NCBI RefSeq assembly: GCF_000426625.1
Contig: NZ_KE384547.1
Coordinates: forward strand, 604,986 to 668,985
Source of the DNA: Psychrilyobacter atlanticus DSM 19335
GTDB lineage: Bacteria > Fusobacteriota > Fusobacteriia > Fusobacteriales > Fusobacteriaceae
DNA length: 64,000 nucleotides
Direction of reading: 5' to 3'
In this document: piece after piece, positions 1 through 64,000 of the stretch
How the letters are laid out: each line of letters starts with the position of its first letter
Position numbering within the stretch: the stretch's first letter is position 1
Notes under the pieces: generated by a model
The model's database searches: none
Seen by the model: only the letters and a program-made list of their open reading frames with translations
What the model was told of the DNA's origin: nothing
Made by a program: the position numbers and the translations under genes

Positions 1-105
1 ATTAGTATCAATAATTTTATTTTCATTGACATTATACATGATGCGGGAAAGTATTTTAGAGAGTTGGATAAAAAAATGTTATTACAATATAATAATGGTA
101 TTTAA
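1..105 (+). CDS. 3' end of a gene cut by the window edge, unknown function
   Basis: One frame is open from the first base to a TAA at 103-105 and gives 34 residues ending in QYNNGI. The other two forward frames are interrupted early. It lies just upstream of polysaccharide genes on the same strand, so it is probably the tail of another capsule-locus gene, but the fragment is too short to identify. Confidence 0.45.
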   Translation: MSINNFIFIDIIHDAGKYFRELDKKMLLQYNNGI

Positions 106-159
106 TAATAATATTAAAATAAATGAATTTATAATAAAGTAAAAGTTTGGAGGGAACAA

Positions 160-1182
160 ATGAATGAAGAAATTGATGTGATAATAATATGGGTTGATGG
201 GAATGACCCTAAGTGGTATAGAGAATTTTTAAAATATAGCCCTCAAAAAATAGATACCTCAAATAGTAAATCAAGATTTAGAGATTTTGGAACCTTGAAG
301 TATGTTTTTAGAGGGATCGATAAATGTATTCCATGGGTAAGGAAGATACATTTTGTTACTTCAGGTCATAAACCAGAGTGGTTAAATGTAAATCATCCCC
401 AAATTAATTTTGTAACACATAAAGAAATGTTTTATGAGAAGAAACACCTACCAGTGTTTAATTCAAGTGCTATTGAATTAAACTTTCTAGGAATTAAAGA
501 TCTTGCTGACAAGTTTATATATTTTAATGATGATATGTTAATTTTAAAGAAAACTTCTCAAGAAAGGTTTTTTAAAAATAATTTACCAGTAGACTTTCTA
601 CTCCAAGGGGTTCCTAGAAGAGGGAAGCTCTATAAAAAATTTATTTCAAATTCTTTATGGGTTGATGCAATTAATAATAATATAGATCTAATCAATAAGT
701 TTTTTAATAAGAAAGAACAAGTGGAACAGAACAAAGAAAAGTATGTTTTTAAAGAGTATGGCTTTAAAAATATACTAAAAAACAAAATCTCTAATATAGT
801 TTCAAAATATTATCACTTTGAACACTATCACCATCCTCAGCCATATTTAAAAAGAACATTGGAGGAAGTTTTTAAAGAATACAAAGGTGAGATATTGCTA
901 ACAAGTTCTCAAAAGTTTAGAAGTAAAACAGATTTGACACAATATATTTATAGATATTGGCACCTTGTAAAGGGAGAATTTAATCCACATTATGAAAAGG
1001 ATTTTAAAACTTATAATGTATCTTCAAAAGAAGTAGCGGATCAATGCATAGAGGGGTTGAAAAAATATAGATTTGTATGTATAAATGATGATCCTAACCT
1101 TAAAGAATATGACTTAATAAAAAAGAACATTACAGAAGAGCTAGATAAAATTTTCCCTAAAAATTCTCAATATGAATTATAA
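160..1182 (+). CDS. Stealth family capsular polysaccharide phosphotransferase
   Basis: The 340-residue protein carries the Stealth signatures in order: conserved region 1 near the N-terminus (IDVIIIWVDGNDP, residues 5-17), region 2 around residues 40-80 (RFRDFGTLKYVFRGI, then VTSGHKPEWL), and a His-rich region 3 (HYHHPQPYLKRT) near residue 222. Stealth proteins transfer hexose-1-phosphate from a nucleotide sugar to a growing polysaccharide, giving phosphodiester-linked capsule. The start at 160 follows a good ribosome site (GGAGGG at 151-156). The next gene is LicD-like, so the surface glycan is probably decorated with phospho-sugars or phosphocholine. Family assignment is firm; the exact sugar is unknown. 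Confidence 0.9.
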   Translation: MNEEIDVIIIWVDGNDPKWYREFLKYSPQKIDTSNSKSRFRDFGTLKYVFRGIDKCIPWVRKIHFVTSGHKPEWLNVNHPQINFVTHKEMFYEKKHLPVFNSSAIELNFLGIKDLADKFIYFNDDMLILKKTSQERFFKNNLPVDFLLQGVPRRGKLYKKFISNSLWVDAINNNIDLINKFFNKKEQVEQNKEKYVFKEYGFKNILKNKISNIVSKYYHFEHYHHPQPYLKRTLEEVFKEYKGEILLTSSQKFRSKTDLTQYIYRYWHLVKGEFNPHYEKDFKTYNVSSKEVADQCIEGLKKYRFVCINDDPNLKEYDLIKKNITEELDKIFPKNSQYEL

Positions 1183-1201
1183 GGGATAAGAGGAGAATAA
1201 T

Positions 1202-1879
1202 ATGGAGTATATAAAGGATATTATAAGTAAATTGGGGTTATTTAATTTAATAAAAAAAATATTTAGAAAGCCTTTATTAAAATATAAATCAGCAAGATTT
1301 CATAAAAATTCTGAAGATGTCTTAAAAAAAATATATGAAATTATGAAAGAAAGTAACTTTCAACTTTGGTTTGAGTATGGGACATTATTAGGGGCAGTAA
1401 GAGAAAATGACTTCATAAAGCATGATTATGATTTGGATTTTGGAATGAAATATGAAGCTAATAAGATAGAAAAAATTGGTGAAAAATTATTAGCGAATGG
1501 GTTTAAAAGAGTTAGGAGGATAGCTTTAAAGGATAAGGTAATGGAAGAAACATACAGTTTAAATGGAGTTTTTTTAGATATATTTTATTTCTTAGAATCA
1601 GAAGAAAACTTTATAGGGTATGTATTTGAAGCAGAAAAAAATATGAGTTTTAATGAAACAATAAAGCAAAAAGGAGGATTAATAACGAATGAACTTAAAC
1701 TAACAAAATTTTCTTTAGAAAAAATTAAATTTAAAGGTTTAGACGTTTTAATCCCTAGAAATTCAGATGAACATCTAAAAGAGTGTTATGGTAAAAATTA
1801 TATGATACCGAATAGTAATTGGCAACCGTGTCACAATAATAGGCGAAAAAAAATAGAAATATTAGGAAAATTAAAGTGA
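1202..1879 (+). CDS. LicD family phosphotransferase
   Basis: The 225-residue protein has the LicD/fukutin nucleotidyltransferase-fold signatures: FEYGTLLGAVR near residues 58-68 and the acidic metal site HDYDLDFGM near residues 74-82. Family members attach phosphocholine or another phospho-alcohol to surface glycans. It starts 19 bp after the Stealth gene behind AGGAGAA and shares its operon. The protein is shorter than many LicD proteins but ends naturally. Substrate cannot be read from the sequence; without licA/B/C in view, phosphocholine is only one possibility. Confidence 0.85.
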   Translation: MEYIKDIISKLGLFNLIKKIFRKPLLKYKSARFHKNSEDVLKKIYEIMKESNFQLWFEYGTLLGAVRENDFIKHDYDLDFGMKYEANKIEKIGEKLLANGFKRVRRIALKDKVMEETYSLNGVFLDIFYFLESEENFIGYVFEAEKNMSFNETIKQKGGLITNELKLTKFSLEKIKFKGLDVLIPRNSDEHLKECYGKNYMIPNSNWQPCHNNRRKKIEILGKLK

Positions 1880-1951
1880 AAATTACTGTTTTGTGGAGGA
1901 GGTCCAGAAAAGTCTGCAAATAGAGAAATACTTCCTATGATAATTTCTTAA
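1876..1951 (+). pseudogene. Decayed start of the next capsule-locus gene
   Basis: A GTG overlaps the licD stop (GTGA at 1876-1879), as in translationally coupled genes. That frame ends after 15 codons, but a neighbouring frame reads LLFCGGGPEKSANREILPMI up to a TAA at 1949-1951, which looks like a glycine-rich N-terminal loop. I read this as a frameshifted, truncated gene remnant whose rest has been lost. Family not identified; it could also be chance coding-like sequence. Confidence 0.35.
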
Positions 1952-2005
1952 TACCATAAAAATTTATGAGTTTTCATTAATTCAAGTACAAGTTTAAAAT
2001 TTTAG

Positions 2006-2050
2006 TATGTCAAGCAAGCCTTTAAAAAATGGTTTCTTGGCATATTTTTT
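2006..2050 (+). terminator. Probable terminator of the capsule operon
   Basis: Arms 2006-2020 and 2031-2044 pair with one bulge and two G-U pairs, followed by a T-run at 2045-2050. Confidence 0.5.
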
Positions 2051-2069
2051 ACTTTATTCTGGGGTTGTA

Positions 2070-2610
2070 TCAGCATATATTATTAATAATTGACCACAAA
2101 CTTTCCCCAATTTCTAAGAGGAGAAGCCCATTTTTTAGTAGCTATTTGAGTTACCAGGCGCAATGCTTTAAGTAGAGTAGTATCTGAAGAGAAAATACTT
2201 CTTTGATGATTTAGGCGCTTATAAGTAGTGTTTAAGTTCTCTATTCCAGCTTTTCATAGAATTAGTGTAAGATTTATTTCATTTATCTGTAATTGCAACC
2301 ATTAATTTATAACTCTTTCTTTAGAAGGAGTGGTATATATTGCTTTGAGATCTTTCGCATATTCTTTTCTATCTTTATACGATACATATTTAAACTTGAT
2401 GAACAATACATCTTTGATACTCTATTTCTGAAAATGTCACTGAGATGCTTTCTTTTATTCTAGATAGTCTATCTGCGCACATTATCAGGATATCCTTAAC
2501 CCCTGGATTTTTAAGCTCATTAAGAATCTCTAACCAATATTTTATTTAGAAACTTTTTTGGATACTCCCTACAGGAATACACACTGTAATTTCATAGCAC
2601 CCTCATGCTT
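2070..2610 (-). pseudogene. Degenerate IS256-family (mutator type) transposase
   Basis: Read on the minus strand and stitched across frameshifts and stops, the region gives the C-terminal half of an IS256-type transposase. At 2415-2535 it reads YWLEILNELKNPGVKDIL followed by the family's IQRCIVHQ-like block (EYQRCIVHQV). At 2080-2300 it reads SWNRELKH, then TQIATKKWASPLRNWGKF, which corresponds to the family's C-terminal block. Multiple in-frame stops and at least three frame changes mean it cannot make a transposase. The N-terminal half with the first catalytic Asp is missing. No clear terminal inverted repeats were found. It fills the gap between the capsule genes and rfbB. Confidence 0.8.
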
Positions 2611-2639
2611 CAACTACAGAGTTATATTCATAATTCTAA

Positions 2640-2800
2640 GTTTCAGTTATGCGACAAAAAAAGTTTAATTAGTAGCAAAAGAAAAAAATCTTAGTGAGCT
2701 TAGTGTAAAGGTTTAGGTTTTATACATTTAATTTTTTTATTAGGTATAGAAAAAATTAATATTCCTATAATGTTAGTGATAATCCTAGTTGTTATCAAGT
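2640..2800. repeat. Dispersed intergenic repeat, copy 1 (decayed)
   Basis: This stretch aligns by eye with 4590-4760: both contain CTTAGTGAGCTT, then GTGTAA, then TATACATTTAATTTTT followed by an AT-rich tract with AATTAATATT. The copies differ by many substitutions and small gaps. No coding potential is visible. Confidence 0.6.
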
Positions 2801-2854
2801 TTTATCCATGTGCGATAAGTTTTATTTAAGGAAGGTATTCACCTTTTTTTTTTA

Positions 2855-2863
2855 TGGTATAAT
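2855..2863 (+). promoter_or_regulatory. Extended -10 promoter of rfbB
   Basis: TGGTATAAT is a perfect extended -10 element about 50 bp ahead of the rfbB start. No convincing -35 is seen, as expected for this promoter class. It gives rfbB its own transcript, separate from the capsule genes behind the transposase relic. Confidence 0.6.
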
Positions 2864-2912
2864 ATAGAGATAGAAATTATAAACATATTTTTATAAAAAG
2901 GAGAACTTAACC

Positions 2913-4142
2913 ATGAAAACATATTTAATAACAGGTGCCGCTGGATTTATAGGTGCCAATTTTTTAAAATACAAATTAAAGCAAAATGATAGTAATAAAT
3001 ATATAGTTTTAGATGCTTTAACCTATGCAGGAAACCTAGGAACTATCAGTGAAGAGATAAAGGATAAAAGGGTAACCTTTGTTAAAGGAGATATCTGCAA
3101 CAAAGAGTTAGTTGAAAATATTTTCATGAATAATGATATTGACTTTGTAGTAAATTTTGCAGCAGAATCTCATGTAGACAGGTCTATCGAAGATCCTGGG
3201 ATATTTTTAAAAACGAATATCCTGGGAACCCAGACTTTGATGGATATAGCCAAACAACACTGGACTGTCGGAAAGGATGAATTTGGATATCCGATCTATA
3301 AGGATGGAAAAAAATTCTTGCAGGTAAGTACTGATGAAGTTTATGGAAGTTTGGAAAGAGAATTCCCGGAAGGTCAACAATTAGATGTAACCAGTGATGG
3401 GATAAAAGAAGTTCTTAAAGGCAGAGAAGCTATGCCTAAAGTTTTTGGGAGTAAGTTCTTTACTGAAAGTACTCCTCTAGATCCTAGATCACCCTATGCT
3501 ACTTCTAAAACAGGTGCCGATATGCTGGTAAGAGCTTATGATGAAACTTATCACTTTCCAGTAAATGTAACAAGGTGTTCTAACAACTACGGCCCTTACC
3601 ATTTCCCTGAAAAATTAATTCCACTTATAATTAAAAATATATTGGAAGGGAAAAAACTTCCGGTATATGGAGATGGGAAACAGGTCAGAGACTGGCTCTA
3701 CGTAGAGGACCACTGTAAGGGCATAGATATGGTAATAGATGGCGGGAAACTTGGTGAGGCATATAACATCGGTGGATTCAATGAAGAAACTAATATTAAT
3801 ATTGTGAAGATGACCATTGATACGATAAAAAGACTAGTGACTAGTGATGAAGTGACAGGTGACAGCAGAAAAATTAAAGATGAATATAAAAATATAGTAA
3901 AAACGGATATTAGTAATATTAATTATGATCTGATAACTTATGTACAGGACAGATTGGGGCATGATGCCAGATACGCTATCGATCCCACTAAGACTGTAAA
4001 GGAATTAGGTTTTTATCCAGAGACTCCATTTGTTGTAGGAATAGAAAAAACTATCAAGTGGTATTTAGATAATCAAGAATGGGTAAATGATGTAGTCAGT
4101 GGTGACTATGCCAAATACTATGAGGAGATGTATAATAAATAA
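2913..4142 (+). CDS. rfbB: dTDP-glucose 4,6-dehydratase
   Basis: This extended short-chain dehydrogenase converts dTDP-glucose to dTDP-4-keto-6-deoxyglucose, an early step of dTDP-rhamnose and other deoxysugar synthesis in the cytoplasm. It shows the NAD-binding loop GAAGFIG (residues 7-13), ESHVDRS, and the catalytic YATSK with Tyr195 and Lys199. At 409 residues it is about 60 longer than classical RfbB; extra segments lie around residues 130-185 and 305-345. The ribosome site AGGAGAA precedes ATG 2913. rfbA, rfbC and rfbD are not in the window, so the rest of the pathway must be elsewhere or lost. The enzyme class is secure; the preferred sugar nucleotide is inferred. Confidence 0.93.
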   Translation: MKTYLITGAAGFIGANFLKYKLKQNDSNKYIVLDALTYAGNLGTISEEIKDKRVTFVKGDICNKELVENIFMNNDIDFVVNFAAESHVDRSIEDPGIFLKTNILGTQTLMDIAKQHWTVGKDEFGYPIYKDGKKFLQVSTDEVYGSLEREFPEGQQLDVTSDGIKEVLKGREAMPKVFGSKFFTESTPLDPRSPYATSKTGADMLVRAYDETYHFPVNVTRCSNNYGPYHFPEKLIPLIIKNILEGKKLPVYGDGKQVRDWLYVEDHCKGIDMVIDGGKLGEAYNIGGFNEETNINIVKMTIDTIKRLVTSDEVTGDSRKIKDEYKNIVKTDISNINYDLITYVQDRLGHDARYAIDPTKTVKELGFYPETPFVVGIEKTIKWYLDNQEWVNDVVSGDYAKYYEEMYNK

Positions 4143-4149
4143 AGTAAAA

Positions 4150-4179
4150 GAGTATAGATTATCTATACTCTTTTTTTTT
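4150..4179 (+). terminator. Terminator of rfbB
   Basis: GAGTATAGAT (4150-4159) pairs with ATCTATACTC (4161-4170), followed by nine T residues. Confidence 0.85.
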
Positions 4180-4815
4180 GAAGAGCCAGTCACGAATTAC
4201 ACGAAGAAAAATCTCTGTGTAAAAAAGAAATTAACCACGAATGACGCCAATGAATGCTAATTTTAAAGAATTGGAACACTGATGTTATCACATACACAGA
4301 GTAAACTTTGATAACCACGGATATTTATTTTTAGTTAAAACCAAGAGGGAATAAAATTTATGAAAATTAGAGATTTTCTTCTTTCTCCCTATGAGGGAGA
4401 GAGTGGCGATAGACGAGAGAGGGTCAAATAGGAACGCGAATATCTACATACACGAAAGAAACTCTAGTAATCACAGATCTAAATCTTGGTACACACATAT
4501 ACCCATCATATAACCTCTGTGTAACCTGTGACAAAAATAAGAAAACTTCTGTGCTATGACAGTAAGATGTTTAAAGAGTAGTGTAGATCAGTGGCAAAAG
4601 AAGTCATGGCTTAGTCAGATTAAAGTCAGGCTCAAAAAAAGAATTCTTAGTGAGCTTCGTGTAAGGGTTAGGGTTATACATTTAATTTTTATCTTTAAGT
4701 ATGATAAAAATTAATATTTGTATATTATCAGTGGAAATCAGAGTTCTTATCAGATATAATCCTTATACCTGTTAACTTTAAAGACTCTAAGGAATATGTG
4801 ACAAAAATATTTTAA
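4180..4815. repeat. Gene-free stretch of mixed decayed dispersed repeats
   Basis: No gene is seen here. The region contains a purine-rich element at 4379-4427 (AGGGAGAGAGTGGCGA), which recurs at 6565-6613. The block at 4506-4610 (AAAACTTCTGTGCTATGACA) recurs at 7055-7160. The block at 4590-4760 recurs at 2640-2800. The copies are 70-80 percent alike by eye and are interrupted, as expected for old mobile repeats. Confidence 0.6.
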
Positions 4816-4817
4816 AA

Positions 4818-4860
4818 AAAGTACAAAAAATAGAGAAAATCTATTTTTGTACTTTTTTTT
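4818..4860 (+). terminator. Orphan intrinsic terminator
   Basis: GTACAAAAAATAG (4821-4833) pairs with CTATTTTTGTAC (4841-4852) with one bulged A, followed by eight T residues. No gene ends just upstream; the nearest upstream stop, rfbB, has its own terminator 640 bp earlier. Confidence 0.65.
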
Positions 4861-4958
4861 GGTATTTATTGTTATCATAGTTTTTATTGGTACTATTGAC
4901 GTTGAGAAAGGTAATATAGTATTTTTCTTAAAAATCTTAAAAAAAACTTAATTTGTTG

Positions 4959-4986
4959 TTGACATTTTATCAAAATGTTATATAAT
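4959..4986 (+). promoter_or_regulatory. Promoter of the MFS gene with a palindrome in the spacer
   Basis: TTGACA (4959-4964) and TATAAT (4981-4986) are both perfect and 16 bp apart. The spacer and -35 edge hold a perfect inverted repeat, ACATTTT-ATC-AAAATGT (4962-4978). A strong promoter overlaid by a palindrome is the usual layout of a repressor-controlled gene. The repressor is not identified. The leader to the start codon is about 100 nt. Confidence 0.75.
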
Positions 4987-5095
4987 ACTGTTATAAAGAC
5001 GGATAAAGTAATTCGAAAGAGTACAAGTTTGTTTTTTTTAGGTCAATAAGTGAAAAAAGTAATTACTTTTAATAAATTTAACAAGGGGGAAGAAA

Positions 5096-6433
5096 ATGGA
5101 GGAGAGAAAGAGAAAAAAACTGAACACGTGGTTATTTATTGTTATTTACGCTTTTATGGGGATCTTAGCAGGAGTAGCACTGGATACTATGGTAACTTTT
5201 TTAGATGCGTCGGAAAGCACTAAAGCTGTAGCGGCTAGTATGTCTATAATAATGGGTATTGGGTTTGTTGGAGGAGCAGGATTGTTATTTTTTATACCTA
5301 AAGTTGGATATAAAAAAATCCTTCTTACAGGACCAATTATTATAAGTGCAGGAATACTTATGATAACTAAGATACATAATGTTTCTATTGTATTTATATG
5401 TGCAGGACTTGTGATGATAGGAGTATGTATGTTTGACGCTATACTTCCTCCATTTTTAAGTTGCTATACTACAGATGAAGAGAGACAAAAGGTTTTTTCT
5501 ACAACAATCTGGACAAACATTTTAGGTATGGTAATAGGAACCTGGGTTGGTGGAAGATTAATTGCAACTAGATTTTCTTCTAGATTAGGTCTTTCATATG
5601 AAGAGGGGAGTAAACTTACAGAGGATATTAAGAATTTTAGTCCTGAGCAATTGACTCAATATATAGGAGCTCATAGTGATGTACTCCTAATCTTTATAGG
5701 AGTAGCACTGATTAGTATGATTCCTATCTTTATCTTAAAGGAAGAAAAAAAGGATTATACAAAAGTAACAGCAGATGTAGGGAAAACAAAAGTAAAAACA
5801 AACTGGAAAGATTTTGCTAATAAATATGTTATCTTCTTCTTGGCCTTTGGATTCTTGATCAGATTAGGAGCGGCTCTAGTAACACCATATTTCCCAATTT
5901 ATTTAAGTAGAATGGGAATAGATAGAGCTACAACTTCTTCACTTATTTCATACCAGTACTTTGCAATGGTAATATTTGTAGCAGTATCACCTTGGATAGT
6001 AAAGAGAATTGGAAGGGTAGGAGCTTTAGGAGGTTTAGCCCTTGTATCAATACCATTTATGCTGGTAATAGCAAATGGTGCTATGTTTGGAGCCTATAAG
6101 GTAATAGCTATTGGAATGGCATTATTTTTAAGATCAGGATTTATGAATGCTTCTCAACCGGTACAACAAAGTTTACCTATGGAGTTTGTATCTAAAGAGA
6201 TGAGACCAGCTTATAGTTCAATAATATTTATAATTCAAGGGTCGGCTCAATTTATAGCTGGTGGATTGGGAATGAAATTTTTATTCTCTAGACCAGGAGG
6301 ATATGCAATGGCTTATTATGTTACAGGAACGATATATATAATTGCTTCACTTATGCTTATAGTAGTTTTCTATAAGAAATATAACAGAGTGCATGCAGTG
6401 GAAGAGTTTAAGGTTTCAGAAGAGATGGCGTAA
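5096..6433 (+). CDS. Major facilitator superfamily transporter
   Basis: The 445-residue protein has about 12 hydrophobic segments in two halves, separated by a charged cytoplasmic loop around residues 205-235 (LKEEKKDYTK). This is the MFS layout. It starts at ATG 5096 behind a GGGGGAAG ribosome site and stands alone between its own promoter and terminator. No substrate-defining motif was recognised and the neighbours give no clue. The palindrome in its promoter suggests induction by a ligand, perhaps its substrate or a toxic compound. Confidence 0.85.
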   Translation: MEERKRKKLNTWLFIVIYAFMGILAGVALDTMVTFLDASESTKAVAASMSIIMGIGFVGGAGLLFFIPKVGYKKILLTGPIIISAGILMITKIHNVSIVFICAGLVMIGVCMFDAILPPFLSCYTTDEERQKVFSTTIWTNILGMVIGTWVGGRLIATRFSSRLGLSYEEGSKLTEDIKNFSPEQLTQYIGAHSDVLLIFIGVALISMIPIFILKEEKKDYTKVTADVGKTKVKTNWKDFANKYVIFFLAFGFLIRLGAALVTPYFPIYLSRMGIDRATTSSLISYQYFAMVIFVAVSPWIVKRIGRVGALGGLALVSIPFMLVIANGAMFGAYKVIAIGMALFLRSGFMNASQPVQQSLPMEFVSKEMRPAYSSIIFIIQGSAQFIAGGLGMKFLFSRPGGYAMAYYVTGTIYIIASLMLIVVFYKKYNRVHAVEEFKVSEEMA

Positions 6434-6446
6434 AGGATAGAAAAAA

Positions 6447-6490
6447 GAATATAGAGGATAGATTAAAATCTATCCTCTATATTCTTTTTT
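6447..6490 (+). terminator. Terminator of the MFS gene
   Basis: A perfect 18-bp stem (6447-6464 with 6467-6484) is followed by six T residues. Confidence 0.9.
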
Positions 6491-6564
6491 GATTATTACA
6501 GTGGGATTGGAACGACTATAAGCTACGGTTAAAAGTTATATATTATGAATATATTTTATTTCTT

Positions 6565-6730
6565 TCCCACTATGGAGGGGGAGAGTGCCGAAGGCGAGAG
6601 AGGGTAAACAAGGTTCCAAAGTTTCCGTCTTTGATACGGCTCTATTTGCTTTTTATGTGTCACATTTAAATTTTTTTATTGAGTATAAACAAATTTAATA
6701 TTCGTGAATCGAAATAGAGGAAAGAAAAGC
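6565..6730. repeat. Dispersed repeats: purine-rich element plus a GTGAATCGAA element
   Basis: 6565-6613 matches 4379-4427 (GGAGAGTGCCGAAGGCGAGA here). 6650-6725 carries the AT-rich tract that ends in TTCGTGAATCGAAATAGAGG. The signature GTGAATCGAA recurs at about 25781 and, on the opposite strand, near 16527. No gene is present. Confidence 0.5.
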
Positions 6731-6779
6731 AGACTTTTTCTAAATGATGTTATATTAGTAAGTCAGAGGTAATGTACGT

Positions 6780-6915
6780 CTTTTTATAGCTACAGTCCTC
6801 GTTACACTGCGTACTCGCAAGGGGCATCCCCAAGACTTCTAGAGATTATTACATAATCTAAGAATCTTGAGAAAACTTATTCTGTTGTACGACTTAGTAG
6901 AATATCTACTGCGAA
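6780..6915. repeat. Small palindromic repeat unit, shared with 54660-54790
   Basis: AGATTATTACATAATCT followed by AAGAATCTTGAGA (about 6841-6873) closely matches AGATTGTTATACAATCT-AAGAGCCTTGAGA near 54748-54777. Each unit is a small palindrome plus a conserved tail. The surrounding GGGCATC...AAGA sequence is also shared. Confidence 0.55.
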
Positions 6916-7039
6916 GTAGGGTAACATCTAGAAAAAGAATATAAAAAAACTTGGACCCAGAGATATTCAGAGAAAAATGGAGTATACTGAGAAATCTCGG
7001 TAAATCTCTAATAATAAATTTTAAATTTTTCCTAGTTAT

Positions 7040-7240
7040 AAATGTTTTTAATGCTCGTATAACCCCTCAGTGAACCCCTGTGTCAAAAATAAGGTCTTTA
7101 AAACTTCTGTGCTTTAACAGTAAAACGATTTAATTTGTGTAGATTGGTGGCAAAAAAGAAAAAAGGAAATTTTTGATCTGCGAAAATTATAGCTCTTAAT
7201 TAGATTTAATCTGCGTTCTATGTTTTAGCAGTTAATTTTT
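7040..7240. repeat. Dispersed intergenic repeat, further copy
   Basis: Aligns with 4506-4610 through GTGTCAAAAATAAG, AAAACTTCTGTGCTTTAACA and GTGTAGATTGGTGGCAAAA. No coding potential is seen between the MFS terminator and argS. Confidence 0.6.
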
Positions 7241-7382
7241 TTTATAAAAAGTAGATAGGATAATAAATTTTAAAAATCCATGGCAAAAAATATATGACTA
7301 AAAAAAATCCAAAATTCTAATTAAATATGTTAAAATATAAAGTAAATAAATTATAAAATTGGAAGAAATAGGAGTTGAAAAT

Positions 7383-9098
7383 ATGTTACTTATTGAAAAA
7401 GAGATAGCAGGTATATTTAATCAGATGGTAGAAAATTCATTTGAAGGGGTAGAAGGGCTAAGGGAAGTTGATATCCAGCCAGCTACAAATGATAAATTTG
7501 GAGATTTCCAAACAAATTTTGCTATGACGAATTCTAAAATAATAGGAAATAATCCAAGAGCCATAGCTACTAAATTATTAGAGGGATTCTTTGAAAATGA
7601 GATCATTGAAAAGTTAGAGATCGCAGGACCTGGATTCATTAACATATATTTAAAGGAAGAATATTTAGGAAAAAGAATAAATAGTATGACTACTGAAAAA
7701 TATGATTTTTCATTTTTAGATACCCATGGAGATGTAATTATAGATTACTCTTCTCCTAATATTGCCAAAAGAATGCACATAGGTCATCTTAGATCTACTA
7801 TCATAGGTGATTCTATCAAGAGAATATATAACCACTTAGGATATAACACAGTAGCAGATAACCATATCGGTGACTGGGGAACTCAGTTTGGAAAATTAAT
7901 CATTGGATATAGAAACTGGCTGGATCAGGATGCGTATAAGGCAGCTCCTATTGATGAATTAGAGAGGGTATATGTAAAGTTTGCTGTGGAGTCAGAGCAT
8001 AACAAGGAATTAGATGATCAGGCAAGATTGGAGTTAAAAAAATTACATGAAGGTGACGAAGAAAATTATAAACTTTGGAAGGAGTTTATAAAGGTATCGT
8101 TAGATGAATACAATAAGGTATACAAGAGGTTGGATATTGAATTTGATACATATTTCGGAGAATCTCACTACCATGACATAATGCCAGGAGTTATAGAGGA
8201 ATTAAAGGAAAAGAAGATAGCTGTGGAATCTGAAGGAGCCCAAGTTGTATTTTTCCCTGAGGAAACAAAATTAAATCCATGTTTAGTACAAAAAGGAGAC
8301 GGGGCATACTTATATGCAACTTCAGATATAGCTACAGTTAAATTCAGAAAAGAAAACTATGATGTAAATAAATTGGTTTATGTAACTGATGAAAGACAAC
8401 AGGATCACTTTAAGCAATTCTTCGCAATAACTGAGATGATGGATTGGGATATTGAAAAGAAGCATATCTGGTTTGGAATAATGAGATTTGCTGACGGTAT
8501 ATTCTCTTCTAGAAAGGGAAATGTAATCAAATTAGAAGAACTTTTAGATGAAGCTAAAAGAAGAGCATTAGAAGTTGTAGAGGAAAAAAATCCTACACTG
8601 TCTACAGAAGAAAAAGAAATAATTGCAGAAGTAGTTGGAACTGGAGCAGTTAAATATGCTGACCTTTCTCAAAATAGACAGAGTGCAATAATATTTGAAT
8701 GGGATAAAATCTTAAGTTTTGAAGGAAACACAGGACCTTATTTACAATATACATATGCAAGAATTCAGTCTATCCTTAGAAAAGGAGCAGAAGCTTCTAA
8801 AAACTTAGATGAAAATGCTGAAGTTAAATTCATAGAAAAAGCAGAAAAAGCATTGACACTGCATATGAATCAATTCCCAGCAGCGGTATTAAAAGCTTCT
8901 ACAACATATAAGCCAAACTTAATCACAGATTATTTATTTGATCTAGCTAAGAAATTTAATACGTTCTATAATGCTTGTCCAATATTAAATCAAGAGGATA
9001 AGATTTTATACTCTAGATTATTGATTGCAGATAGAACAGCTAAAACTCTAAAAGAGGGATTAGGATTATTAGGAATGAAAACAGTAGATAGAATGTAG
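7383..9098 (+). CDS. argS: Arginyl-tRNA synthetase
   Basis: This class I synthetase charges tRNA-Arg in the cytoplasm. It shows the N-terminal additional domain, the HIGH motif as MHIGHLRS near residue 131, the DNHIGDWGTQFGK block that follows it, the SSRKGNVI loop replacing KMSKS, and the C-terminal DALR anticodon-binding domain. I place the start at ATG 7383 because AGGAG (7370-7374) lies 8 bp before it; the in-frame TTG at 7359 has no ribosome site. That gives 571 residues, normal for the family. It appears monocistronic. Confidence 0.96.
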   Translation: MLLIEKEIAGIFNQMVENSFEGVEGLREVDIQPATNDKFGDFQTNFAMTNSKIIGNNPRAIATKLLEGFFENEIIEKLEIAGPGFINIYLKEEYLGKRINSMTTEKYDFSFLDTHGDVIIDYSSPNIAKRMHIGHLRSTIIGDSIKRIYNHLGYNTVADNHIGDWGTQFGKLIIGYRNWLDQDAYKAAPIDELERVYVKFAVESEHNKELDDQARLELKKLHEGDEENYKLWKEFIKVSLDEYNKVYKRLDIEFDTYFGESHYHDIMPGVIEELKEKKIAVESEGAQVVFFPEETKLNPCLVQKGDGAYLYATSDIATVKFRKENYDVNKLVYVTDERQQDHFKQFFAITEMMDWDIEKKHIWFGIMRFADGIFSSRKGNVIKLEELLDEAKRRALEVVEEKNPTLSTEEKEIIAEVVGTGAVKYADLSQNRQSAIIFEWDKILSFEGNTGPYLQYTYARIQSILRKGAEASKNLDENAEVKFIEKAEKALTLHMNQFPAAVLKASTTYKPNLITDYLFDLAKKFNTFYNACPILNQEDKILYSRLLIADRTAKTLKEGLGLLGMKTVDRM

Positions 9099-9111
9099 AC
9101 CTCACCTCTGA

Positions 9112-9136
9112 CTCCTCTCCTAGACTAGGAGAGGAG
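9112..9136. repeat. Perfect palindrome downstream of argS
   Basis: CTCCTCTCCTAG-A-CTAGGAGAGGAG has 12-bp perfect arms around one base. It belongs to the family of GGAGAGG palindromes also seen at 9213-9268, 18812-18840 and 18862-18896. It lacks a T-run, so it is a repeat element rather than a plain terminator. Confidence 0.7.
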
Positions 9137-9170
9137 AAGTGGAGAAGAATACTTTAATAAAAAATTAAAA

Positions 9171-9200
9171 GAAAGAGATTCCTATGGGATCTCTTTCTTA
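9171..9200 (+). terminator. Probable terminator of argS
   Basis: GAAAGAGATTCC (9171-9182) pairs with GGGATCTCTTTC (9186-9197) with one G-U pair. The following T-tract is short, so strength is uncertain. Confidence 0.5.
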
Positions 9201-9212
9201 GTAAATAAAGAT

Positions 9213-9268
9213 TTCCCTCCCATAATTTAGGGGAGGGTGTCCGACAGGACCGGTGAGGTCAGAGGAGA
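9213..9268. repeat. Dispersed palindromic element that supplies the pgeF ribosome site
   Basis: CCCTCCC (9215-9221) pairs with GGGAGGG (9231-9237) and is followed by GTCCGACAGGACCGGTGAGG. Similar elements with a palindromic head and a GGTGAGGTC-type tail are dispersed in many bacterial genomes (general knowledge). Its tail ends in AGAGGAGAG, directly before the pgeF start codon. Confidence 0.6.
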
Positions 9269-9273
9269 GACTT

Positions 9274-10008
9274 ATGTTTATAAAAAAAGATAAATACTAT
9301 GAGATAGAGGAATTTGACAATTTAGGAATAGGAGCAATCTATACCACTAAAGATTTAATGGATAGCAGGATAATAAAGCAGGATCCGGTATCTAAAAATA
9401 GGATAAAAAAACTTTTGGATATAGAGGATAAAACTATAGTTTTTGCAGGGCAGACCCACTCTGTAAATATAGCAGTAGTAGGAGATAAGGCAAAAGATAT
9501 CTATCTGGATACTGATGGATTTATAACTAAAAATAAAGAGTTGGTTTTATTTACCCAGTATGCAGACTGTCTGCCCATATATGCCTATGACAAGAAAAAT
9601 CAGGTGATAGGACTCTGCCATGCAGGATGGAAGGGAGCCTTTGACGGGATACAAAAAAATATGATAGAAAAGATGAACTCTGAATATGGATCTTTGGCAG
9701 AAGATATTATAATCGGACTGGGAATAGGAATATCTGTTGATAGCTACCCAGTGGGTGATGAGTTCTTTGAGGCTTATTACAGGCGATATGGCAAGGAGAT
9801 GACAAGGTTGGTATTTGCCATAAAATCAGATAGATACTATTACGATAATATAGAATTTAATAAACAGATATTGTTGAGACTGGGAATAAGAGAAGAAAAT
9901 ATAATAATTTCTAATAGTTGTACTTATAGGGATGAATTTCATTCTTACAGAAGGGACGGGGATCTAAGTGGCAGAAATGGAGCATTCATATACTTTAAGA
10001 AAAAATAA
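9274..10008 (+). CDS. pgeF: Laccase-domain peptidoglycan editing factor / multicopper-like nucleoside phosphorylase
   Basis: This YfiH-type protein is known to act on purine nucleosides and to correct misincorporated serine in peptidoglycan precursors. The family's metal-site sequences are present: THSVN near residue 62, YADCLPIYA near residue 96 and GLCHAGWKGA near residue 113. The start is ATG 9274, with GGAG 5-6 bp upstream; a GTG at 9253 is inside the repeat element and unlikely. The 244-residue length is normal. It overlaps the following lipoprotein gene by 41 bp, which suggests co-translation. Confidence 0.9.
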   Translation: MFIKKDKYYEIEEFDNLGIGAIYTTKDLMDSRIIKQDPVSKNRIKKLLDIEDKTIVFAGQTHSVNIAVVGDKAKDIYLDTDGFITKNKELVLFTQYADCLPIYAYDKKNQVIGLCHAGWKGAFDGIQKNMIEKMNSEYGSLAEDIIIGLGIGISVDSYPVGDEFFEAYYRRYGKEMTRLVFAIKSDRYYYDNIEFNKQILLRLGIREENIIISNSCTYRDEFHSYRRDGDLSGRNGAFIYFKKK

Positions 10009-10555
10009 ATTTATTAAAACCTTTATTTTATTTTGTTTTTTACTTGTTTTTACATCTTGTGCCAGTATACCTGTGGAAAGGGAATGGCAGGATATAAAAA
10101 GGGTAAGGTATAGAACGGAAAAATTACAGGTAGGAGATATTATAGTAAAGAGTAAGATGGCAAAGGACCCTCTTGGGTGGTATGGACATGCGGCTATGGT
10201 GGTGAAAAAAGATACCATAGGTGATTACCCAAAATTAGGAGTGGGATATTATGAGATCGATACATATTCATGGTTATATGAAGAAAGGGAGGTTATGGTA
10301 CTCAGGTATAAACATTTTGATGAAAAGTTCAAAGAGTTGTTTGAGGAAAATTTGAAAAAACATACCGATAAAGGATACTTTATAAGCGGAAGAAAAAATA
10401 CCAATAGTTTTTATTGCTCTAAGTATGTGTGGTATATATATTATATCACTGCTAAAGAACTTGGGTATGATTTGGACTTAGACAGTGATGGGGGATTTAT
10501 GGTCTTTCCATATGATTTTATAGGTTCGGAAGAATTAGATCAGATTATATTTTAG
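9968..10555 (+). CDS. Lipoprotein with permuted papain-like (YiiX/NlpC-P60 type) fold
   Basis: After an N-terminal hydrophobic signal the sequence reads VFTSCAS, a plausible though non-ideal lipobox with Cys31 as the acylated residue. The mature part has LQVGDIIV, WYGHAAMVV and NSFYCSKYVW, the His-first, Cys-later order of the circularly permuted YaeF/YiiX papain-like family. These are suspected amidases or acyl hydrolases of the envelope. I use GTG 9968 because a GGGG tract lies about 6 bp upstream; ATG 9977 is the alternative and changes only three residues. It overlaps pgeF in another frame. Substrate unknown. Confidence 0.7.
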   Translation: MAEMEHSYTLRKNKFIKTFILFCFLLVFTSCASIPVEREWQDIKRVRYRTEKLQVGDIIVKSKMAKDPLGWYGHAAMVVKKDTIGDYPKLGVGYYEIDTYSWLYEEREVMVLRYKHFDEKFKELFEENLKKHTDKGYFISGRKNTNSFYCSKYVWYIYYITAKELGYDLDLDSDGGFMVFPYDFIGSEELDQIIF

Positions 10556-10565
10556 GGAGGGATTT

Positions 10566-10961
10566 ATGAAAAAATTAATTTTTTTATTGATGGCTGCCAT
10601 AATATTTGCTGTACCTCTTAAAAATGAAAAAAACTTTAAACCTAGAGCTATAAAAAAAGGTATCAAGGTAGAGGTAGTATCCTATAAAGAAAGGGAAAAT
10701 ACTTTGGATATCAGATACAGGGTATATAATAGCAGTGGAGGAGTGATCGAGAAACTCAATGTAGAGATTATATTTATAGATACTTTAGGTAAGAGACTAA
10801 CCTCCTATACCACAGATCTCATAGTTGATCGAGATAAACTTGGCAGAGGCAGGGAGAGATATTATCCATCTAAATCAAGGTATGTAACCTATGGTAAGAT
10901 GGAAGTAAAAGAGGTAGATAAAATTAAATTGAAAATAAATAATTTATCTGTATTAAAATAA
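10566..10961 (+). CDS. Small exported protein of unknown function
   Basis: The 131-residue product begins with a signal peptide (MKKLIFLLMAAIIFAVP). The mature part has alternating hydrophobic and polar residues typical of a beta-sandwich, including the strand-like block RYRVYNSSGGVIEKLNVEII, reminiscent of FxLYD-type domains. It starts 10 bp after the lipoprotein gene behind AGGGAGGG, so the two are co-transcribed. I do not recognise the family. Confidence 0.7.
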   Translation: MKKLIFLLMAAIIFAVPLKNEKNFKPRAIKKGIKVEVVSYKERENTLDIRYRVYNSSGGVIEKLNVEIIFIDTLGKRLTSYTTDLIVDRDKLGRGRERYYPSKSRYVTYGKMEVKEVDKIKLKINNLSVLK

Positions 10962-11000
10962 AAATAATCTTATTTTAAAAAATAAAATAGCAGAAATCCC

Positions 11001-11046
11001 AGCGGATCAGAATAAATCTGGTTCGCTTTTGGTTTTATTTTTTATT
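11001..11046 (+). terminator. Terminator of the pgeF operon
   Basis: AGCGGATCAGA (11001-11011) pairs with TCTGGTTCGCT (11017-11027) using two G-U pairs, followed by a T-rich tail. Confidence 0.75.
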
Positions 11047-11194
11047 ATTAGTTGAATGGGTTTATTAGAAAATAATTAAGATAATTGTTCGTTAGATAAG
11101 CTTTGCTTAAACTTTAGAGATGATGTTGACAAAATAATAACAAACGACTAAACTGTATGCATTAATGATTAACTTAGTAAATAAAGGAGGCAAT

Positions 11195-11959
11195 ATGAAT
11201 AAGAAAATTATAGGAGTTGTAGCAATAGCAGTAGTTGCATTGTCTTTTGCTTTTAAAGGGCCTGAAGATAGTATGGATATCGTGGCAGGAGCTTCTGCAC
11301 TGCCCTTGACAAACAAGATTTATATAAAAGATTCAGAAGTTTCATCTAGGTATTTTTTAACAATAAATGGTGTAAATAAATTCATAGGGTATGATGCTAA
11401 ACATATTGTAGATGAAAATAAATATATTATAATGAGAGTAAATGGAATTGGGGCCGATAAAAAGTGGTTTACCTCAGATGATCGTGTGAATAAATACTAT
11501 ATAATAACTCACGATAAGGGGAAGATGATCTCTAAGTTTGAATACTCTGAAAATGTTAAAAAAGGAATACCTCACTTTAGCGGGGAAGATAAGGTGTCAA
11601 AGGGAACAAAAGTAGTGGAATATAATCAAGATGATAAGCCTTTAAAGGAATTGGTTTATAAAGGTGATAAGATAGTAGGAGAGGGGAGATATATCTATAA
11701 CTCTTCGGGGAATTTGGTATCTAGAATAGAGGTAGATTTAGATGGTAAATTAAAAAGTGAAAGTAAATACACCGATGAGAGTAAGGGTGGCGTAAAAATT
11801 CTAAGAAGAACCGACTATAAATCAGATGGTTCTGTCAGAAGATGGCGTGATTTTTACCACGATAAAAATAATAAAAAAGAAAAATTAATAAAATATGATA
11901 GCTTAGGAAGAACAGTGGCTGTAGAGATATTTGATTCAAATAAAAGAATTTTTAATTAA
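11195..11959 (+). CDS. Exported protein with short repeated beta-hairpin units, unknown function
   Basis: The product, 254 residues from ATG 11195, begins with a signal peptide (MNKKIIGVVAIAVVALSFAF). AAAGGAGG at 11184-11190 fixes this start; the in-frame ATG 10 codons upstream lacks a site. The C-terminal half has loosely repeated units of the type Y-x-x-D/S-G-x-L/V-x-S-x (YNSSGNLVSRIEVD, DLDGKLKSESKY, YKSDGSVRRWRDF, YDSLGRTVAVEIF), as in MORN-like or RHS-like hairpin repeats of envelope proteins. There are no recognisable catalytic residues. Confidence 0.75.
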   Translation: MNKKIIGVVAIAVVALSFAFKGPEDSMDIVAGASALPLTNKIYIKDSEVSSRYFLTINGVNKFIGYDAKHIVDENKYIIMRVNGIGADKKWFTSDDRVNKYYIITHDKGKMISKFEYSENVKKGIPHFSGEDKVSKGTKVVEYNQDDKPLKELVYKGDKIVGEGRYIYNSSGNLVSRIEVDLDGKLKSESKYTDESKGGVKILRRTDYKSDGSVRRWRDFYHDKNNKKEKLIKYDSLGRTVAVEIFDSNKRIFN

Positions 11960-11973
11960 CTATCAATGATTAA

Positions 11974-12018
11974 TTAAAAAAAGTTCAACCCCAACTATAG
12001 TCGGGGTTGATTTTTTTT
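11974..12018. terminator. Bidirectional terminator between convergent genes
   Basis: TCAACCCC (11985-11992) pairs with GGGGTTGA (12003-12010), with ACTATAGT pairing inside. There is a T-run on each strand (12011-12018 plus; the A-run at about 11976-11982 on the other strand). It serves both the exported protein gene and the M24 peptidase gene. Confidence 0.9.
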
Positions 12019-12021
12019 GAT

Positions 12022-13416
12022 TTATTTATTTGAATAAGCTTTTGCTCTTTCGGCTTCTACTTCCTCAATAGTTTTAGGCATCTTTAATCCTAATCTACGA
12101 GATTTACCATTTTCAATAACATAGTCACCTTCATATCTCATACCACCAAAGTTTAAATACTCATCAATTTTATCAAAATTTAAAAATTCAGAATTAATAC
12201 CTTCATCTTTCCATTTTTTGATAAGTTCAGGGATAAAGTATATTCCTGGTTCTACTGTGAAAACAAATCCATCTTCTAAGACTCTTCCCATTCTAAGTGA
12301 AGACAATCCAAATTGAGTTGATTTTGCTTCTCCATTATATCCTACAATAACTTCTCCAAAATTTTCCATATCATGTACATCCATTCCCATCATATGACCC
12401 AATCCATGAGGCATAAACAGTGCATGGACACCATTTTTAACTACTTCATTCAGATCTCCTGTAATAAGTCCTAGAGATTTTAGTCCTTCTGCAATTTTAA
12501 AACAAGTAGCTAAATGAACTTCCTTATATGTAATTCCTGCTTTTAATATAGATTCGGCATGATCATATGCATCTATCAATATGTTGTAGATTACAGCTTG
12601 TTTAGGAGTAAACTTTTCGTCTACAGGAAAAGTAGTAGTCATATCTCCGCAATAACCTGAAGCTGATTTTGCTCCGCAGTCGATGAGGAGCATCCTTCCA
12701 TTCTCTAGGGTGTTTCCATGATAGTGGTTATGGAGAGTTTGTCCGTTAGTTGAGCATATAGTAGGAAAACTATTGGTGCAGTGATTGCCTAACATTATTT
12801 CTTGAATATTAGCTGTAACTTCGTATTCCTTCATCCCAGCCTTTGCAGTCTGCATAGCCTTCAAGTGCATAGCACGGGTAACATTAACTGCTGCTTCTAT
12901 CTTTTCAATCTCCTCGGGAGATTTATAATTTCTCTGGTTAGCTATAGCATAACAGAGTTCTTCAGAACTTTCATTTTTGATCTCTTCTGGAGTTTTATTT
13001 AAAAGGCCTCCTAAAGTTATAAGATTTTCACCTCTGTATTGAGGGTGATAATGTACTTTTAGATTTCTGTTATTTTCTAAAAATACCTTTAGGTCTTCAT
13101 ATGATCCTGTATTTTCTACTCCAAAATTAAGAGCTTCATTTTTTAAAGAATCTTGAGATCCCATCCAGATTATGTCAGAAATGGTATAGTCATATCCGAA
13201 GATATAATCTTTATCGCTATCTAAATCTATAATACCAAACATATCAGCCCGATCGATGCCAAAATAATACCTAAAACTACTGTCTTGTTTGAACTCGTAT
13301 GTATTATCCAAATAGTCCATACTAGCTTCACTATTTCCAGCAATTAGAATAAGACCTGATTTCATCTCTTTCTTTAATTTTTTTCTTCTTTCAATATAAG
13401 TTTCTTTACTAAACAT
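12022..13416 (-). CDS. pepP: M24 family metallopeptidase, aminopeptidase P (Xaa-Pro) type
   Basis: The protein has the N-terminal creatinase-like domain followed by the pita-bread catalytic domain. Metal ligands are visible in order: LLIDCGAKSASGYCGDMT (two Asp), HGLGHMMGMDVHD (His), FTVEPGIYF (Glu) and MRYEGDYVI (Glu). Such enzymes remove N-terminal residues preceding proline in the cytoplasm. The start is ATG at 13416, with GGAGGGG just upstream on the minus strand; the longer frame to 13449 has no ribosome site. It gives 464 residues, typical for AMP-binding-free PepP. Monocistronic. Confidence 0.92.
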   Translation of the reverse strand: MFSKETYIERRKKLKKEMKSGLILIAGNSEASMDYLDNTYEFKQDSSFRYYFGIDRADMFGIIDLDSDKDYIFGYDYTISDIIWMGSQDSLKNEALNFGVENTGSYEDLKVFLENNRNLKVHYHPQYRGENLITLGGLLNKTPEEIKNESSEELCYAIANQRNYKSPEEIEKIEAAVNVTRAMHLKAMQTAKAGMKEYEVTANIQEIMLGNHCTNSFPTICSTNGQTLHNHYHGNTLENGRMLLIDCGAKSASGYCGDMTTTFPVDEKFTPKQAVIYNILIDAYDHAESILKAGITYKEVHLATCFKIAEGLKSLGLITGDLNEVVKNGVHALFMPHGLGHMMGMDVHDMENFGEVIVGYNGEAKSTQFGLSSLRMGRVLEDGFVFTVEPGIYFIPELIKKWKDEGINSEFLNFDKIDEYLNFGGMRYEGDYVIENGKSRRLGLKMPKTIEEVEAERAKAYSNK

Positions 13417-13639
13417 AATGCCCCTCCTACTTTTTTTACAAATCAACACCGGTTTTTCAACAAAAATATTATTTATAATGACTATATTATTTTGTTTGTG
13501 TAAATTTGTATAACTTTTGATTAGTTATAATTTTTTAGTATAACCTCAAGGTTATCCTATCATATATCTATGATAAAAAATCAAAAAATTTAAAAAAATT
13601 ATATAGAAATAAAAATACTTTTATTGTCAAAGTTTATTC

Positions 13640-13668
13640 TTGACAAATGTTTGATAAGTTGGTAGACT
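13640..13668 (+). promoter_or_regulatory. Candidate promoter of the first feoA
   Basis: TTGACA at 13640-13645 is followed after 17 bp by a weak -10, TAGACT (13663-13668). A half palindrome TTTGATAA lies at 13650-13657 in the spacer. The 13417-13719 gap otherwise holds AT-rich sequence with no gene. Confidence 0.4.
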
Positions 13669-13719
13669 CTATTATAGAAGTAAATCATTAATTTTAGAAT
13701 GACTACTAGGAGGGATCTC

Positions 13720-13947
13720 ATGGCTTGTCCAATAACATTTGCTGCATCAGATAGAACATTAAAAATTGTTGAAATATTAGGTGGAGATAGGGCAAAGGGA
13801 AAACTATTAGACAGAGGACTTTGTATAGGAGAGTGTCTTTGTGTCTCTGAAGGAAGTTGTAGAGGGAATATAATCCTTAAAACAAAAACTTCAAAATATG
13901 CAGTAGGATTCGGGTTAGCGAGTAAAATTATCGTAGACGAGATATAG
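13720..13947 (+). CDS. feoA: FeoA domain protein (first copy)
   Basis: The 75-residue product is a single FeoA (SH3-like) domain, recognised by CPITFA...G...L.DRGLCIGECLCV and the final KYAVGFGLASKIIVDE strand pair. FeoA proteins bind FeoB and help ferrous iron uptake. The start is ATG 13720 because AGGAGG (13708-13713) lies 6 bp upstream; the ATG at 13699 precedes that site. It contains five cysteines (positions 3, 35, 39, 41, 47), unlike the second copy, so it may sense metal or redox. It has its own probable promoter and is followed 90 bp later by the second feoA. Confidence 0.85.
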   Translation: MACPITFAASDRTLKIVEILGGDRAKGKLLDRGLCIGECLCVSEGSCRGNIILKTKTSKYAVGFGLASKIIVDEI

Positions 13948-13960
13948 TCTGCGTATTTTT

Positions 13961-13992
13961 TTGACAAATTGGTTTGATAATCAAAATATAAT
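13961..13992 (+). promoter_or_regulatory. Promoter region of feoA-feoB with a TTTGATAATCAAA palindrome
   Basis: TTGACA (13961-13966) and TATAAT (13987-13992) lie 20 bp apart, longer than ideal. Between them sits the perfect inverted repeat TTTGAT-A-ATCAAA (13973-13985). Its core GATAATC resembles the repeated hexamer of Fur boxes, which fits an iron uptake operon. Position inside the promoter suggests repression. Assignment to Fur is inference. Confidence 0.6.
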
Positions 13993-14035
13993 ATAAGACA
14001 ATAGGTTTAAATAAGTAATATAACTGGAGGGCATG

Positions 14036-14272
14036 ATGAAGTTAACAGAATTGAACAGAGGGGAAAAAGCCATAATTGTAAAGATAGGAAAATTAGGAGA
14101 ATTAAAAAAAAGGTTAACAGATATGGGAATAACATCTGGTGAAGTTATTAAGTTAGAAAGAAATGCTCCATTAGGAGACCCACAGCAGTTTTTAATAAAA
14201 GGTACAGGAATAGCGATCAGAAAAGAAGATGCAGATCATATAGAAATAAAAAATGTTGTAGAAATTAAATAA
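14036..14272 (+). CDS. feoA: FeoA domain protein (second copy)
   Basis: A stand-alone FeoA domain of 78 residues: L.ELKKRLTDMGITSGEVIKLERNAP, a GDPQQFLIKGTGIAIRKEDA centre and a final strand. Two ATGs lie at 14033 and 14036; the second has better spacing from TGGAGG (14025-14030). It sits 40 bp ahead of feoB in the same transcript. Having two separate FeoA proteins next to FeoB is common in anaerobes. This copy has no cysteine. Confidence 0.92.
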   Translation: MKLTELNRGEKAIIVKIGKLGELKKRLTDMGITSGEVIKLERNAPLGDPQQFLIKGTGIAIRKEDADHIEIKNVVEIK

Positions 14273-14312
14273 ATTACAATTCGGCTAAAGGCCATAATAG
14301 GGGAGATAAGAA

Positions 14313-16508
14313 ATGATAAAAATTGCGTTTGCAGGAAATCCAAATGTAGGAAAATCAGCATTAATAAATGAAATAGCAGGTTCGTCTTTAAAGGTAGGGA
14401 ACTGGCCGGGAGTTACAGTAGAAAAAAAAGAAGCACAGTTTGAATATAAGGGGCAAACTATTAAATTAGTAGATCTGCCGGGAGTTTATTCTCTTAGTCC
14501 TTATACTTTGGAGGAAAAAATTACTCGTGATTATATCATAGACGAGAATCCAGATGTAGTAATAAACGTAGTAGATTCAACAAATTTAGACAGAAATTTA
14601 TATCTGACTATGCTGTTAAAAGAATTAGGGAAACCTATGATCATGGCATTGAACTTTATAGATGAATTTGAGAAACTAAACTATAAATTAGATTTAAAGC
14701 ATTTTGAAGAACACATAGGAATGGAAGCTGTTCCAACAAGTGCATTAAAAAATAGAGGAATAAAAGAATTATTAGAAAAATCTCTAAAAGTAGCAGAGGA
14801 ACATAAGGAGCAGGCACATTCTAAATATGAATTAAGAATTGATAAATTTTTAGAAACAGAGATGAAAAAAGTAGAAGAGTTTGTCAGAACTAGTGATGAA
14901 TTTATCCCTGTAATGAAAAAATATTCTATGGATTTTATAACTATAAAATTATTAGAAGGTGACAACCATTTCTTAGGAAAGTTAAAAGGATATGGAATAA
15001 ATAGACTAGATCTAGTAGAGGAATCTAAAAAAAGGATAGAAGATAAATTTGATGAAGACGTAGAAACTATATTTGCAGAGAGTAGATATGGAGCTGTAAA
15101 GGGGATTCTTCTCCATACATTGAAGACATCATTAAAATCAAGATTAGATTTTACAGATAAAGTAGACAAGATCTTACTTAATAAAATTTTGGGATTGCCT
15201 ATATTTTTAATATTAATTGCAGGTCTTATGGGAGTGGTATTTAACGGTGCAGCTCCATTACAGGACTGGTTAGATGGGTTTATAAATGGATTTATTGGGA
15301 AATATGCAGGAATTTTAGTAGAGGGAACACCTGATTGGTTAAATTCATTTGTATTGGATGGATTAATTGCAGGAGTTGGAGGAGTATTAGTATTTGTTCC
15401 ATTGATGTTATTTTTATATTTCTTCCTGGCTATATTAGAGGAAAGTGGATATATGTCTAGAGTAGCATTTTTAATGGATAAGATCATGAGAACTATGGGA
15501 TTAAATGGAAAAGCATTTGTACCAATGGTATTAGGGTTTGGGTGTACAGTACCTGCCATCTACGCTACTAGAACTTTAGAAGATGAAAAATCCAGAAGGT
15601 TAACTGCTCTAATGGCACCATTTATGTCTTGTGGAGCAAGATTACCGGTATATGGATTATTTACTGCAGCTTTCTTTGGTAAGACTGCTGGGATGATAGT
15701 AATGAGTTTATATTTCTTAGGGATTTTTGTAGCTATGATAGTGGGATTAACTTTTAGAAAACATGAATATTTTAAAACAGATGACAGAGCATTATTGATA
15801 GAATTGCCACCATACAGAGTACCGAGTATTAAGATGATAACTAGATCAGCGTTCACAAGAACCGGATCGTATTTAAAGAAAGCTACAACAGTAATTATGG
15901 GTGTGTTAATAATCTTATGGGCATTAACTTATTTCCCAAATCATGGAGATACAGAAAACTCATATATGGCAAAGTTTGGAAAGACAGTGGCACCGATTAT
16001 GAAGCCGACAGGTTTTGGAGACAGATGGGAAGCGGTAGCAGCAGTTGTACCAAGTATAGCAGCTAAGGAAGTTGTAGTAGGATTTATGGCTCAAGTGTTA
16101 CCTCTAAAAGAAACTGAAGAAGAAACTGAAGAAGTTACTACTTTTACAGAAGATGTAGTAGAACAGGTAAAAGGTTTAGGATTTGCATTAAAGGACTCAT
16201 TCTTAGGAGTAGTAAATATAAGTGCTGTAGGTGGATTATTTGAAGCACCAGATGCAGAGACTGTAGAGGAAGAAGGAGTCGGAGTTGTAGGAGCAGTAGC
16301 AAATTTATGGGCCGGAGACAAAGAAGGACCATTAAAAGCATACTCATTTATGGTATTTATCTTATTGGTAGTACCTTGTGTAGTAACATTAGCAGCTATA
16401 AAGCAAGAATTTGGGAATAAATTTATGTGGTTCGTAACAGGATTCTTGGTATTAGTACCATATGTTGCCTCTACATTGATCTATCAAATAGGAAGATTAT
16501 TTATTTAG
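14313..16508 (+). CDS. feoB: Ferrous iron transporter FeoB
   Basis: FeoB is the inner-membrane Fe(II) permease with a cytosolic GTPase. The N-terminal G domain shows G1 GNPNVGKSA (residues 8-16), G3 DLPGVYSL and G4 as NFIDE where NxxD is expected. A helical spacer follows, then a membrane domain from about residue 288. The two Gate regions show the conserved cysteines in FGCTVPAIYATR and MSCGARLPVY. The 731-residue length is normal. Long loops rich in Glu lie near residues 595-660. It is followed by the small Cys-rich partner protein, completing a feoA-feoA-feoB-partner set. Confidence 0.97.
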   Translation: MIKIAFAGNPNVGKSALINEIAGSSLKVGNWPGVTVEKKEAQFEYKGQTIKLVDLPGVYSLSPYTLEEKITRDYIIDENPDVVINVVDSTNLDRNLYLTMLLKELGKPMIMALNFIDEFEKLNYKLDLKHFEEHIGMEAVPTSALKNRGIKELLEKSLKVAEEHKEQAHSKYELRIDKFLETEMKKVEEFVRTSDEFIPVMKKYSMDFITIKLLEGDNHFLGKLKGYGINRLDLVEESKKRIEDKFDEDVETIFAESRYGAVKGILLHTLKTSLKSRLDFTDKVDKILLNKILGLPIFLILIAGLMGVVFNGAAPLQDWLDGFINGFIGKYAGILVEGTPDWLNSFVLDGLIAGVGGVLVFVPLMLFLYFFLAILEESGYMSRVAFLMDKIMRTMGLNGKAFVPMVLGFGCTVPAIYATRTLEDEKSRRLTALMAPFMSCGARLPVYGLFTAAFFGKTAGMIVMSLYFLGIFVAMIVGLTFRKHEYFKTDDRALLIELPPYRVPSIKMITRSAFTRTGSYLKKATTVIMGVLIILWALTYFPNHGDTENSYMAKFGKTVAPIMKPTGFGDRWEAVAAVVPSIAAKEVVVGFMAQVLPLKETEEETEEVTTFTEDVVEQVKGLGFALKDSFLGVVNISAVGGLFEAPDAETVEEEGVGVVGAVANLWAGDKEGPLKAYSFMVFILLVVPCVVTLAAIKQEFGNKFMWFVTGFLVLVPYVASTLIYQIGRLFI

Positions 16509-16602
16509 AACTCTCCCTTTCCTCTCGATTCACGAATATTTAAACTAGATATAAATTAAATCTAATTTAAAATGTGATTAAAGCGAGGGTTAATAAAATT
16601 GT

Positions 16603-16626
16603 CTCTCTCTTTATAGAAAGAGAGAG
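16603..16626. repeat. Palindrome within a repeat between feoB and its partner
   Basis: CTCTCTCTTT-ATAG-AAAGAGAGAG has perfect 10-bp arms. The surrounding 16509-16640 has CTCTCCCTTTC at one end and GAGAGAGTT at the other, and a reversed GTGAATCG signature. It looks like one of the dispersed repeats rather than a terminator, since there is no T-run. Confidence 0.55.
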
Positions 16627-16658
16627 AATCAGAGAGAGTTAGAAAGGAGCGTGAACTT

Positions 16659-16802
16659 ATGAAAACTATATTTTTAAGTTTAATATTAATAGGTATCTCA
16701 TATTACTCTTTGAGAAGTTTACTTAAATCGTTTAAAGGCGAATCCAAATGTGGTGGATGTGCTAGTGCTAAAACTTGTAAAACTAAGTGTAAAATAAAAT
16801 AA
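16659..16802 (+). CDS. FeoB-associated Cys-rich membrane protein
   Basis: This short gene encodes 47 residues: one N-terminal membrane segment (MKTIFLSLILIGISYYSLRS) followed by a basic tail with CGGCASAKTCKTKC. That is the pattern of the FeoB-associated Cys-rich family found downstream of feoB in anaerobes, proposed to handle Fe(II) or an iron-sulfur signal at the FeoB pore. AAAGGAGC lies at 16644-16650. It is 150 bp from feoB, separated by a repeat element, and ends before a strong terminator. Confidence 0.85.
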   Translation: MKTIFLSLILIGISYYSLRSLLKSFKGESKCGGCASAKTCKTKCKIK

Positions 16803-16818
16803 AAATATGTCTAAAAAC

Positions 16819-16866
16819 AAGGACAGCTTGAGTATAATTTTATACTTAAGCTGTCCTTATTTTTTT
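16819..16866 (+). terminator. Terminator of the feo operon
   Basis: AAGGACAGCTT...AGTATA (16819-16836) pairs with TATACT...AAGCTGTCCTT (16841-16859) through a long stem, followed by T residues at 16860-16866. Confidence 0.9.
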
Positions 16867-16938
16867 GAATTGACAAATAAAAAAAATATGTTATCCGCAA
16901 ATTAAATTTCAATAGGGAAACAAAAGGTTTATATATAG

Positions 16939-16951
16939 TTTGATAACCAAA
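16939..16951. promoter_or_regulatory. TTTGATAACCAAA site upstream of the ferredoxin promoter
   Basis: This 13-mer differs by one base from the perfect palindrome found at 13973-13985 and within 57459-57475. It lies about 40 bp ahead of the ferredoxin -35 box. Candidate operator or activator site; the regulator is unknown. Confidence 0.4.
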
Positions 16952-16991
16952 TAAACGTAGTAAAAACAAGGGTTAGAGAAGAAAAAAATTA

Positions 16992-17020
16992 TTGACATAT
17001 AGAAACATATAGAGTATATT
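16992..17020 (+). promoter_or_regulatory. Promoter of the ferredoxin gene
   Basis: TTGACA (16992-16997) and TATATT (17015-17020) are exactly 17 bp apart, about 40 bp ahead of the start codon. Confidence 0.8.
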
Positions 17021-17058
17021 ATGGGTAAGTTAGATTAAATTTTTAGGAGGTAACACTT

Positions 17059-17229
17059 ATGTATATTATTGATAAAGACGCTTGTATCGGATGTGGAGCA
17101 TGTGAAGGAACTTGTCCAGTAGCAGCAATTTCAGCTGACACAGATGGAAAATATGAAATCTCAGATGCTTGTATCGATTGTTCAGCATGTGCAGGATCAT
17201 GTCCAGTAGAAGCTATCGCAGCAGGATAA
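17059..17229 (+). CDS. 2[4Fe-4S] clostridial-type ferredoxin
   Basis: The 56-residue protein has two CxxCxxCxxxCP clusters (CIGCGACEGTCP and CIDCSACAGSCP), the classic low-potential electron carrier of anaerobic fermenters. It works in the cytoplasm with oxidoreductases and hydrogenase- or Rnf-type complexes. AGGAGG lies at 17045-17050. Codons are dominated by GCA, GGA, TGT and GTA, and the gene has a consensus promoter and its own terminator, all consistent with high expression as a single-gene unit. Confidence 0.96.
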   Translation: MYIIDKDACIGCGACEGTCPVAAISADTDGKYEISDACIDCSACAGSCPVEAIAAG

Positions 17230-17243
17230 TTAATTTATAAGAA

Positions 17244-17271
17244 AAAAGTAGTCCTAGGACTACTTTTTTTA
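17244..17271 (+). terminator. Terminator of the ferredoxin gene
   Basis: AAAAGTAGTCC and GGACTACTTTT form a perfect palindrome centred at 17255/17256, followed by more T residues. Confidence 0.9.
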
Positions 17272-17366
17272 GTTATAAATTAATTTAAAAATTAAAAGAT
17301 ATAAATTTTTTAATTGTGATTAATTGGATACAGCATTACGGTTCTATTTGGGATAAATAATTTAAG

Positions 17367-17804
17367 TTATCTGCTCCATTCTACCACAAGACTTTTTCCT
17401 GGATTTTTAATCATGTTTTTGAAAAGCTCATAGTGATTTTTCACCACAATAAATTGATCTCCTTCTACAATATATTCTTTAAAGACCCTCTCGATATCTT
17501 CTAATTCATATATATTTCCATCAGAGAAATAATCAGAGATAAACCAAGTAGCATTTTCTCCCTCTTTTTCTAGATTTCCTCCATCCCATATTTCTAAAAA
17601 TTCTTTTACCTGAGAAACAAATAAAAATTCATTCCTAACGAGAATATGATAACTGGTATCAACTTCGATTCCTTCGTAGGTGCCGTCGTCAAAGCCGACA
17701 AATATATCGTAATCTAAGTCGCCTTCCTCATTTTCATTTTTTCTAGAGTTATTCTTAATTAATCGAAGTAACTCCTCGCTATCTATAATTCTTTTATCGG
17801 ACAT
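17367..17804 (-). CDS. Acidic cytoplasmic protein of unknown function
   Basis: The 145-residue protein is strongly acidic, has no signal peptide or membrane segment, and reads as a folded alpha/beta protein (DYDIFVGFDDGTYEGIEVD, then GENATWFISDYFSDGNIYE). It starts at ATG 17804 with GGAGG upstream on the minus strand. It stands alone and diverges from the MBL gene at 17941. I do not recognise the family. Confidence 0.7.
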   Translation of the reverse strand: MSDKRIIDSEELLRLIKNNSRKNENEEGDLDYDIFVGFDDGTYEGIEVDTSYHILVRNEFLFVSQVKEFLEIWDGGNLEKEGENATWFISDYFSDGNIYELEDIERVFKEYIVEGDQFIVVKNHYELFKNMIKNPGKSLVVEWSR

Positions 17805-17940
17805 AAAATCTCCCCTCCTCGGAACCTCTTGTTGAATGTATAATTATATTGAATTTTTTTAATTGGATCCATCTTTTTAATATTATACCTTTAAAAAATA
17901 ATATTTCCTTGTTAAAATTATATAAAAAAAGGAGGCAGAT

Positions 17941-18792
17941 ATGAAAATAACTACATTGGTTGAAAATAATATATGCAGTGGTCAAAAAGAACTATATAAG
18001 AATTTGGAATCACAACATGGATTAAGTCTCTATATAGAGGTGTTGGATAAAAAGATACTGTTTGATACTGGAAAGGATGATTTATTTTATAGAAATGCCG
18101 AGATCATAGGGGTAGACATAAGTGAGGTTGATTATTTGGTGTTGTCCCATGCCCATTACGATCATATAGGGGGATTAGAAATTTTTTTAGAAATTAATAA
18201 AACTGCTAAGATAATAGTCAGCAGGGGAGCCAAAGGAGAGGTCTATTCAAAAAGGTTGGGATTTTATAAGTATATAGGGATAAAAAAAGAACTTTTACAA
18301 GAAAATATAGACAGGTTTATTTTTATAGAGAAAGAATTTAAATTAGATGAAAATATAAGTTTTATGATGAATACCCATCATGAGGGAGCTCCTCTCAAAG
18401 GGAACACCCACCTCTATAAAAAGAGTGGAGGAAGCTATACTTTAGATGATTTTTCCCATGAGTTGATCATGAGGGTAGAGGAAAAAAAAGATAAATTGAT
18501 AGTATTTACAGGATGTTCCCATGGTGGAATATTAAATATGGTAAAGAGTGTGGAAGAGAGATATCCATATAAGAAGATAGAGGGATTGGTAGGAGGGTTT
18601 CATCTCCAGAATAATATAACCAAAAAATTGGCTGAACCGAGAGAAAGAGTTATAAATATAGGAGAAAAGTTGAGAAAAATACCTCATATTTATACAGGAC
18701 ATTGTACAGGGAAAAAAGGATTTAGTGTATTAAAAGAAATATTGGGAAGCCAGATCGAGGAATTTAATACAGGAAAAGTTTTTGAAATTTAA
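17941..18792 (+). CDS. MBL-fold metallohydrolase, dihydropteridine-related group
   Basis: The metallo-beta-lactamase fold is shown by LSHAHYDHIGG (His70, His72, Asp74, His75), a FTGCSHGGI block and a late TGHCTGK, with NTHHEGAPL between. This pattern is that of the group annotated as 7,8-dihydropterin-6-methyl-4-aminobenzene-phosphate synthase-like, named after an archaeal enzyme of methanopterin synthesis. A bacterial fermenter is not expected to make methanopterin, so the true substrate is open. AAAGGAGGCAG precedes ATG 17941. The 283-residue length is normal. Confidence 0.85.
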   Translation: MKITTLVENNICSGQKELYKNLESQHGLSLYIEVLDKKILFDTGKDDLFYRNAEIIGVDISEVDYLVLSHAHYDHIGGLEIFLEINKTAKIIVSRGAKGEVYSKRLGFYKYIGIKKELLQENIDRFIFIEKEFKLDENISFMMNTHHEGAPLKGNTHLYKKSGGSYTLDDFSHELIMRVEEKKDKLIVFTGCSHGGILNMVKSVEERYPYKKIEGLVGGFHLQNNITKKLAEPRERVINIGEKLRKIPHIYTGHCTGKKGFSVLKEILGSQIEEFNTGKVFEI

Positions 18793-18811
18793 TAACCTCA
18801 CTTTTTTCTTA

Positions 18812-18840
18812 TTTTTCTCTCCTAAATTAGGAGAGAAAAA
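18812..18840. terminator. Palindrome and likely terminator after the MBL gene
   Basis: TTTTTCTCTCCTAA and TTAGGAGAGAAAAA overlap as a near-perfect palindrome with A/T tracts on both sides, able to terminate transcription in both directions. It is a member of the GGAGAG palindrome family. Confidence 0.7.
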
Positions 18841-18861
18841 AAGTAATATTAGTTTGTAAAA

Positions 18862-18896
18862 AAAACTCCCTCTCCTAATTTAGGAGAGGGAGTTTT
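18862..18896. terminator. Second palindrome, likely terminator of coaX
   Basis: AAAACTCCCTCTCCTAA and TTAGGAGAGGGAGTTTT are exact reverse complements. On the minus strand this follows the coaX stop at once. It is closely related to the palindrome 50 bp away. Confidence 0.8.
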
Positions 18897-18903
18897 AAGT
18901 TTT

Positions 18904-19671
18904 CTATTTATTTTCCAGCCAGATGGAATACATTCCTTCAATGCTTAGATTTGGAAGATACTCATCTATGGAGTCAACTTCCTTACTGATGATCTGTCCT
19001 AAACCACCAGTGGCAATAACATAGGTATCTGGGTAGATCTCCTTTATCTTTCTGATAATCTCTTTGATCTGTCCTGTATATCCATAAAAAATTCCAGCTT
19101 GAATCTGTTCAACTGTATTTTTTCCAGCTATAGTATGGGGATTCTCAAATTTTACCTTGGGCAGCTGAGCTGTGTTTCCAAAGAGGGAATTTATAGACAT
19201 ATTTATTCCCGGTAGGATTCCTCCTCCTACATAAACATTATCTATGAGGATCTCATAGGTAGTAGCAGTTCCAAAATCAAAGACAACAAGATCTTTGTTT
19301 GGATGTAACTTTAATCCCTGTACTATATCTATTATTCTGTCAGCTCCGAATCCGGAGTTGTTTAATCCTTCTGCGAAACTAAAAGGCAGTTGAAGATCTA
19401 AATTTATAATTAATGGAGACAGGTTAAAATATTTTTTTGCCAGATAATCACAGATTCTGATAAGTCCAGGGACTACAGAAGACACGATAACTCCACATAC
19501 ATTAGTTAATTTGATCTCGTTGAAATCAGTAATGTTTTTTAAGTATGAAAAAAGTTCATCTTCTGTGATATTATCCTTTGTAGCAATCCTAAAACTAGTG
19601 ATTAAATTTCCTTTGTCATCTAGGACTCCAGTGACAATGTGTGTGTTTCCGATATCAAATGCTATTAACAT
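18904..19671 (-). CDS. coaX: Type III pantothenate kinase
   Basis: CoaX phosphorylates pantothenate, the first step of coenzyme A synthesis, without feedback inhibition by CoA. The ASKHA-fold signatures are present: FDIGNTHIVTGV near the N-terminus, GFGADRIID around residue 100 and VFDFGTATTYE near residue 130. AGGAGG precedes the ATG at 19671, and the 255-residue length is typical. The gene starts 13 bp after mgtE, so the two form an operon on the minus strand. CoA supply is relevant to the acyl-CoA-based ornithine fermentation encoded elsewhere in the window. Confidence 0.95.
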   Translation of the reverse strand: MLIAFDIGNTHIVTGVLDDKGNLITSFRIATKDNITEDELFSYLKNITDFNEIKLTNVCGVIVSSVVPGLIRICDYLAKKYFNLSPLIINLDLQLPFSFAEGLNNSGFGADRIIDIVQGLKLHPNKDLVVFDFGTATTYEILIDNVYVGGGILPGINMSINSLFGNTAQLPKVKFENPHTIAGKNTVEQIQAGIFYGYTGQIKEIIRKIKEIYPDTYVIATGGLGQIISKEVDSIDEYLPNLSIEGMYSIWLENK

Positions 19672-19684
19672 TATATCCTCCTTC

Positions 19685-21040
19685 TTATACAGGCATAAAA
19701 GTGGTAATTAGGTGAAAATAAACAACCAATGCTAGTACGTCTACAATTGTTGTAATTAATGGCCCGGCCATAAGAGCAGGGTCGAATTTTAATTTTTGTG
19801 CCCCAAGGGGAAGAATAGCTCCTACTAATTTTGCTAAGACAACGGTAAAAAATAGAGTTGCTGAAACTACAAATGCAATCTCTAACTTATTTGCCCTTCC
19901 AAAAAGAGTAATCTCTAAATAATATAATCTTAAAAAATTAATAATAGATAGAATAAAAGCTACAATAAAACTGACTTTAAATTCTTTTACCATTATCTTA
20001 AACCAGTCTCCTAAACTGATGTTCCCTAGAGAGAGTTCTCTGATCACAAGGGTAGATGTCTGAGCACCGGAATTCCCTGCTGTATCCATCAATAAAGGGA
20101 TGAATCCATTTAGTATAGGGAGGAGAGCTAAAGTATGCTCATATTTCCCGATTACTCCAGAGGTAAAAGATGCGGAAATCATAAGGATAAGGAGCCATGG
20201 GATCCTTTTCTTTGCCATATCAAGGGAATTTACATCCATATATTTATCTGTAAGGGGGTTGATAGCAGCCATTTTCTGCATATCTTCGGTATTTTCTTCC
20301 TCGATAACTTCCACAATATCATCTATGGTGATTATACCGGTTAAACTTCCCTCTAAGTCTACAACTGGAATGGAGATAAGATCGTATTTTTTAAATTTAT
20401 CCGCGATGATCTCTTGGTCATCTAGAGTATTTACAGTAACTATATCATCGGATTTATATATATCTGATATTTTTTGATCTGGATCAGATAAGATAATCGA
20501 TCTCAGGGATAAAACTCCTAAGAGTTTTTTAGATTTATCGGTAATATAAGCAGTATAGATACTCTCTGAATTTTTTCCGACACTTCTAATATGTTTTAGT
20601 GCTTCACTGATACTCATATCTTCTTTTAAAGAAAGGTATTCAGTGGTCATGAGGCTACCAGCTGATTCTTCTGGGTAACTTAAAAACTGGTTTATCTTTT
20701 TTCTGTCTTCAACGGTAGATACCTGTAATATCTTGGTTACAATATTGGCTGGCATCTCTTCGATTAAGTCTATCAAGTCATCAAAGAATAATTCATCTAT
20801 TAATTCTGTTGTTTCTCCTTTAGAAAATGAAGTTATCAGTGTTAACTGCTCCTCGGATTCTAAATAGGAAAACGATCTTACTGCCAGTTCCTTTGGTAGC
20901 AGCCTATAGATTATGATTTGTTCTCTAGTAGGTACCTCACTAATGATCTCACTAATGGTAACTGGGTTTAATTTGATCAATTCTTCCTTAAGTTTGTTAA
21001 ACTTTTTTTCTCTTATTAACTCTAATAGTACATTTTTCAC
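19685..21040 (-). CDS. mgtE: Magnesium transporter MgtE
   Basis: MgtE is a Mg2+-gated channel of the inner membrane. The order is standard: the N-terminal superhelical domain (about residues 1-125), two CBS domains (about 130-250, with the MTTEYLSL and IITIDDIVEVIEEE blocks), a plug helix and five membrane helices, including the pore-lining PLLMDTAGNSGAQTSTL. The start is GTG at 21040, preceded by AAGGAGGAG. The promoter lies about 130 bp upstream. The leader was checked for an M-box riboswitch and none was recognised. Confidence 0.95.
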   Translation of the reverse strand: MKNVLLELIREKKFNKLKEELIKLNPVTISEIISEVPTREQIIIYRLLPKELAVRSFSYLESEEQLTLITSFSKGETTELIDELFFDDLIDLIEEMPANIVTKILQVSTVEDRKKINQFLSYPEESAGSLMTTEYLSLKEDMSISEALKHIRSVGKNSESIYTAYITDKSKKLLGVLSLRSIILSDPDQKISDIYKSDDIVTVNTLDDQEIIADKFKKYDLISIPVVDLEGSLTGIITIDDIVEVIEEENTEDMQKMAAINPLTDKYMDVNSLDMAKKRIPWLLILMISASFTSGVIGKYEHTLALLPILNGFIPLLMDTAGNSGAQTSTLVIRELSLGNISLGDWFKIMVKEFKVSFIVAFILSIINFLRLYYLEITLFGRANKLEIAFVVSATLFFTVVLAKLVGAILPLGAQKLKFDPALMAGPLITTIVDVLALVVYFHLITTFMPV

Positions 21041-21170
21041 ATATACTCCTCCTTTTGATTTACATTTTTTTCATCACATCCATCCTGCGTATACAATCGT
21101 CCATACAACTCAACCCCTCTTAAAATAAAATTTATTTTGCACCTAAAAAATATTATTAGGTAACCAAGTT

Positions 21171-21199
21171 ATTATAATATAGATAACAAATATCTTCAA
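21171..21199 (-). promoter_or_regulatory. Promoter of the mgtE-coaX operon
   Basis: On the minus strand TTGAAG (21199-21194) and TATAAT (21176-21171) are 17 bp apart. The leader of about 120 nt contains AGGTG and GGATGG motifs but no structure I recognise. The rest of the 21041-21366 gap holds the tmcAL promoter region (TATAAT at 21238-21243) and no gene. Confidence 0.65.
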
Positions 21200-21366
21200 T
21201 ACTTTTAAAATATATATAAGAATATAAAAAAATTATGTATAATAGTGGTAATGGATAAGAAATTAAAGTCAAAAAAATTGAGATTATAAAGTAAAAGTTT
21301 AAATAATATAAATTGGATTTATATAAGGATAGTTTTGCGGTTATCTAGGCAAAAAAGGAGAGAAGG

Positions 21367-22533
21367 ATGAGAGCAACAGGAATAGTAGTGGAGTATAATC
21401 CATTTCATAATGGACATAAACTCCATTTAATGGAAGCTAAAAAAAATGGCGATCTGGTTATAGCAGTTATGAGTGGGAATTTTTTACAGAGGGGGGAACC
21501 TGCCATATATGATAAATGGACTAGAGCTCATATGGCTCTTAAAAATGGGGTAGATTTGGTAGTAGAACTACCTATATTTTATTCTAATCAGGCAGCGGAG
21601 ATATTTTCCCATGGAGCTGTAGATATTTTGGATAAATTAGGGGTAGAAAATTTAGTTTTTGGCTCTGAATCTTCAGATCTAGAAAAATTAAAAAAAATTG
21701 CTTATCTGCAGATAGATGAAAAAGAACTTGTAGATGAAAAGATAAAGGGAAAGATGGAGGAGGGAATATCCTATCCCAATGCTATAAACTCTGTTATAGA
21801 GGAACTTCTAGGAGAAAAAGGGATCTTGAAACCCAATGATATATTGGGAGTGGAATATATCAAAGCCATTAGAAAATTAGATTCATCCATGGAAGCCAGA
21901 CTCATAGAGAGAAAGGCTGTAGGATATCATGACAAAGAAATAATAGATGAGATTACCAGTGCTACTTCCATAAGGGAGATGGTGAAGGAGGGCAGGGCAA
22001 GCGAGATAAAAAGAGTGATGCCGGCAGAAAGTTTCGAGCTTTTAGGCGATCCTACGTATTTAGAGAATTTTTATCCCCTGTTGAGGTATGAAATTTTAAA
22101 TAACTACGATGAGCTTAAGTTTATTGCAGATATGGAGATAGGTTTAGATAATCGGATTTTTGAAATGGCAGTAAAATATGCAGATTTTCATGATTTTTAT
22201 AAAAACCTGATGACCAAAAGATATACCAATGGAAGGATCCAGAGGGTACTGACTCATATTCTTCTGAAGATAGATAAAAAATTAATAGATGAAACCAAGG
22301 CTGGAATTACATATGTGAAAATATTGGGATTTTCAGAAAAAGGGAGCAGATATCTCAAGGAAAAAAAAGAGACATTGAGGATAAAGCCCCTATCGGGATT
22401 AAAAAATGTCAGTCTGATCTTAGATGAAAGGGAGAGGGAACTCCTGAATTTTGAGATAAAATGTGACAGGATATATGGAATAATCAATCCCTATGAGGAG
22501 AGGAAGTTTCCTATAATTATTAAAAATGATTAA
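21367..22533 (+). CDS. tmcAL: tRNA(Met) cytidine acetate ligase
   Basis: TmcAL acetylates the wobble cytidine of elongator tRNA-Met using acetate and ATP. The nucleotidyltransferase-like N-terminus is clear: VEYNPFHNGHKLHL (the HxGH site) near residues 9-22, then VMSGNFLQRGEPAIYDKWTRA and DLVVELP. The C-terminal helical part has SATSIREM and a late LRIKPLSG. AGGAGAGAAGG precedes ATG 21367. At 388 residues the protein is of normal length. The GPH symporter follows within 90 bp. Confidence 0.94.
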   Translation: MRATGIVVEYNPFHNGHKLHLMEAKKNGDLVIAVMSGNFLQRGEPAIYDKWTRAHMALKNGVDLVVELPIFYSNQAAEIFSHGAVDILDKLGVENLVFGSESSDLEKLKKIAYLQIDEKELVDEKIKGKMEEGISYPNAINSVIEELLGEKGILKPNDILGVEYIKAIRKLDSSMEARLIERKAVGYHDKEIIDEITSATSIREMVKEGRASEIKRVMPAESFELLGDPTYLENFYPLLRYEILNNYDELKFIADMEIGLDNRIFEMAVKYADFHDFYKNLMTKRYTNGRIQRVLTHILLKIDKKLIDETKAGITYVKILGFSEKGSRYLKEKKETLRIKPLSGLKNVSLILDERERELLNFEIKCDRIYGIINPYEERKFPIIIKND

Positions 22534-22618
22534 GGGATGAAATTTAAAAGATTTATTATGCACGGGTGATCATTAATTGCCTGTAAGGTTTCTTAGAAAC
22601 ATGATGAGGAGGAAAAAA

Positions 22619-23974
22619 TTGGAACAGACAAAATTAAGTTTAAAATACCAGATATTTTATGGGATCGGAGTCAGCTATGCCATAGTTGACCAGATATTTG
22701 CCCAGTGGGTGCTGTATTATTATCTGCCCCCTGAAAATTCAGGGTTGACACCGATAATGGCACCAATCTTGATATCTTTAGCATTAATTGTATCGAGATC
22801 TGTAGATATGATCTCAGATCCCTTGGTGGGATTTTGGTCAGACAGAGTAGATACCAAATGGGGTAGAAGGATACCGTTTATAGCAGCAGGGGCAGTACCC
22901 TTGGCACTATCTACCATAGCGTTTTTCTATCCAATATTGGGGAATGATTGGATAACGTTTATATATTTGATGTGCACAGGGTCTGTGTTCTTTGTATTCT
23001 ATACCATAGTAGGAGCTCCATATAACGCCATGATTCCAGAGATCGGAAACACCAAGGAAGAGAGACTTAATTTATCTACCTGGCAATCTGTATTCAGACT
23101 TTTATATACTGCACTGGCAATGATCTTACCGGGAGTTTTGATAAAAGTAATCGGTGGAGGAGATACCCAGAAAGGTGTCAGAGGAATGGTTATTGTGTTA
23201 GCTTTATTTTCTGTCCTGCCGGCTCTCATAACTATATTTGGTGTGCCAGAGAAGAAATTATCCCATGGAAGAAAATCTACAGAATCTTTAAAAAATTCAA
23301 TTAAGATAATATTTGAGGATAGATCTTTTATCTACTATCTGCTTGGACTGCTATTTTTCTTTGTAGGATTTAATACACTTCGTGGAACTATGAACTACTT
23401 TGTAGAGGATGTTATGGGATTAGGAAAGGAAGCTATAACTGTGGCTTCAGCTGTATTATTTGGAATGTCAGCATTATTTTTCTACCCGACAAACAGGCTG
23501 TGCAAAAAAATAGGATATAAAAAACCTATGCTGATCTCATTACTTATTCTGATAATTACATCACTATTATTGAACTATCTTGGTCGGGGAGTACCAGTTA
23601 AATATGGGTTTGCATTATTTGGATTGATTGGAATACCAGTTGCAGGTGCAGCGTTTATCTATCCGCCGGCAATGCTCAGTGAGATAGGAACACGTATAAC
23701 CAAGGAGAGCGGAACCCAGGTCGAAGGGATATGTTTTGGTATTCAAGGTTTTTTCCTTAAGATGGCATTTTTAGTATCTATAGCTACCCTGCCAATCTTA
23801 TTAGTGGCTGGATCTGGAAGTTTAATAGATGCTATGACCTCAAAACCACAGGGAGTAGAGAGAAGTGGAGTGTATGCAACCACTATATTTTCAGCAATTT
23901 CCTTTGGAATTTCCTTTGTTTTTTATTATCTTTATCCAGAAAAACAGGTGGAGGAAGATGGAGAAATGAATTAA
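22619..23974 (+). CDS. GPH-family sugar:cation symporter
   Basis: About 12 membrane segments with the GPH (MelB/XylP) signatures: KYQIFYGIGVSYAI at the start, SVDMISDPLVGFWSDR and TKWGRRIPFI after helix 2, and the matching PMLISLLI half later. These carriers couple sugar uptake to Na+ or H+. I choose TTG 22619 because GAGGAGG (22607-22613) sits 5 bp ahead and the protein then begins MEQTKLSLKYQIFYGIG, like the family; ATG 22601/22604 and TTG 22577 lie before that site. Substrate unknown. Confidence 0.85.
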   Translation: MEQTKLSLKYQIFYGIGVSYAIVDQIFAQWVLYYYLPPENSGLTPIMAPILISLALIVSRSVDMISDPLVGFWSDRVDTKWGRRIPFIAAGAVPLALSTIAFFYPILGNDWITFIYLMCTGSVFFVFYTIVGAPYNAMIPEIGNTKEERLNLSTWQSVFRLLYTALAMILPGVLIKVIGGGDTQKGVRGMVIVLALFSVLPALITIFGVPEKKLSHGRKSTESLKNSIKIIFEDRSFIYYLLGLLFFFVGFNTLRGTMNYFVEDVMGLGKEAITVASAVLFGMSALFFYPTNRLCKKIGYKKPMLISLLILIITSLLLNYLGRGVPVKYGFALFGLIGIPVAGAAFIYPPAMLSEIGTRITKESGTQVEGICFGIQGFFLKMAFLVSIATLPILLVAGSGSLIDAMTSKPQGVERSGVYATTIFSAISFGISFVFYYLYPEKQVEEDGEMN

Positions 23975-23999
23975 AAATTAAGTGCTACTTAATTTTTTT
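23975..23999 (+). terminator. Terminator of the GPH symporter gene
   Basis: AAATTAAGT (23975-23983) pairs with ACTTAATTT (23987-23995), followed by T residues. Confidence 0.75.
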
Positions 24000-24020
24000 A
24001 TGAAAAAAATAGGAAAACCA

Positions 24021-24049
24021 TTGATTTTTCTTGACTTATATGTTATTAT
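24021..24049 (+). promoter_or_regulatory. Promoter of the XRE regulator gene
   Basis: TTGATT (24021-24026) and TATTAT (24044-24049) are 17 bp apart. Confidence 0.5.
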
Positions 24050-24161
24050 GAGTGAAGCTAATGCATTTTTTTAGTGACCTCCAAAATTAATGAAATTTTT
24101 AATTAAAAGGGAGATTATAATCACTTTAAAAGATCTTAGTGAAATGATTGGGAGGAATATA

Positions 24162-24371
24162 ATGAACTTAAGAGATAGATTGATTGAAGAATGTAGAACA
24201 TACCGTAGGGAAAATGGAGTTACACAAAGAGAGTTAGGAGAAAAGTTAGGAAAACATACTTCAGCAGTAGGTAGATTTGAAATAGGAGCTATTGATCCTA
24301 GATTAAAATTTGTGCAAAATCTATTAAATGCTATGGGAAAAGAGATTATCATAGTAGATAAAGTTAGATAG
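24162..24371 (+). CDS. Small XRE-type HTH transcriptional regulator
   Basis: The 69-residue product is one Cro/C1-type helix-turn-helix: RENGVTQRELGEKLGKHTSAVGRFE, followed by a helix (LKFVQNLLNAMGKEI). ATG 24162 is chosen because GGAGG (24151-24155) is 6 bp upstream; an in-frame ATG at 24090 gives an extra 24 residues without HTH character. It has its own promoter and terminator. It could act on a nearby promoter such as that of the BMP genes, but nothing shows this directly. Confidence 0.8.
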   Translation: MNLRDRLIEECRTYRRENGVTQRELGEKLGKHTSAVGRFEIGAIDPRLKFVQNLLNAMGKEIIIVDKVR

Positions 24372-24380
24372 GCGAGAGTT

Positions 24381-24412
24381 AAGGATTAGTATATAGCTAA
24401 TCCTTTTTTTTT
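24381..24412 (+). terminator. Terminator of the XRE gene
   Basis: AAGGATTAG (24381-24389) pairs with CTAATCCTT (24397-24405), followed by a long T-run. Confidence 0.9.
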
Positions 24413-24508
24413 ATCATTTAATAAAAAGTGATATAGGGACATAGGTCCTGTTTATTGGTTTGATATTAGTGTATAATACTGAAAGTTTATAAAAGGAGTG
24501 GTGAAGAG

Positions 24509-25519
24509 ATGAAAAAAATGATAACACTTATAATGGTTATTATGGCATTATTGTTAACAGCATGTGGCGGACCAAAGGAAGAAAAAGTAGAGGATAACGG
24601 GGCTTTAAAAGTAGGATTAGTATTATCTACAGGTGGATTAGGAGATAAATCATTTAATGACTCAGCTTATGCAGGTCTTAAAGAAGCAGAAGAAAAATTA
24701 GGAGTAAAAATAAAATATGTAGAACCAGCAAATGTATCTGAATTTGATACGTTTTTAAGACAGTTTGCAGAAGCAGATTACGATTTAATAGTTGGTATAG
24801 GATTCCAAATGAGAGATTCTATAGTTAAAGTAGCAGAGGAATATCCAGCAGTACATTTCTTAATGGTAGATGAACCTATCGATATGCCTAATGTAATATC
24901 AGCTACATTTAACGAACCAGAAGGATCATTTGTTGCAGGAGCATTAGCAGGAATGATGACAAAAACAGATACAATAGGATTTATAGGTGGAATGGAAGTA
25001 CCACTTATCAAAAGATTTGGAGATGGATTTATGGCAGGAGCAAAATACATCAATCCTGAAATAACTACATTTGAAGCATATGTTGGTGGAAACAGTCCAT
25101 TTAACGACCCAGCTCGTGGAAAAGAAATGGCTTTATCTATGATCGATAGTAAAGCAGATGTTGTATACCATGCAGCAGCAGGATCAGGAATGGGAGTATT
25201 TGAAGCAGCTAAAGAAAGAGGTGTATACGGAGTAGGTGTAGACTCTAATCAAGATGGAGTAGTACCAGGAACTGTACTTACTTCTATGCTTAAAAAAGTT
25301 GATAAAGCAGTATTCGCTATAATCAAAGAGACAAAGGAAAAAGGATTTACAGCAGGTCAAAAGGACTTTAATCTAGCTAATGATGGTGTAGGAATAACAG
25401 ATCTTCAATACACTAAAGATCAAATTAGTGAAGATAAATTAAAAAGAATAGAAGAGATAAAAGCAGATATCATATCAGGTAAAATTGATGTAGCAGCAGA
25501 GATGTCTAAATTAAAATAA
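24509..25519 (+). CDS. BMP/PnrA-type nucleoside-binding lipoprotein, copy 1
   Basis: The lipobox LLTAC with Cys19 marks a lipoprotein. The mature part is the BMP fold of PnrA/TmpC: VLSTGGLGDKSFNDSAY near residues 38-54, the hinge region GFIGGMEVPLIKRFGDGF and VYHAAAGSGMGVFEAAKERG with the conserved Gly-rich site. Family members bind purine nucleosides for an ABC transporter, here not adjacent. It is related to but clearly distinct from the next two copies (different N-terminal linker, FDTFLRQFAEADYDLIVGIGF). It has its own terminator. Confidence 0.92.
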   Translation: MKKMITLIMVIMALLLTACGGPKEEKVEDNGALKVGLVLSTGGLGDKSFNDSAYAGLKEAEEKLGVKIKYVEPANVSEFDTFLRQFAEADYDLIVGIGFQMRDSIVKVAEEYPAVHFLMVDEPIDMPNVISATFNEPEGSFVAGALAGMMTKTDTIGFIGGMEVPLIKRFGDGFMAGAKYINPEITTFEAYVGGNSPFNDPARGKEMALSMIDSKADVVYHAAAGSGMGVFEAAKERGVYGVGVDSNQDGVVPGTVLTSMLKKVDKAVFAIIKETKEKGFTAGQKDFNLANDGVGITDLQYTKDQISEDKLKRIEEIKADIISGKIDVAAEMSKLK

Positions 25520-25527
25520 ATATTTTT

Positions 25528-25562
25528 AGGAGTTAATTTTATAAATTAACTCCTTTTTTTTT
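25528..25562 (+). terminator. Terminator of BMP copy 1
   Basis: AGGAGTTAATTT pairs with AAATTAACTCCT around a 3-nt loop, followed by a run of T residues. Confidence 0.9.
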
Positions 25563-25835
25563 CGAAAAAACTGTTTTTTAAGTAGAGCAGGGGTGTTATT
25601 ATACATCCATATGGAGAAAAAATCAAAACTATAAATTTCTAGAGTATAAAATATTATATAACCTTTAAAAGGGGGAAAAATTATTTAGATTAGATCTCCT
25701 ATATTGTCTGAAGGTCATTTAAAAAGGGGATAAGGTGACAACATTAATATTAAAACTATAAAATTGTAATCATTCTATTGTGAATCGAAAGAGTTTGAAT
25801 AGTGAAATTTATGAACACGTTTTTTCATTTTATTG

Positions 25836-25864
25836 TTGAATACGGCAAAAAAATGTGTTATTAT
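25836..25864 (+). promoter_or_regulatory. Promoter of BMP copy 2
   Basis: TTGAAT (25836-25841) and TATTAT (25859-25864) are 17 bp apart. The preceding sequence from about 25563 contains no gene. The region just before the promoter is similar to that ahead of copy 3, so the promoter was duplicated with the gene. A GTGAATCGAA signature is at 25781-25790. Confidence 0.65.
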
Positions 25865-25895
25865 AAATTAGAATCATATTTAACGGGAGGAAGAG

Positions 25896-26891
25896 ATGAA
25901 AAAAATATTTATATTACTCACAGTGGTTTTTGCTATGCTTTTAACTGCATGTGGAGGGAAAACAGAGGAAACAAAAGAAGTTAAGGCTGAAACACCTCTT
26001 AATGTTGGAATCGTTTTATCTACAGGTGGATTAGGAGACAAGTCATTCAATGACTCGGCTTACAGAGGACTTACTATGGCAGAGGAAGAATTAGGGATTA
26101 AATTTAAATATGTAGAACCAGCTTCTCCATCGGAAGATATGCAATTTTTAAGAGAATTTGCTGAAAATAACTACGATTTAGTAGTAGGTGTAGGATTCTT
26201 AATGAAAGATTCAGTAGAAACGGTAGCAAAAGAACATCCAAATGTTAAGTTTGCTATTATAGACGAAGTAATTGACGCACCTAATGTAACTTCATTAGTA
26301 TTTGCAGAAGATGAAGGATCATTCTTAGTAGGAGCTTTAGCAGCTATGATGACAAAGACAGATACAGTTGGATTTGTTGGTGGAATGGAAGTACCTTTAA
26401 TTCAAAAATTTGAAAGTGGATATGTTCAAGGGGCAAAATATATAAATCCTGATATCAAAGTAACTACTTTATATACATCTGGACCAAATCCTTTTAACGA
26501 TCCAGTTAGAGGAAAAGAAAATGCAATTGCAGAATATAACCAAGGTGCAGACGTAATTTTCCATGCAGCTGGTGGAACAGGAACTGGAGTAATTGAAGGA
26601 GCTAAAGCAATGGGAATCTATGCAATCGGTGTAGACTCAGATCAAGACTACGTAGCACCAGGAACAGTACTTACTTCTATGATTAAAAATGTAGACCAAG
26701 CAGTTTTTGCAACAGTAAAAGATGTTAAAGAAGGAACTTTTAAAACTGGAGTAAATAGATTTGGTGTAGCTAACAATGGTGTAGGAATATCTAAACTTGA
26801 GTATACTAAAGATATTATCGGTGAGAAAAATATACAAAAATTAGAAGAAATTAAGCAAGGTATAATTGATGGTTCAATCAAATTAAAATAA
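25896..26891 (+). CDS. BMP/PnrA-type nucleoside-binding lipoprotein, copy 2
   Basis: A 331-residue lipoprotein with lipobox LLTAC (Cys19) and the same BMP blocks as copy 1. It differs from copy 3 at about 38 positions by my count, so the two are close to 88 percent identical. A stretch of some 70 residues around PNPFNDPVRGKENAIAEYNQ is the same in both. GGGAGGAAG lies ahead of the ATG. The likely role is high-affinity uptake of purine nucleosides through an ABC transporter encoded elsewhere. Confidence 0.93.
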   Translation: MKKIFILLTVVFAMLLTACGGKTEETKEVKAETPLNVGIVLSTGGLGDKSFNDSAYRGLTMAEEELGIKFKYVEPASPSEDMQFLREFAENNYDLVVGVGFLMKDSVETVAKEHPNVKFAIIDEVIDAPNVTSLVFAEDEGSFLVGALAAMMTKTDTVGFVGGMEVPLIQKFESGYVQGAKYINPDIKVTTLYTSGPNPFNDPVRGKENAIAEYNQGADVIFHAAGGTGTGVIEGAKAMGIYAIGVDSDQDYVAPGTVLTSMIKNVDQAVFATVKDVKEGTFKTGVNRFGVANNGVGISKLEYTKDIIGEKNIQKLEEIKQGIIDGSIKLK

Positions 26892-26899
26892 TTTTTTAA

Positions 26900-26930
26900 A
26901 ACCTAGGAGCTTTCCTAGGTTTTTTTTTGT
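26900..26930 (+). terminator. Terminator of BMP copy 2
   Basis: AAACCTAGGA pairs with TCCTAGGTTT around GCTT, followed by T residues. It is almost the same as the terminator of copy 3. Confidence 0.9.
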
Positions 26931-27104
26931 TTAAATTTTATAGTTAAATCCTCAAAAATATATCGAATAAATAATGGATAGTTTCATTGTTAAAAATAAT
27001 TTAAAAAAATAACCTGATTATTTAGATAGGGTCTGTTAAATTGTTTTATTATAGATTGAAAGACTTTTAATATTAAAATTTGTGAATATGTTTTATTTTA
27101 ATTA

Positions 27105-27133
27105 TTGAAGAGGCTAAAAAAATATGATACTAT
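27105..27133 (+). promoter_or_regulatory. Promoter of BMP copy 3
   Basis: TTGAAG (27105-27110) and TACTAT (27128-27133), 17 bp apart, align with the promoter of copy 2. Confidence 0.6.
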
Positions 27134-27165
27134 AAATCTCAGAATAATATTTAACAGGAGGAAAA

Positions 27166-28161
27166 ATGAAAAAAATATTTATATTACTTACGGTAGTTTT
27201 TACTATACTTTTAACTGCATGTGGAGGGAAAACAGAGGAAACAAAAGACGTTAAGGCAGAAAAATCTCTTAATGTTGGAATCGTTTTATCTACAGGTGGA
27301 TTAGGAGATAAGTCATTCAATGATTCAGCTTACAGAGGACTTACTATGGCAGAGGAAAAATTAGGGATTAAATTTAAATATGTCGAGCCAGCTTCTCCAG
27401 CGGAAGATACACAGTTCTTAAGAGAGTTTGCTGAAAACAACTATGATTTAGTAGTAGGTGTAGGATTCTTAATGACAGATTCACTAGAAGCAGTAGCAAA
27501 AGAATTTCCAAATGTTAAATTTGCTATGATAGAAGGAGTTATAGAAGCACCTAATGTAACTTCATTATTATTTGCAGAGGATGAAGGATCATTCTTAGTA
27601 GGAGCTTTAGCAGCTATGATGACAAAGACGGATACAATTGGGTTTGTTGGTGGAATGGAAGTACCTATAGTTAAAAATTTTCAAAGAGGATATGTGCAAG
27701 GGGCGAAATATATTAACCCTGATATTAAAATACAAACGTTATATACTACTGGACCAAATCCTTTTAACGATCCAGTTAGAGGAAAAGAAAATGCAATTGC
27801 AGAATATAATCAAGGTGCAGACGTAATTTTCCATGCAGCTGGTGGAACAGGAACTGGAGTAATCGAAGGAGCCAAGGCAATGGGGATCTATGCAATTGGT
27901 GTAGATTCAGATCAAGACTATGTAGCTCCGGGAACAGTACTTACTTCTATGACAAAAAATGTAGACCAGGCAGTTTTTGCAACAATAAAAGATGTTAAAG
28001 AAGGCATTTTTAAAGCTGGAGTAAATAGATTTGGTATAGCTAATAACGGTGTAGGAACATCTAAATTTGAGTATACTAGAGATGTTATCGGTGAAGAAAA
28101 AATACAAAAATTAGAAGAGATTAAGCAAGGTATAATTGATGGTTCAATAAAATTAAAATAA
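27166..28161 (+). CDS. BMP/PnrA-type nucleoside-binding lipoprotein, copy 3
   Basis: The tandem sister of copy 2, with the same length of 331 residues and the same lipobox. Differences cluster in residues 85-135 (MTDSLEAVAKEFPNVKFAMI against MKDSVETVAKEHPNVKFAII) and 160-185. These surround the ligand cleft rim and hinge rather than the glycine-rich ligand motifs, so ligand range may have shifted slightly. The gene carries its own promoter and terminator, so the whole transcription unit was duplicated. Confidence 0.93.
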   Translation: MKKIFILLTVVFTILLTACGGKTEETKDVKAEKSLNVGIVLSTGGLGDKSFNDSAYRGLTMAEEKLGIKFKYVEPASPAEDTQFLREFAENNYDLVVGVGFLMTDSLEAVAKEFPNVKFAMIEGVIEAPNVTSLLFAEDEGSFLVGALAAMMTKTDTIGFVGGMEVPIVKNFQRGYVQGAKYINPDIKIQTLYTTGPNPFNDPVRGKENAIAEYNQGADVIFHAAGGTGTGVIEGAKAMGIYAIGVDSDQDYVAPGTVLTSMTKNVDQAVFATIKDVKEGIFKAGVNRFGIANNGVGTSKFEYTRDVIGEEKIQKLEEIKQGIIDGSIKLK

Positions 28162-28167
28162 CTTTTT

Positions 28168-28197
28168 AAAACCTAGGAGTTTTCCTAGGTTTTTTTA
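28168..28197 (+). terminator. Terminator of BMP copy 3
   Basis: AAAACCTAGGA pairs with TCCTAGGTTTT, followed by T residues. Confidence 0.9.
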
Positions 28198-28217
28198 TAG
28201 TCTAGTAAATTATACCT

Positions 28218-28240
28218 GCAACGTCACGTTGCTTTTTTTT
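28218..28240 (+). terminator. Second, short terminator-like hairpin
   Basis: GCAACG (28218-28223) pairs with CGTTGC (28227-28232) around a 3-nt loop, followed by eight T residues. It may back up the BMP terminator 25 bp upstream. Confidence 0.6.
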
Positions 28241-28374
28241 ATTTATAAAATGGTTTCTAATAAGTTGATTTTTTTGTTATAATTAACTTATATTTAAAAG
28301 GTATAGAATTTTATAAGGTATTTTAAAAATCAAAAATCAAAAATTAATTAAGTAATAGAAGGGATGAAAAAGTT

Positions 28375-29466
28375 ATGTGTGATGCTATATACATTCATAT
28401 TCCATTTTGTGTAAAAAAATGCGGGTATTGTGATTTTCTTTCATTTTCATGTGAGGAAAAAAGTAAGGCAGATAGGAGTGAATATGTAGAAAAATTGATA
28501 GAGGAGATAAGATTATATCCGAGCTTAAAATATGATACAGTTTATTTTGGAGGGGGAACACCATCTCTATTAGAAGTAGAAGAGATCGAAAAGATCTTAG
28601 GTGAACTATCTATAAATAGAGGGGCTGAGATCACTCTAGAAGTAAATCCACAAACAGTGGATATGCAAAAATTAGAAGGGTTCAAGAAAATAGGAATCAA
28701 TAGGCTGAGTATCGGGATACAAAGTTTTAATGATGAAAAATTAAAAGTTTTAGGACGAATTCATAGTAAGGAGATAGCTTTAAAAACCTATAACGAGGCT
28801 AGAAAAGTAGGGTTTGAAAATCTTAGTATCGATCTCATCTTTGCTACACCTAATCAGACTATTGAGGAATTGGAAGAAGACTTAGATATAGTTGAAAGAA
28901 TATCTCCAGAGCATATATCTATATATTCCTTAATTTGGGAGGAAGGGACAAAGTTTATGGATCTTTTGGACAGCGGAAAATTGAATCCTCTGGACAACTC
29001 CTTGGAAGCCAAGATGTATGAATTAATAATAGACAGGCTTAAAAAAATAGGATATCTTCATTATGAGATATCTAATTTTGCAAAAAAAGGATATGAGGGA
29101 AGACACAACAGTAAATATTGGAAAAATGTAGAATATATAGGAGCTGGACTGGGAGCTTCTGGATATTATAAAGGAATTAGATATAAAAATGAGATAGAAC
29201 TGTCTGATTATTATAAAAAGATAGATAACACTGAAAAACCTTTAATGGAAGAAGAAGAGGTCAGTGAGAAAGATAGGATAGAAAATTATTATATTTTAGG
29301 ACTCCGTCTCCTAAATGAAGGTATAGAGGCAGAAGATAATCTTTACTTTGAAAAAATAAAGGGACTGTGTAGAAAAGGATACTTAAAAAATGAGGAAGGC
29401 AGATATAAACTGACACCTAAAGGGCTTATGTTTGCAAATGATGTCTTTGTAGAGATCATGGAATAG
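28375..29466 (+). CDS. hemW: Radical SAM heme chaperone HemW
   Basis: The radical SAM motif is CVKKCGYC (Cys12, Cys16, Cys19), followed by the HemN-type VYFGGGTPSLL and INRLSIGIQSFND blocks and the SIDLIFATPNQT stretch. At 363 residues it fits HemW rather than the longer coproporphyrinogen dehydrogenase HemN. HemW binds heme and inserts it into partner proteins. The heme pathway is not in the window, so its role here may be limited to acquired heme. It leads a tight operon with yggS and sepF (gaps of 10 and 11 bp). Confidence 0.92.
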   Translation: MCDAIYIHIPFCVKKCGYCDFLSFSCEEKSKADRSEYVEKLIEEIRLYPSLKYDTVYFGGGTPSLLEVEEIEKILGELSINRGAEITLEVNPQTVDMQKLEGFKKIGINRLSIGIQSFNDEKLKVLGRIHSKEIALKTYNEARKVGFENLSIDLIFATPNQTIEELEEDLDIVERISPEHISIYSLIWEEGTKFMDLLDSGKLNPLDNSLEAKMYELIIDRLKKIGYLHYEISNFAKKGYEGRHNSKYWKNVEYIGAGLGASGYYKGIRYKNEIELSDYYKKIDNTEKPLMEEEEVSEKDRIENYYILGLRLLNEGIEAEDNLYFEKIKGLCRKGYLKNEEGRYKLTPKGLMFANDVFVEIME

Positions 29467-29476
29467 AGGGGGATTA

Positions 29477-30151
29477 ATGGGAATAAAAGAAAAAATTTTG
29501 GAATTGAAAAATCAGATAGAAAAATACTCACCTAATCCAGCGAAGGTAACATTACTGCCTACTACAAAATATGTAGATGCTTGTGGTGTTTTAGAGGTAG
29601 TGAAGGCAGGCTGTACAGTTGTAGGAGAAAATAGGGTACAGGCTTTGGAAGAAAAAAGAAATATTTTAGAAGATTTAGAAGCTGGAGATATAAAGTGGCA
29701 TTTTATTGGTAATTTACAAAAAAATAAAGTGAAATATATTGCACCCTATATTGAAATGATCCATTCTGTTAATAAAATCTCACTTGCCAAGGAGATCGAT
29801 AAGAGAGCTAAACAAAATAATAGAAGGATAAAAGTATTGTTAGAGGTAAATATATCCAAAGAGGAAAGTAAAGAGGGGTATTCAATAGAAAGACTATATG
29901 AGGAATTGCCAGATCTTTTAAAATTTGAAAATATAGAAATCTGTGGTCTTATGACTATGGCACCTTTTACTGAAGAAGAAAAAGTGGTAAGGAAGGTTTT
30001 TTCAGACCTAAAAAAACTGAAAGAAGAATTAAATGAAACACATTTTAATGGTAGCCTGATAGAGCTTTCTATGGGAATGACAAATGATTATAAGATAGCC
30101 CTTTCAGAGGGAGCAACAATACTTAGAGTTGGAAGTAAGATATTCAAGTAG
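29477..30151 (+). CDS. PLP homeostasis protein, YggS/PLPBP family
   Basis: This single-domain fold type III PLP protein has the PLP lysine in LLPTTKYVD (Lys31), then GENRVQALEEK, WHFIGNLQKNK and the phosphate-binding LSMGMTNDYKIAL and GATILRVGSKIF. The family buffers pyridoxal phosphate and affects amino acid and keto acid balance; it has no established enzymatic activity. The 224-residue length is normal. The yggS-sepF neighbourhood is a known conserved cell-division-linked arrangement in Gram-positive bacteria and their relatives. Confidence 0.94.
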   Translation: MGIKEKILELKNQIEKYSPNPAKVTLLPTTKYVDACGVLEVVKAGCTVVGENRVQALEEKRNILEDLEAGDIKWHFIGNLQKNKVKYIAPYIEMIHSVNKISLAKEIDKRAKQNNRRIKVLLEVNISKEESKEGYSIERLYEELPDLLKFENIEICGLMTMAPFTEEEKVVRKVFSDLKKLKEELNETHFNGSLIELSMGMTNDYKIALSEGATILRVGSKIFK

Positions 30152-30162
30152 GAGGAGAAATT

Positions 30163-30615
30163 ATGGAATTATTTAAAAATTTTAAACAGGTATTAGGTTT
30201 TGAAGGGGCAGAAGAATTAAATGAAACTGAAGATGATATAATGGTTGAAATGGATGGGGAAGAAAAAGAGGAAGAGGAGTTATCAGTTCCATCTTCGCCT
30301 ACAGCTACACCGAGTTTAAAGAGTAATGTATATAAAAACAGTGAAAATATAAGTGATTATCAAACTATTTTTGTCAGTCCTATTAACTTTGAAGAGTGTA
30401 AAAAAATTGCTAATTATATAAACAAAGAAAAGATTGTAACAGTAAATTTAGAGAGTTTAAGCAATGAATCAGCTCAGAGGATGTTAGATTTTTTAAGCGG
30501 AGCCATGGAAGTTAAAAAAGCCAGGTTTATAACTGTGAGTAAAAAGGTATATGTATCTGTGCCAGATGGAATAAAATCCTATGTAGAAGATGAAAATAAC
30601 GAAATATTTGGATAG
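30163..30615 (+). CDS. sepF: Cell division protein SepF
   Basis: SepF polymerises on the membrane and tethers FtsZ. The N-terminal amphipathic membrane-binding segment (MELFKNFKQVLGF) and a disordered acidic, Ser/Pro-rich linker (residues 20-55) lead to the core domain IFVSPINFEECKKIANYI...VNLESLSNESAQRMLDFLSG...ARFITVSKKVYVSVP. The 150-residue length fits. SepF in a diderm with an outer membrane is consistent with Fusobacteriota. It closes the hemW-yggS-sepF operon. Confidence 0.94.
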   Translation: MELFKNFKQVLGFEGAEELNETEDDIMVEMDGEEKEEEELSVPSSPTATPSLKSNVYKNSENISDYQTIFVSPINFEECKKIANYINKEKIVTVNLESLSNESAQRMLDFLSGAMEVKKARFITVSKKVYVSVPDGIKSYVEDENNEIFG

Positions 30616-30619
30616 AAAA

Positions 30620-30657
30620 AAAGATTCTAACGTCTAATGAGTTAGAATCTTTTTTTA
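30620..30657 (+). terminator. Terminator of hemW-yggS-sepF
   Basis: AAAGATTCTAAC (30620-30631) pairs with GTTAGAATCTTT (30641-30652), followed by T residues. Confidence 0.9.
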
Positions 30658-30688
30658 TTTAAAAATATGAGAGAAAAGTTAAAAAAGG

Positions 30689-30717
30689 TTGCATATGGTA
30701 TAGGACCATGTTATAAC
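30689..30717 (+). promoter_or_regulatory. Promoter of the MATE gene
   Basis: TTGCAT (30689-30694) and TATAAC (30712-30717) are 17 bp apart, about 50 bp ahead of the start codon. Confidence 0.6.
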
Positions 30718-30768
30718 ATATTGAAAATAATAAAAACTAATTAAAATATTGTTTTAGGAGGCATAGAA

Positions 30769-32076
30769 ATGGACTTAAGGAAAGATCCTATACTAAAATT
30801 ATTTCTAAAATATCTGCTGCCATCGGTGGCAGGGACATTGTCTGTAGGGATATTAATTTTTATAGATACTTTATTTATAGGTCGTGGTATGGGAAGTTTA
30901 GGATTGGCAGCTCTGACCACGGCAGTACCTATGTTTACTCTGTATTCATCTATAGGGTTACTGTTAGGTATGGGGGGAGCTACTGTAGGAGCAATAGAGT
31001 TAGGTCGTGGAAAAAAAGATAGTTTAAAAATAGCTTTTACCAATGCATTATTACTAGCTGTAGGATTAAGTGTTATATTGACAATAATACAGCAGTTTTT
31101 TTTGAAAGATATAGTAACTGGATTAGGGGCTACCGAAGAAATTTATGATATGGTATGGTCATATTTAAATGTGATATCACTGTTTACATGTTTTTATTTG
31201 ATACCTAATGCCATGAACATATTTATCAGAAATGACAATAACCCAAATTTGGCCATGGTAGGGATGATGATTTGCGGAGTAACGAATATTGTTTTAGATT
31301 ATATATTCATATTTATATTTAAATGGGGGATGCTAGGTGCAGCTACAGCTACAGGAATAGCTCAACTAACTTATACTCTGGTTTTGGCAACTCACTTTAT
31401 TAGCTCTAAAAATACATTGGGGATAATAAAGGATGGGTTTAATATTAAAATATTAAAGAGGATAATAAAAATAGGATTTCCGAGTTTTATAACAGATGCA
31501 TTTGGAGGAGTAGTAATTTTTTTATTGAATGGAATATTATTTAAAACCAGTGGATCTATAGGAGTTTCTGCCTACGCTATCATACTTAATATAAATTGGA
31601 TGATCTATCTTTTATATTTAGGTATATCTCAAGCATCTCAGCCGATCATAAGTATAAATTATGGGAGTAATTTAAAAAGCCGTTTAAATGAGATATTGAA
31701 AATAGGAGCGACAACTTCATTTTGTCTGGGGATATTGATATATATAGGAGTTGTTTTTTATAGGGTAGAATTGGTAAGTTTGTTTGTTAATGAAAATAAG
31801 GAACTTACAGAGGTAGCAACAAATGGATTCCCGTTATTTTTTATAGCTATAATTTTTATGGGGTTCAATTTATTTATGGGAACTTATTTCCAGGCTGTGG
31901 AGCAGACAAAAGTTTCAATCTCTATAATGTTTTTGAGAGGACTTGGAGTAACTTTAATAATTCTATATCCAATGGCTAAATTCTATGGGATAGAGGGAGT
32001 TTGGTTAACTCTGCCATTTGCAGAAATAGTAACTACAGGTTTAATTATTTGGTGGATAAAGAAAAAAATGGTATAA
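30769..32076 (+). CDS. MATE family multidrug efflux transporter
   Basis: The 435-residue protein has 12 hydrophobic segments with MATE features: FLKYLLPSVAGTLSVGILIF at the start, FIGRGMGSLGLAALTTAVP, the GGATVGAIELGRGKK loop after helix 2, and the repeated second half with LGISQASQPIISINYGS. MATE pumps export cationic drugs or metabolites in exchange for Na+ or H+. AGGAGG lies ahead of the ATG. It is a single-gene unit; substrate unknown. Confidence 0.92.
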   Translation: MDLRKDPILKLFLKYLLPSVAGTLSVGILIFIDTLFIGRGMGSLGLAALTTAVPMFTLYSSIGLLLGMGGATVGAIELGRGKKDSLKIAFTNALLLAVGLSVILTIIQQFFLKDIVTGLGATEEIYDMVWSYLNVISLFTCFYLIPNAMNIFIRNDNNPNLAMVGMMICGVTNIVLDYIFIFIFKWGMLGAATATGIAQLTYTLVLATHFISSKNTLGIIKDGFNIKILKRIIKIGFPSFITDAFGGVVIFLLNGILFKTSGSIGVSAYAIILNINWMIYLLYLGISQASQPIISINYGSNLKSRLNEILKIGATTSFCLGILIYIGVVFYRVELVSLFVNENKELTEVATNGFPLFFIAIIFMGFNLFMGTYFQAVEQTKVSISIMFLRGLGVTLIILYPMAKFYGIEGVWLTLPFAEIVTTGLIIWWIKKKMV

Positions 32077-32161
32077 TGTTTTATTACTAATAAAGTAAAA
32101 AAACAATTTATTTAGAGGGGATAAAACTCCTTGAGCATTTTAAAAGGACGGTGGAACAAAA

Positions 32162-33154
32162 ATGAAAGCATTGGCACTTTTTTCGGGTGGGTTAGACAGT
32201 AGTCTAGCTATTAAGTTAGTACAAAAGCAAGGGATAGAAGTTATAGCACTTAATTTCGTATCTCATTTTTTCGGTGGGAAAAACGAGAAAGCGGATAATA
32301 TGGCTAAACAATTAGGAGTAAAATTAGAATATGTAGATTTTAGTGAGATTCATACAGAATTGGTTAAAAATCCTCCAAGTGGAAGAGGAAAAAATATGAA
32401 TCCATGTATCGATTGTCACGCTCTTATGTTTGAAAAAGCAGGAGAATTATTAGAAAAATATGGAGCTAGTTTTTTGATTTCTGGAGAGGTTTTAGGACAG
32501 AGACCGATGTCACAAAACTTTAGTTCATTGAATAGAGTTAAAAAATTATCTGGTGTAGATTTAGGAGAGTTAATAGTAAGGCCGCTATGTGCTAAATTAT
32601 TACCTATTACAAAACCAGAGGAATTAGGATGGATAGATAGAGAACAACTGATGGATATTAACGGAAGAAGTAGAAAAGCTCAACTTGAATTAGTAGAAGA
32701 GTGGGGAATTGTAGAATATCCAACTCCTGGTGGAGGATGTATGTTGACAGAACCGAATTATTCTAAAAGGTTAAGAACTTTAGAGGGTGATGGGTTTTTA
32801 GAAGATAAATATTCGTTCTTATTTCACTTAGCAAAAAGAGGAAGATTCTTTAGAGTAGAGAGCGGTAAATACTTATTTGTCGGAAGGGAAAAGGATGATA
32901 ATTTCAAACTTTCTGAATATAAAAAATATGGAAGTCTTTATATTGCAGGAGCAGGAACTCCGGGACCTGCTATCGTAGGATATGGAGATCTGACTGAAGA
33001 CCAGATTACTTTAGCTCAAAATTTATTTTCAAGATACTCTCAAGCTAAGGGAAAGAAAAAAATTCAAATAGTTATGAATGAAAAGATCGTAGAAGTAGAA
33101 GAGGCAGATTTAGAAAAATTAGCTGAAGATATAAAAAAATATTTAGTATTATAA
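32162..33154 (+). CDS. PP-loop ATP pyrophosphatase, MnmA/ThiI-like tRNA thiolase family
   Basis: The N-terminal PP-loop is FSGGLDSSLA (residues 7-16). CIDCHALMF (Cys82, Cys85) and later PTPGGGCMLTEP offer three cysteines placed as in tRNA 2-thiouridine or 4-thiouridine synthases. The C-terminal part (about residues 215-330) differs from MnmA and resembles an NFACT-R-like domain (KRGRFFRVESGKYLFVGRE, TPGPAIVGYG). The family is widespread in anaerobes but poorly characterised, so I describe it as a probable tRNA sulfur-transfer enzyme and not as MnmA itself. Single gene with its own terminator. Confidence 0.8.
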   Translation: MKALALFSGGLDSSLAIKLVQKQGIEVIALNFVSHFFGGKNEKADNMAKQLGVKLEYVDFSEIHTELVKNPPSGRGKNMNPCIDCHALMFEKAGELLEKYGASFLISGEVLGQRPMSQNFSSLNRVKKLSGVDLGELIVRPLCAKLLPITKPEELGWIDREQLMDINGRSRKAQLELVEEWGIVEYPTPGGGCMLTEPNYSKRLRTLEGDGFLEDKYSFLFHLAKRGRFFRVESGKYLFVGREKDDNFKLSEYKKYGSLYIAGAGTPGPAIVGYGDLTEDQITLAQNLFSRYSQAKGKKKIQIVMNEKIVEVEEADLEKLAEDIKKYLVL

Positions 33155-33160
33155 GAGCAA

Positions 33161-33200
33161 TAAGGTTATAGACAAATTGAGTCTATAACCTTATTTTTTT
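33161..33200 (+). terminator. Terminator of the PP-loop gene
   Basis: TAAGGTTATAGAC (33161-33173) pairs with GTCTATAACCTTA (33181-33193), followed by T residues. Confidence 0.9.
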
Positions 33201-33415
33201 TAAAAAATAAAAAAATGAGGAGTCATTCATTTTTTGAATGGTGAAATTTTTATTTTGTCTAGAAAATAAGAAATTTCTAAGTTAGACCTATATGTTATAT
33301 ATATATAATATATGTTTTGGTGTTATTGGTATATTAAAATATACTTAAATGATTAATTTTTAGACAAAAAGTTTGGATTTAGGCGAATAATATATTAATA
33401 TAAAAGTGAAAGATA

Positions 33416-33432
33416 TATTCAATTGATGAATA
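33416..33432. promoter_or_regulatory. Palindrome upstream of the ornithine cluster promoter
   Basis: TATTCA-ATTGA-TGAATA is an inverted repeat about 85 bp before the alr promoter. TGAAT and ATTCA are the half-sites of arginine-repressor boxes, but here they are in the reverse order, so identity as an ArgR site is weak. The rest of 33201-33500 is AT-rich with no gene. Confidence 0.3.
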
Positions 33433-33500
33433 ATACATATAAATTTAATAGTGATAGATTGAGAGGCCTTTTTTTATGACATTTATTTTAAATAAAAAAA

Positions 33501-33529
33501 TTGTTATGTTCCTGCGTTTAATATATTAT
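33501..33529 (+). promoter_or_regulatory. Promoter of the ornithine degradation cluster
   Basis: TTGTTA (33501-33506) and TATTAT (33524-33529) are 17 bp apart, about 65 bp ahead of the alr start. No terminator is seen from here to 45717, so one long transcript of 11 genes is possible. Confidence 0.6.
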
Positions 33530-33595
33530 GAGTATGATGAAAAAAAGATATAAAATATATGCGTTAAAAAGATATTAGGAGTGTGAAGTAAAAAA

Positions 33596-34792
33596 ATGGA
33601 ATTAAATGTTAAAAGACCTGTTTGGGTAGAGGTTAATTTAGATAGTTTAGGGCACAATATGAGAGAGATAAAAAAACATATAAAACCAGGAACCGAGGTT
33701 ATGGCAGTAATAAAAGCTGATGCATATGGCCATGGAGCTTTGGGAGTGATAGATACATTAAAAGCAGAGAATATAAATAAATTTGCAGTGGCAGTATTGT
33801 CGGAAGCTATAGAGGTAAGGAACAAAGATAAGGATATACAGATTATATTACTGGGATATACTCCAGATGCCAACTTAGAGGAAGTAATTAAATGGGATAT
33901 CACTCCTACAATATACTCCCTCAGACAAGCTAAAGTATTGGATGAATTAGCCAGACAACACGGGAAAAAAATTGCAGTACATATAAATGTAGATACTGGG
34001 ATGCATAGGGTAGGATTACCTATAAAATATAGGACTGTAGAAGTAATAAAAGAGATAAGTGAGATGGATAATCTGTATTTAGAGGGAGTATACACCCATT
34101 TTGCAGTGGCTGATGAATCAGATAAATGGTATACGTTAAAACAGGTAGAGGAATTTAAGTATATAATAGAGGAATTAAAAAAATTAGGAGTAGAAATACC
34201 TATAAAACATGTGTCAAATAGTGCAGCTATATTAGATCTGCCAGAATTTAACTACGATATGGTAAGGGCAGGACTCCTCATGTATGGACATTATCCATCG
34301 GAAGTACAGGAGAAAGATAAGGTAATAGATCTGAAACAGGTGATGTCTCTGCACAGTAAGATCTACCATATAAGAACACTGGAAAAAGGAGAATCAATAA
34401 GTTATGGACTTACATATACGGTAAACAGACAATCCCGAACAGGACTAATACCTATCGGATATGCAGATGGATACAGCCGTGGACTTAGTAATAAAGGAAG
34501 AGTGATCATCAAGGGTAAAAATGCAGTAGCGAGAGTAGCTGGTGCCATCTGTATGGATAAATTTGTGGTAGATATTACAGGTTTAGATGTAGATGGAGGA
34601 GATGAAGTTATCTTATTTGGAGAAGATGAGCATAATAGAGTAACTCCAGAGGAGATAGCAAATATATTGGGGACGATAAGTTATGAAGTTTTATGTAATG
34701 TAAGTAAAAGAGTTCCTAGAGTGTATAAAAAAGATAAGAAAATTGTAGAGATAAAGGATGAGGTATTAGATAAAATAAACTTAAATTTTTAA
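33596..34792 (+). CDS. alr: Alanine racemase family PLP enzyme heading the ornithine cluster
   Basis: The fold type III racemase signatures are present: AVIKADAYGHG with the PLP Lys40, HINVDTGMHRVG, HVSNSAAIL and the catalytic-Tyr loop ESISYGLTY, followed by the C-terminal beta domain (GAICMDKFVVDITG). Normal function is L-/D-alanine interconversion for peptidoglycan. Its place directly ahead of ord-ortA-ortB, with 31 bp spacing, raises two options: it handles the alanine that OrtAB releases, or it has broad specificity for basic amino acids. The separate orr gene makes the second less necessary. Confidence 0.85.
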   Translation: MELNVKRPVWVEVNLDSLGHNMREIKKHIKPGTEVMAVIKADAYGHGALGVIDTLKAENINKFAVAVLSEAIEVRNKDKDIQIILLGYTPDANLEEVIKWDITPTIYSLRQAKVLDELARQHGKKIAVHINVDTGMHRVGLPIKYRTVEVIKEISEMDNLYLEGVYTHFAVADESDKWYTLKQVEEFKYIIEELKKLGVEIPIKHVSNSAAILDLPEFNYDMVRAGLLMYGHYPSEVQEKDKVIDLKQVMSLHSKIYHIRTLEKGESISYGLTYTVNRQSRTGLIPIGYADGYSRGLSNKGRVIIKGKNAVARVAGAICMDKFVVDITGLDVDGGDEVILFGEDEHNRVTPEEIANILGTISYEVLCNVSKRVPRVYKKDKKIVEIKDEVLDKINLNF

Positions 34793-34823
34793 TTTTCGCC
34801 ACAGGCGCTAAGGGGGGTAAAAA

Positions 34824-35882
34824 ATGAGAAACATTAAGGTAGCAATATGGGGATTTGGAGCAATGGGAAGTGGGATGGCTAAGGCACTCCTAAATAAAAA
34901 AGGGATAGAGATTGTAGGTGTATGTGACCTTCATCCAGACAGGGTAGACAGAGAGATGCATGAAGTTTTAGGTTTAAATAAGGGGGATAGAACTCCGGTT
35001 TATATAAATGGAAACATAGATGAGGTATTGAAAGAAAAGTCTTGTGATGTGTGTCTATGTGCCACAGATTCATTTGTAAAAAAAGCATTTCCTAGATTAA
35101 AGTTAGTTTTAGAAAAAAAGATAAACGTAATATCTACAGCAGAAGAGATGTCTTATCCAAAGGCACAGAGCCCGAAAGAGGCTTTGGAATTAGATAGAAT
35201 AGCTAAAGAAAACGGTGTATCCATATTGGGAACAGGAATAAATCCAGGACTTATGATGGACCTATTGGTATTAACATTAACAGGGGCTATGACAGACCTA
35301 ACACACATAAAATCAGAGAGAATAAATAGTTTATCTCCATTTGGTCATGCAGTTATGGAAGAGCAGGGAGTAGGGCTTAGCAAGAGTGATTTTATAGAGC
35401 AGGATAAGGCAGGGACTTTGGCAGGACATGTTGGATTTGAAGAATCTGTAAATATGATGACAGATGCAGTAGGATGGACATTAGATGGGCCGTTAAAGAC
35501 ATCTATGGCTCCTATAGTTACAGACGTTCCTCGTGAAACACAGTATATCAAAGTGGATGCAGGATATGTAGCTGGATGCTCGATGTTAGGAGATGGATAT
35601 GTAGATGGAGAGAAGAAAGTAGAGATGGTTCATCCGCAACAAATAGAACCACAATTAGGAGGAGTGGAAACAGGTGACTATATCACATTGACTGGAACTC
35701 CTAATGTTAATATGGCAATAACTCCTGAGATAGATGGTGGTATAGGAACTATCGCAATGTGTATCAATATGATACCGCAAATTATAAATTCTAGACCTGG
35801 ATTAAAAACAATGATTGATCTGCCTATCCCTAGATGTATAGTAGGAGATTACAGAGATATGATAGAGGTAGAACTTAATTAG
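34824..35882 (+). CDS. ord: 2,4-diaminopentanoate dehydrogenase
   Basis: Ord oxidatively deaminates (2R,4S)-2,4-diaminopentanoate to 2-amino-4-oxopentanoate with NAD(P), the third step of oxidative ornithine fermentation. The N-terminal Rossmann motif is IWGFGAMGSGMA (residues 8-19). NPGLMMDLLVL, ESVNMMTDAVGW and the C-terminal IDLPIPRCIVGDYR are typical of this dihydrodipicolinate-reductase-like family. The length is 352 residues. The RBS GGGGGG lies just upstream. Placement next to ortA/ortB confirms the role. Confidence 0.94.
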   Translation: MRNIKVAIWGFGAMGSGMAKALLNKKGIEIVGVCDLHPDRVDREMHEVLGLNKGDRTPVYINGNIDEVLKEKSCDVCLCATDSFVKKAFPRLKLVLEKKINVISTAEEMSYPKAQSPKEALELDRIAKENGVSILGTGINPGLMMDLLVLTLTGAMTDLTHIKSERINSLSPFGHAVMEEQGVGLSKSDFIEQDKAGTLAGHVGFEESVNMMTDAVGWTLDGPLKTSMAPIVTDVPRETQYIKVDAGYVAGCSMLGDGYVDGEKKVEMVHPQQIEPQLGGVETGDYITLTGTPNVNMAITPEIDGGIGTIAMCINMIPQIINSRPGLKTMIDLPIPRCIVGDYRDMIEVELN

Positions 35883-35996
35883 TTAAAAATTAAGTTCAAG
35901 AGATTATAATTTTGACCCAGATTAAAAAATTAAACTAAAATAAAGGAGTTAATGTTTTTAATCTGATTTTGTAAAATGTGATTGGGAGGGATAGTG

Positions 35997-36302
35997 ATGA
36001 TTGCTAAAAAAGGTGACTGGGTAATGGTCTATAACATAGTATTAGAGCCAAAAGACAGAGCCCCTCAAATACCAGAGGATACTAAAAAAGTTCCATTGGA
36101 GATGTGGATAAAGGGATTTTTATTGGAAGATACTAGGGTAGGAGAAGTGGCAGAAATAGAAACAATAGTGGGAAGAAAAGTTAGTGGGAAATTGGTGGAA
36201 ATCCACCCTAATCATGAACACAACTATGGAAACCATGTACCTGAAATTTTACAGATAGGAAAAACCCTGAAGGAACTACTTTTTTGCGGGGAGGGGAAAT
36301 AA
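35997..36302 (+). CDS. ortA: 2-amino-4-oxopentanoate thiolase, alpha subunit
   Basis: OrtA is the small subunit of the PLP-dependent thiolase that cleaves 2-amino-4-oxopentanoate with CoA to alanine and acetyl-CoA. Features: AKKGDWVMVYNIVLEP, a LPLEMWIKG-like segment and NHEHNYGNHVPEILQIG, which resembles a His-rich subunit interface. The start is ATG 35997, 6 bp after GGGAGGG; the TTG at 35982 precedes the ribosome site. The stop overlaps the ortB start by one base (TAATG at 36300-36304), so the subunits are translationally coupled. 101 residues. Confidence 0.92.
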   Translation: MIAKKGDWVMVYNIVLEPKDRAPQIPEDTKKVPLEMWIKGFLLEDTRVGEVAEIETIVGRKVSGKLVEIHPNHEHNYGNHVPEILQIGKTLKELLFCGEGK

Positions 36303-37699
36303 TGGATAGAAGTTATAATGCTGTGATGTCTAGAAAGACAGAGATAATGAAAAAAGCTGTAGGAATAGACTATAATACCTTTGAGAAGGAAGGTATAGAA
36401 TTTGACTATGAAGCGATGATGAGAGAAGCTGGATATTCATTGGAAGAGATAAAAAAAATACAAGGTGAAACTGGAGTAGGAAATACTCCTATATATGAAC
36501 TTAGAAATTTAACTGATTTAGCCAGAAAAATAGCTCCAGCTGGAAAAGGAGCCAGAATTTTCTTAAAAGATGAGGCATCTAATCCCTCTGGAAGTTTTAA
36601 GGCTAGACGTGCTGCTACAGCAGTATATCATGCCAAAAAGCTGGGATATAAAGGAGTTATTGCTGCAACTTCTGGAAACTATGGAGCGGCAGTAGCATCT
36701 CAGGCAGCGATGTTGGGATTAAAATGTATAATAGTACAAGAGTGCTATGACAGTAATGGAAAAGGCCAGCCTGAAATTGTAGAAAAAGCCAGAAAGTGTG
36801 AGGCATATGGAGCTGAGGTAGTTCAATTGACTGTAGGGCCTGAACTATTTTATTCATTCTTAAATTTGTTGGAAGAAACAGGATACTTTAATGCTTCCCT
36901 TTATACACCTTTTGGTATTGCAGGGGTTGAGACTTTAGGTTCAGAGTTAGTGGAGCAGATAGTTGAAAAAACCGGTAAACAACCTGATGTAGTGGTATGT
37001 ACCAATGCAGGAGGAGGGAACCTTACAGGAACTGCTCGTGGGATTATAAAAGCAGGGGCAAAAGGTATAAAAGTAGTAGGAGCAAGTGTAAATTTAAAGG
37101 GACTGCACATGGCATCGGACAGTGATTTTAATAAGAAATCATTTACAACTGGACATACTGGATTTGGAATACCATTTACAACTAATCCAGACAGATCAGA
37201 TGTTCCTAGGTCGGCAGCGAGACCCCTTAGATATATGGATCGATATGTAACGATAACTCAGGGAGAAGTATTTTATATGACAGAATCTCTGGCTCAGTTA
37301 GAGGGACTAGAAAGAGGTCCAGCAGGAAATACATCTCTGGCAGCAGCTTTTTCCATAGCCCAAGAGATGGATAAAGATCAGATAATAGTAGTACAGGAAA
37401 CAGAATATACAGGTGCTGGGAAGCATATTCAACCACAGTTATCCTTTGCAAGGGATAATGGAATAGATCTACATTTTGGTAACCCAAGAGATGAAGTTCC
37501 TGGGAAGAGTATAATATTACCGGAACACCCAAAAATGATAAAAGCTATTGATTTAGATATGGATAAGATAAGAAAATCGTATATAAAAAATATGGTTAAC
37601 AAAAAATCTGACAGCAGACAATTTACTGATGAAGAACTGAGCTATATTGCCCTTGAGACAAACTTAACAGTAGAAGAAGTAAAAGGAAGATTAAAATAA
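36302..37699 (+). CDS. ortB: 2-amino-4-oxopentanoate thiolase, beta subunit
   Basis: OrtB is the PLP-carrying subunit of fold type II. The PLP lysine lies in NPSGSFKARRA (Lys100), followed by ATSGNYGAAVASQAAMLG and the phosphate-binding CTNAGGGNLTG. It works with OrtA in the cytoplasm to yield acetyl-CoA and alanine. The start is ATG 36302, behind GGGGAGGGG, and gives 465 residues. The C-terminal 22 residues (SDSRQFTDEELSYIALETNL...) have a decayed counterpart directly downstream. Confidence 0.94.
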   Translation: MDRSYNAVMSRKTEIMKKAVGIDYNTFEKEGIEFDYEAMMREAGYSLEEIKKIQGETGVGNTPIYELRNLTDLARKIAPAGKGARIFLKDEASNPSGSFKARRAATAVYHAKKLGYKGVIAATSGNYGAAVASQAAMLGLKCIIVQECYDSNGKGQPEIVEKARKCEAYGAEVVQLTVGPELFYSFLNLLEETGYFNASLYTPFGIAGVETLGSELVEQIVEKTGKQPDVVVCTNAGGGNLTGTARGIIKAGAKGIKVVGASVNLKGLHMASDSDFNKKSFTTGHTGFGIPFTTNPDRSDVPRSAARPLRYMDRYVTITQGEVFYMTESLAQLEGLERGPAGNTSLAAAFSIAQEMDKDQIIVVQETEYTGAGKHIQPQLSFARDNGIDLHFGNPRDEVPGKSIILPEHPKMIKAIDLDMDKIRKSYIKNMVNKKSDSRQFTDEELSYIALETNLTVEEVKGRLK

Positions 37700-37700
37700 A

Positions 37701-37787
37701 AACTATGTAAAAGAAGAAGATAAAGAAAATTCTGATAGCAGTGAATTTACTGCTGACGAACTCAATTATATTGCTCTTGAGACCAAA
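37701..37787 (+). pseudogene. Relic of a second ortB 3' end between ortB and rocF
   Basis: Reading 37701-37787 gives NYVKEEDKENSDSSEFTADELNY... and IALETK, which matches the ortB C-terminus (SDSRQFTDEELSYIALETN). Over 66 aligned bases I count 14 differences, many at third positions or giving conservative replacements. The relic therefore derives from a diverged ortB copy rather than a fresh duplication. It has no start codon and runs in frame into the rocF reading frame. It probably extends to about 37815, so the rocF ribosome site may derive from it. Confidence 0.75.
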
Positions 37788-37823
37788 ATGACAATAAATA
37801 AAAAAATTAAGGAGCTGAATATT

Positions 37824-38678
37824 TTGAAAACAAAAATAATAGGGGTACCATTAAATTTCGGAGCCAACAGGTGTGGTTTAGAATTTAGTATAAATAACTT
37901 TATAGATAAATATCCAAAATATAAAGATAAGATAGAAGTTTTAGAGGTAGAGAGACAGGAAGAAGATTTTTCCATAAAGGGAGCTAAATACCTGAATACA
38001 GTAGCAAAAACCTGTGAAGATTTAGCAGTAAAGGTAAATAAGACATTAAAAGATGGGAATTTTCCCATTAGTCTGGGAGGAGATCACGCTATAGCTATAG
38101 GAAGTATAGCTGGGGTGGCTAAGGAAAAAGAGATTGGTATATTATGGATGGATGCTCATGGAGACATGAATACCCCTGAGATAAGTGGGTCGGGGCATAT
38201 ACATGGGATGCCGTTAGCTACCTCTGTAGGACACGGACATTCTAAATTGATAGATTGTTTTTATAATGGAACTAAGGTAAAGAAAGAAGACGTAATCTTA
38301 TTTGGAACCAGAGATATAGATGAAAGGGAACAAAAATTGATCGATGAATTAGGGATTAAAAATTATACCTGGAAGATGATAGCAGAGATGGGATTTGAAA
38401 AAGCATTAGGTGAGGTAAAAGAATTTTTTAAAGGTAGAAACCTACATATCAGTTTTGACCTGGATGGGATAGATCCTGCAGAGATTACAGCTGTTGGGAC
38501 ACCTGTTGTAGGAGGACTCAGCCGTGAAATGGGGAAGATCTTGATATCGGAGATGATAGATACGGCATCTGTAACATCTATAGATATAGTGGAATATAAT
38601 CCAATATATGAAAAAGAGTCAGAAACTTCTGAATATGTAGATGAATTGCTCCAATTAATAGAAAAAAAGATAAATTAA
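37824..38678 (+). CDS. rocF: Arginase
   Basis: This ureohydrolase hydrolyses arginine to ornithine and urea and so feeds the ornithine pathway. Manganese ligands are visible: SLGGDHAIAIGS, MDAHGDMNT, the GHIHGMPLA loop, SFDLDGIDP and SIDIVEYNP. The start is probably TTG 37824, preceded by AAGGAG (37809-37814), because the protein then begins MKTKIIGVPLNFG like other arginases. The ATG at 37788 has no ribosome site and lies in the ortB relic. No urease is seen in the window, so urea is presumably excreted. Confidence 0.9.
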   Translation: MKTKIIGVPLNFGANRCGLEFSINNFIDKYPKYKDKIEVLEVERQEEDFSIKGAKYLNTVAKTCEDLAVKVNKTLKDGNFPISLGGDHAIAIGSIAGVAKEKEIGILWMDAHGDMNTPEISGSGHIHGMPLATSVGHGHSKLIDCFYNGTKVKKEDVILFGTRDIDEREQKLIDELGIKNYTWKMIAEMGFEKALGEVKEFFKGRNLHISFDLDGIDPAEITAVGTPVVGGLSREMGKILISEMIDTASVTSIDIVEYNPIYEKESETSEYVDELLQLIEKKIN

Positions 38679-38756
38679 ATCTAAAATAATAGATGTAATA
38701 GAGGTAGTTTAGATGGCTATCTTTATAGTTTAACCATAGCAATTAGGGGGGATAAG

Positions 38757-39134
38757 ATGAAAGGATATTTAAAAAGAGAAGATGATTTCTCCACAAGAAG
38801 AAAACATCTGCATAATTTAACAGATGAAGAGTTAAAAAATAAATTTTGGGAGTTAGCAGAAAAATTAGTGGACCCAATGTTAGACCTGGCTAAAACCCAT
38901 ACTACACCATCAATTGAGAGATCAGTACTTCTCAGAATGGGGTTTTCAAGCATAGAAGCTAAGCCTTTGGTAGACGGAGCAATAGATAGAGGACTTATAG
39001 GAAAGGGTGTAGGTCACTTAGTATATAAAATATCAGAGGAAAAAAATATCTCTATTCGGCAGGCAGGGGAAGAGATGATAGAGGGAAACCACTGGGATAC
39101 CCTTATGGAAATCTTTAAGGGAGGTAAAAAATAA
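38757..39134 (+). CDS. oraS: D-ornithine 4,5-aminomutase, S subunit
   Basis: OraS is the small subunit of the B12- and PLP-dependent mutase that moves the terminal amino group of D-ornithine to carbon 4. The 125-residue sequence has the family's RREDDF-like start (KREDDFSTRRKHL), the helical ELWELAEKLVDPMLDLAKTHTTPSIERSVLLRMGFSS-type core (here FWELAEKLVDPMLDLAKTHT) and GHLVYKISEE. GGGGGG lies ahead of the ATG. Its stop overlaps the oraE start by one base, coupling the subunits. Confidence 0.94.
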   Translation: MKGYLKREDDFSTRRKHLHNLTDEELKNKFWELAEKLVDPMLDLAKTHTTPSIERSVLLRMGFSSIEAKPLVDGAIDRGLIGKGVGHLVYKISEEKNISIRQAGEEMIEGNHWDTLMEIFKGGKK

Positions 39135-41335
39135 TGAAAAAATTAATACCAACTGAAAAAATGGACATAAGAGAAATATTAAATGATCTTGAAAACTATA
39201 GACCCAAGAGAAGAGGCTGGACTTGGAGAAAGAAGGTAGAAAATTTAAAGATGGGAGCATTTGAATTTACTGACTGCTCAGAACCATTAAAAAATTCTAT
39301 TGGAATCCCAGCAGCTAGATATTTTGATAATTTAGACCCGCAACCTGCAGAAGTAATCACAACAGAGATCGCATCAGGAAGATTTGAAGATGATATCAGA
39401 AGGATGAGGATGGCAGCATGGCATGGGGCGGATCACCTTATGGTAATTAGAACAGCTGGACAATCACATTTTGATGGTCTGATAGAGGGGACACCACAAG
39501 GGATTGGAGGAGTACCTATTACCAGAAAACAAATAAGAGCACAGAGAAAAGCTTGTGATTTGATAGAGGAAGAGGTAGGAAGACCAATAAATTATCATTC
39601 ATATGTATCAGGAGTAGCAGGACCTGACGTAGCAGTAATGTTTGCAGAAGAGGGAGTAAACGGAGCCCATCAGGATCCTCAATACAATGTACTCTATAGA
39701 AATATAAATATGGTAAGATCATTTATAGATGCAGCAGAATCAAAAAAAATAATGGGTTGGGCTGAGATGGCTCAAATAGATGGAGCACATAATGCCAATG
39801 CAACTGCTAGAGATGCATGGAAAGTAATGCCGGAACTTATGGTTCAGCATGGATTAAATTCTATATTTTCTTACAAATCAGGGATAAAGAAAGAGAATAT
39901 ATGTCTTTCTACAGTGCCTCCTACAGCAGCACCGGCACCATCTATGAAATTTGACCTGCCATATGCAGTAGCTCTGAGAGATCTATTTACAGAGTATAAG
40001 ATGAGAGCTCAGATGAATACAAAATATATCACTTCATCGTCTAGAGAAGCTACAGTAACTCATGTAATGAATATGATGATCTCTAGATTGACAAGTGCAG
40101 ATATTCAGTCTACAATCACACCTGATGAAGGTAGAAATGTACCTTGGCACGTGTATAATATAGAGGCCTGTGATACAGCTAAGCAAACTTTAGTAGGACT
40201 AGATGGATTACTCGAGATGGTAGAAGTAAGAAAAGACGGATACCTTCCAAAAATGGTAAGAGAATTAAAAGAAAGAGCTGTACTATATCTAGAAGAGATG
40301 ATGGAAACAGGTGGATATTTTGAAGCTGTAGAGAAGGGATTCTTTGTAGATTCTGGTAATTATCCTGAAAAAAATGGTGATGGAATAGGTAGAAAAAAAG
40401 ATGGCGGAGTAGGAGCTGGAAGAGTATTTGCAAGAGATGAAGACTATATGGCACCTGTAACAGGCCATTTTGGGAATAATAATATAGATCAATATGGAGC
40501 TAAAAACCCAGCTGATCTAATTGGTGGATCTACATTTGAAGATCCAGATAAGATAGTATATATCGATGAATTAGACGATGTAGATAACGTAAATGTAAGG
40601 ATGGCAGAAAATGAGGAATATAGATCTACATCTAAGATCAAACCAGAGGTAGAATGGCTAGCTGACGGTACTGTGCAGATAGAGTTATTCCTGCCTACAA
40701 GTCAAAGAATAGCAGAATTTGCAGCCGTTGAATTTGCTAAAAAGATGAATTTAGCAAATCCAGAGGTAATTCATTCTGAAGTTATGCATATAAGTGAGGG
40801 AACTAGGATTCAGGTCAAAGGAAAGGTTGAATTTGATCTAGATATAGATAGTTTAGTAATCCCACCTGAACCTGAAGTTATGACAGATGATGAGATTAGA
40901 GGATTAGTAGAAAAATATGATATGAAGATAGTGGCAGGAACTGTAGGAGAGGATGAGCATTCAGTTGGACTCCGTGAAGTTATAGATATAAAACATGGAG
41001 GAGTGGAAAAATTTGGAATGGAAGTTGAATATTTAGGAACTTCTGTACCTTGTGAGAAACTAATTGATGCAGCTGTAGAACTAAATGCAGATGTAGTGTT
41101 AGCCTCTACAATCATCTCCCATGATGATGTTCACTATAAGAATATGAAAAAATTACATGAATTAGCCATTGAGAAAGGTATCAGAGATAAGATAATCATC
41201 TGTGCTGGTGGTACTCAGGTAACTCCTGAAATAGCTAGAAAAAATGGGATGGATGAAGGGTTCTCAAAAAATGACAGGGGAGTAAATGTAGCTTCATTCC
41301 TGGTAAAAAGAAAGAAAGAGATGATGGAAAAATAG
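39134..41335 (+). CDS. oraE: D-ornithine 4,5-aminomutase, E subunit
   Basis: OraE is the catalytic subunit that binds PLP and adenosylcobalamin. The N-terminal TIM-barrel part covers about residues 1-560. The C-terminal Rossmann cobalamin domain shows the DxHxxG motif as DEHSVG with His609, then the SVPCEKLIDAA, VLASTIISHDD and IICAGGTQVTPE blocks. At 733 residues it matches the Clostridium sticklandii enzyme in size, which separates it from the shorter KamD/KamE lysine mutase. No cobalamin riboswitch is recognised upstream. Confidence 0.95.
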   Translation: MKKLIPTEKMDIREILNDLENYRPKRRGWTWRKKVENLKMGAFEFTDCSEPLKNSIGIPAARYFDNLDPQPAEVITTEIASGRFEDDIRRMRMAAWHGADHLMVIRTAGQSHFDGLIEGTPQGIGGVPITRKQIRAQRKACDLIEEEVGRPINYHSYVSGVAGPDVAVMFAEEGVNGAHQDPQYNVLYRNINMVRSFIDAAESKKIMGWAEMAQIDGAHNANATARDAWKVMPELMVQHGLNSIFSYKSGIKKENICLSTVPPTAAPAPSMKFDLPYAVALRDLFTEYKMRAQMNTKYITSSSREATVTHVMNMMISRLTSADIQSTITPDEGRNVPWHVYNIEACDTAKQTLVGLDGLLEMVEVRKDGYLPKMVRELKERAVLYLEEMMETGGYFEAVEKGFFVDSGNYPEKNGDGIGRKKDGGVGAGRVFARDEDYMAPVTGHFGNNNIDQYGAKNPADLIGGSTFEDPDKIVYIDELDDVDNVNVRMAENEEYRSTSKIKPEVEWLADGTVQIELFLPTSQRIAEFAAVEFAKKMNLANPEVIHSEVMHISEGTRIQVKGKVEFDLDIDSLVIPPEPEVMTDDEIRGLVEKYDMKIVAGTVGEDEHSVGLREVIDIKHGGVEKFGMEVEYLGTSVPCEKLIDAAVELNADVVLASTIISHDDVHYKNMKKLHELAIEKGIRDKIIICAGGTQVTPEIARKNGMDEGFSKNDRGVNVASFLVKRKKEMMEK

Positions 41336-41383
41336 AATTACTTTTCTAAATATATGTTTTACCCTTCATAGGAGGGGGCCTGT

Positions 41384-41413
41384 GGCAGTAGTTTTAAGGT
41401 AAGGATTACTGCC
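41384..41413 (+). other. Stem-loop between oraE and the reactivase gene
   Basis: GGCAGTA (41384-41390) pairs with TACTGCC (41407-41413) around a 16-nt loop. There is no T-run, so it is not a terminator. It may be an mRNA processing or stability element inside the operon. The following 100 bases include the AT-rich repeat tract seen elsewhere (ATACATTTAATTT). Confidence 0.4.
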
Positions 41414-41518
41414 TGGGTTTCTTTCTTTGAGGTTCCCATTTTAAGTTGAGTATTTAATACATTTAATTTGATATTCCATGAATATATCATAAAAGAAAGA
41501 GGGTAGAGGAGCAGAGAT

Positions 41519-42904
41519 ATGAAAATAGATGTTTTGGTAGCAGAGATAGGAAGTACTACAACAGTTGTCAATGCCTTTGGAAATTTAAATGGAGAAAACC
41601 CAAAGTTTATAGGGCAGGGGCAGGCTCCTACCACGGTAGATCAAGGGGATGTGAATCTAGGTCTTATGGATGCTACATATGATTTGGAGGAAAAACTGGG
41701 AATTAAAGAGTTGGAATATGATGAGTTTTTAGCTACAAGTAGTGCAGCAGGGGGCTTGAAGATGACTGTTCATGGATTGGTATATGATATGACAGCTAAA
41801 GCGGCAAAGGAAGCAGCCCTTGGAGCAGGAGCAAATATTCATATGGTAACATCGGGAAAACTGAGAAGAACAGATTTAAAGGAGATAGAAAAAATAAGAC
41901 CTAATATAATTTTACTCGCTGGAGGAGTGGATTATGGTGAGCGGGATACAGCTCTATATAATGCAGAACTTCTAGCTAAACTTGATTTGGATATACCTAT
42001 AATCTATGCAGGAAATATCCAAAATTGTGAGGAGATAAAATTAATATTTGAGGACTATGGGAAAGAAAAACTTTTAAAAATAGTGGAAAATGTATATCCC
42101 AAGATAGATCGATTAAATGTAGAGCCTGTAAGACGTGTAATTCAAGATGTTTTTGAAGAGCATATAATCCATGCTCCAGGGATGGAAAAGGTAAGAGATG
42201 TAGTGAGCGGGCCTATAGTACCTACCCCGGGAGCTGTAATGGAATCCTCTAAGATCTTAAAAGAAGTTATAGGAGATTTGGTTACTATAGATGTGGGAGG
42301 AGCGACTACAGATATCCACTCGGTAACTGATGGCAGTGAGGAGATAACGAGTATTTTAATCTCTCCAGAACCTGTAGCCAAAAGAACTGTAGAGGGTGAT
42401 TTAGGGGTCTATGTAAATATGAGGAATATAGTTGAGATAGTCGGGGAAAAAAACTTAGCTAAGGAGTTATCTGTAGAGGAAGAGGAATTGACAGAGCATC
42501 TTTTGAATTTCCCACCTATTCCTAAAAGTGAAATGGAGATAAAGACAGTGGAGATCTTGACAGAAAAAGCAGTGATTATGTCGGTTCATCGACATGCCGG
42601 TGGATATAGACACCTCTTTGGTGAAACTAAAAAAACTTTGGCTGAAGGTAAAGATCTGACCAGTATTAAATGGATAATAGGGACTGGAGGAGCATTAACC
42701 CGTATACCTAACAGGATAGAGATCTTAAAAAAAATAGCCATGAGTAATAAGGGAGATAAACTCCTACCTACGCCAGAGGCAAAAATATTGATAGATAATG
42801 ATTATATTATGGCTTCTTTGGGAGTCCTTTCAAAATATAATAAAGAATCAGCAGTTAGATTGCTGAAAAAAAGTTTAAAAATAGAGGAGGTGGAAACTTT
42901 ATGA
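41519..42904 (+). CDS. GlmL/MutL-family mutase-associated ATPase (probable OraSE reactivase)
   Basis: The 461-residue ASKHA-fold protein belongs to the GlmL family named after a glutamate mutase accessory protein. Signatures are VAEIGSTTTVVNAF (phosphate loop), TSSAAGGLKMTVHGL, ILLAGGVDYGE, VTIDVGGATTDIHSV and IIGTGGALTRIP. Family members sit next to B12 mutases and are thought to exchange damaged cobalamin. Position directly after oraE supports service of OraSE. Its TGA overlaps the orr ATG by four bases (ATGA). Substrate specificity is inference from context. Confidence 0.9.
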   Translation: MKIDVLVAEIGSTTTVVNAFGNLNGENPKFIGQGQAPTTVDQGDVNLGLMDATYDLEEKLGIKELEYDEFLATSSAAGGLKMTVHGLVYDMTAKAAKEAALGAGANIHMVTSGKLRRTDLKEIEKIRPNIILLAGGVDYGERDTALYNAELLAKLDLDIPIIYAGNIQNCEEIKLIFEDYGKEKLLKIVENVYPKIDRLNVEPVRRVIQDVFEEHIIHAPGMEKVRDVVSGPIVPTPGAVMESSKILKEVIGDLVTIDVGGATTDIHSVTDGSEEITSILISPEPVAKRTVEGDLGVYVNMRNIVEIVGEKNLAKELSVEEEELTEHLLNFPPIPKSEMEIKTVEILTEKAVIMSVHRHAGGYRHLFGETKKTLAEGKDLTSIKWIIGTGGALTRIPNRIEILKKIAMSNKGDKLLPTPEAKILIDNDYIMASLGVLSKYNKESAVRLLKKSLKIEEVETL

Positions 42905-43965
42905 CTGAATACCCAAGAGTAGTAGTAGATCTAAGTAAGATCGGAGAAAATGTAAAATTTTTGACAAAAAAATGCAAGGAATCCCAGATAGATGTAGTGG
43001 GAGTAACCAAGGTTTTTTCAGGGAGTATAGAGATAGCTAAGGTATTGGTAGAGGGAGGAGTAAGATATTTAGGAGATTCCAGGGTGGAAAATTTAAAAAA
43101 ATATGAAAACCTGGACGTTCCCAAGATAATGATTCGTCTGCCAATGAGATCTCAGATAAAAGAGGTGATAAAACACGTAGATATAAGTTTAAACAGTGAA
43201 ATATCTACTATAGCTCTTTTAAATGAAGAGGCCGGCAAACAATATAGAGTCCATAGAATCATCCTGATGCTTGAATTAGGAGATCTTCGAGAGGGGATCC
43301 TACCAGAAGATGTAGAGAGGTATATGGAACAAATAAATTCTATGAAAAATATTAAATTAGAGGGAATAGGTGTGAATTTAACGTGTTACGGAGGTATTAT
43401 TCCCAGTTTCGATAATTTAGGGGAATTAGAAAAAGTTTCGGATTTAATAGAGGAAAAATATAATTTAAAGCTAAATATTATATCAGGGGGGAATTCTAGT
43501 AGTTTGGATCTATTGTGGAAAAACAACATGCCTCCTAAAATAAATAACTTAAGGCTGGGGGAATCACTTATCTTTGGTCGAGAAACGGCTTATGGAAAAG
43601 ATCTCGAAGGCTGTTTCTATGACAGTGTAAAATTAGAGGTAGAAATAATAGAGTTAAAGGAAAAACAATCTTATCCAGTTGGGGAAATTGGGCTCAATGC
43701 TTTTGGAGAAAAACCTGTATTTGTAGACAGAGGAAAGAGAAAAAGGGCTATTTTAGCTATCGGAAAACAAGATGTAGACCAGTCTAATTTAGAACCGATG
43801 GATGAAAAGTTAATAATATTAGGTGCCAGCAGTGATCATTTGGTGTTGGATGTAACTGATTCAAAAAAGGAATACAAGGTAGGAGATATAGTGGAATTTA
43901 AGCTGGATTATGGGTCTCTTTTACAGTTAACAACATCACCTTATGTAAAAAAGGTATTTGATTAA
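42901..43965 (+). CDS. orr: Ornithine racemase
   Basis: This fold type III PLP enzyme interconverts L- and D-ornithine, providing D-ornithine for OraSE. PLP Lys37 lies in VVGVTKVFSG; RYLGDSRVENLKK and MIRLPMRSQIKE follow, and VNLTCYGGIIPS, SGGNSSSL and RLGESLIFGRET are family features of Orr. The length is 354 residues. The start overlaps the previous stop (ATGA at 42901-42904). It is distinct from Alr at the head of the cluster and from the short YggS protein. Confidence 0.93.
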   Translation: MTEYPRVVVDLSKIGENVKFLTKKCKESQIDVVGVTKVFSGSIEIAKVLVEGGVRYLGDSRVENLKKYENLDVPKIMIRLPMRSQIKEVIKHVDISLNSEISTIALLNEEAGKQYRVHRIILMLELGDLREGILPEDVERYMEQINSMKNIKLEGIGVNLTCYGGIIPSFDNLGELEKVSDLIEEKYNLKLNIISGGNSSSLDLLWKNNMPPKINNLRLGESLIFGRETAYGKDLEGCFYDSVKLEVEIIELKEKQSYPVGEIGLNAFGEKPVFVDRGKRKRAILAIGKQDVDQSNLEPMDEKLIILGASSDHLVLDVTDSKKEYKVGDIVEFKLDYGSLLQLTTSPYVKKVFD

Positions 43966-44060
43966 ATTTGACAAAGTTAATAAATTATTATAGAATAACT
44001 CTCAGAAAAGAAAAATTTAGATAGAGGTTGCAAATATTAAAGAGTAATTTTAGGCTAGTT

Positions 44061-44297
44061 ATGACAAGCTTTGACCCTAAAATGAAAGGTAAATTTGCCG
44101 AAATGCGAAGAAGAAAGTCAGGATTCTTTGTATTGGGATTATGGAGAATACCCATAAGACTGTCACCATATAAAATTGGTGATGTGCTATTAAATGATTT
44201 TGAGCATAGACCTTATTTAAGTTTTATTGTTGGAGTTATTGGTAGTGTTATCGATAGCTCTTTTTTGTTACTTATAAAAAAAACAGGAGGGAATTGA
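44061..44297 (+). CDS. Small membrane protein of unknown function before nhaC
   Basis: From ATG 44061 the product has 78 residues: a basic N-terminal part (KMKGKFAEMRRRKSG), then FFVLGLWRIPIRLSPYKIGD, and one C-terminal membrane segment (SFIVGVIGSVIDSSFLLLI). A TTG at 44028 would add 11 residues, but its AGAGG is only one base away; the TAGG before 44061 is also weak. The stop lies 2 bp ahead of the nhaC ATG, so it may be a coupled partner of the antiporter. I do not recognise the family. Confidence 0.55.
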   Translation: MTSFDPKMKGKFAEMRRRKSGFFVLGLWRIPIRLSPYKIGDVLLNDFEHRPYLSFIVGVIGSVIDSSFLLLIKKTGGN

Positions 44298-44299
44298 TT

Positions 44300-45709
44300 A
44301 TGGGGAGTAAGATGAAAAAGGAAACGACATTTATGTACGCACTGATACCGTTGTTATTTTTAATAGGAAGTTTATTTTATGCAATTCAAATTGCACATAT
44401 TGACGTGCACATACCTATCTTAGTATCGGCATTTTTTGCAGCTGGAGTAGCTATATTTGGTTTAAATTACACATGGAATGAGATAGAAGCAGGAATGGTT
44501 GAAACTATCAAGATGGCTTTAGGTGCAATCATAATTCTTATGATAATCGGAATGGTAGTAGGAACTTGGATTCAATCTGGTGTAGTACCAACTATGATAT
44601 TTTATGGATTAAAGATATTGTCACCTGGAATATTTTTACCGGCAACAGTTATCATATGTGCTATTGTATCGGTAGCGACAGGTTCATCATGGACAACAGC
44701 AGCAACAGTAGGTATAGCACTTATTGGTGTAGGAGAGGGACTTGGAATACCTAGAAATATAGTAGCCGGTGCGATTATTTCCGGAGCATATATGGGGGAT
44801 AAATTATCACCATTATCAGATACAACAAATTTAGCACCAGCAATGGCAGGAGCTACATTATTTGAGCATATTAAGCATATGTTATATACAACAGTACCTA
44901 GTTTCATTATCTCTATAATTTTATTCGGATTTATTGGAAGTAAATATACAGGGGCTGCGTTGAACACAGGGATGATTGATGGAATATTAACTACTCTAAA
45001 TGGAAACTTTAATATTAGCCCGTTACTATTATTAGTACCAGTTATTGTTATCGGGGCAGTAATAATGAAAGTTCCTGCAATACCTGGATTATTCGGTGGA
45101 GCTATCCTAGGTGGAATAGCAGCAATGGTCTTCCAGGGAGCATCATTAGGATCGGTATTCTCAACTTTACACTATGGTTATTCAGCTGAATCGGGATTAC
45201 CAATGGTAGACGATCTATTAAATAGAGGGGGATTAGACTCTATGATGTGGACTGTTTCATTGATTCTTTGTGCTATGATCTTAGGTGGAATAATGGAAAA
45301 AACACAAATGTTAGCAACTTTAGCAATGAAGATTTTATCTGTGGCACACTCTACTGGAAACTTAATCTTAGTAACTATATTGACACCGATTTTTGTAAAC
45401 TCAATAGCGGGAGATCAATATCTTTCAATAGTTGTACCAGGAAGAATGTTTAAGGATGCATATACAGAGAAAGGTTTACATCCTAAAAATCTTTCGAGAT
45501 CATTAGAGGATGCAGGAACACTGACATCACCATTAATTCCTTGGAACACATGTGGGGCGTACATGATAGCTACTTTAGGGCTGGCACCATGGACTTATGT
45601 TCCGTATTGTTTCTTAAACTTAATAAATCCAATTATAGCTATAATTTATGGATATACAGGATTTTCAATTGAAAAGATAGAAAAGGAAAAAGTAGAAGTA
45701 GAAGCATAA
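44300..45709 (+). CDS. nhaC: NhaC-family Na+/H+ antiporter
   Basis: The roughly 469-residue protein has about 12 membrane segments and the NhaC signatures ATGSSWTTAATVGIALIG, SGAYMGDKLSPLSDTTNLAPAMAG, NSIAGDQYLSIVVPG and LSRSLEDAGTLTSPLIPWN. AGGAGG (44285-44290) best fits ATG 44300. NhaC exchangers handle Na+/H+; several relatives exchange amino acids or organic acids. Its place at the end of the ornithine cluster suggests pH or sodium balance during arginine/ornithine fermentation, or exchange of a pathway substrate. The latter is inference. Confidence 0.9.
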   Translation: MGSKMKKETTFMYALIPLLFLIGSLFYAIQIAHIDVHIPILVSAFFAAGVAIFGLNYTWNEIEAGMVETIKMALGAIIILMIIGMVVGTWIQSGVVPTMIFYGLKILSPGIFLPATVIICAIVSVATGSSWTTAATVGIALIGVGEGLGIPRNIVAGAIISGAYMGDKLSPLSDTTNLAPAMAGATLFEHIKHMLYTTVPSFIISIILFGFIGSKYTGAALNTGMIDGILTTLNGNFNISPLLLLVPVIVIGAVIMKVPAIPGLFGGAILGGIAAMVFQGASLGSVFSTLHYGYSAESGLPMVDDLLNRGGLDSMMWTVSLILCAMILGGIMEKTQMLATLAMKILSVAHSTGNLILVTILTPIFVNSIAGDQYLSIVVPGRMFKDAYTEKGLHPKNLSRSLEDAGTLTSPLIPWNTCGAYMIATLGLAPWTYVPYCFLNLINPIIAIIYGYTGFSIEKIEKEKVEVEA

Positions 45710-45716
45710 AAAAAGT

Positions 45717-45749
45717 AAAAATCCCTCCTAATTTTAGGAGGGATTTTTA
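45717..45749 (+). terminator. Terminator of the ornithine cluster
   Basis: AAAAATCCCTCCTAA pairs with TTAGGAGGGATTTTT, followed by the promoter of the next gene. Confidence 0.9.
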
Positions 45750-45761
45750 CTTTAAAGAATA

Positions 45762-45770
45762 TGATATAAT
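45762..45770 (+). promoter_or_regulatory. Extended -10 promoter of the SSS gene
   Basis: TGATATAAT is a perfect extended -10 element 30 bp before the start codon; a good -35 is absent. Confidence 0.6.
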
Positions 45771-45800
45771 ATCTATATTATAATTTTTAGGAGTGGTCAA

Positions 45801-47126
45801 ATGAATCAGGTGATTTTAAGTTTATATTTTTTCTTAGTTATCTTTATAGGATATAGTTCTTACAAAAAAATTAAGGGATCAAAAGACTATTTTATAGCTG
45901 GAAAAGATGCTGGTGTGAAAGAAATTGCGGGAAGTCTCTTGGCTACAGTATTAGGAAGTTCAGCGATTATAGGAAGCGTTAATTTTTCCTATGCCAATGG
46001 ATGGGCTGGCTCTTGGTTTATGCTCTGTGCAGCTTTAGGTCTTTTAGGTCTCCTACCCTTGGTAGACAGGTTAAAAAAATATAAGAGTTATAATTTACCG
46101 GAACTAATGGGAGAGTTTTACGGGAATGAGGTAAAGGTTCTTTCATCTATTATCATCCCTATTGCATGGATAGGCATAGTCGCAGCTCAGATAATGGGTT
46201 CAGCTAAGATAATCTCTATATTTGTGGATATGAACTACTCTACTGCAGTTATTATAAGTGGTCTGGTATTTATTGCCTATACATTTTTAGGGGGTCAATT
46301 ATCCATTATAAAAACAGATTTTATCCAGTTTTTATTTATAATAGCCGGAGTTATTCTTTGTTTTACCTATATCTTAAAAGGTGGAGGAGATATAGTCGGG
46401 GTGGGACTGATCAATGAAAAATTTGGTTATTTAGATCTTTTTATTATGATTCTAACCTACTCATCTACTTTTTTAGTGGGACCGGATATCTATTCTAGGA
46501 TATTTTGTGCCAGGGATGAAAAAACGGCTAAACAGGCTATAAAATTATCCATTGTAATTTTAATTCCACTAGGATTTATTTTAGCAGGGATAGGAGTTTA
46601 TGTGAGTTCAAATTACGGGGTAGATATAGTAAAGGGATCTGTACTGATGTTTTTAGCAGACAGAGTATTGCCACAGCCAATAGTAATCTTACTTTACTTC
46701 GGATTATTGTCGGCAGTTATTTCCTCAGCGGATACTACCTTACTTACTGCTTCCTCTACTTTTGCCCAGATCTTTATGAAGGATTTAAGGGAGGAACAAG
46801 CTATAAAATTAACCAGAGTATTTATTCTTATTTTCGGTGGATTTTCTATACTGGTGGCATTGAAGTTTACCTTTATATTATCCACACTGCTACTTGCTCT
46901 AGCGGTCTATTCAGGAGCTTTTATAGTACCGTGTTTGGCAGGGATTTTAGGGTACAGGTGTAAAAAAAATTATGCTGTATCAGGGATTTTATTGGGTGGA
47001 GGTTTAGCTCTCTATGGTAAATTAACTGGAGGAGTACCAGGAAATCTCATAATTATTTTTTCATTCTTGGTGAACTTTATAATCTTGGTATTGGGAAGGC
47101 CTAGAGAGGTTAGAATAAAAAAATAA
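45801..47126 (+). CDS. Sodium:solute symporter (SSS) family transporter
   Basis: The 441-residue protein has about 13 membrane helices. KGSKDYFIAGKDAG near residue 25 is the typical SSS entry, followed by ATVLGSSAIIGSVNFSYANGWAGSW, and SAVISSADTTLLTASSTFAQIF carries the conserved sodium-site serines and threonines. SSS proteins import sugars, amino acids or vitamins with Na+. It follows nhaC but has its own promoter, so a link to amino acid fermentation is only positional. Substrate unknown. Confidence 0.9.
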   Translation: MNQVILSLYFFLVIFIGYSSYKKIKGSKDYFIAGKDAGVKEIAGSLLATVLGSSAIIGSVNFSYANGWAGSWFMLCAALGLLGLLPLVDRLKKYKSYNLPELMGEFYGNEVKVLSSIIIPIAWIGIVAAQIMGSAKIISIFVDMNYSTAVIISGLVFIAYTFLGGQLSIIKTDFIQFLFIIAGVILCFTYILKGGGDIVGVGLINEKFGYLDLFIMILTYSSTFLVGPDIYSRIFCARDEKTAKQAIKLSIVILIPLGFILAGIGVYVSSNYGVDIVKGSVLMFLADRVLPQPIVILLYFGLLSAVISSADTTLLTASSTFAQIFMKDLREEQAIKLTRVFILIFGGFSILVALKFTFILSTLLLALAVYSGAFIVPCLAGILGYRCKKNYAVSGILLGGGLALYGKLTGGVPGNLIIIFSFLVNFIILVLGRPREVRIKK

Positions 47127-47152
47127 AAACTAAAATTTTAAAAATTAAGTTA

Positions 47153-47200
47153 AAAAAAGGCTCCTCCACTTAGAATTATCTAAATGAAGGAGGCTTTTTG
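47153..47200. terminator. Bidirectional terminator between the SSS gene and ywbE
   Basis: AAAAAGGCTCCT and AGGAGGCTTTTT pair with one mismatch, and TTAGA/TCTAA pair inside. A/T tracts flank both sides of this convergent junction. Confidence 0.8.
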
Positions 47201-47201
47201 T

Positions 47202-47399
47202 TTATTTTACTATAATTTCTTTTACCCTTCCAACTTGTCCATCTGTAAGCCTTACCTTTATCCCATGAGGGTGAAACTTACTGTTAGTCAGAAGATCCTG
47301 TACTGTTCCGTAAGTTAATTTACCACTTCTCTGATCATTTTTTAAAACGATTGCTACCTCTATACCAGGTTTTATGTCACTTCTATTTCTTCCATCCAT
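47202..47399 (-). CDS. ywbE: YwbE family protein
   Basis: The 65-residue protein matches the YwbE family almost from end to end: NRSDIKPGIEVAIVLKNDQRSGKLT, then GTVQDLLTNSKFHPHGIKVRL and GQVGRVKEI. It is a small SH3-like, probably nucleic-acid-binding protein of unknown role found in Firmicutes and Fusobacteria. AAGGAG precedes the ATG. The dipeptide epimerase gene lies upstream on the same strand, 77 bp away. Confidence 0.9.
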   Translation of the reverse strand: MDGRNRSDIKPGIEVAIVLKNDQRSGKLTYGTVQDLLTNSKFHPHGIKVRLTDGQVGRVKEIIVK

Positions 47400-47476
47400 T
47401 GTAATAACTCCTTCTATATATATGATTTTGTTTCAAAGAATTTTACCATGAAAATAACGACTTTTAAAGTCGATTG

Positions 47477-48577
47477 TTATTTTATATCTTTTATGAGCTC
47501 AAATCCAGTGATATTTTTTATTCCTAAACCAGGTTCATTGGATAAGGTTATCTCAGGTCCATCCATGAGAATCCCTCCATCTAATGGATTTTCACTGCAG
47601 AGAGCCGGACCGTCTAAATCTATCCGGGTTATAATAGAACTCTTTGCTGCTGCCAAATGAGCTGCCGCTGTAACACTTATTCCTGCTTCTAACATACATC
47701 CGATCATACATGGAATATTATAGATCTCACAGATATTAATTATTTTTAAAGCATTTGATATTCCACCAGTTTTCATCAATTTAATATTGATAATATCAGC
47801 AGCTTCTCGAATGATTACTTCTATTGCGTCTTTAGGTGAAAAGATAGATTCATCTGCCAAAATTGGGGATAAGACCTCAGATGTAACCTTTATCATTCCA
47901 TGGATATCGTCAGCTTTTACAGGTTGTTCTACAAAATCCAAGACAATCCCATATTCCTCGATTTTCTTGATGGCATAGATTGATTCCTTTGCACTCCATC
48001 CCTGATTTGCATCTAACCGCAATTTTATATCGGATCCTACTGCTTCATAGATAGATTTTATCCTATAAATATCTTCTTCAATATTTTTACCCACCTTGAT
48101 CTTTAACTCATCAAAGCCATTTTCTACAGCTTTGAGGCTGTCGGCTACCATCTTTTCAACGCTGTCTACACTGATGGTTAGATCGGTTTTCAAATGGTTA
48201 AGACCTCCTCCTAGGACTTTATATAGAGGTTTATTCATAGATTGTGCAAACAGGTCATAGAGGGCTATCTCTAGAGCTGCCTTTGCACTGGTATTTTTAA
48301 GTATTGTCTTCTGTACAATGTCTATCAGGTCATTAAAACCTTCAATATTTTTCCCTATTAATTGTTTTCCTATTAAAGTTACGGCTCCGATTATAGAATC
48401 GTGGGTATCACCTGTAATAACAGCAGTTGGAGGAGCTTCCCCAAATCCACTATTTCCTGTATCAGTTTCTATAATTATAACTATATCTTCTACACTTTCC
48501 ACCGTTCGAAGTGCTGTTTTAAACGGTGTAATCAGTGGAACTTTGATCTTTCCAACTTGTATTTTTTCTATGATCAT
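47477..48577 (-). CDS. Dipeptide epimerase, enolase superfamily
   Basis: This MR/MLE-type enolase-superfamily enzyme of 366 residues has the paired catalytic lysines in ELKIKVG and NIKLMKTGG and metal ligands in LRLDANQGW, DFVEQPV and LADESIF. That set marks the L-Ala-D/L-Glu epimerase group, which converts murein-derived L-Ala-D-Glu for reuse. DGGILMDGP near the C-terminus also fits. GGGAGGAG precedes the ATG. Related enzymes epimerise other dipeptides, so exact substrate is open. Peptide import and cleavage genes (POT transporter, proline iminopeptidase) lie a few kb away. Confidence 0.88.
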   Translation of the reverse strand: MIIEKIQVGKIKVPLITPFKTALRTVESVEDIVIIIETDTGNSGFGEAPPTAVITGDTHDSIIGAVTLIGKQLIGKNIEGFNDLIDIVQKTILKNTSAKAALEIALYDLFAQSMNKPLYKVLGGGLNHLKTDLTISVDSVEKMVADSLKAVENGFDELKIKVGKNIEEDIYRIKSIYEAVGSDIKLRLDANQGWSAKESIYAIKKIEEYGIVLDFVEQPVKADDIHGMIKVTSEVLSPILADESIFSPKDAIEVIIREAADIINIKLMKTGGISNALKIINICEIYNIPCMIGCMLEAGISVTAAAHLAAAKSSIITRIDLDGPALCSENPLDGGILMDGPEITLSNEPGLGIKNITGFELIKDIK

Positions 48578-48678
48578 AATATACTCCTCCCTTTGATAAC
48601 CCTTGTTAGAAGTTTACCACAAAATCAGGTGTTTTATAGAGGAAAGATCACATTAAATAATAGTTTAAACTATAAAAT

Positions 48679-48728
48679 AATTAACTCGAGTTAATTAATT
48701 TGACATTTTTATTTACTTGAGTTAAGAT
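48679..48728 (+). promoter_or_regulatory. Promoter with a perfect 18-bp palindrome and a second half-matched site
   Basis: AATTAACTCGAGTTAATT (48679-48696) is a perfect palindrome. Directly after it lies TTGACA (48700-48705) and, 17 bp on, TAAGAT (48723-48728). A second, imperfect copy, TTTACTTGAGTTAA (48712-48725), overlaps the spacer and -10. Two operators bracketing the -35 box fit repression by the TetR protein encoded in the same operon. Confidence 0.8.
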
Positions 48729-48756
48729 ATATTAATAGACTAAAAGGGGGAAGAGT

Positions 48757-49287
48757 ATGAGTATAAAGAGATTTTTAGAAAAAAATAAATGGATAATGTT
48801 ATCCTTTGTAGGAGCAATAGTTACCTATATAATAATGATATTAGTGACTATACCTACTATTAGAAATGGGATGAATGGGATAGAAATTTTTGATTTAAGA
48901 CCGATGGGTTACTCTGTAAATGAGGGCTATAGTATACTCGATACATTGACAAAGGAAACTATTCAATATTATAAATATGTGCAACTACCTTTAGATTTTA
49001 TATACCCATTTGCTATAAGTATGTTTTGTTTTTTAACATTATCAAAACTAACATTTAAAATGGGAAAAATAAAGGTAGTTAGATGGCTAGCTTTTCTAGT
49101 TATGACTTTTGATTATTTAGAGAATATGAGTATCTATTATTTGTTGAGTAACACTGTAAAACCTTGGATGATAAAAGTAGCTAGTTTTTTTAGTGTATGT
49201 AAAGCGTTATCAACTACAGTTGTTATGACTATACTTTGTCTATTAATAATTTTAAAGATAAAAAAAAGTTTAAGAAGGTGTATGTAG
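48757..49287 (+). CDS. Four-helix membrane protein of unknown function, controlled with a TetR regulator
   Basis: The 176-residue protein has membrane segments at about residues 13-34, 75-95, 105-125 and 145-165 and a polar extracytoplasmic loop (residues 36-70, IEIFDLRPMGYSVNEGYS). I do not recognise a named family. It directly precedes the TetR gene (stop and start adjacent at 49287/49288) and follows the palindromic promoter, so it is the main target of that regulator and may protect against, or sense, a lipophilic compound. Function is unknown. Confidence 0.8.
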   Translation: MSIKRFLEKNKWIMLSFVGAIVTYIIMILVTIPTIRNGMNGIEIFDLRPMGYSVNEGYSILDTLTKETIQYYKYVQLPLDFIYPFAISMFCFLTLSKLTFKMGKIKVVRWLAFLVMTFDYLENMSIYYLLSNTVKPWMIKVASFFSVCKALSTTVVMTILCLLIILKIKKSLRRCM

Positions 49288-49911
49288 ATGATTAATATGA
49301 AAATTGGAAAGAGGGAACACAAAAGAGTTATACAAAAAATGGAAATCATGAATGGATTTTTAGATGCAATGGAAATATCTGATCTACACCTAATAAAAAT
49401 AGAAGATATCTGTAAAACAATAGGTATTTCGAAAGTCACTTTTTTTAATTACTTTCAATCAAAAGAACAGGTCATAGAGTACTTCATCAAACTATGGCAA
49501 TACGACCTATCATTTAAACTAGATATAGAAGGATTAGTAGGGTCAAAGGTTATCTATGGTATTTTTGATCATGTAAGTGGACATCCAGCTGGACAACAAA
49601 TTATGAATACTCTAATGGAGTTTTTTATTAAAGTAAAGCTTTATGATCCTGTGATCATTAGTGATTATGAACTCTATATTTATAATGAAGAGGCTTATAA
49701 AAAAGGATATAGAGAGACATCACTTACCAGACTGATCCAAAAAGGGTTAAGGGAAAAAAAATTAGACGCTAATAAAGAAACAGCATTGATTAATATCATT
49801 ATTAGTGGTTTCTATGGGACATCATTTATTCAAAATTTAGGGTTAGGTAGTGATTTTAAATCATCGTACCATGAATTTTTAAACCACGTTTTAAATGAAA
49901 ATTTTAGATAA
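49288..49911 (+). CDS. TetR/AcrR family transcriptional regulator
   Basis: The N-terminal HTH of TetR type is seen at about residues 25-70: LIKIEDICKTIGISKVTFF, NYFQSKEQVIEYF. The C-terminal part is helical and hydrophobic, as in ligand-binding TetR domains (TALINIIISGFYGTSF). At 207 residues the size is typical. ATG 49288 abuts the preceding stop; ATG 49297 is possible. It probably represses its own operon through the palindrome at 48679-48696. Ligand unknown. Confidence 0.9.
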   Translation: MINMKIGKREHKRVIQKMEIMNGFLDAMEISDLHLIKIEDICKTIGISKVTFFNYFQSKEQVIEYFIKLWQYDLSFKLDIEGLVGSKVIYGIFDHVSGHPAGQQIMNTLMEFFIKVKLYDPVIISDYELYIYNEEAYKKGYRETSLTRLIQKGLREKKLDANKETALINIIISGFYGTSFIQNLGLGSDFKSSYHEFLNHVLNENFR

Positions 49912-50047
49912 TGCTCTCTTCTAATATTATTCTCTCATCCATCTTTTAATAATTATAATAAATGAAATTAATTCTCTCTTATAGGAAAAAACAAAAACAT
50001 TTGAATATGTTTATAGAATATAGAGAAAATTAATTAGGGGTGGTTTT

Positions 50048-51541
50048 ATGGTTTCAAAGGTACTCAGTTCCAGTTATATAGGTATAGAATCATATATATT
50101 AGAGGTAGAAGCTGATATAATGGCTGGACTACCCAGCTTTAATATAGTAGGGTTAGCAGATGTAGCTATCTCTGAAAGTAAGGAAAGGGTCAGAGCTGCG
50201 GTTAAAAATAGCGGGTATGAAATACCTGCAAGGAGGATAGTAATAAATCTTTCACCTGCTGGTATCAGAAAGGAAGGAGCTTCCTTTGATCTTTCTATAG
50301 CTATAGGTATATTAGCTAGTTTAGGAGAGGTGGAAAATAAAAAGTTAGAGAAATATATAGTATTAGGAGAACTCTCTTTAAATGGTAATATCAGAAAGAT
50401 TGACGGAGCTATAAATTCGGTTATCTGTGCTAAAGAAAACGGTGTCTCAGGAATAATTCTGCCTAGGGAGAACTATTTGGAAGCCAGTGTTATAAAGGGG
50501 GTGGAGATAATACCGGTGGATAACCTGGTTCAGGTAGTTGAATTTTTAAACGATAAGATAGAAATAGAATCACCAAAAGTGGAGTCTAGGAAGGAAGAGA
50601 ACGATTATTTAGTGGATTTTAAGGAGGTAAAGGGACAGGTTCAAGCGAAAAGGTGTATAGAGATAGCAGCAGCAGGGGGTCATAATTTTTATATGATAGG
50701 AACTCCAGGAGCCGGAAAATCAATGTTAGCAAAACGATTGCCTACTATATTACCTATTATGAATGAGGATGAAATAATCGAATCAACCAAGATATACAGT
50801 AGTACAGGACTCCTGACAAAAGATATGCCTATAATAAATAGAAGACCATTTAGAAGTCCCCACCATAGCAGTTCCATGGTTTCCATTGTAGGAGGAGGGA
50901 GAGTTCCAAAAGCCGGTGAAATAAGTCTGGCCCATAATGGTGTTTTGTTTTTAGATGAAGTTACAGAATTTCCAAGACTAGTTTTAGAAACATTGAGACA
51001 GCCCCTGGAGGATAAAAAAGTATCTATAACCAGGGCAGAATATAGGGTAGAGATGCCGGCAGATATGGTCCTTATAATGGCTTCTAATCCATGTCCATGT
51101 GGAAACTTATTTGAAAATAGGTGCACCTGCAGCCCATTTCAGATAAATAGATATCAGCATAAAATTTCAGGACCCCTGTTGGATAGGATAGATCTGTATT
51201 TAGAGATAAAAAAATTATCGAGCTCAGAACTGTCCTCCTACAAGGAGGGAGAAAGTTCTATAAGGATAAGGGGAAGGGTTGAAAAAGCAAGAAAAATACA
51301 GTGGAAAAGATTTGGAAATTCAAAAATTAATGGAAATATGACTCCTAAGGAGATAAAAACACACTGTAAATTAGATGATAGGAGTAAAAAAGTGTTGATC
51401 GATTCCATAGACGTATTTGGGCTCTCTGGTAGGAGTTATGATAAGGTACTCAAGGTGGGGAGGACAATTGCTGATTTAGAGGGAAGTGAAAATATAGAAT
51501 TATCCCATATTATGGAAGCCCTCAGTTATAGAAAAAAATAA
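50048..51541 (+). CDS. comM: ComM/YifB family Mg-chelatase-like AAA ATPase
   Basis: ComM is a hexameric helicase that extends heteroduplex DNA during natural transformation. The N-terminal Lon-protease-like domain (GIESYILEVEADIMAGLPSFNIVGL) is followed by Walker A GTPGAGKSMLAKRLP near residue 217, the Walker B LFLDEV and the zinc-like cluster NPCPCGN...CTCSP. The C-terminal LSGRSYDKVLKVGRTIADL helix bundle is normal. 497 residues. The presence of comM alone does not prove competence, since it is widely conserved. Single-gene unit. Confidence 0.95.
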   Translation: MVSKVLSSSYIGIESYILEVEADIMAGLPSFNIVGLADVAISESKERVRAAVKNSGYEIPARRIVINLSPAGIRKEGASFDLSIAIGILASLGEVENKKLEKYIVLGELSLNGNIRKIDGAINSVICAKENGVSGIILPRENYLEASVIKGVEIIPVDNLVQVVEFLNDKIEIESPKVESRKEENDYLVDFKEVKGQVQAKRCIEIAAAGGHNFYMIGTPGAGKSMLAKRLPTILPIMNEDEIIESTKIYSSTGLLTKDMPIINRRPFRSPHHSSSMVSIVGGGRVPKAGEISLAHNGVLFLDEVTEFPRLVLETLRQPLEDKKVSITRAEYRVEMPADMVLIMASNPCPCGNLFENRCTCSPFQINRYQHKISGPLLDRIDLYLEIKKLSSSELSSYKEGESSIRIRGRVEKARKIQWKRFGNSKINGNMTPKEIKTHCKLDDRSKKVLIDSIDVFGLSGRSYDKVLKVGRTIADLEGSENIELSHIMEALSYRKK

Positions 51542-51550
51542 ATTATATTT

Positions 51551-51581
51551 AGGCTTTCTAACTGGAAGCCTTTTTATTTTT
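51551..51581 (+). terminator. Terminator of comM
   Basis: AGGCTT...AAGCCT stem (51551-51571) followed by T-rich sequence. Confidence 0.8.
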
Positions 51582-51620
51582 TAGGAGATATTAAAATTTT
51601 AAATTAAAAAATCTAAAAAA

Positions 51621-51655
51621 AAGAGAGTTGTTTATCAAAATAACTCTCCTTTTTT
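51621..51655 (-). terminator. Terminator of the proline iminopeptidase gene
   Basis: AGAGAGTTGTTT and AAATAACTCTCC pair with G-U allowance; the A-run at 51614-51622 gives T residues on the minus strand. Confidence 0.75.
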
Positions 51656-51676
51656 ATTTATACTGTTGTTTATTTT

Positions 51677-52558
51677 TTAGTCATTCTTGTTCAGCCATCT
51701 ATTGAGAATTTCTATATATTTATTGTTTTCTTCTACAAATGGCATATGACGACTGTATTCAAATAACTCCCACTCTGAGTTGGGAATTTTATCATACATT
51801 GTTTTGGCAACAAGAGGAGAACAGAGATCGAGTAAACCACTAGTAATTAGACAAGGTTCTTCTATATCTTCAATTTTTTTTGTGAAATCAAAGTTTTTAA
51901 GAGTTCCAGAGGGACAAAACTCATTTTGACCCCATGCAGTTATATACGCTTCTGTTCCGGAAACTTTTGGACGTCTCAAACACTCTGGGGAATCAGCTGT
52001 TATTTCACCTGCGCAATGACGAACCATGAATTCGGCCTCTGCTTTTTGGTATTCTTTCGAGGAATAATCGTTAGTTTTTTCAGCCTGAGCTATAGCTTCC
52101 TGCATGTCTTTTGGAAGGTATGCAACTCTTCTACGCTGTTCTTTTTCCCATATGGAAGCAGATGGTAAAGTGCTGGATAGTATATAACTTTTGATTCCTT
52201 TAGGTTTGTACTCACAAGCATATTGGATCGCCTGCATTCCCCCCCAGGATTGGCCTAAGAGATGAATTTCATCTAAAGCTAAGTGTTTACGCAGTTGGAT
52301 CAATTCATCGATCCACGTTTGGGCATTCCATAGATCGGGACGAGAAGGCGTGGCAGATAGTCCGCAGCCCAATTGATCGTACATGATAACTGCCCGGCCA
52401 TCTTCTGCTACTTTATCAAGGATCTCAAAATAGTTATGAGTTGATCCAGGTCCGCCATGTAATAAAACCAGTGGCTTTTTATCACCTTTACATTCTCCTA
52501 CTATACGATAATAAGTTTTGTATTCTAAATACGGCATATAACCTTCGGTAATTTTCAT
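51677..52558 (-). CDS. pip: Proline iminopeptidase
   Basis: This alpha/beta hydrolase releases N-terminal proline from peptides. The oxyanion motif HGGPG (residues 34-38), MYDQLGCGLS, the nucleophile elbow GQSWGG (Ser104), the acid in SGLLDLCSP and the His in YSRHMPF are visible. The start is ATG 52558, with GGAGG just upstream; the longer frame from 52573 would start inside that ribosome site. This gives 293 residues. It belongs with the POT transporter and dipeptide epimerase to a peptide-use theme. Confidence 0.9.
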   Translation of the reverse strand: MKITEGYMPYLEYKTYYRIVGECKGDKKPLVLLHGGPGSTHNYFEILDKVAEDGRAVIMYDQLGCGLSATPSRPDLWNAQTWIDELIQLRKHLALDEIHLLGQSWGGMQAIQYACEYKPKGIKSYILSSTLPSASIWEKEQRRRVAYLPKDMQEAIAQAEKTNDYSSKEYQKAEAEFMVRHCAGEITADSPECLRRPKVSGTEAYITAWGQNEFCPSGTLKNFDFTKKIEDIEEPCLITSGLLDLCSPLVAKTMYDKIPNSEWELFEYSRHMPFVEENNKYIEILNRWLNKND

Positions 52559-53209
52559 AATGAGTGCCTCCATAGTTAATTATTAAAGAGTTGTTGATAA
52601 GATTTTTTTTTGCAATAAACTTTTTTTTATATAGATAAAAAATTAATTTTATTTAATTGATTGTAAAAAAAATCACAATTTTTGAATTATAAATACTTTA
52701 TAGATGTTATTTTAGAAATGATAAATTCATATCAAATTTAAAATTATAATTTATAAAATTCTAAGTTTTTGATTAATTTAGTATATTTATAATACTATTA
52801 TCTTCAAATGTCAATTGCTATATTAAATAAATCTTTGAAAAATTAAAAAAAAGTTGTTTCGATTAAAGGAAATGTGTTACTATGTAGTACATTATAAAAA
52901 GAAAAGAAACAAACTTCGAACTTTTGATACGAAATTCAACAAATGTGCTGAAATATAGAACTGTTTTAAAACTAAAGCGATAAAAAAGAAAAGAAAATTA
53001 ATTTTTTTTAATATAAAAATGATACTTTTAAATTATTTATCGATTACTAATTGCTTAATCTTTCACAAAGATAAAAGTTGTTTGAATAATTAATAATATA
53101 TAGTTATGGTATTTAAAGTCATTGTTATTTATCACAATTTAAAGATAATAACTTGATTTTTTATAAATACAAAAGCAATATCAATTTTTTTTAATCGGGG
53201 GGAAAGAAG
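52559..53209. other. Gene-free AT-rich region between pip and the POT transporter gene
   Basis: No open frame or RNA gene is recognised in 650 bp. AAGTTGTTTCGA near 52851-52862 has a near-complementary partner GAAACAAACTTCGAA near 52905-52919, so a stem of about 10 bp is possible in a leader RNA. A POT promoter could lie at TTGTTT/TACTAT near 52854-52881, giving a leader of over 300 nt. All of this is weak. Confidence 0.3.
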
Positions 53210-54556
53210 ATGGAAAAAGCAGGAAAAAAACCATTTGGATTTTATGTATGTTCAATGGCTTTCGTATTGGAAAGGTTTTCGTTTTATTCAGCTAAATGGT
53301 TAATCGCAGTATTCTTAGTTGCTAAGATAGCAGATGGTGGATTAGGAATTGAGCCAGGGGATGCAGCAAAGATGACAGCCAACTTGGTAGCATTCACTTA
53401 TTTAGCACCAATAATCGGGGGATATCTTTCAGATAAAGTATTTGGTGCCAGATACCTTGTGCCTATCGGTATGCTACTCATGGGAGCAGGTTACTTAGTG
53501 GGATGGCAGGCTAATAGTACCGGGATGGTTAACTTGATGATTATCTTATTATCTTTAGGTACAGGGTTATTTAAGTGCCAAACAAATGCTATAACTGGTA
53601 GACTATTCGATGATCCCGGAGAATTAGACGGTGCATTTTCTACTCAATATTCATTTGTTAATGTTGGTGCTTTCCTGGGGACAACTATTATCGGTTTGCT
53701 TGTAGGATTTAAAGGGTATTCTTTCTGTTTTTTAGTTATTGCAATAGTGATGTTTGTTAATGCAGCATTCTTCATCTATGGATGGAGATTTTTAGGAGAT
53801 ACAGGTAAAAAGCCATTTAAGATTGCTGAGAATAAAGAGGAGAAAAAAGCTGAAGTAAAGGAAGAAAAAGTTCCTTTAACTACAATTGAAAAGAAAAGAA
53901 TTGGTGCTATTGTTTTAGTGTCGATCTTCTCAATTATCTTCTGGGTACTATGGTATTTAGCATATATGCCTGTTTATTACTATTGGGGTGGAGACAACGG
54001 AGCTGCAAACTGGATGATTGGAAACTTTACAATCCCTACAGCTTGGTTTGATTCATTGAATGCATTTATGTGTATAGCATTAGGACCAGTTTTAGGTAAA
54101 GTATGGTCTACATTAGCTAAGAGACCTAAGGGAGACTTAAGCATGTTCAAGAAAACAGCTTTAGGTATGATGCTTATGGGATTATCCTATGTGATATTTG
54201 CACTGGCTGACATTTCAAGAGGAAATAACCTTGCTCCTATCGCCTGGATAATTGCAATGGGTGTTGTACTATCAACAGGTGAAATGGTATTTTCTCCACT
54301 TGGGAATTCATTTATCGCAAAATTCTCACCACCAAGATTATTAACTGGTATGATGAGTATCTGGGTATTAGCAGTGTTCTTTGCAGGTAAATCATATGGT
54401 TACTTATATGCGTATACGCTAAAGTTTGACTTTGCAAAGGCATATCTTGTTATTGCAGCAATTGCTATCTTCGCCGGAATTATCCTTTGGGGACTGGACA
54501 AGAAGTTAAACAGTTTAGTTGTAGAAGAAGCAGAAGAAGTAGAAGTAACAGCTTAA
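53210..54556 (+). CDS. POT (PTR2) family proton-coupled oligopeptide transporter
   Basis: The protein has the POT entry motif as FVLERFSFYSAKWL (residues 18-31, the ExxERFxYY equivalent with one Ser replacing Tyr), then IIGGYLSDKVFGARY and GTGLFKCQTNAITGRLFDD. 12 or more membrane helices are split by a charged loop (ENKEEKKAEVKEEK, about residues 200-225). 448 residues. POT carriers import di- and tripeptides with H+, which fits an amino acid fermenter. The ExxER motif and its position make the family call good; the loss of the last Tyr is unusual. Confidence 0.88.
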   Translation: MEKAGKKPFGFYVCSMAFVLERFSFYSAKWLIAVFLVAKIADGGLGIEPGDAAKMTANLVAFTYLAPIIGGYLSDKVFGARYLVPIGMLLMGAGYLVGWQANSTGMVNLMIILLSLGTGLFKCQTNAITGRLFDDPGELDGAFSTQYSFVNVGAFLGTTIIGLLVGFKGYSFCFLVIAIVMFVNAAFFIYGWRFLGDTGKKPFKIAENKEEKKAEVKEEKVPLTTIEKKRIGAIVLVSIFSIIFWVLWYLAYMPVYYYWGGDNGAANWMIGNFTIPTAWFDSLNAFMCIALGPVLGKVWSTLAKRPKGDLSMFKKTALGMMLMGLSYVIFALADISRGNNLAPIAWIIAMGVVLSTGEMVFSPLGNSFIAKFSPPRLLTGMMSIWVLAVFFAGKSYGYLYAYTLKFDFAKAYLVIAAIAIFAGIILWGLDKKLNSLVVEEAEEVEVTA

Positions 54557-54587
54557 TCGATCTATTAAAATAAATTATTTTAAACTG

Positions 54588-54645
54588 AAACCTATAAATA
54601 CAGATGTCTAAAAAAGCATCTATGTTTATAGGTTTTTTGTTATTT
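54588..54645 (+). terminator. Terminator of the POT gene
   Basis: AAACCTATAAATACAGATG pairs with CATCTATGTTTATAGGTTT with one bulge, followed by T residues. Confidence 0.85.
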
Positions 54646-54659
54646 AGAAAATTATATCT

Positions 54660-54790
54660 GTAAGGGCATCATCAAGATCTCTGCTCGATAAAGGGTATCA
54701 CCAAAGTATCTAGAAATTTACGATGTAAATTAAGAACTTTGAGATAAAGATTGTTATACAATCTAAGAGCCTTGAGATAAAATTTATGAA
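54660..54790. repeat. Small palindromic repeat units, related to 6780-6915
   Basis: Two units in a row: AAATTTACGATGTAAATT then AAGAACTTTGAGATAAA, and AGATTGTTATACAATCT then AAGAGCCTTGAGATAAA. Each is a palindrome followed by the same tail as at 6841-6873. The rest of the gap to ychF (54791-55090) is AT-rich with no gene. Confidence 0.55.
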
Positions 54791-55090
54791 ATAAATAAAA
54801 AATTATAAAAATCTGAATTGTGCCTGTTTGGATACAACGTTACATTGTTTTTTTATTACTTGAAAAATTATAAGATATAAAAAGTAAATTTTGGAGATAA
54901 AATTGAGATTTAAAAAATGTAACTTTCAGAGATTACCTTGTAATTACTTGTTATAAATGATAAAATTAATGGTAAAAAAGCAGTGTTAAACTGCATTCAC
55001 TTAGGAATAATTTAAATTTTAAAACTTAATTTATTACACAATTTTATAAATTTCTAAGCAATAAAAAAAATTTTAGGAGGCAAAAGAAAG

Positions 55091-56185
55091 ATGATTGGAA
55101 TAGGAATCGTTGGACTACCAAATGTAGGTAAATCAACATTATTTAATGCAATAACAAAGGCAGGAGCGGCAGAAGCAGCAAATTATCCTTTTTGTACCAT
55201 AGAACCAAATGTAGGGATGGTAACAGTACCTGACAGCAGATTAGAGGAACTATCTAAGATAATAAATCCTCAAAGGGTACAACATGCTACAGTAGAATTT
55301 ACAGATATCGCAGGATTAGTAAAGGGTGCAGCCGGTGGAGAAGGGTTAGGAAATAAATTCTTAACACATATCAAAAATACCCAGGCAATCTGTCAGGTTG
55401 TAAGATGTTTTGAGGATGAAAATGTAGTTCATGTAGACGGGTCTGTAGATCCTATAAGAGATATCGAAGTAATAAATGCTGAACTTATCCTGGCGGATTT
55501 AGATGCTGTAGAGAGAGGTATAGAAAAGCAGGGTAAATTGGTCAGAGCTAAAAACAAGGAAGCTATGGCATTGGTTCCTGTATTGGAAAAATGTAAAACT
55601 CACTTGGAAGATTCTAAGTTATTAAATACGTTGAAATTAACTTTAGAAGAGTTAGAAACTATAAAGGGATATCAGTTATTAACAGTAAAGCCTATGATGT
55701 TTGCTGCTAATGTATCTGACAGTGATCTTGCTACAGGAAATGAATATGTAGAGAAGGTAATTGAATATGTAAAAGATCTAGATGCAGAGGTTGTAATCGT
55801 ATCAGCTCAGGTTGAATCTGAATTGCAGGAGATGGAAGAGGAAGATAGAGAGATGTTTTTAGAGGAACTAGGAGTAACTGAACCTGGATTAAACAGACTT
55901 ATCCGTGGTGGATATAAATTATTAGGTCTTCAAACTTATTTTACGGCAGGTGTAAAAGAAGTTAGAGCATGGACTATAAAGGTAGGAGACACTGCTCCTA
56001 AAGCAGCTGGAGAGATCCACACTGATTTTGAAAAAGGATTTATTAGAGCTAAAGTAGTAGGATATGATGAATTTGTTAAAAATAATGGTTGGAAGGGTTC
56101 TCAGGAAGCAGGATCACTTAGACTTGAAGGAAAAGAGTACATTGTAAAAGATGGAGACCTAATGGAATTCTTATTCAATGTATAA
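55091..56185 (+). CDS. ychF: Redox-regulated ATPase YchF (Obg family)
   Basis: YchF/OLA1 is a ribosome-associated P-loop ATPase. G1 is GLPNVGKSTLFNAIT (residues 8-22), followed by NYPFCTIEPNVGMV, DIAGLVKGAAGGEGLGNKFL, and the changed G4 in AANVSDSD in place of NKxD, the reason for ATP rather than GTP use. The C-terminal TGS domain has AWTIKVGDTAPKAAG, HTDFEKGFIRAKVV and LRLEGKEY. 364 residues, normal. AGGAGG precedes the ATG. Monocistronic. Confidence 0.97.
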   Translation: MIGIGIVGLPNVGKSTLFNAITKAGAAEAANYPFCTIEPNVGMVTVPDSRLEELSKIINPQRVQHATVEFTDIAGLVKGAAGGEGLGNKFLTHIKNTQAICQVVRCFEDENVVHVDGSVDPIRDIEVINAELILADLDAVERGIEKQGKLVRAKNKEAMALVPVLEKCKTHLEDSKLLNTLKLTLEELETIKGYQLLTVKPMMFAANVSDSDLATGNEYVEKVIEYVKDLDAEVVIVSAQVESELQEMEEEDREMFLEELGVTEPGLNRLIRGGYKLLGLQTYFTAGVKEVRAWTIKVGDTAPKAAGEIHTDFEKGFIRAKVVGYDEFVKNNGWKGSQEAGSLRLEGKEYIVKDGDLMEFLFNV

Positions 56186-56251
56186 AGAGCAATATAACGT
56201 TACATTTACTTAAATATAATCTTAATTTTTATAGTTTGCTAAAGTAATAAG

Positions 56252-56281
56252 AGGAATGAACTTTTTGGTTCATTCCTTTTT
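56252..56281 (+). terminator. Terminator of ychF
   Basis: AGGAATGAAC pairs with GTTCATTCCT around TTTTTG, then T residues. Confidence 0.9.
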
Positions 56282-56452
56282 ATATACGAAAGATATAAAA
56301 TTCACAAAGGTTTATGGAATTGATTGTAATTTAATAAGAAATATGTTAATGTTGTTACAAGTATTCAAATATAATTATATTGTAGACGGTCATTTTATTA
56401 AGGTGTATAATGTAAAAAAATTAAATTTATTGATGAAAGTAGGAGATAAAAG

Positions 56453-57076
56453 ATGAATATAAAAGAGTTTAAACTTGGAATGATGCCGACAAATGGATTT
56501 TTAGTCTGGAAGGATAAAGAAGCTGTTTTATTTGATTGTGGTGGAGCCAACTTATCGGAATTAGAAAAATTTATAGAGGAAAATAGTTTAACTTTAAAAA
56601 AAGTAATTTTTACCCATGGTCACTATGATCATATCGCGGGATTATTAAAATTAAAAGAGATCTATCCTAATATAGAGGTATATATAGGAGAGGAAGAGAA
56701 GGGATTTTTTACAGATTCTGCTCTGAGTCTTTCAGATTATCTGGCTAAAATAGATTTTAAATATGAAGATAGTTACAAAACAGTAAAGGATGGAGATACG
56801 ATAGATGAGTTTGTAGTAATAGATACTCCAGGACATACTCAGGGTGGGAAATGTTTTTACCATGAGGAATCAGGGATAGTTGTTGTAGGAGATACTATGT
56901 TTAAGGGAAGTTATGGAAGATATGACCTGCCAACCAGTGATGGAAAGAGTTTATTTGCCAGCTTGAAAAAACTATGTGACACTCTGCCTGCTGATACAAA
57001 GGTATATAATGGCCATTCAGGAATGACTACTATTGGTGAAGAAAAGGAAAATTTAACGAGGAATGGAATTATTTAG
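56453..57076 (+). CDS. MBL-fold hydrolase, glyoxalase II-like
   Basis: The zinc motif THGHYDHIAG (His55, His57, Asp59, His60), followed by DTPGHTQGG with the next His and VVGDTMFKGSYGR with the bridging Asp, is the glyoxalase II / persulfide dioxygenase pattern. A late NGHS supplies the last His. 207 residues is short, as in the YcbL group. It is followed 11 bp later by an ArsR regulator, and the two appear to be one operon. Real substrate unknown; thioester or sulfur chemistry are possibilities. Confidence 0.9.
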   Translation: MNIKEFKLGMMPTNGFLVWKDKEAVLFDCGGANLSELEKFIEENSLTLKKVIFTHGHYDHIAGLLKLKEIYPNIEVYIGEEEKGFFTDSALSLSDYLAKIDFKYEDSYKTVKDGDTIDEFVVIDTPGHTQGGKCFYHEESGIVVVGDTMFKGSYGRYDLPTSDGKSLFASLKKLCDTLPADTKVYNGHSGMTTIGEEKENLTRNGII

Positions 57077-57087
57077 GGGAGGGAAAG

Positions 57088-57351
57088 ATGACTATAGAAA
57101 AAGCAACCTTATTGCTTAAAATGATGTCTAATCCAATAAGATTAGGAATTTTGAGAGAGTTAACACTTAGAGATGAAATTTGTGTAGGAAATTTAGAAGA
57201 GCTCCTAAATGTCTCCCAGTCCAGTGCTTCCCAGCACTTGGCACACCTCAGAAATTCTGGGATAGTATGTTCTAGGAAAAATGGTAAAAAAGTTTGTTAC
57301 AAGGTTTCAGAGGGAAGTGTAAAAGACATTTTAAAAGCATTGAATATATAG
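57088..57351 (+). CDS. ArsR family HTH regulator
   Basis: The 87-residue winged HTH has MMSNPIRLGILREL, then the recognition helix VSQSSASQHLAHLRNSGIV and the wing SRKNGKKVCYKVS. Three cysteines occur: Cys32 (DEICVGNLEE) at the position where metal-sensing ArsR proteins have a ligand, and Cys61 and Cys70 in the wing. They could sense metal or thiol oxidation. GGGGAGGG lies ahead of the ATG. Its partner gene encodes an MBL-fold hydrolase, recalling BigR-type sulfide-responsive operons, though this is only an analogy. Confidence 0.9.
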   Translation: MTIEKATLLLKMMSNPIRLGILRELTLRDEICVGNLEELLNVSQSSASQHLAHLRNSGIVCSRKNGKKVCYKVSEGSVKDILKALNI

Positions 57352-57359
57352 CAAAGAAT

Positions 57360-57389
57360 ATGACTTTCAATAGAAGGTCATTTTTTTTT
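57360..57389 (+). terminator. Terminator of the MBL-arsR operon
   Basis: ATGACTTTC (57360-57368) pairs with GAAGGTCAT (57373-57381), followed by nine T residues. Confidence 0.85.
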
Positions 57390-57427
57390 GAAAAAGTTTA
57401 AATTTTTTTTGAATATCATTATCTAGA

Positions 57428-57481
57428 TATTCACTTCGACCAACTAAAGAAAACAATTACTTTGATAATCAAAGTGAATAA
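57428..57481. promoter_or_regulatory. Palindromic regulatory region ahead of the fimbrial operon
   Basis: ACTTTGATAATCAAAGT (57459-57475) is a perfect 8-1-8 inverted repeat. TATTCACTT (57428-57436) and AAGTGAATA (57473-57481) form a second, outer inverted repeat. The core TTTGATAATCAAA is the same 13-mer as in the feoA-feoB promoter (13973-13985). No clear -35/-10 pair was found; the leader to the pilin start is over 100 nt. Confidence 0.6.
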
Positions 57482-57606
57482 GAGAGGAGTTAAGCGTTAG
57501 ATTTTTTACTATAGATAGGGAACAATTTATATGTAAAGCAAGAGAACATCAATGGAAATGCTGAAGTTAAAAGCTTATTGTCTTTTTAATTTCGGAGGTG
57601 GGAAAG

Positions 57607-58248
57607 ATGAAAAAATTATTATTGATTGCTGCCATATTAGCTGTAGGAACAACTGCATTTGCAGTATCTGAAGGATTCTCTATGAACGTTGGAATTATTG
57701 ACAGTATGTATCCTGGTTTTATTACTCTTGAAGCTAACAATGATTCAGGAGATATAAACTACATGCAAGATATTACTACTAATGATAATCAAGTACATAA
57801 AGCTAAAGCTGCTAATATATTCAGAGACAAAGGTAGAGGTTGGGAAGATCATACTCTTACTTTAGTTAAAGTTAAAGTATTAGAACCTATTAAAATTGAA
57901 TCTGAAATAGACTTATTATACACTGAAGCAGTTAGAGGAGATAAAATGGAAATAGGTGACATTGGTTTTAGAATTAAAGGTGAAGGACCTGCAGAAGTTA
58001 CATTTAAATTTGTTGGTCAATTATTTGATGACGTTAAACCTGGTAATTCAAAAGCTACTATTAAAGGTCATAATGGATTCTTCCCTGTTAAAACTGTTGG
58101 TTTAGGTGGCGGAGCTATGACTGCTACTCAAGGTGTATATTTATATGGTGGTCAAAAAGAAATAGAAGTAGATTTATATCTTGACTTAACAAAAATTAGT
58201 GCTGGTTACAAATTAGGTCTTATACTTGCCGAAGCTAGATATCAATAG
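57607..58248 (+). CDS. Probable major fimbrial subunit
   Basis: The 213-residue product begins with a clear signal peptide, MKKLLLIAAILAVGTTAFA, cleaved near residue 19-20. The mature part has no cysteine and alternates hydrophobic and polar residues as in an Ig-like pilin, ending in a strand with an aromatic penultimate position (LGLILAEARYQ), usual for usher-secreted subunits. It is first in an operon with small subunit, usher and chaperone. Start ATG 57607 follows GGAGG (57593-57597). Codons are rich in GGT, GTT, GCT and ACT, unlike the neighbours, consistent with high expression. Confidence 0.75.
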   Translation: MKKLLLIAAILAVGTTAFAVSEGFSMNVGIIDSMYPGFITLEANNDSGDINYMQDITTNDNQVHKAKAANIFRDKGRGWEDHTLTLVKVKVLEPIKIESEIDLLYTEAVRGDKMEIGDIGFRIKGEGPAEVTFKFVGQLFDDVKPGNSKATIKGHNGFFPVKTVGLGGGAMTATQGVYLYGGQKEIEVDLYLDLTKISAGYKLGLILAEARYQ

Positions 58249-58269
58249 AACACAATAGTTAGATTAAAT

Positions 58270-58295
58270 AAGCGGGCTTTTAGCCTGCTTATTTA
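58270..58295 (+). terminator. Hairpin after the major pilin gene, likely attenuator
   Basis: AAGCGGGC (58270-58277) pairs with GCCTGCTT (58283-58290) with one G-U pair. The T-tract is weak (TATTTAT), so partial termination is likely; this would give more pilin than usher mRNA. It may also stabilise the pilin message. Confidence 0.6.
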
Positions 58296-58431
58296 TATGT
58301 AGGAGAAAAAGAACTAAAGTTATTAAAATCTAAGAACAAATAGAATATTTGATAAAATTTAAAGGAAAATAAAAAAATGTCGAGTATCTTATAAATGAAT
58401 ATTATAGATATTATTTTTGGAGGTGTATAAA

Positions 58432-58788
58432 ATGAAAAAATTAATTTTGATATTTTTTTTGATGATGAGTTTTACTTTTGCATTGGAGATTTCCAGTGTA
58501 GATCCACTTAATTTTGGAACAGTAGTCGAAGGTGACAGAAGTGTTTCACTGACCGGTGTAGGAGTCTATATAGATGGAAAATCCGGGGGAGTTGTAGAAA
58601 TTATAGTTCCTGAAATTTATGATTTTGATGGGAATAAGATGACTATTAGACCCAAGGAGAAAGTGATAAAGTTAGATGGCAGTGGAAGGGGAAAATTCAG
58701 ATTAGATATAAAATTAGAATTAAACAATATACAAGGATATAAAACTTTAACAGATAATTTATCTATAAAAGTTAGGTATGTTAACTAG
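58432..58788 (+). CDS. Small exported protein, probable minor fimbrial subunit
   Basis: From ATG 58432 the product has 118 residues with a signal peptide (MKKLILIFFLMMSFTFA). The mature N-terminus SSVDPLNFGTVVEGDRSVSL resembles the first strand of DUF4402-type subunits, and the rest is beta-rich without cysteine. GGAGG (58420-58424) fixes the start. The gene lies between pilin and usher, so it could be a minor or tip subunit; the absence of a larger two-domain adhesin in the operon is noteworthy. Confidence 0.7.
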   Translation: MKKLILIFFLMMSFTFALEISSVDPLNFGTVVEGDRSVSLTGVGVYIDGKSGGVVEIIVPEIYDFDGNKMTIRPKEKVIKLDGSGRGKFRLDIKLELNNIQGYKTLTDNLSIKVRYVN

Positions 58789-58858
58789 AAAGTTATGATT
58801 AAAATTTATAATTTATTAATTCTTATCATAAATTTAATTCTTAAAGGAGGGGAATAGA

Positions 58859-61444
58859 ATGGGAAAAAAATTTATAGTTATATTTTTATTATTCCTATCT
58901 GTGATCTCCTTTGGAGAGGAATTTAAAGGAAGTTATGAGGAAGGATATATAGAAATAAATGTAAATAAAAAAATTAAATACTCATTTTTTCCCATATATA
59001 TGGATTATTCTCTAGAGGAACCCTATGTAGGTGTGATGAATTTATTTGCTTTAACCATGGCCAGAGGTATGAAAATAGACAGAGGAAAAAAAATGATTTA
59101 TGGTCGAATGGGGGAAGCGGATTATAAGTTTTATTATGGGGATACTAAATATATTACTGGGGAAAATGATGTATATATAAGGGGAAATGATCTATCCCAG
59201 ATATTTAAATTAGCGAGTTATGAGTGGAATACAGAGACTTATCTAATGAAAATTAAAACTAAGTTTAAAACTCCCTATGAGATCTACCTGGAGCAGGAAG
59301 AAAGACTCAAAGGATTAGGTGCTGATGGGGAGGAAGATATAGATGAGAGGGATGTATATTCTCAGGAGAGAAAATTATTTACGCCGGGAGTGCTCCGGCC
59401 AAGATATAGTAATTTTAATGTTGAAGATGAGGAAGGAACTTTCTCAGCAAGATATGAAACCCATCTGCTTTATGGAGATTTTTCTACTACAGGATTTATT
59501 CATCCGGATGCTTATTTTGGGTATACAGCTTTAAGATATAATGAGATTCTAGGTGATAAAAGTATAATTGTAGGAGATGCCAATATGCAGACCTATGAAT
59601 TTTTAGGATCGAAAAGGTTAACAGGAATAGCTATTCAAGATTGGAATGGTGCCGGGAATATAGAGGTAGGGCAGACTTCTATCAGGGGATTTGCACCATA
59701 TAATTCAAATGTAGAGTTATATAGAAATGGTTCATTATATGATTTTGCCAGGGTAGGAGAAGATGGGTCCTATGTATTTGAAAATATTAATATTCAGGGT
59801 TATAGTGATATATACACCATAAAAATATATAATTTTGATGGTTCTATAGAAGTAAAACAAATTTCTATGATGAGTGCAAATAAGATCCTAAAAAAAGGCA
59901 AGGTAGATTATGGTCTTTTAATAGGTACCCATAGGGATATGAATGAAGAAGAAGAGGTAATTGATATAGAAGAAAAACCTATAGAGGGGAATATTCAAGC
60001 TTCTTATGGATTAACCAATAATTTAACCATGGGTTTTGATTATATAAATAATCTCACGGAGAAGAGGGTAGGAAGTGACAATTATAATTTTCCAACTGAA
60101 TTAATAGGATTAGATTTATATTATACAACTGGTGCAGTAAAATATCCCACATATTTTGAATTTTCAGAAATTTACGACATAGAACATGAGAATGACGAAA
60201 ATAGATACTCTCATATAGGGAAGGTAAGGCAAAGGTTTGGAGGGAATGTATTATCTCTAGAAGGGTATATGTATAATGATTTTACAGCTTTTTTAGAAAG
60301 TTATCAAAACAGGTATATCGCTGATTGGAGAGGGGTTATAAATAATTATTTAGGATATAATTTGAGGTATGATAATATCGATAGATTTGGATTTATAGAG
60401 GAATATGGTAGTGCGGGAATATATCAAAATAAAAACAGGGTATCCCATGAATTAGGAGTTTCATATCCTTTTTCAGAAGAATATGGAACCAGTAGAGCGT
60501 ATTATAATTATTCCAACAGTAACATTGAGATCTATGATACCAACTTGAATTTCATCTTTCAAATAGATTCTGATTTTCAAGATTTTGAGGAGGAAACAAA
60601 GTTAAAGGTAGCCCTGAAAACGGCAGAGAATAAGAAGTTTAGGGGAGGAATCTTTCTAAAATACAATTCTAAAGATGAATATGAAGCAGGGTTAGAAGCT
60701 AGATATAAAGTATATAGCTGGATAGAAATTGTAGCTGACTTAATACATGATGAAGAGGAAACAAACCATAATATAGGAGTAGACATGGAAAAAACTATTA
60801 TTTTAGAAAAGCCATTTACAAGTAATTCTAATCCATCTCCAGACAGGTCCTGGATGGAAGGAAAGGTATTTATGGATGATAATAATAATGGAAAACATGA
60901 TGAGGGAGAAGCTCTGTTAGAAGGAGTAGAGGTAAAGGTTGGAAGGAAAAAAGGAATAACCGGAACAGACGGATTATATTTTATAGATGATATTAGTTCC
61001 TATGAAGTGGAGGATTTTGAGGTTAATATAGAGACATTAGATCCTATGTTAGAACCGGCCAATGAGAAAAAACATATTAAATTATATCCGGCAACCGGCG
61101 GACATATGGATATTCCGATTCAAGTAATTTCAGTTATAATGGGAGATTTAGAATTCCGGGGTGATACAGTGGACGGAGTAAAATATTTTCCTATAATATC
61201 CCAGCTCTATGTTCAACTGAAGACTTTAGATGGAAAAGTAGTAATGGAAAAAAGGTTGGAGCCAGAGGGATTTTTTATGCTAGAGAAGGTTCTTCCAGGT
61301 GAATATATTTTAGAAATGGATTACAGGGGAGAAGGGCAATTAAATTTCGAGGAAAAATCTAAAAAATTAAAAATTAAATTAGATAAATATGGAAGTTATT
61401 ATGAGGATTACAACTTTAAAGTCATCTCTTATGAAAAGGATTAG
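58859..61444 (+). CDS. Fimbrial usher-like outer membrane protein with a stalk-like N-terminus and a Cna-B/SdrD-like C-terminal domain
   Basis: The 861-residue protein has a signal peptide (residues 1-19). Residues 30-120 resemble a copper-amine-oxidase-N (stalk) domain (VYIRGNDLSQIFKLASYEW). Then comes a long barrel of alternating strands. The usher plug is clear at about residues 275-340: SIRGFAPYNSNVELYRNGSL, YVFENINIQGYSDIYTIKIY, NFDGSIEVKQISM. The barrel resumes to about 660. A carboxypeptidase-like/SdrD-B domain follows (GKVFMDDNNNGKHDEGEALL at 667-686, a calcium-loop pattern). The standard usher NTD is not recognisable. Confidence 0.82.
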   Translation: MGKKFIVIFLLFLSVISFGEEFKGSYEEGYIEINVNKKIKYSFFPIYMDYSLEEPYVGVMNLFALTMARGMKIDRGKKMIYGRMGEADYKFYYGDTKYITGENDVYIRGNDLSQIFKLASYEWNTETYLMKIKTKFKTPYEIYLEQEERLKGLGADGEEDIDERDVYSQERKLFTPGVLRPRYSNFNVEDEEGTFSARYETHLLYGDFSTTGFIHPDAYFGYTALRYNEILGDKSIIVGDANMQTYEFLGSKRLTGIAIQDWNGAGNIEVGQTSIRGFAPYNSNVELYRNGSLYDFARVGEDGSYVFENINIQGYSDIYTIKIYNFDGSIEVKQISMMSANKILKKGKVDYGLLIGTHRDMNEEEEVIDIEEKPIEGNIQASYGLTNNLTMGFDYINNLTEKRVGSDNYNFPTELIGLDLYYTTGAVKYPTYFEFSEIYDIEHENDENRYSHIGKVRQRFGGNVLSLEGYMYNDFTAFLESYQNRYIADWRGVINNYLGYNLRYDNIDRFGFIEEYGSAGIYQNKNRVSHELGVSYPFSEEYGTSRAYYNYSNSNIEIYDTNLNFIFQIDSDFQDFEEETKLKVALKTAENKKFRGGIFLKYNSKDEYEAGLEARYKVYSWIEIVADLIHDEEETNHNIGVDMEKTIILEKPFTSNSNPSPDRSWMEGKVFMDDNNNGKHDEGEALLEGVEVKVGRKKGITGTDGLYFIDDISSYEVEDFEVNIETLDPMLEPANEKKHIKLYPATGGHMDIPIQVISVIMGDLEFRGDTVDGVKYFPIISQLYVQLKTLDGKVVMEKRLEPEGFFMLEKVLPGEYILEMDYRGEGQLNFEEKSKKLKIKLDKYGSYYEDYNFKVISYEKD

Positions 61445-61452
61445 GTGGGATT

Positions 61453-62343
61453 ATGATAAAAAAAATGATTATATATTTATTCTTGTTTTCAGGGTTATAT
61501 GCTAACTTTGAGGTAGCGCCTCAAATTCAGGAATTGAGCTTGGATAGACAGGCAACTCAAAAAATTTATCTGAAGAATGGTACTAAAAAGTTAAAAAAAA
61601 TAAAAATCTATTCAAGGAGACCGGAAGATCAAAAAACAAAGGATCTCTACATGGGTGATTGGGTAATTGTATACCCTAAAATCGTTTATCTCAAACCCAA
61701 CAGTAAAAAAGTAATTAGGATGGCTGCCAGACCACCAAAGGGTCTGGTAGAAGGGGAATATAGAAGTCATCTGGTATTTGAGGAGGTGCCGGTAAAAAAA
61801 TATGATAATACTGAAAAAGATGAAGAAAAGGTAGGCGTTGATCTAGAAGTAGTACATATATTGGTTTCTACAGTATATGGTTATAGAGGTAAACTAGAAT
61901 ATGGTGGAAATTTCGATACTTTTCAACTTGTTACCGATAAGAAAAAAACATATTTAGTATCTAAAATTACAAATATAGGAACAACAGCCTTGGATGTAGT
62001 TTATAAAATAACTTATTATAAGGATATGAAAAAATTAAAAACTGAAGATTTATTGGTGGGAAAGGCAATGAGAGAAAATTACCTTGATTCTGTTGTAGAG
62101 TTAAATAAAATTTCAAAGGATGCCAATAAGATGAAGGTAGAATTTTATTATAGGGTTAAAATAAAGAACAGGGAAGGGAAAGAAGGAGAAAAAGAATATG
62201 ATGAATTTAAGCTAGGAGAAAAACTTATTACTGTAAAAAAAATAAGTGCAGAAAAATATCTGAAGGAGTTGGAAGAAAAAACAAATAAAAAAGAGAAAGA
62301 AGGAACGGTAGAGATGAAAAATAAGGCAGAGAAAAAAGGATAG
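61453..62343 (+). CDS. Periplasmic fimbrial chaperone
   Basis: The 296-residue protein has a signal peptide (MIKKMIIYLFLFSGLYA) and a PapD-like first domain: NFEVAPQIQELSLDRQATQ, VYLKPNSKKVIRMAARPPKG and EGEYRSHLVFEEVP, the G1 region and the subunit-capping basic residues. The second Ig-like domain follows (about residues 130-240), then a Lys/Glu-rich tail from residue 270. Chaperones deliver unfolded subunits to the usher in the periplasm. It starts 8 bp after the usher gene. Family call is good although the tail is unusual. Confidence 0.85.
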   Translation: MIKKMIIYLFLFSGLYANFEVAPQIQELSLDRQATQKIYLKNGTKKLKKIKIYSRRPEDQKTKDLYMGDWVIVYPKIVYLKPNSKKVIRMAARPPKGLVEGEYRSHLVFEEVPVKKYDNTEKDEEKVGVDLEVVHILVSTVYGYRGKLEYGGNFDTFQLVTDKKKTYLVSKITNIGTTALDVVYKITYYKDMKKLKTEDLLVGKAMRENYLDSVVELNKISKDANKMKVEFYYRVKIKNREGKEGEKEYDEFKLGEKLITVKKISAEKYLKELEEKTNKKEKEGTVEMKNKAEKKG

Positions 62344-62350
62344 TTAATAA

Positions 62351-62382
62351 AAAAACTCAAGATTATCCTTGAGTTTTTTTTA
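62351..62382. terminator. Bidirectional terminator between the fimbrial operon and the glycosylase gene
   Basis: AAAAACTCAAG (62351-62361) pairs with CTTGAGTTTTT (62368-62378), with A and T tracts on both sides. The end of the glycosylase frame overlaps it. Confidence 0.9.
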
Positions 62383-62935
62383 TTTCCTCCATATCCTTCC
62401 AAGTCAGCCACTTGGGACTGCCCTTTTTCTTATCACTATTTCTGATTAAAAAATTAGGATCATAGGTAGGGTTTACTTTGATTCCTCCATCCCAATCGTA
62501 AGTTTTCCCACGAATTTCAGAAATCTTTAATGTATCATCTCTCAGTAAAAATCGGCTGACCTCTTGTCCAAGGGTAATGATTACTTTAGGATTTAAAAGG
62601 GCAATCTGCATATCTAAAACATCTGCATAGATCTTTTTCTCTTCCTCAGAAAGATCCTTTAACCTTAAATTGCACTTTACAATATTGGTAAGATAAAATT
62701 CCTCAGGTGACAGGTCGACCAATTCATATAGGTTTTTAAAGAATGCACCGCTGCTGTTAGGAGCTACCCTTAGGTTTTCATCCTCAAAAAGATTAGGGTC
62801 ATCTCCTATAAATAAAAGGTTGGAATTTCTATTCCCCCCTCCTAATAATACTTTACTGTCTTTTTCACTTTTCTTAAAAATCTTACAGGTATTTATCTCA
62901 AAATTGAGTTCTTCCCATAAATTATTAATTTTCAT
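62363..62935 (-). CDS. Uracil-DNA glycosylase superfamily protein, family 4-like
   Basis: The 190-residue protein has the UDG order of blocks: NLLFIGDDPN (residues 38-47, the motif 1 GEAPG variant), SSGAFFKNLYEL, FYLTNIVKCN, ITLGQEVSRFLL, and NPTYDPNFLIRN near the C-terminus, the HPxxLLR variant. Family 4 enzymes remove uracil from DNA and often carry a 4Fe-4S cluster; here I see only two cysteines (Cys17 and Cys89), so the cluster is probably absent. That and the altered motif 1 make catalytic activity uncertain. AGGAGG precedes the ATG. Confidence 0.8.
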   Translation of the reverse strand: MKINNLWEELNFEINTCKIFKKSEKDSKVLLGGGNRNSNLLFIGDDPNLFEDENLRVAPNSSGAFFKNLYELVDLSPEEFYLTNIVKCNLRLKDLSEEEKKIYADVLDMQIALLNPKVIITLGQEVSRFLLRDDTLKISEIRGKTYDWDGGIKVNPTYDPNFLIRNSDKKKGSPKWLTWKDMEEIKKTQG

Positions 62936-63088
62936 ATTTACCTCCTATCTTTTCTTTTTTTGCCAAATAAAAAATATCGTAGACTAAGTTTAGACTTTTT
63001 TTCTAGATTATAAAAATCGAAGTTTATAGTCGTTATACTTCAGCAGTACTGTTTCTACAATGACGATCGTGTCTTACTCACTAAGAGA

Positions 63089-63865
63089 TTATTTTTTTAA
63101 TTTATATATAGGTGTAACAGTATTTTGTCTTACAATCTCAAGGTCGATATTTATATCATTTTTTATCAATTCAAATTCCACAGTATTATAAGCGAGGTCA
63201 TAGCAGTTACTGTCATTGCTCACATGAACTAAATAAACTTTTTCTAAGTCTTCATGGTATAGTTCAGTCAAAAATTTTGCAGTATCCTCATTGCAGAGGT
63301 GACCATTTCTTCCTTTTACACGTGACTTTAGATCCCAAGGGTAGTCACAATTCATAAGCATGTTATAATCGTAGTTACACTCAATGATAGCAATTTGAGA
63401 GCCTTTAAACTGCTCCCGAACAATATTGGTAATATGTCCTATGTCAGTAGCCAAAGTAAGTTTTTTTCCCATATATTCTACTGAAAAGCCAATAGTTCTC
63501 TCAGCGTCATGCATAACATCAAATGGAGTTATTGCTACAGTCTCTAAATAAAATTTTCCCTCTATAAAATTTAGATTAGAAGGGTCTATCTTTCCTAATT
63601 TATGCTTACAGGCATCGTAGCTTTCCTCGGTTATATAGATAGGCAGATTATATTTCCTGGATATAATCCCGGCTCCTAAAACATGATCTCCATGTTCATG
63701 GGTTATGAGGAGAGCCTGAATATCATTGATATCTTCTTCTATAACTTCTAATTTTTCTTTTATTTTTTTCCCGCTAAATCCAGCATCGATTAAAATTTTA
63801 ACATTGTTTATCTCGATAAAAATAGAGTTTCCAGAACTTCCGCTCCCTAGTATTGATACTTTCAT
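63089..63865 (-). CDS. WalJ/YycJ-type MBL-fold hydrolase
   Basis: The metallo-beta-lactamase fold starts MKVSILGSGSSGNSIFIE, then THEHGDHVLG (His56, His58, Asp60, His61), TLATDIGHI and IIECNYDYNMLMNC, and ends LVHVSNDSN. This is the YycJ/WalJ group of exonuclease-like hydrolases linked to DNA replication and cell wall control in Firmicutes. The 258-residue length is normal. AAAGGAAA precedes the ATG. It has its own promoter on the minus strand. The regulators WalRK are not in view. Confidence 0.92.
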   Translation of the reverse strand: MKVSILGSGSSGNSIFIEINNVKILIDAGFSGKKIKEKLEVIEEDINDIQALLITHEHGDHVLGAGIISRKYNLPIYITEESYDACKHKLGKIDPSNLNFIEGKFYLETVAITPFDVMHDAERTIGFSVEYMGKKLTLATDIGHITNIVREQFKGSQIAIIECNYDYNMLMNCDYPWDLKSRVKGRNGHLCNEDTAKFLTELYHEDLEKVYLVHVSNDSNCYDLAYNTVEFELIKNDINIDLEIVRQNTVTPIYKLKK

Positions 63866-63938
63866 AAATTTCCTTTCAAATTAAATTATTCAATAATTGT
63901 TTTAGTCTTTTTAAAATTGACAGTTTTATATTCCTTAT

Positions 63939-63947
63939 ATTATATCA
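63939..63947 (-). promoter_or_regulatory. Extended -10 promoter of the WalJ-type gene
   Basis: On the minus strand the sequence reads TGATATAAT, a perfect extended -10 element about 75 bp ahead of the start codon. Confidence 0.6.
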
Positions 63948-63959
63948 TAAATTTGAAAT

Positions 63960-63983
63960 AAAAAAAGGCGACTTGTAGTCGCC
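63960..63983 (-). terminator. Terminator of a minus-strand gene beyond the right edge
   Basis: GGCGAC (63967-63972) pairs with GTCGCC (63978-63983); the A-run at 63960-63966 gives seven T residues on the minus strand. A minus-strand gene therefore probably ends just right of the window. Confidence 0.75.
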
Positions 63984-64000
63984 GAAAATCTATAAAATTA

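What the first reader, a model, noticed from the sequence alone, without database searches (positions are those of the whole stretch)
37701..37823. Relic of a diverged ortB 3' end between ortB and arginase
The spacer between ortB and rocF encodes a 22-residue match to the ortB C-terminus, with 14 differences in 66 bases by my count, mostly synonymous or conservative. It lacks a start codon and reads into the rocF frame. This is best explained by a former second ortB, or by recombination with another ortB-containing cluster that brought rocF in. rocF then splits the otherwise adjacent ort and ora genes.
Basis: seen in the sequence. Interest (0 to 1): 0.65.

Follow-up and report, generated by a model that had tools for sequence, protein, structure and literature searches.

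The report
Old partial ortB duplicate before arginase
Between two genes of an ornithine-degradation cluster lies a 124-base leftover copy of the end of the first gene, made once in the ancestor of this bacterial genus; it is a small scar, but half of it has changed so little that it may now serve as a regulatory sequence.

Summary
The same relic lies at the same place in all four genus members with ortB available. The relics form one group and the ortBs another, so it arose once before these species split. It matches the genus's own ortB far better than any ortB from elsewhere that I held.

Simplest reading: a partial tandem duplication of the ortB 3′ end. Nothing requires a former full-length second ortB. 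Recombination that "brought rocF in" is not supported: Propionigenium maris has a sister rocF at the same site without a relic. rocF does split ortB from oraS as a derived order; direct adjacency is the rule elsewhere.

One unexpected result: the alignable relic is not decaying neutrally (6/60 variable columns against 141/309 four-fold sites), although indels break its reading frame. The constrained core holds an invariant promoter-like site on the opposite strand (TTGTCA–18–TATAAT), which the ortB copy lacks. Reuse as a cis-element is possible but unproven; other window spacers are equally conserved.

The parts
36302..37699 (+). ortB, 2-amino-4-oxopentanoate thiolase subunit; source of the relic (its last ~40 codons, 37580-37699)
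   Evidence: NCBIfam NF040741, 849.7 bits against cutoff 550; repeat
37704..37805 (+). relic: degenerate tandem copy of the ortB 3' end
   Evidence: present in G007, G002, G004
37759..37796 (.). constrained core of the relic, one variable column in four species
37765..37794 (-). antisense promoter-like site TTGTCA-18-TATAAT (11/12), identical hexamers in all four species, absent from the ortB copy
   Evidence: consensus match only, no transcription data
37810..37814 (+). AGGAG ribosome-binding site of rocF
   Evidence: sequence, conserved in the four species
37824..38678 (+). rocF, arginase (TTG start), metal-ligand motifs GGDHA, DAHGDMN, FDLDGIDP intact
   Evidence: Pfam PF00491 E 7.7e-56; TIGR01229 220.4 bits, just under cutoff 227.6; solved arginases
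38757..39134 (+). oraS, D-ornithine aminomutase small subunit; directly follows ortB in most genomes
   Evidence: position next to oraE (NF040743); gene order; no NCBIfam hit of its own

Best explanation
In the common ancestor of the four genus members carrying the cluster, a segment of about 124 bp (the last ~40 codons of ortB, its stop and a few bases) was duplicated in tandem. The upstream copy remains the functional end of ortB. The downstream copy, between ortB and the rocF ribosome-binding site, became non-coding: it has no start codon, and different lineages acquired different indels. Shown: homology, tandem layout, single origin, loss of frame. Inferred: the mechanism (slippage or illegitimate recombination) and that rocF was already in place. 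Its 3′ half, next to the rocF ribosome-binding site, has since been kept nearly unchanged, most likely because it serves as DNA or RNA sequence (rocF leader or an antisense promoter) rather than as a peptide; which of these is not shown.
For: Tandem 93-nt repeat at 124-nt spacing, far above shuffles. Orthologous relics in G007, G002 and G004; in G002 and G004 the relic keeps an ortB-frame stop (TIDVVK*), so the copy once ran to the ortB terminus. In a 42-nt core, relics agree with each other at 38–42 sites, ortBs with each other at 37–42, relic with ortB at only 31–34: one old event. Best matches among 87 ortB tails are the genus's own (protein 86–96, next 56); the relic peptide matches nothing outside the genus in 98 Fusobacteriota genomes. 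Indels: about 33 nt missing in G002/G004, 12 nt in G000/G007, 5 nt between G002 and G004, which puts the relic in different frames. Constraint: 6/60 variable columns against 141/309 four-fold sites (Fisher 4.5e-8) and 35/68 in the next spacer. P. maris has rocF at the same place without a relic and its rocF is the sister (97/95).
Against: The relic is not free of constraint, as a dead fragment should be. Exact duplication ends cannot be read after this much divergence. Only four species have it. The ortB tree groups this genus with Spirochaetota (99/93) while oraE groups within Fusobacteriota (99/95), so some recombination at ortB cannot be excluded, although the AU test does not reject a Fusobacteriota ortB clade (p 0.195). 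A second partial cluster copy in G002 and G003 leaves room for exchange between clusters.
Confidence: 0.72

Rival explanations
1. Remnant of a complete second ortB that stood between ortB and rocF and lost all but its 3' end by deletion.
For: The relic runs to an ortB-type stop in G002 and G004. Whole-cluster duplication with large deletions did happen in this genus: G002 and G003 carry alr'-rocF'-rac', with alr-ord spacer and GlmL-like 3' remnants in G003.
Against: No trace of ortB upstream of the last ~40 codons in any of the four species; the second cluster lies elsewhere (upstream of alr in G002) and does not place an ortB' next to ortB. Needs a full duplication plus a precise deletion where one small duplication suffices.
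Confidence: 0.13
2. Joint of a recombination with another ort cluster that brought rocF in together with the donor's ortB 3' end.
For: rocF between ortB and oraS is rare and derived. The ortB and oraE trees disagree about the genus's neighbours.
Against: The relic matches the genus's own ortB, no donor. P. maris has the sister rocF at the same site with a short relic-free spacer, so rocF placement probably predates the relic. The ortB incongruence is not significant by the AU test.
Confidence: 0.08
3. The relic core has been taken over as a cis-regulatory element: an antisense promoter firing back into ortB, or part of the rocF leader RNA. (Compatible with the best explanation of its origin; a rival only to the view that it is inert.)
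For: Constraint in all four species. Promoter hexamers TTGTCA/TATAAT invariant, 11/12, only 8 such sites in the 64-kb window, shuffle frequency 0-0.01, ortB copy scores at most 8/12. In this genome the core can pair with the rocF ribosome-binding site.
Against: Other spacers in the window are as conserved (0.85-0.99), so this is not exceptional. Ribosome-site occlusion is absent in G002 and G004, there is no covariation and no Rfam match. The promoter was found after the fact by a consensus scan.
Confidence: 0.2
4. A conserved, translated small peptide or N-terminal extension of RocF.
For: The frame is open into rocF in G000 and G007.
Against: A stop separates the relic from rocF in G002 and G004; the upstream frame differs between species; no shared start codon.
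Confidence: 0.03

Closest known systems
Partial tandem gene duplication leaving a truncated pseudogene fragment
   Same: Head-to-tail copy of a gene end, no start codon, frame broken in some lineages.
   Different: Half of the fragment is more conserved than synonymous sites, which a dead fragment should not be.
ord-ortA-ortB-oraS-oraE-orr ornithine oxidative degradation cluster (pathway as in Clostridioides difficile, PMC8803604)
   Same: Same pathway genes, in the order seen in most of the ortB loci compared here.
   Different: An arginase gene with an ortB-derived spacer sits between ortB and oraS, here and (without the relic) in Propionigenium maris.
Fusobacterial ornithine decarboxylase-arginase fusion (PMC8503589)
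   Same: Its arginase domain is the next relative of the cluster rocF after P. maris.
   Different: The cluster rocF stands alone and keeps the metal ligands; the paper reports two critical aspartates replaced in the F. nucleatum fusion.

Membership tests
Truncated duplicate (pseudogene fragment) of ortB | Significant similarity to part of the parent gene | tested here: met
Truncated duplicate (pseudogene fragment) of ortB | Closest relative is the local parent lineage | tested here: met
Truncated duplicate (pseudogene fragment) of ortB | No conserved reading frame or start | tested here: met
Truncated duplicate (pseudogene fragment) of ortB | Evolves at the neutral rate (expected of an inert fragment) | tested here: not met
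   6/60 variable columns against 141/309 four-fold sites; so it is filed as a duplicate fragment by descent, not as inert
Horizontally acquired rocF with donor ortB end | Relic closer to a donor ortB than to the local ortB | tested here: not met
Horizontally acquired rocF with donor ortB end | rocF insertion and relic appear together | tested here: not met
   P. maris has rocF at the site without a relic
Antisense promoter or cis-regulatory element | Conserved promoter hexamers | tested here: met
Antisense promoter or cis-regulatory element | Transcription start from it | not testable with these tools
   no expression data held
Structured regulatory RNA | Covarying or known RNA structure | tested here: not met
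   no Rfam match, no covariation, occlusion in two of four species only

The most novel reading that the evidence does not exclude
A duplicated piece of coding sequence inside a catabolic operon has been turned into a regulatory element, with point changes creating a near-consensus antisense promoter that fires back into the parent gene ortB and is kept by selection across the genus.
Probability: 0.15. Interest if true: 0.5.

Novelty: new member of a known kind. Interest (0 to 1): 0.24.

Why it matters
As a relic it is a minor record of operon evolution. Its use is as a dated scar: it marks a single event in the genus ancestor, and relic-free Propionigenium maris suggests that the arginase gene joined the ornithine cluster first. 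If the constrained half proves to be a promoter or leader, it would be a clean case of a coding fragment reused as regulatory DNA next to its parent gene. The arginase insertion makes metabolic sense (arginine to ornithine), as inference.

Tried and rejected
Ribosome-site sequestration by the relic: occlusion stronger than shuffles in G000 and G007 (0.03–0.05) but not in G002 and G004. Conserved RNA structure: all predicted pairs invariant, no covariation; Rfam empty. Palindrome AGCAGT-N6-ACTGCT as an operator: a single site in the genome, deleted in G002 and G004. Intrinsic terminator: none found. Conserved peptide: stops and frame changes. Relic as remnant of a P. maris-like or other fusobacterial ortB: no similarity comparable to the genus's own ortB. 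Spirochaete origin of ortB: favoured by the tree, not significant by AU. A first alignment was useless because three loci were on the other strand; one G002–G004 comparison was run in the wrong orientation and redone.

Full report
Observation. Between ortB (36302–37699) and rocF (TTG at 37824) the window carries a second, degenerate copy of the ortB 3′ end. The repeat search pairs 37580–37672 with 37704–37796 at 74% identity and 124-nt spacing. Its alignment score of 70 stands against 23.1 ± 2.9 (max 39) for dinucleotide shuffles, and the translated score of 88 against 28.8 ± 4.7 (max 50).

Setting. NCBIfam names ord, ortA, ortB, oraE, a GlmL-related protein and ornithine racemase around it, with alr upstream. 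RocF matches the arginase family (PF00491) and solved arginases. It keeps the metal-ligand motifs and scores just under the TIGR01229 cutoff (220.4 against 227.6). oraS is named from its place before oraE.

Distribution. Among 98 Fusobacteriota genomes only seven have ortB: four in this genus, plus Fusobacterium gastrosuis, Propionigenium maris and one more (names by matching records). All four genus members have ortB–relic–rocF. In the 80 best ortB loci of the genome collection, rocF lies between ortB and oraS only in a genus member (L043, the same as G004) and in P. maris (L101); in the others where the next gene can be read, oraS follows directly.

Origin. In a 42-nt core shared by all copies, relics agree with each other at 38–42 sites, ortBs with each other at 37–42, and relics with ortBs at 31–34. 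The duplication therefore predates the split of the four species and happened once. Against 87 ortB tails the best protein scores are the genus's own (86–96), and the next best is 56. The relic peptide finds nothing outside the genus in the phylum. So the relic comes from the genus's own ortB lineage. In G002 and G004 it ends in an ortB-frame stop, 12 bases earlier than in ortB, consistent with a deletion between TAAAA repeats. These points fit a partial tandem duplication of about 124 bp.

rocF. In a tree with clostridial arginases as outgroup and fusobacterial decarboxylase–arginase fusions, the genus's rocF is sister to P. maris rocF (97/95), and grouping it with the fusions instead is rejected (p-AU 0.023). 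Both sit at the same site, but the P. maris spacer is relic-free. The relic is most simply later than the rocF insertion, although loss in P. maris or transfer of the cluster cannot be excluded.

Incongruence. The ortB tree places the genus beside Spirochaetota (99/93), whereas oraE places it among Fusobacteriota (99/95) and ord beside another Fusobacteriota genome (99/97). A Fusobacteriota ortB clade is not rejected (AU p 0.195). I treat ortB replacement as an open lead, not a result.

Constraint. The relic is frame-broken yet slow. Identity in ungapped columns is 97% for G000–G007 (four-fold sites 81%), 89% for G000–G002 (68%) and 99% for G002–G004 (75%). Across four species 6 of 60 relic columns vary against 141 of 309 four-fold sites (Fisher p 4.5e-8) and 35 of 68 in the rocF–oraS spacer. 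Two cautions apply: gapped columns are left out, which favours conserved parts, and several other spacers in the window reach 0.85–0.99 between G000 and G002. The spacer is therefore constrained but not exceptional.

What might be constrained. The slow core (37759–37796) holds on the minus strand TTGTCA–18–TATAAT, 11 of 12 to consensus, with identical hexamers in all four species. The ortB copy reaches at most 8 of 12, and the 64-kb window has only eight sites this good. It points back into ortB. Pairing of the core with the rocF ribosome-binding site exceeds shuffles in only two of the four species. I found no expression data, so this stays a hypothesis.

Verdict. The relic reading is right, its proposed origins are not needed or not supported, and the residue of interest is the constraint on the 3′ half.

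Noticed in passing
L124 (G002:C1:97000-116000), L129 (G003:C41), L130 (G003:C46): G002 and G003 carry a second, reduced cluster alr'-rocF'-rac' that keeps the arginase; in G003 it retains alr-ord spacer and the 3' end of the GlmL-like gene, remnants of a whole-cluster duplication with large internal deletions.
   Followed up: partly
window 36302-37699: ortB of this genus groups with Spirochaetota ortB (99/93) while oraE and ord group with Fusobacteriota; possible ortB replacement, not significant by AU test.
   Followed up: partly
L037 and similar fusobacterial loci: Arginase domain fused to an Orn/Lys/Arg decarboxylase (about 790 aa), widespread in Fusobacteriaceae; the fusion is described in PMC8503589 with an arginase domain thought inactive.
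   Followed up: partly
window 37788-38678: The 296-aa ORF starting at ATG 37788 reads into rocF through the relic frame; an automatic gene call there would give RocF a false N-terminus. TTG 37824 with AGGAG is the conserved start.
   Followed up: yes
window 43966-44027: The spacer after the racemase gene is very conserved (0.98 and 0.94 to G007 and G002), with a near-consensus sense promoter (TTGACA-17-TAGAAT at 43968), probably driving the downstream transporter.
   Followed up: no
window 37737-37754: Inverted repeat AGCAGT-N6-ACTGCT inside the relic, the only such site in the genome, deleted in G002 and G004.
   Followed up: partly
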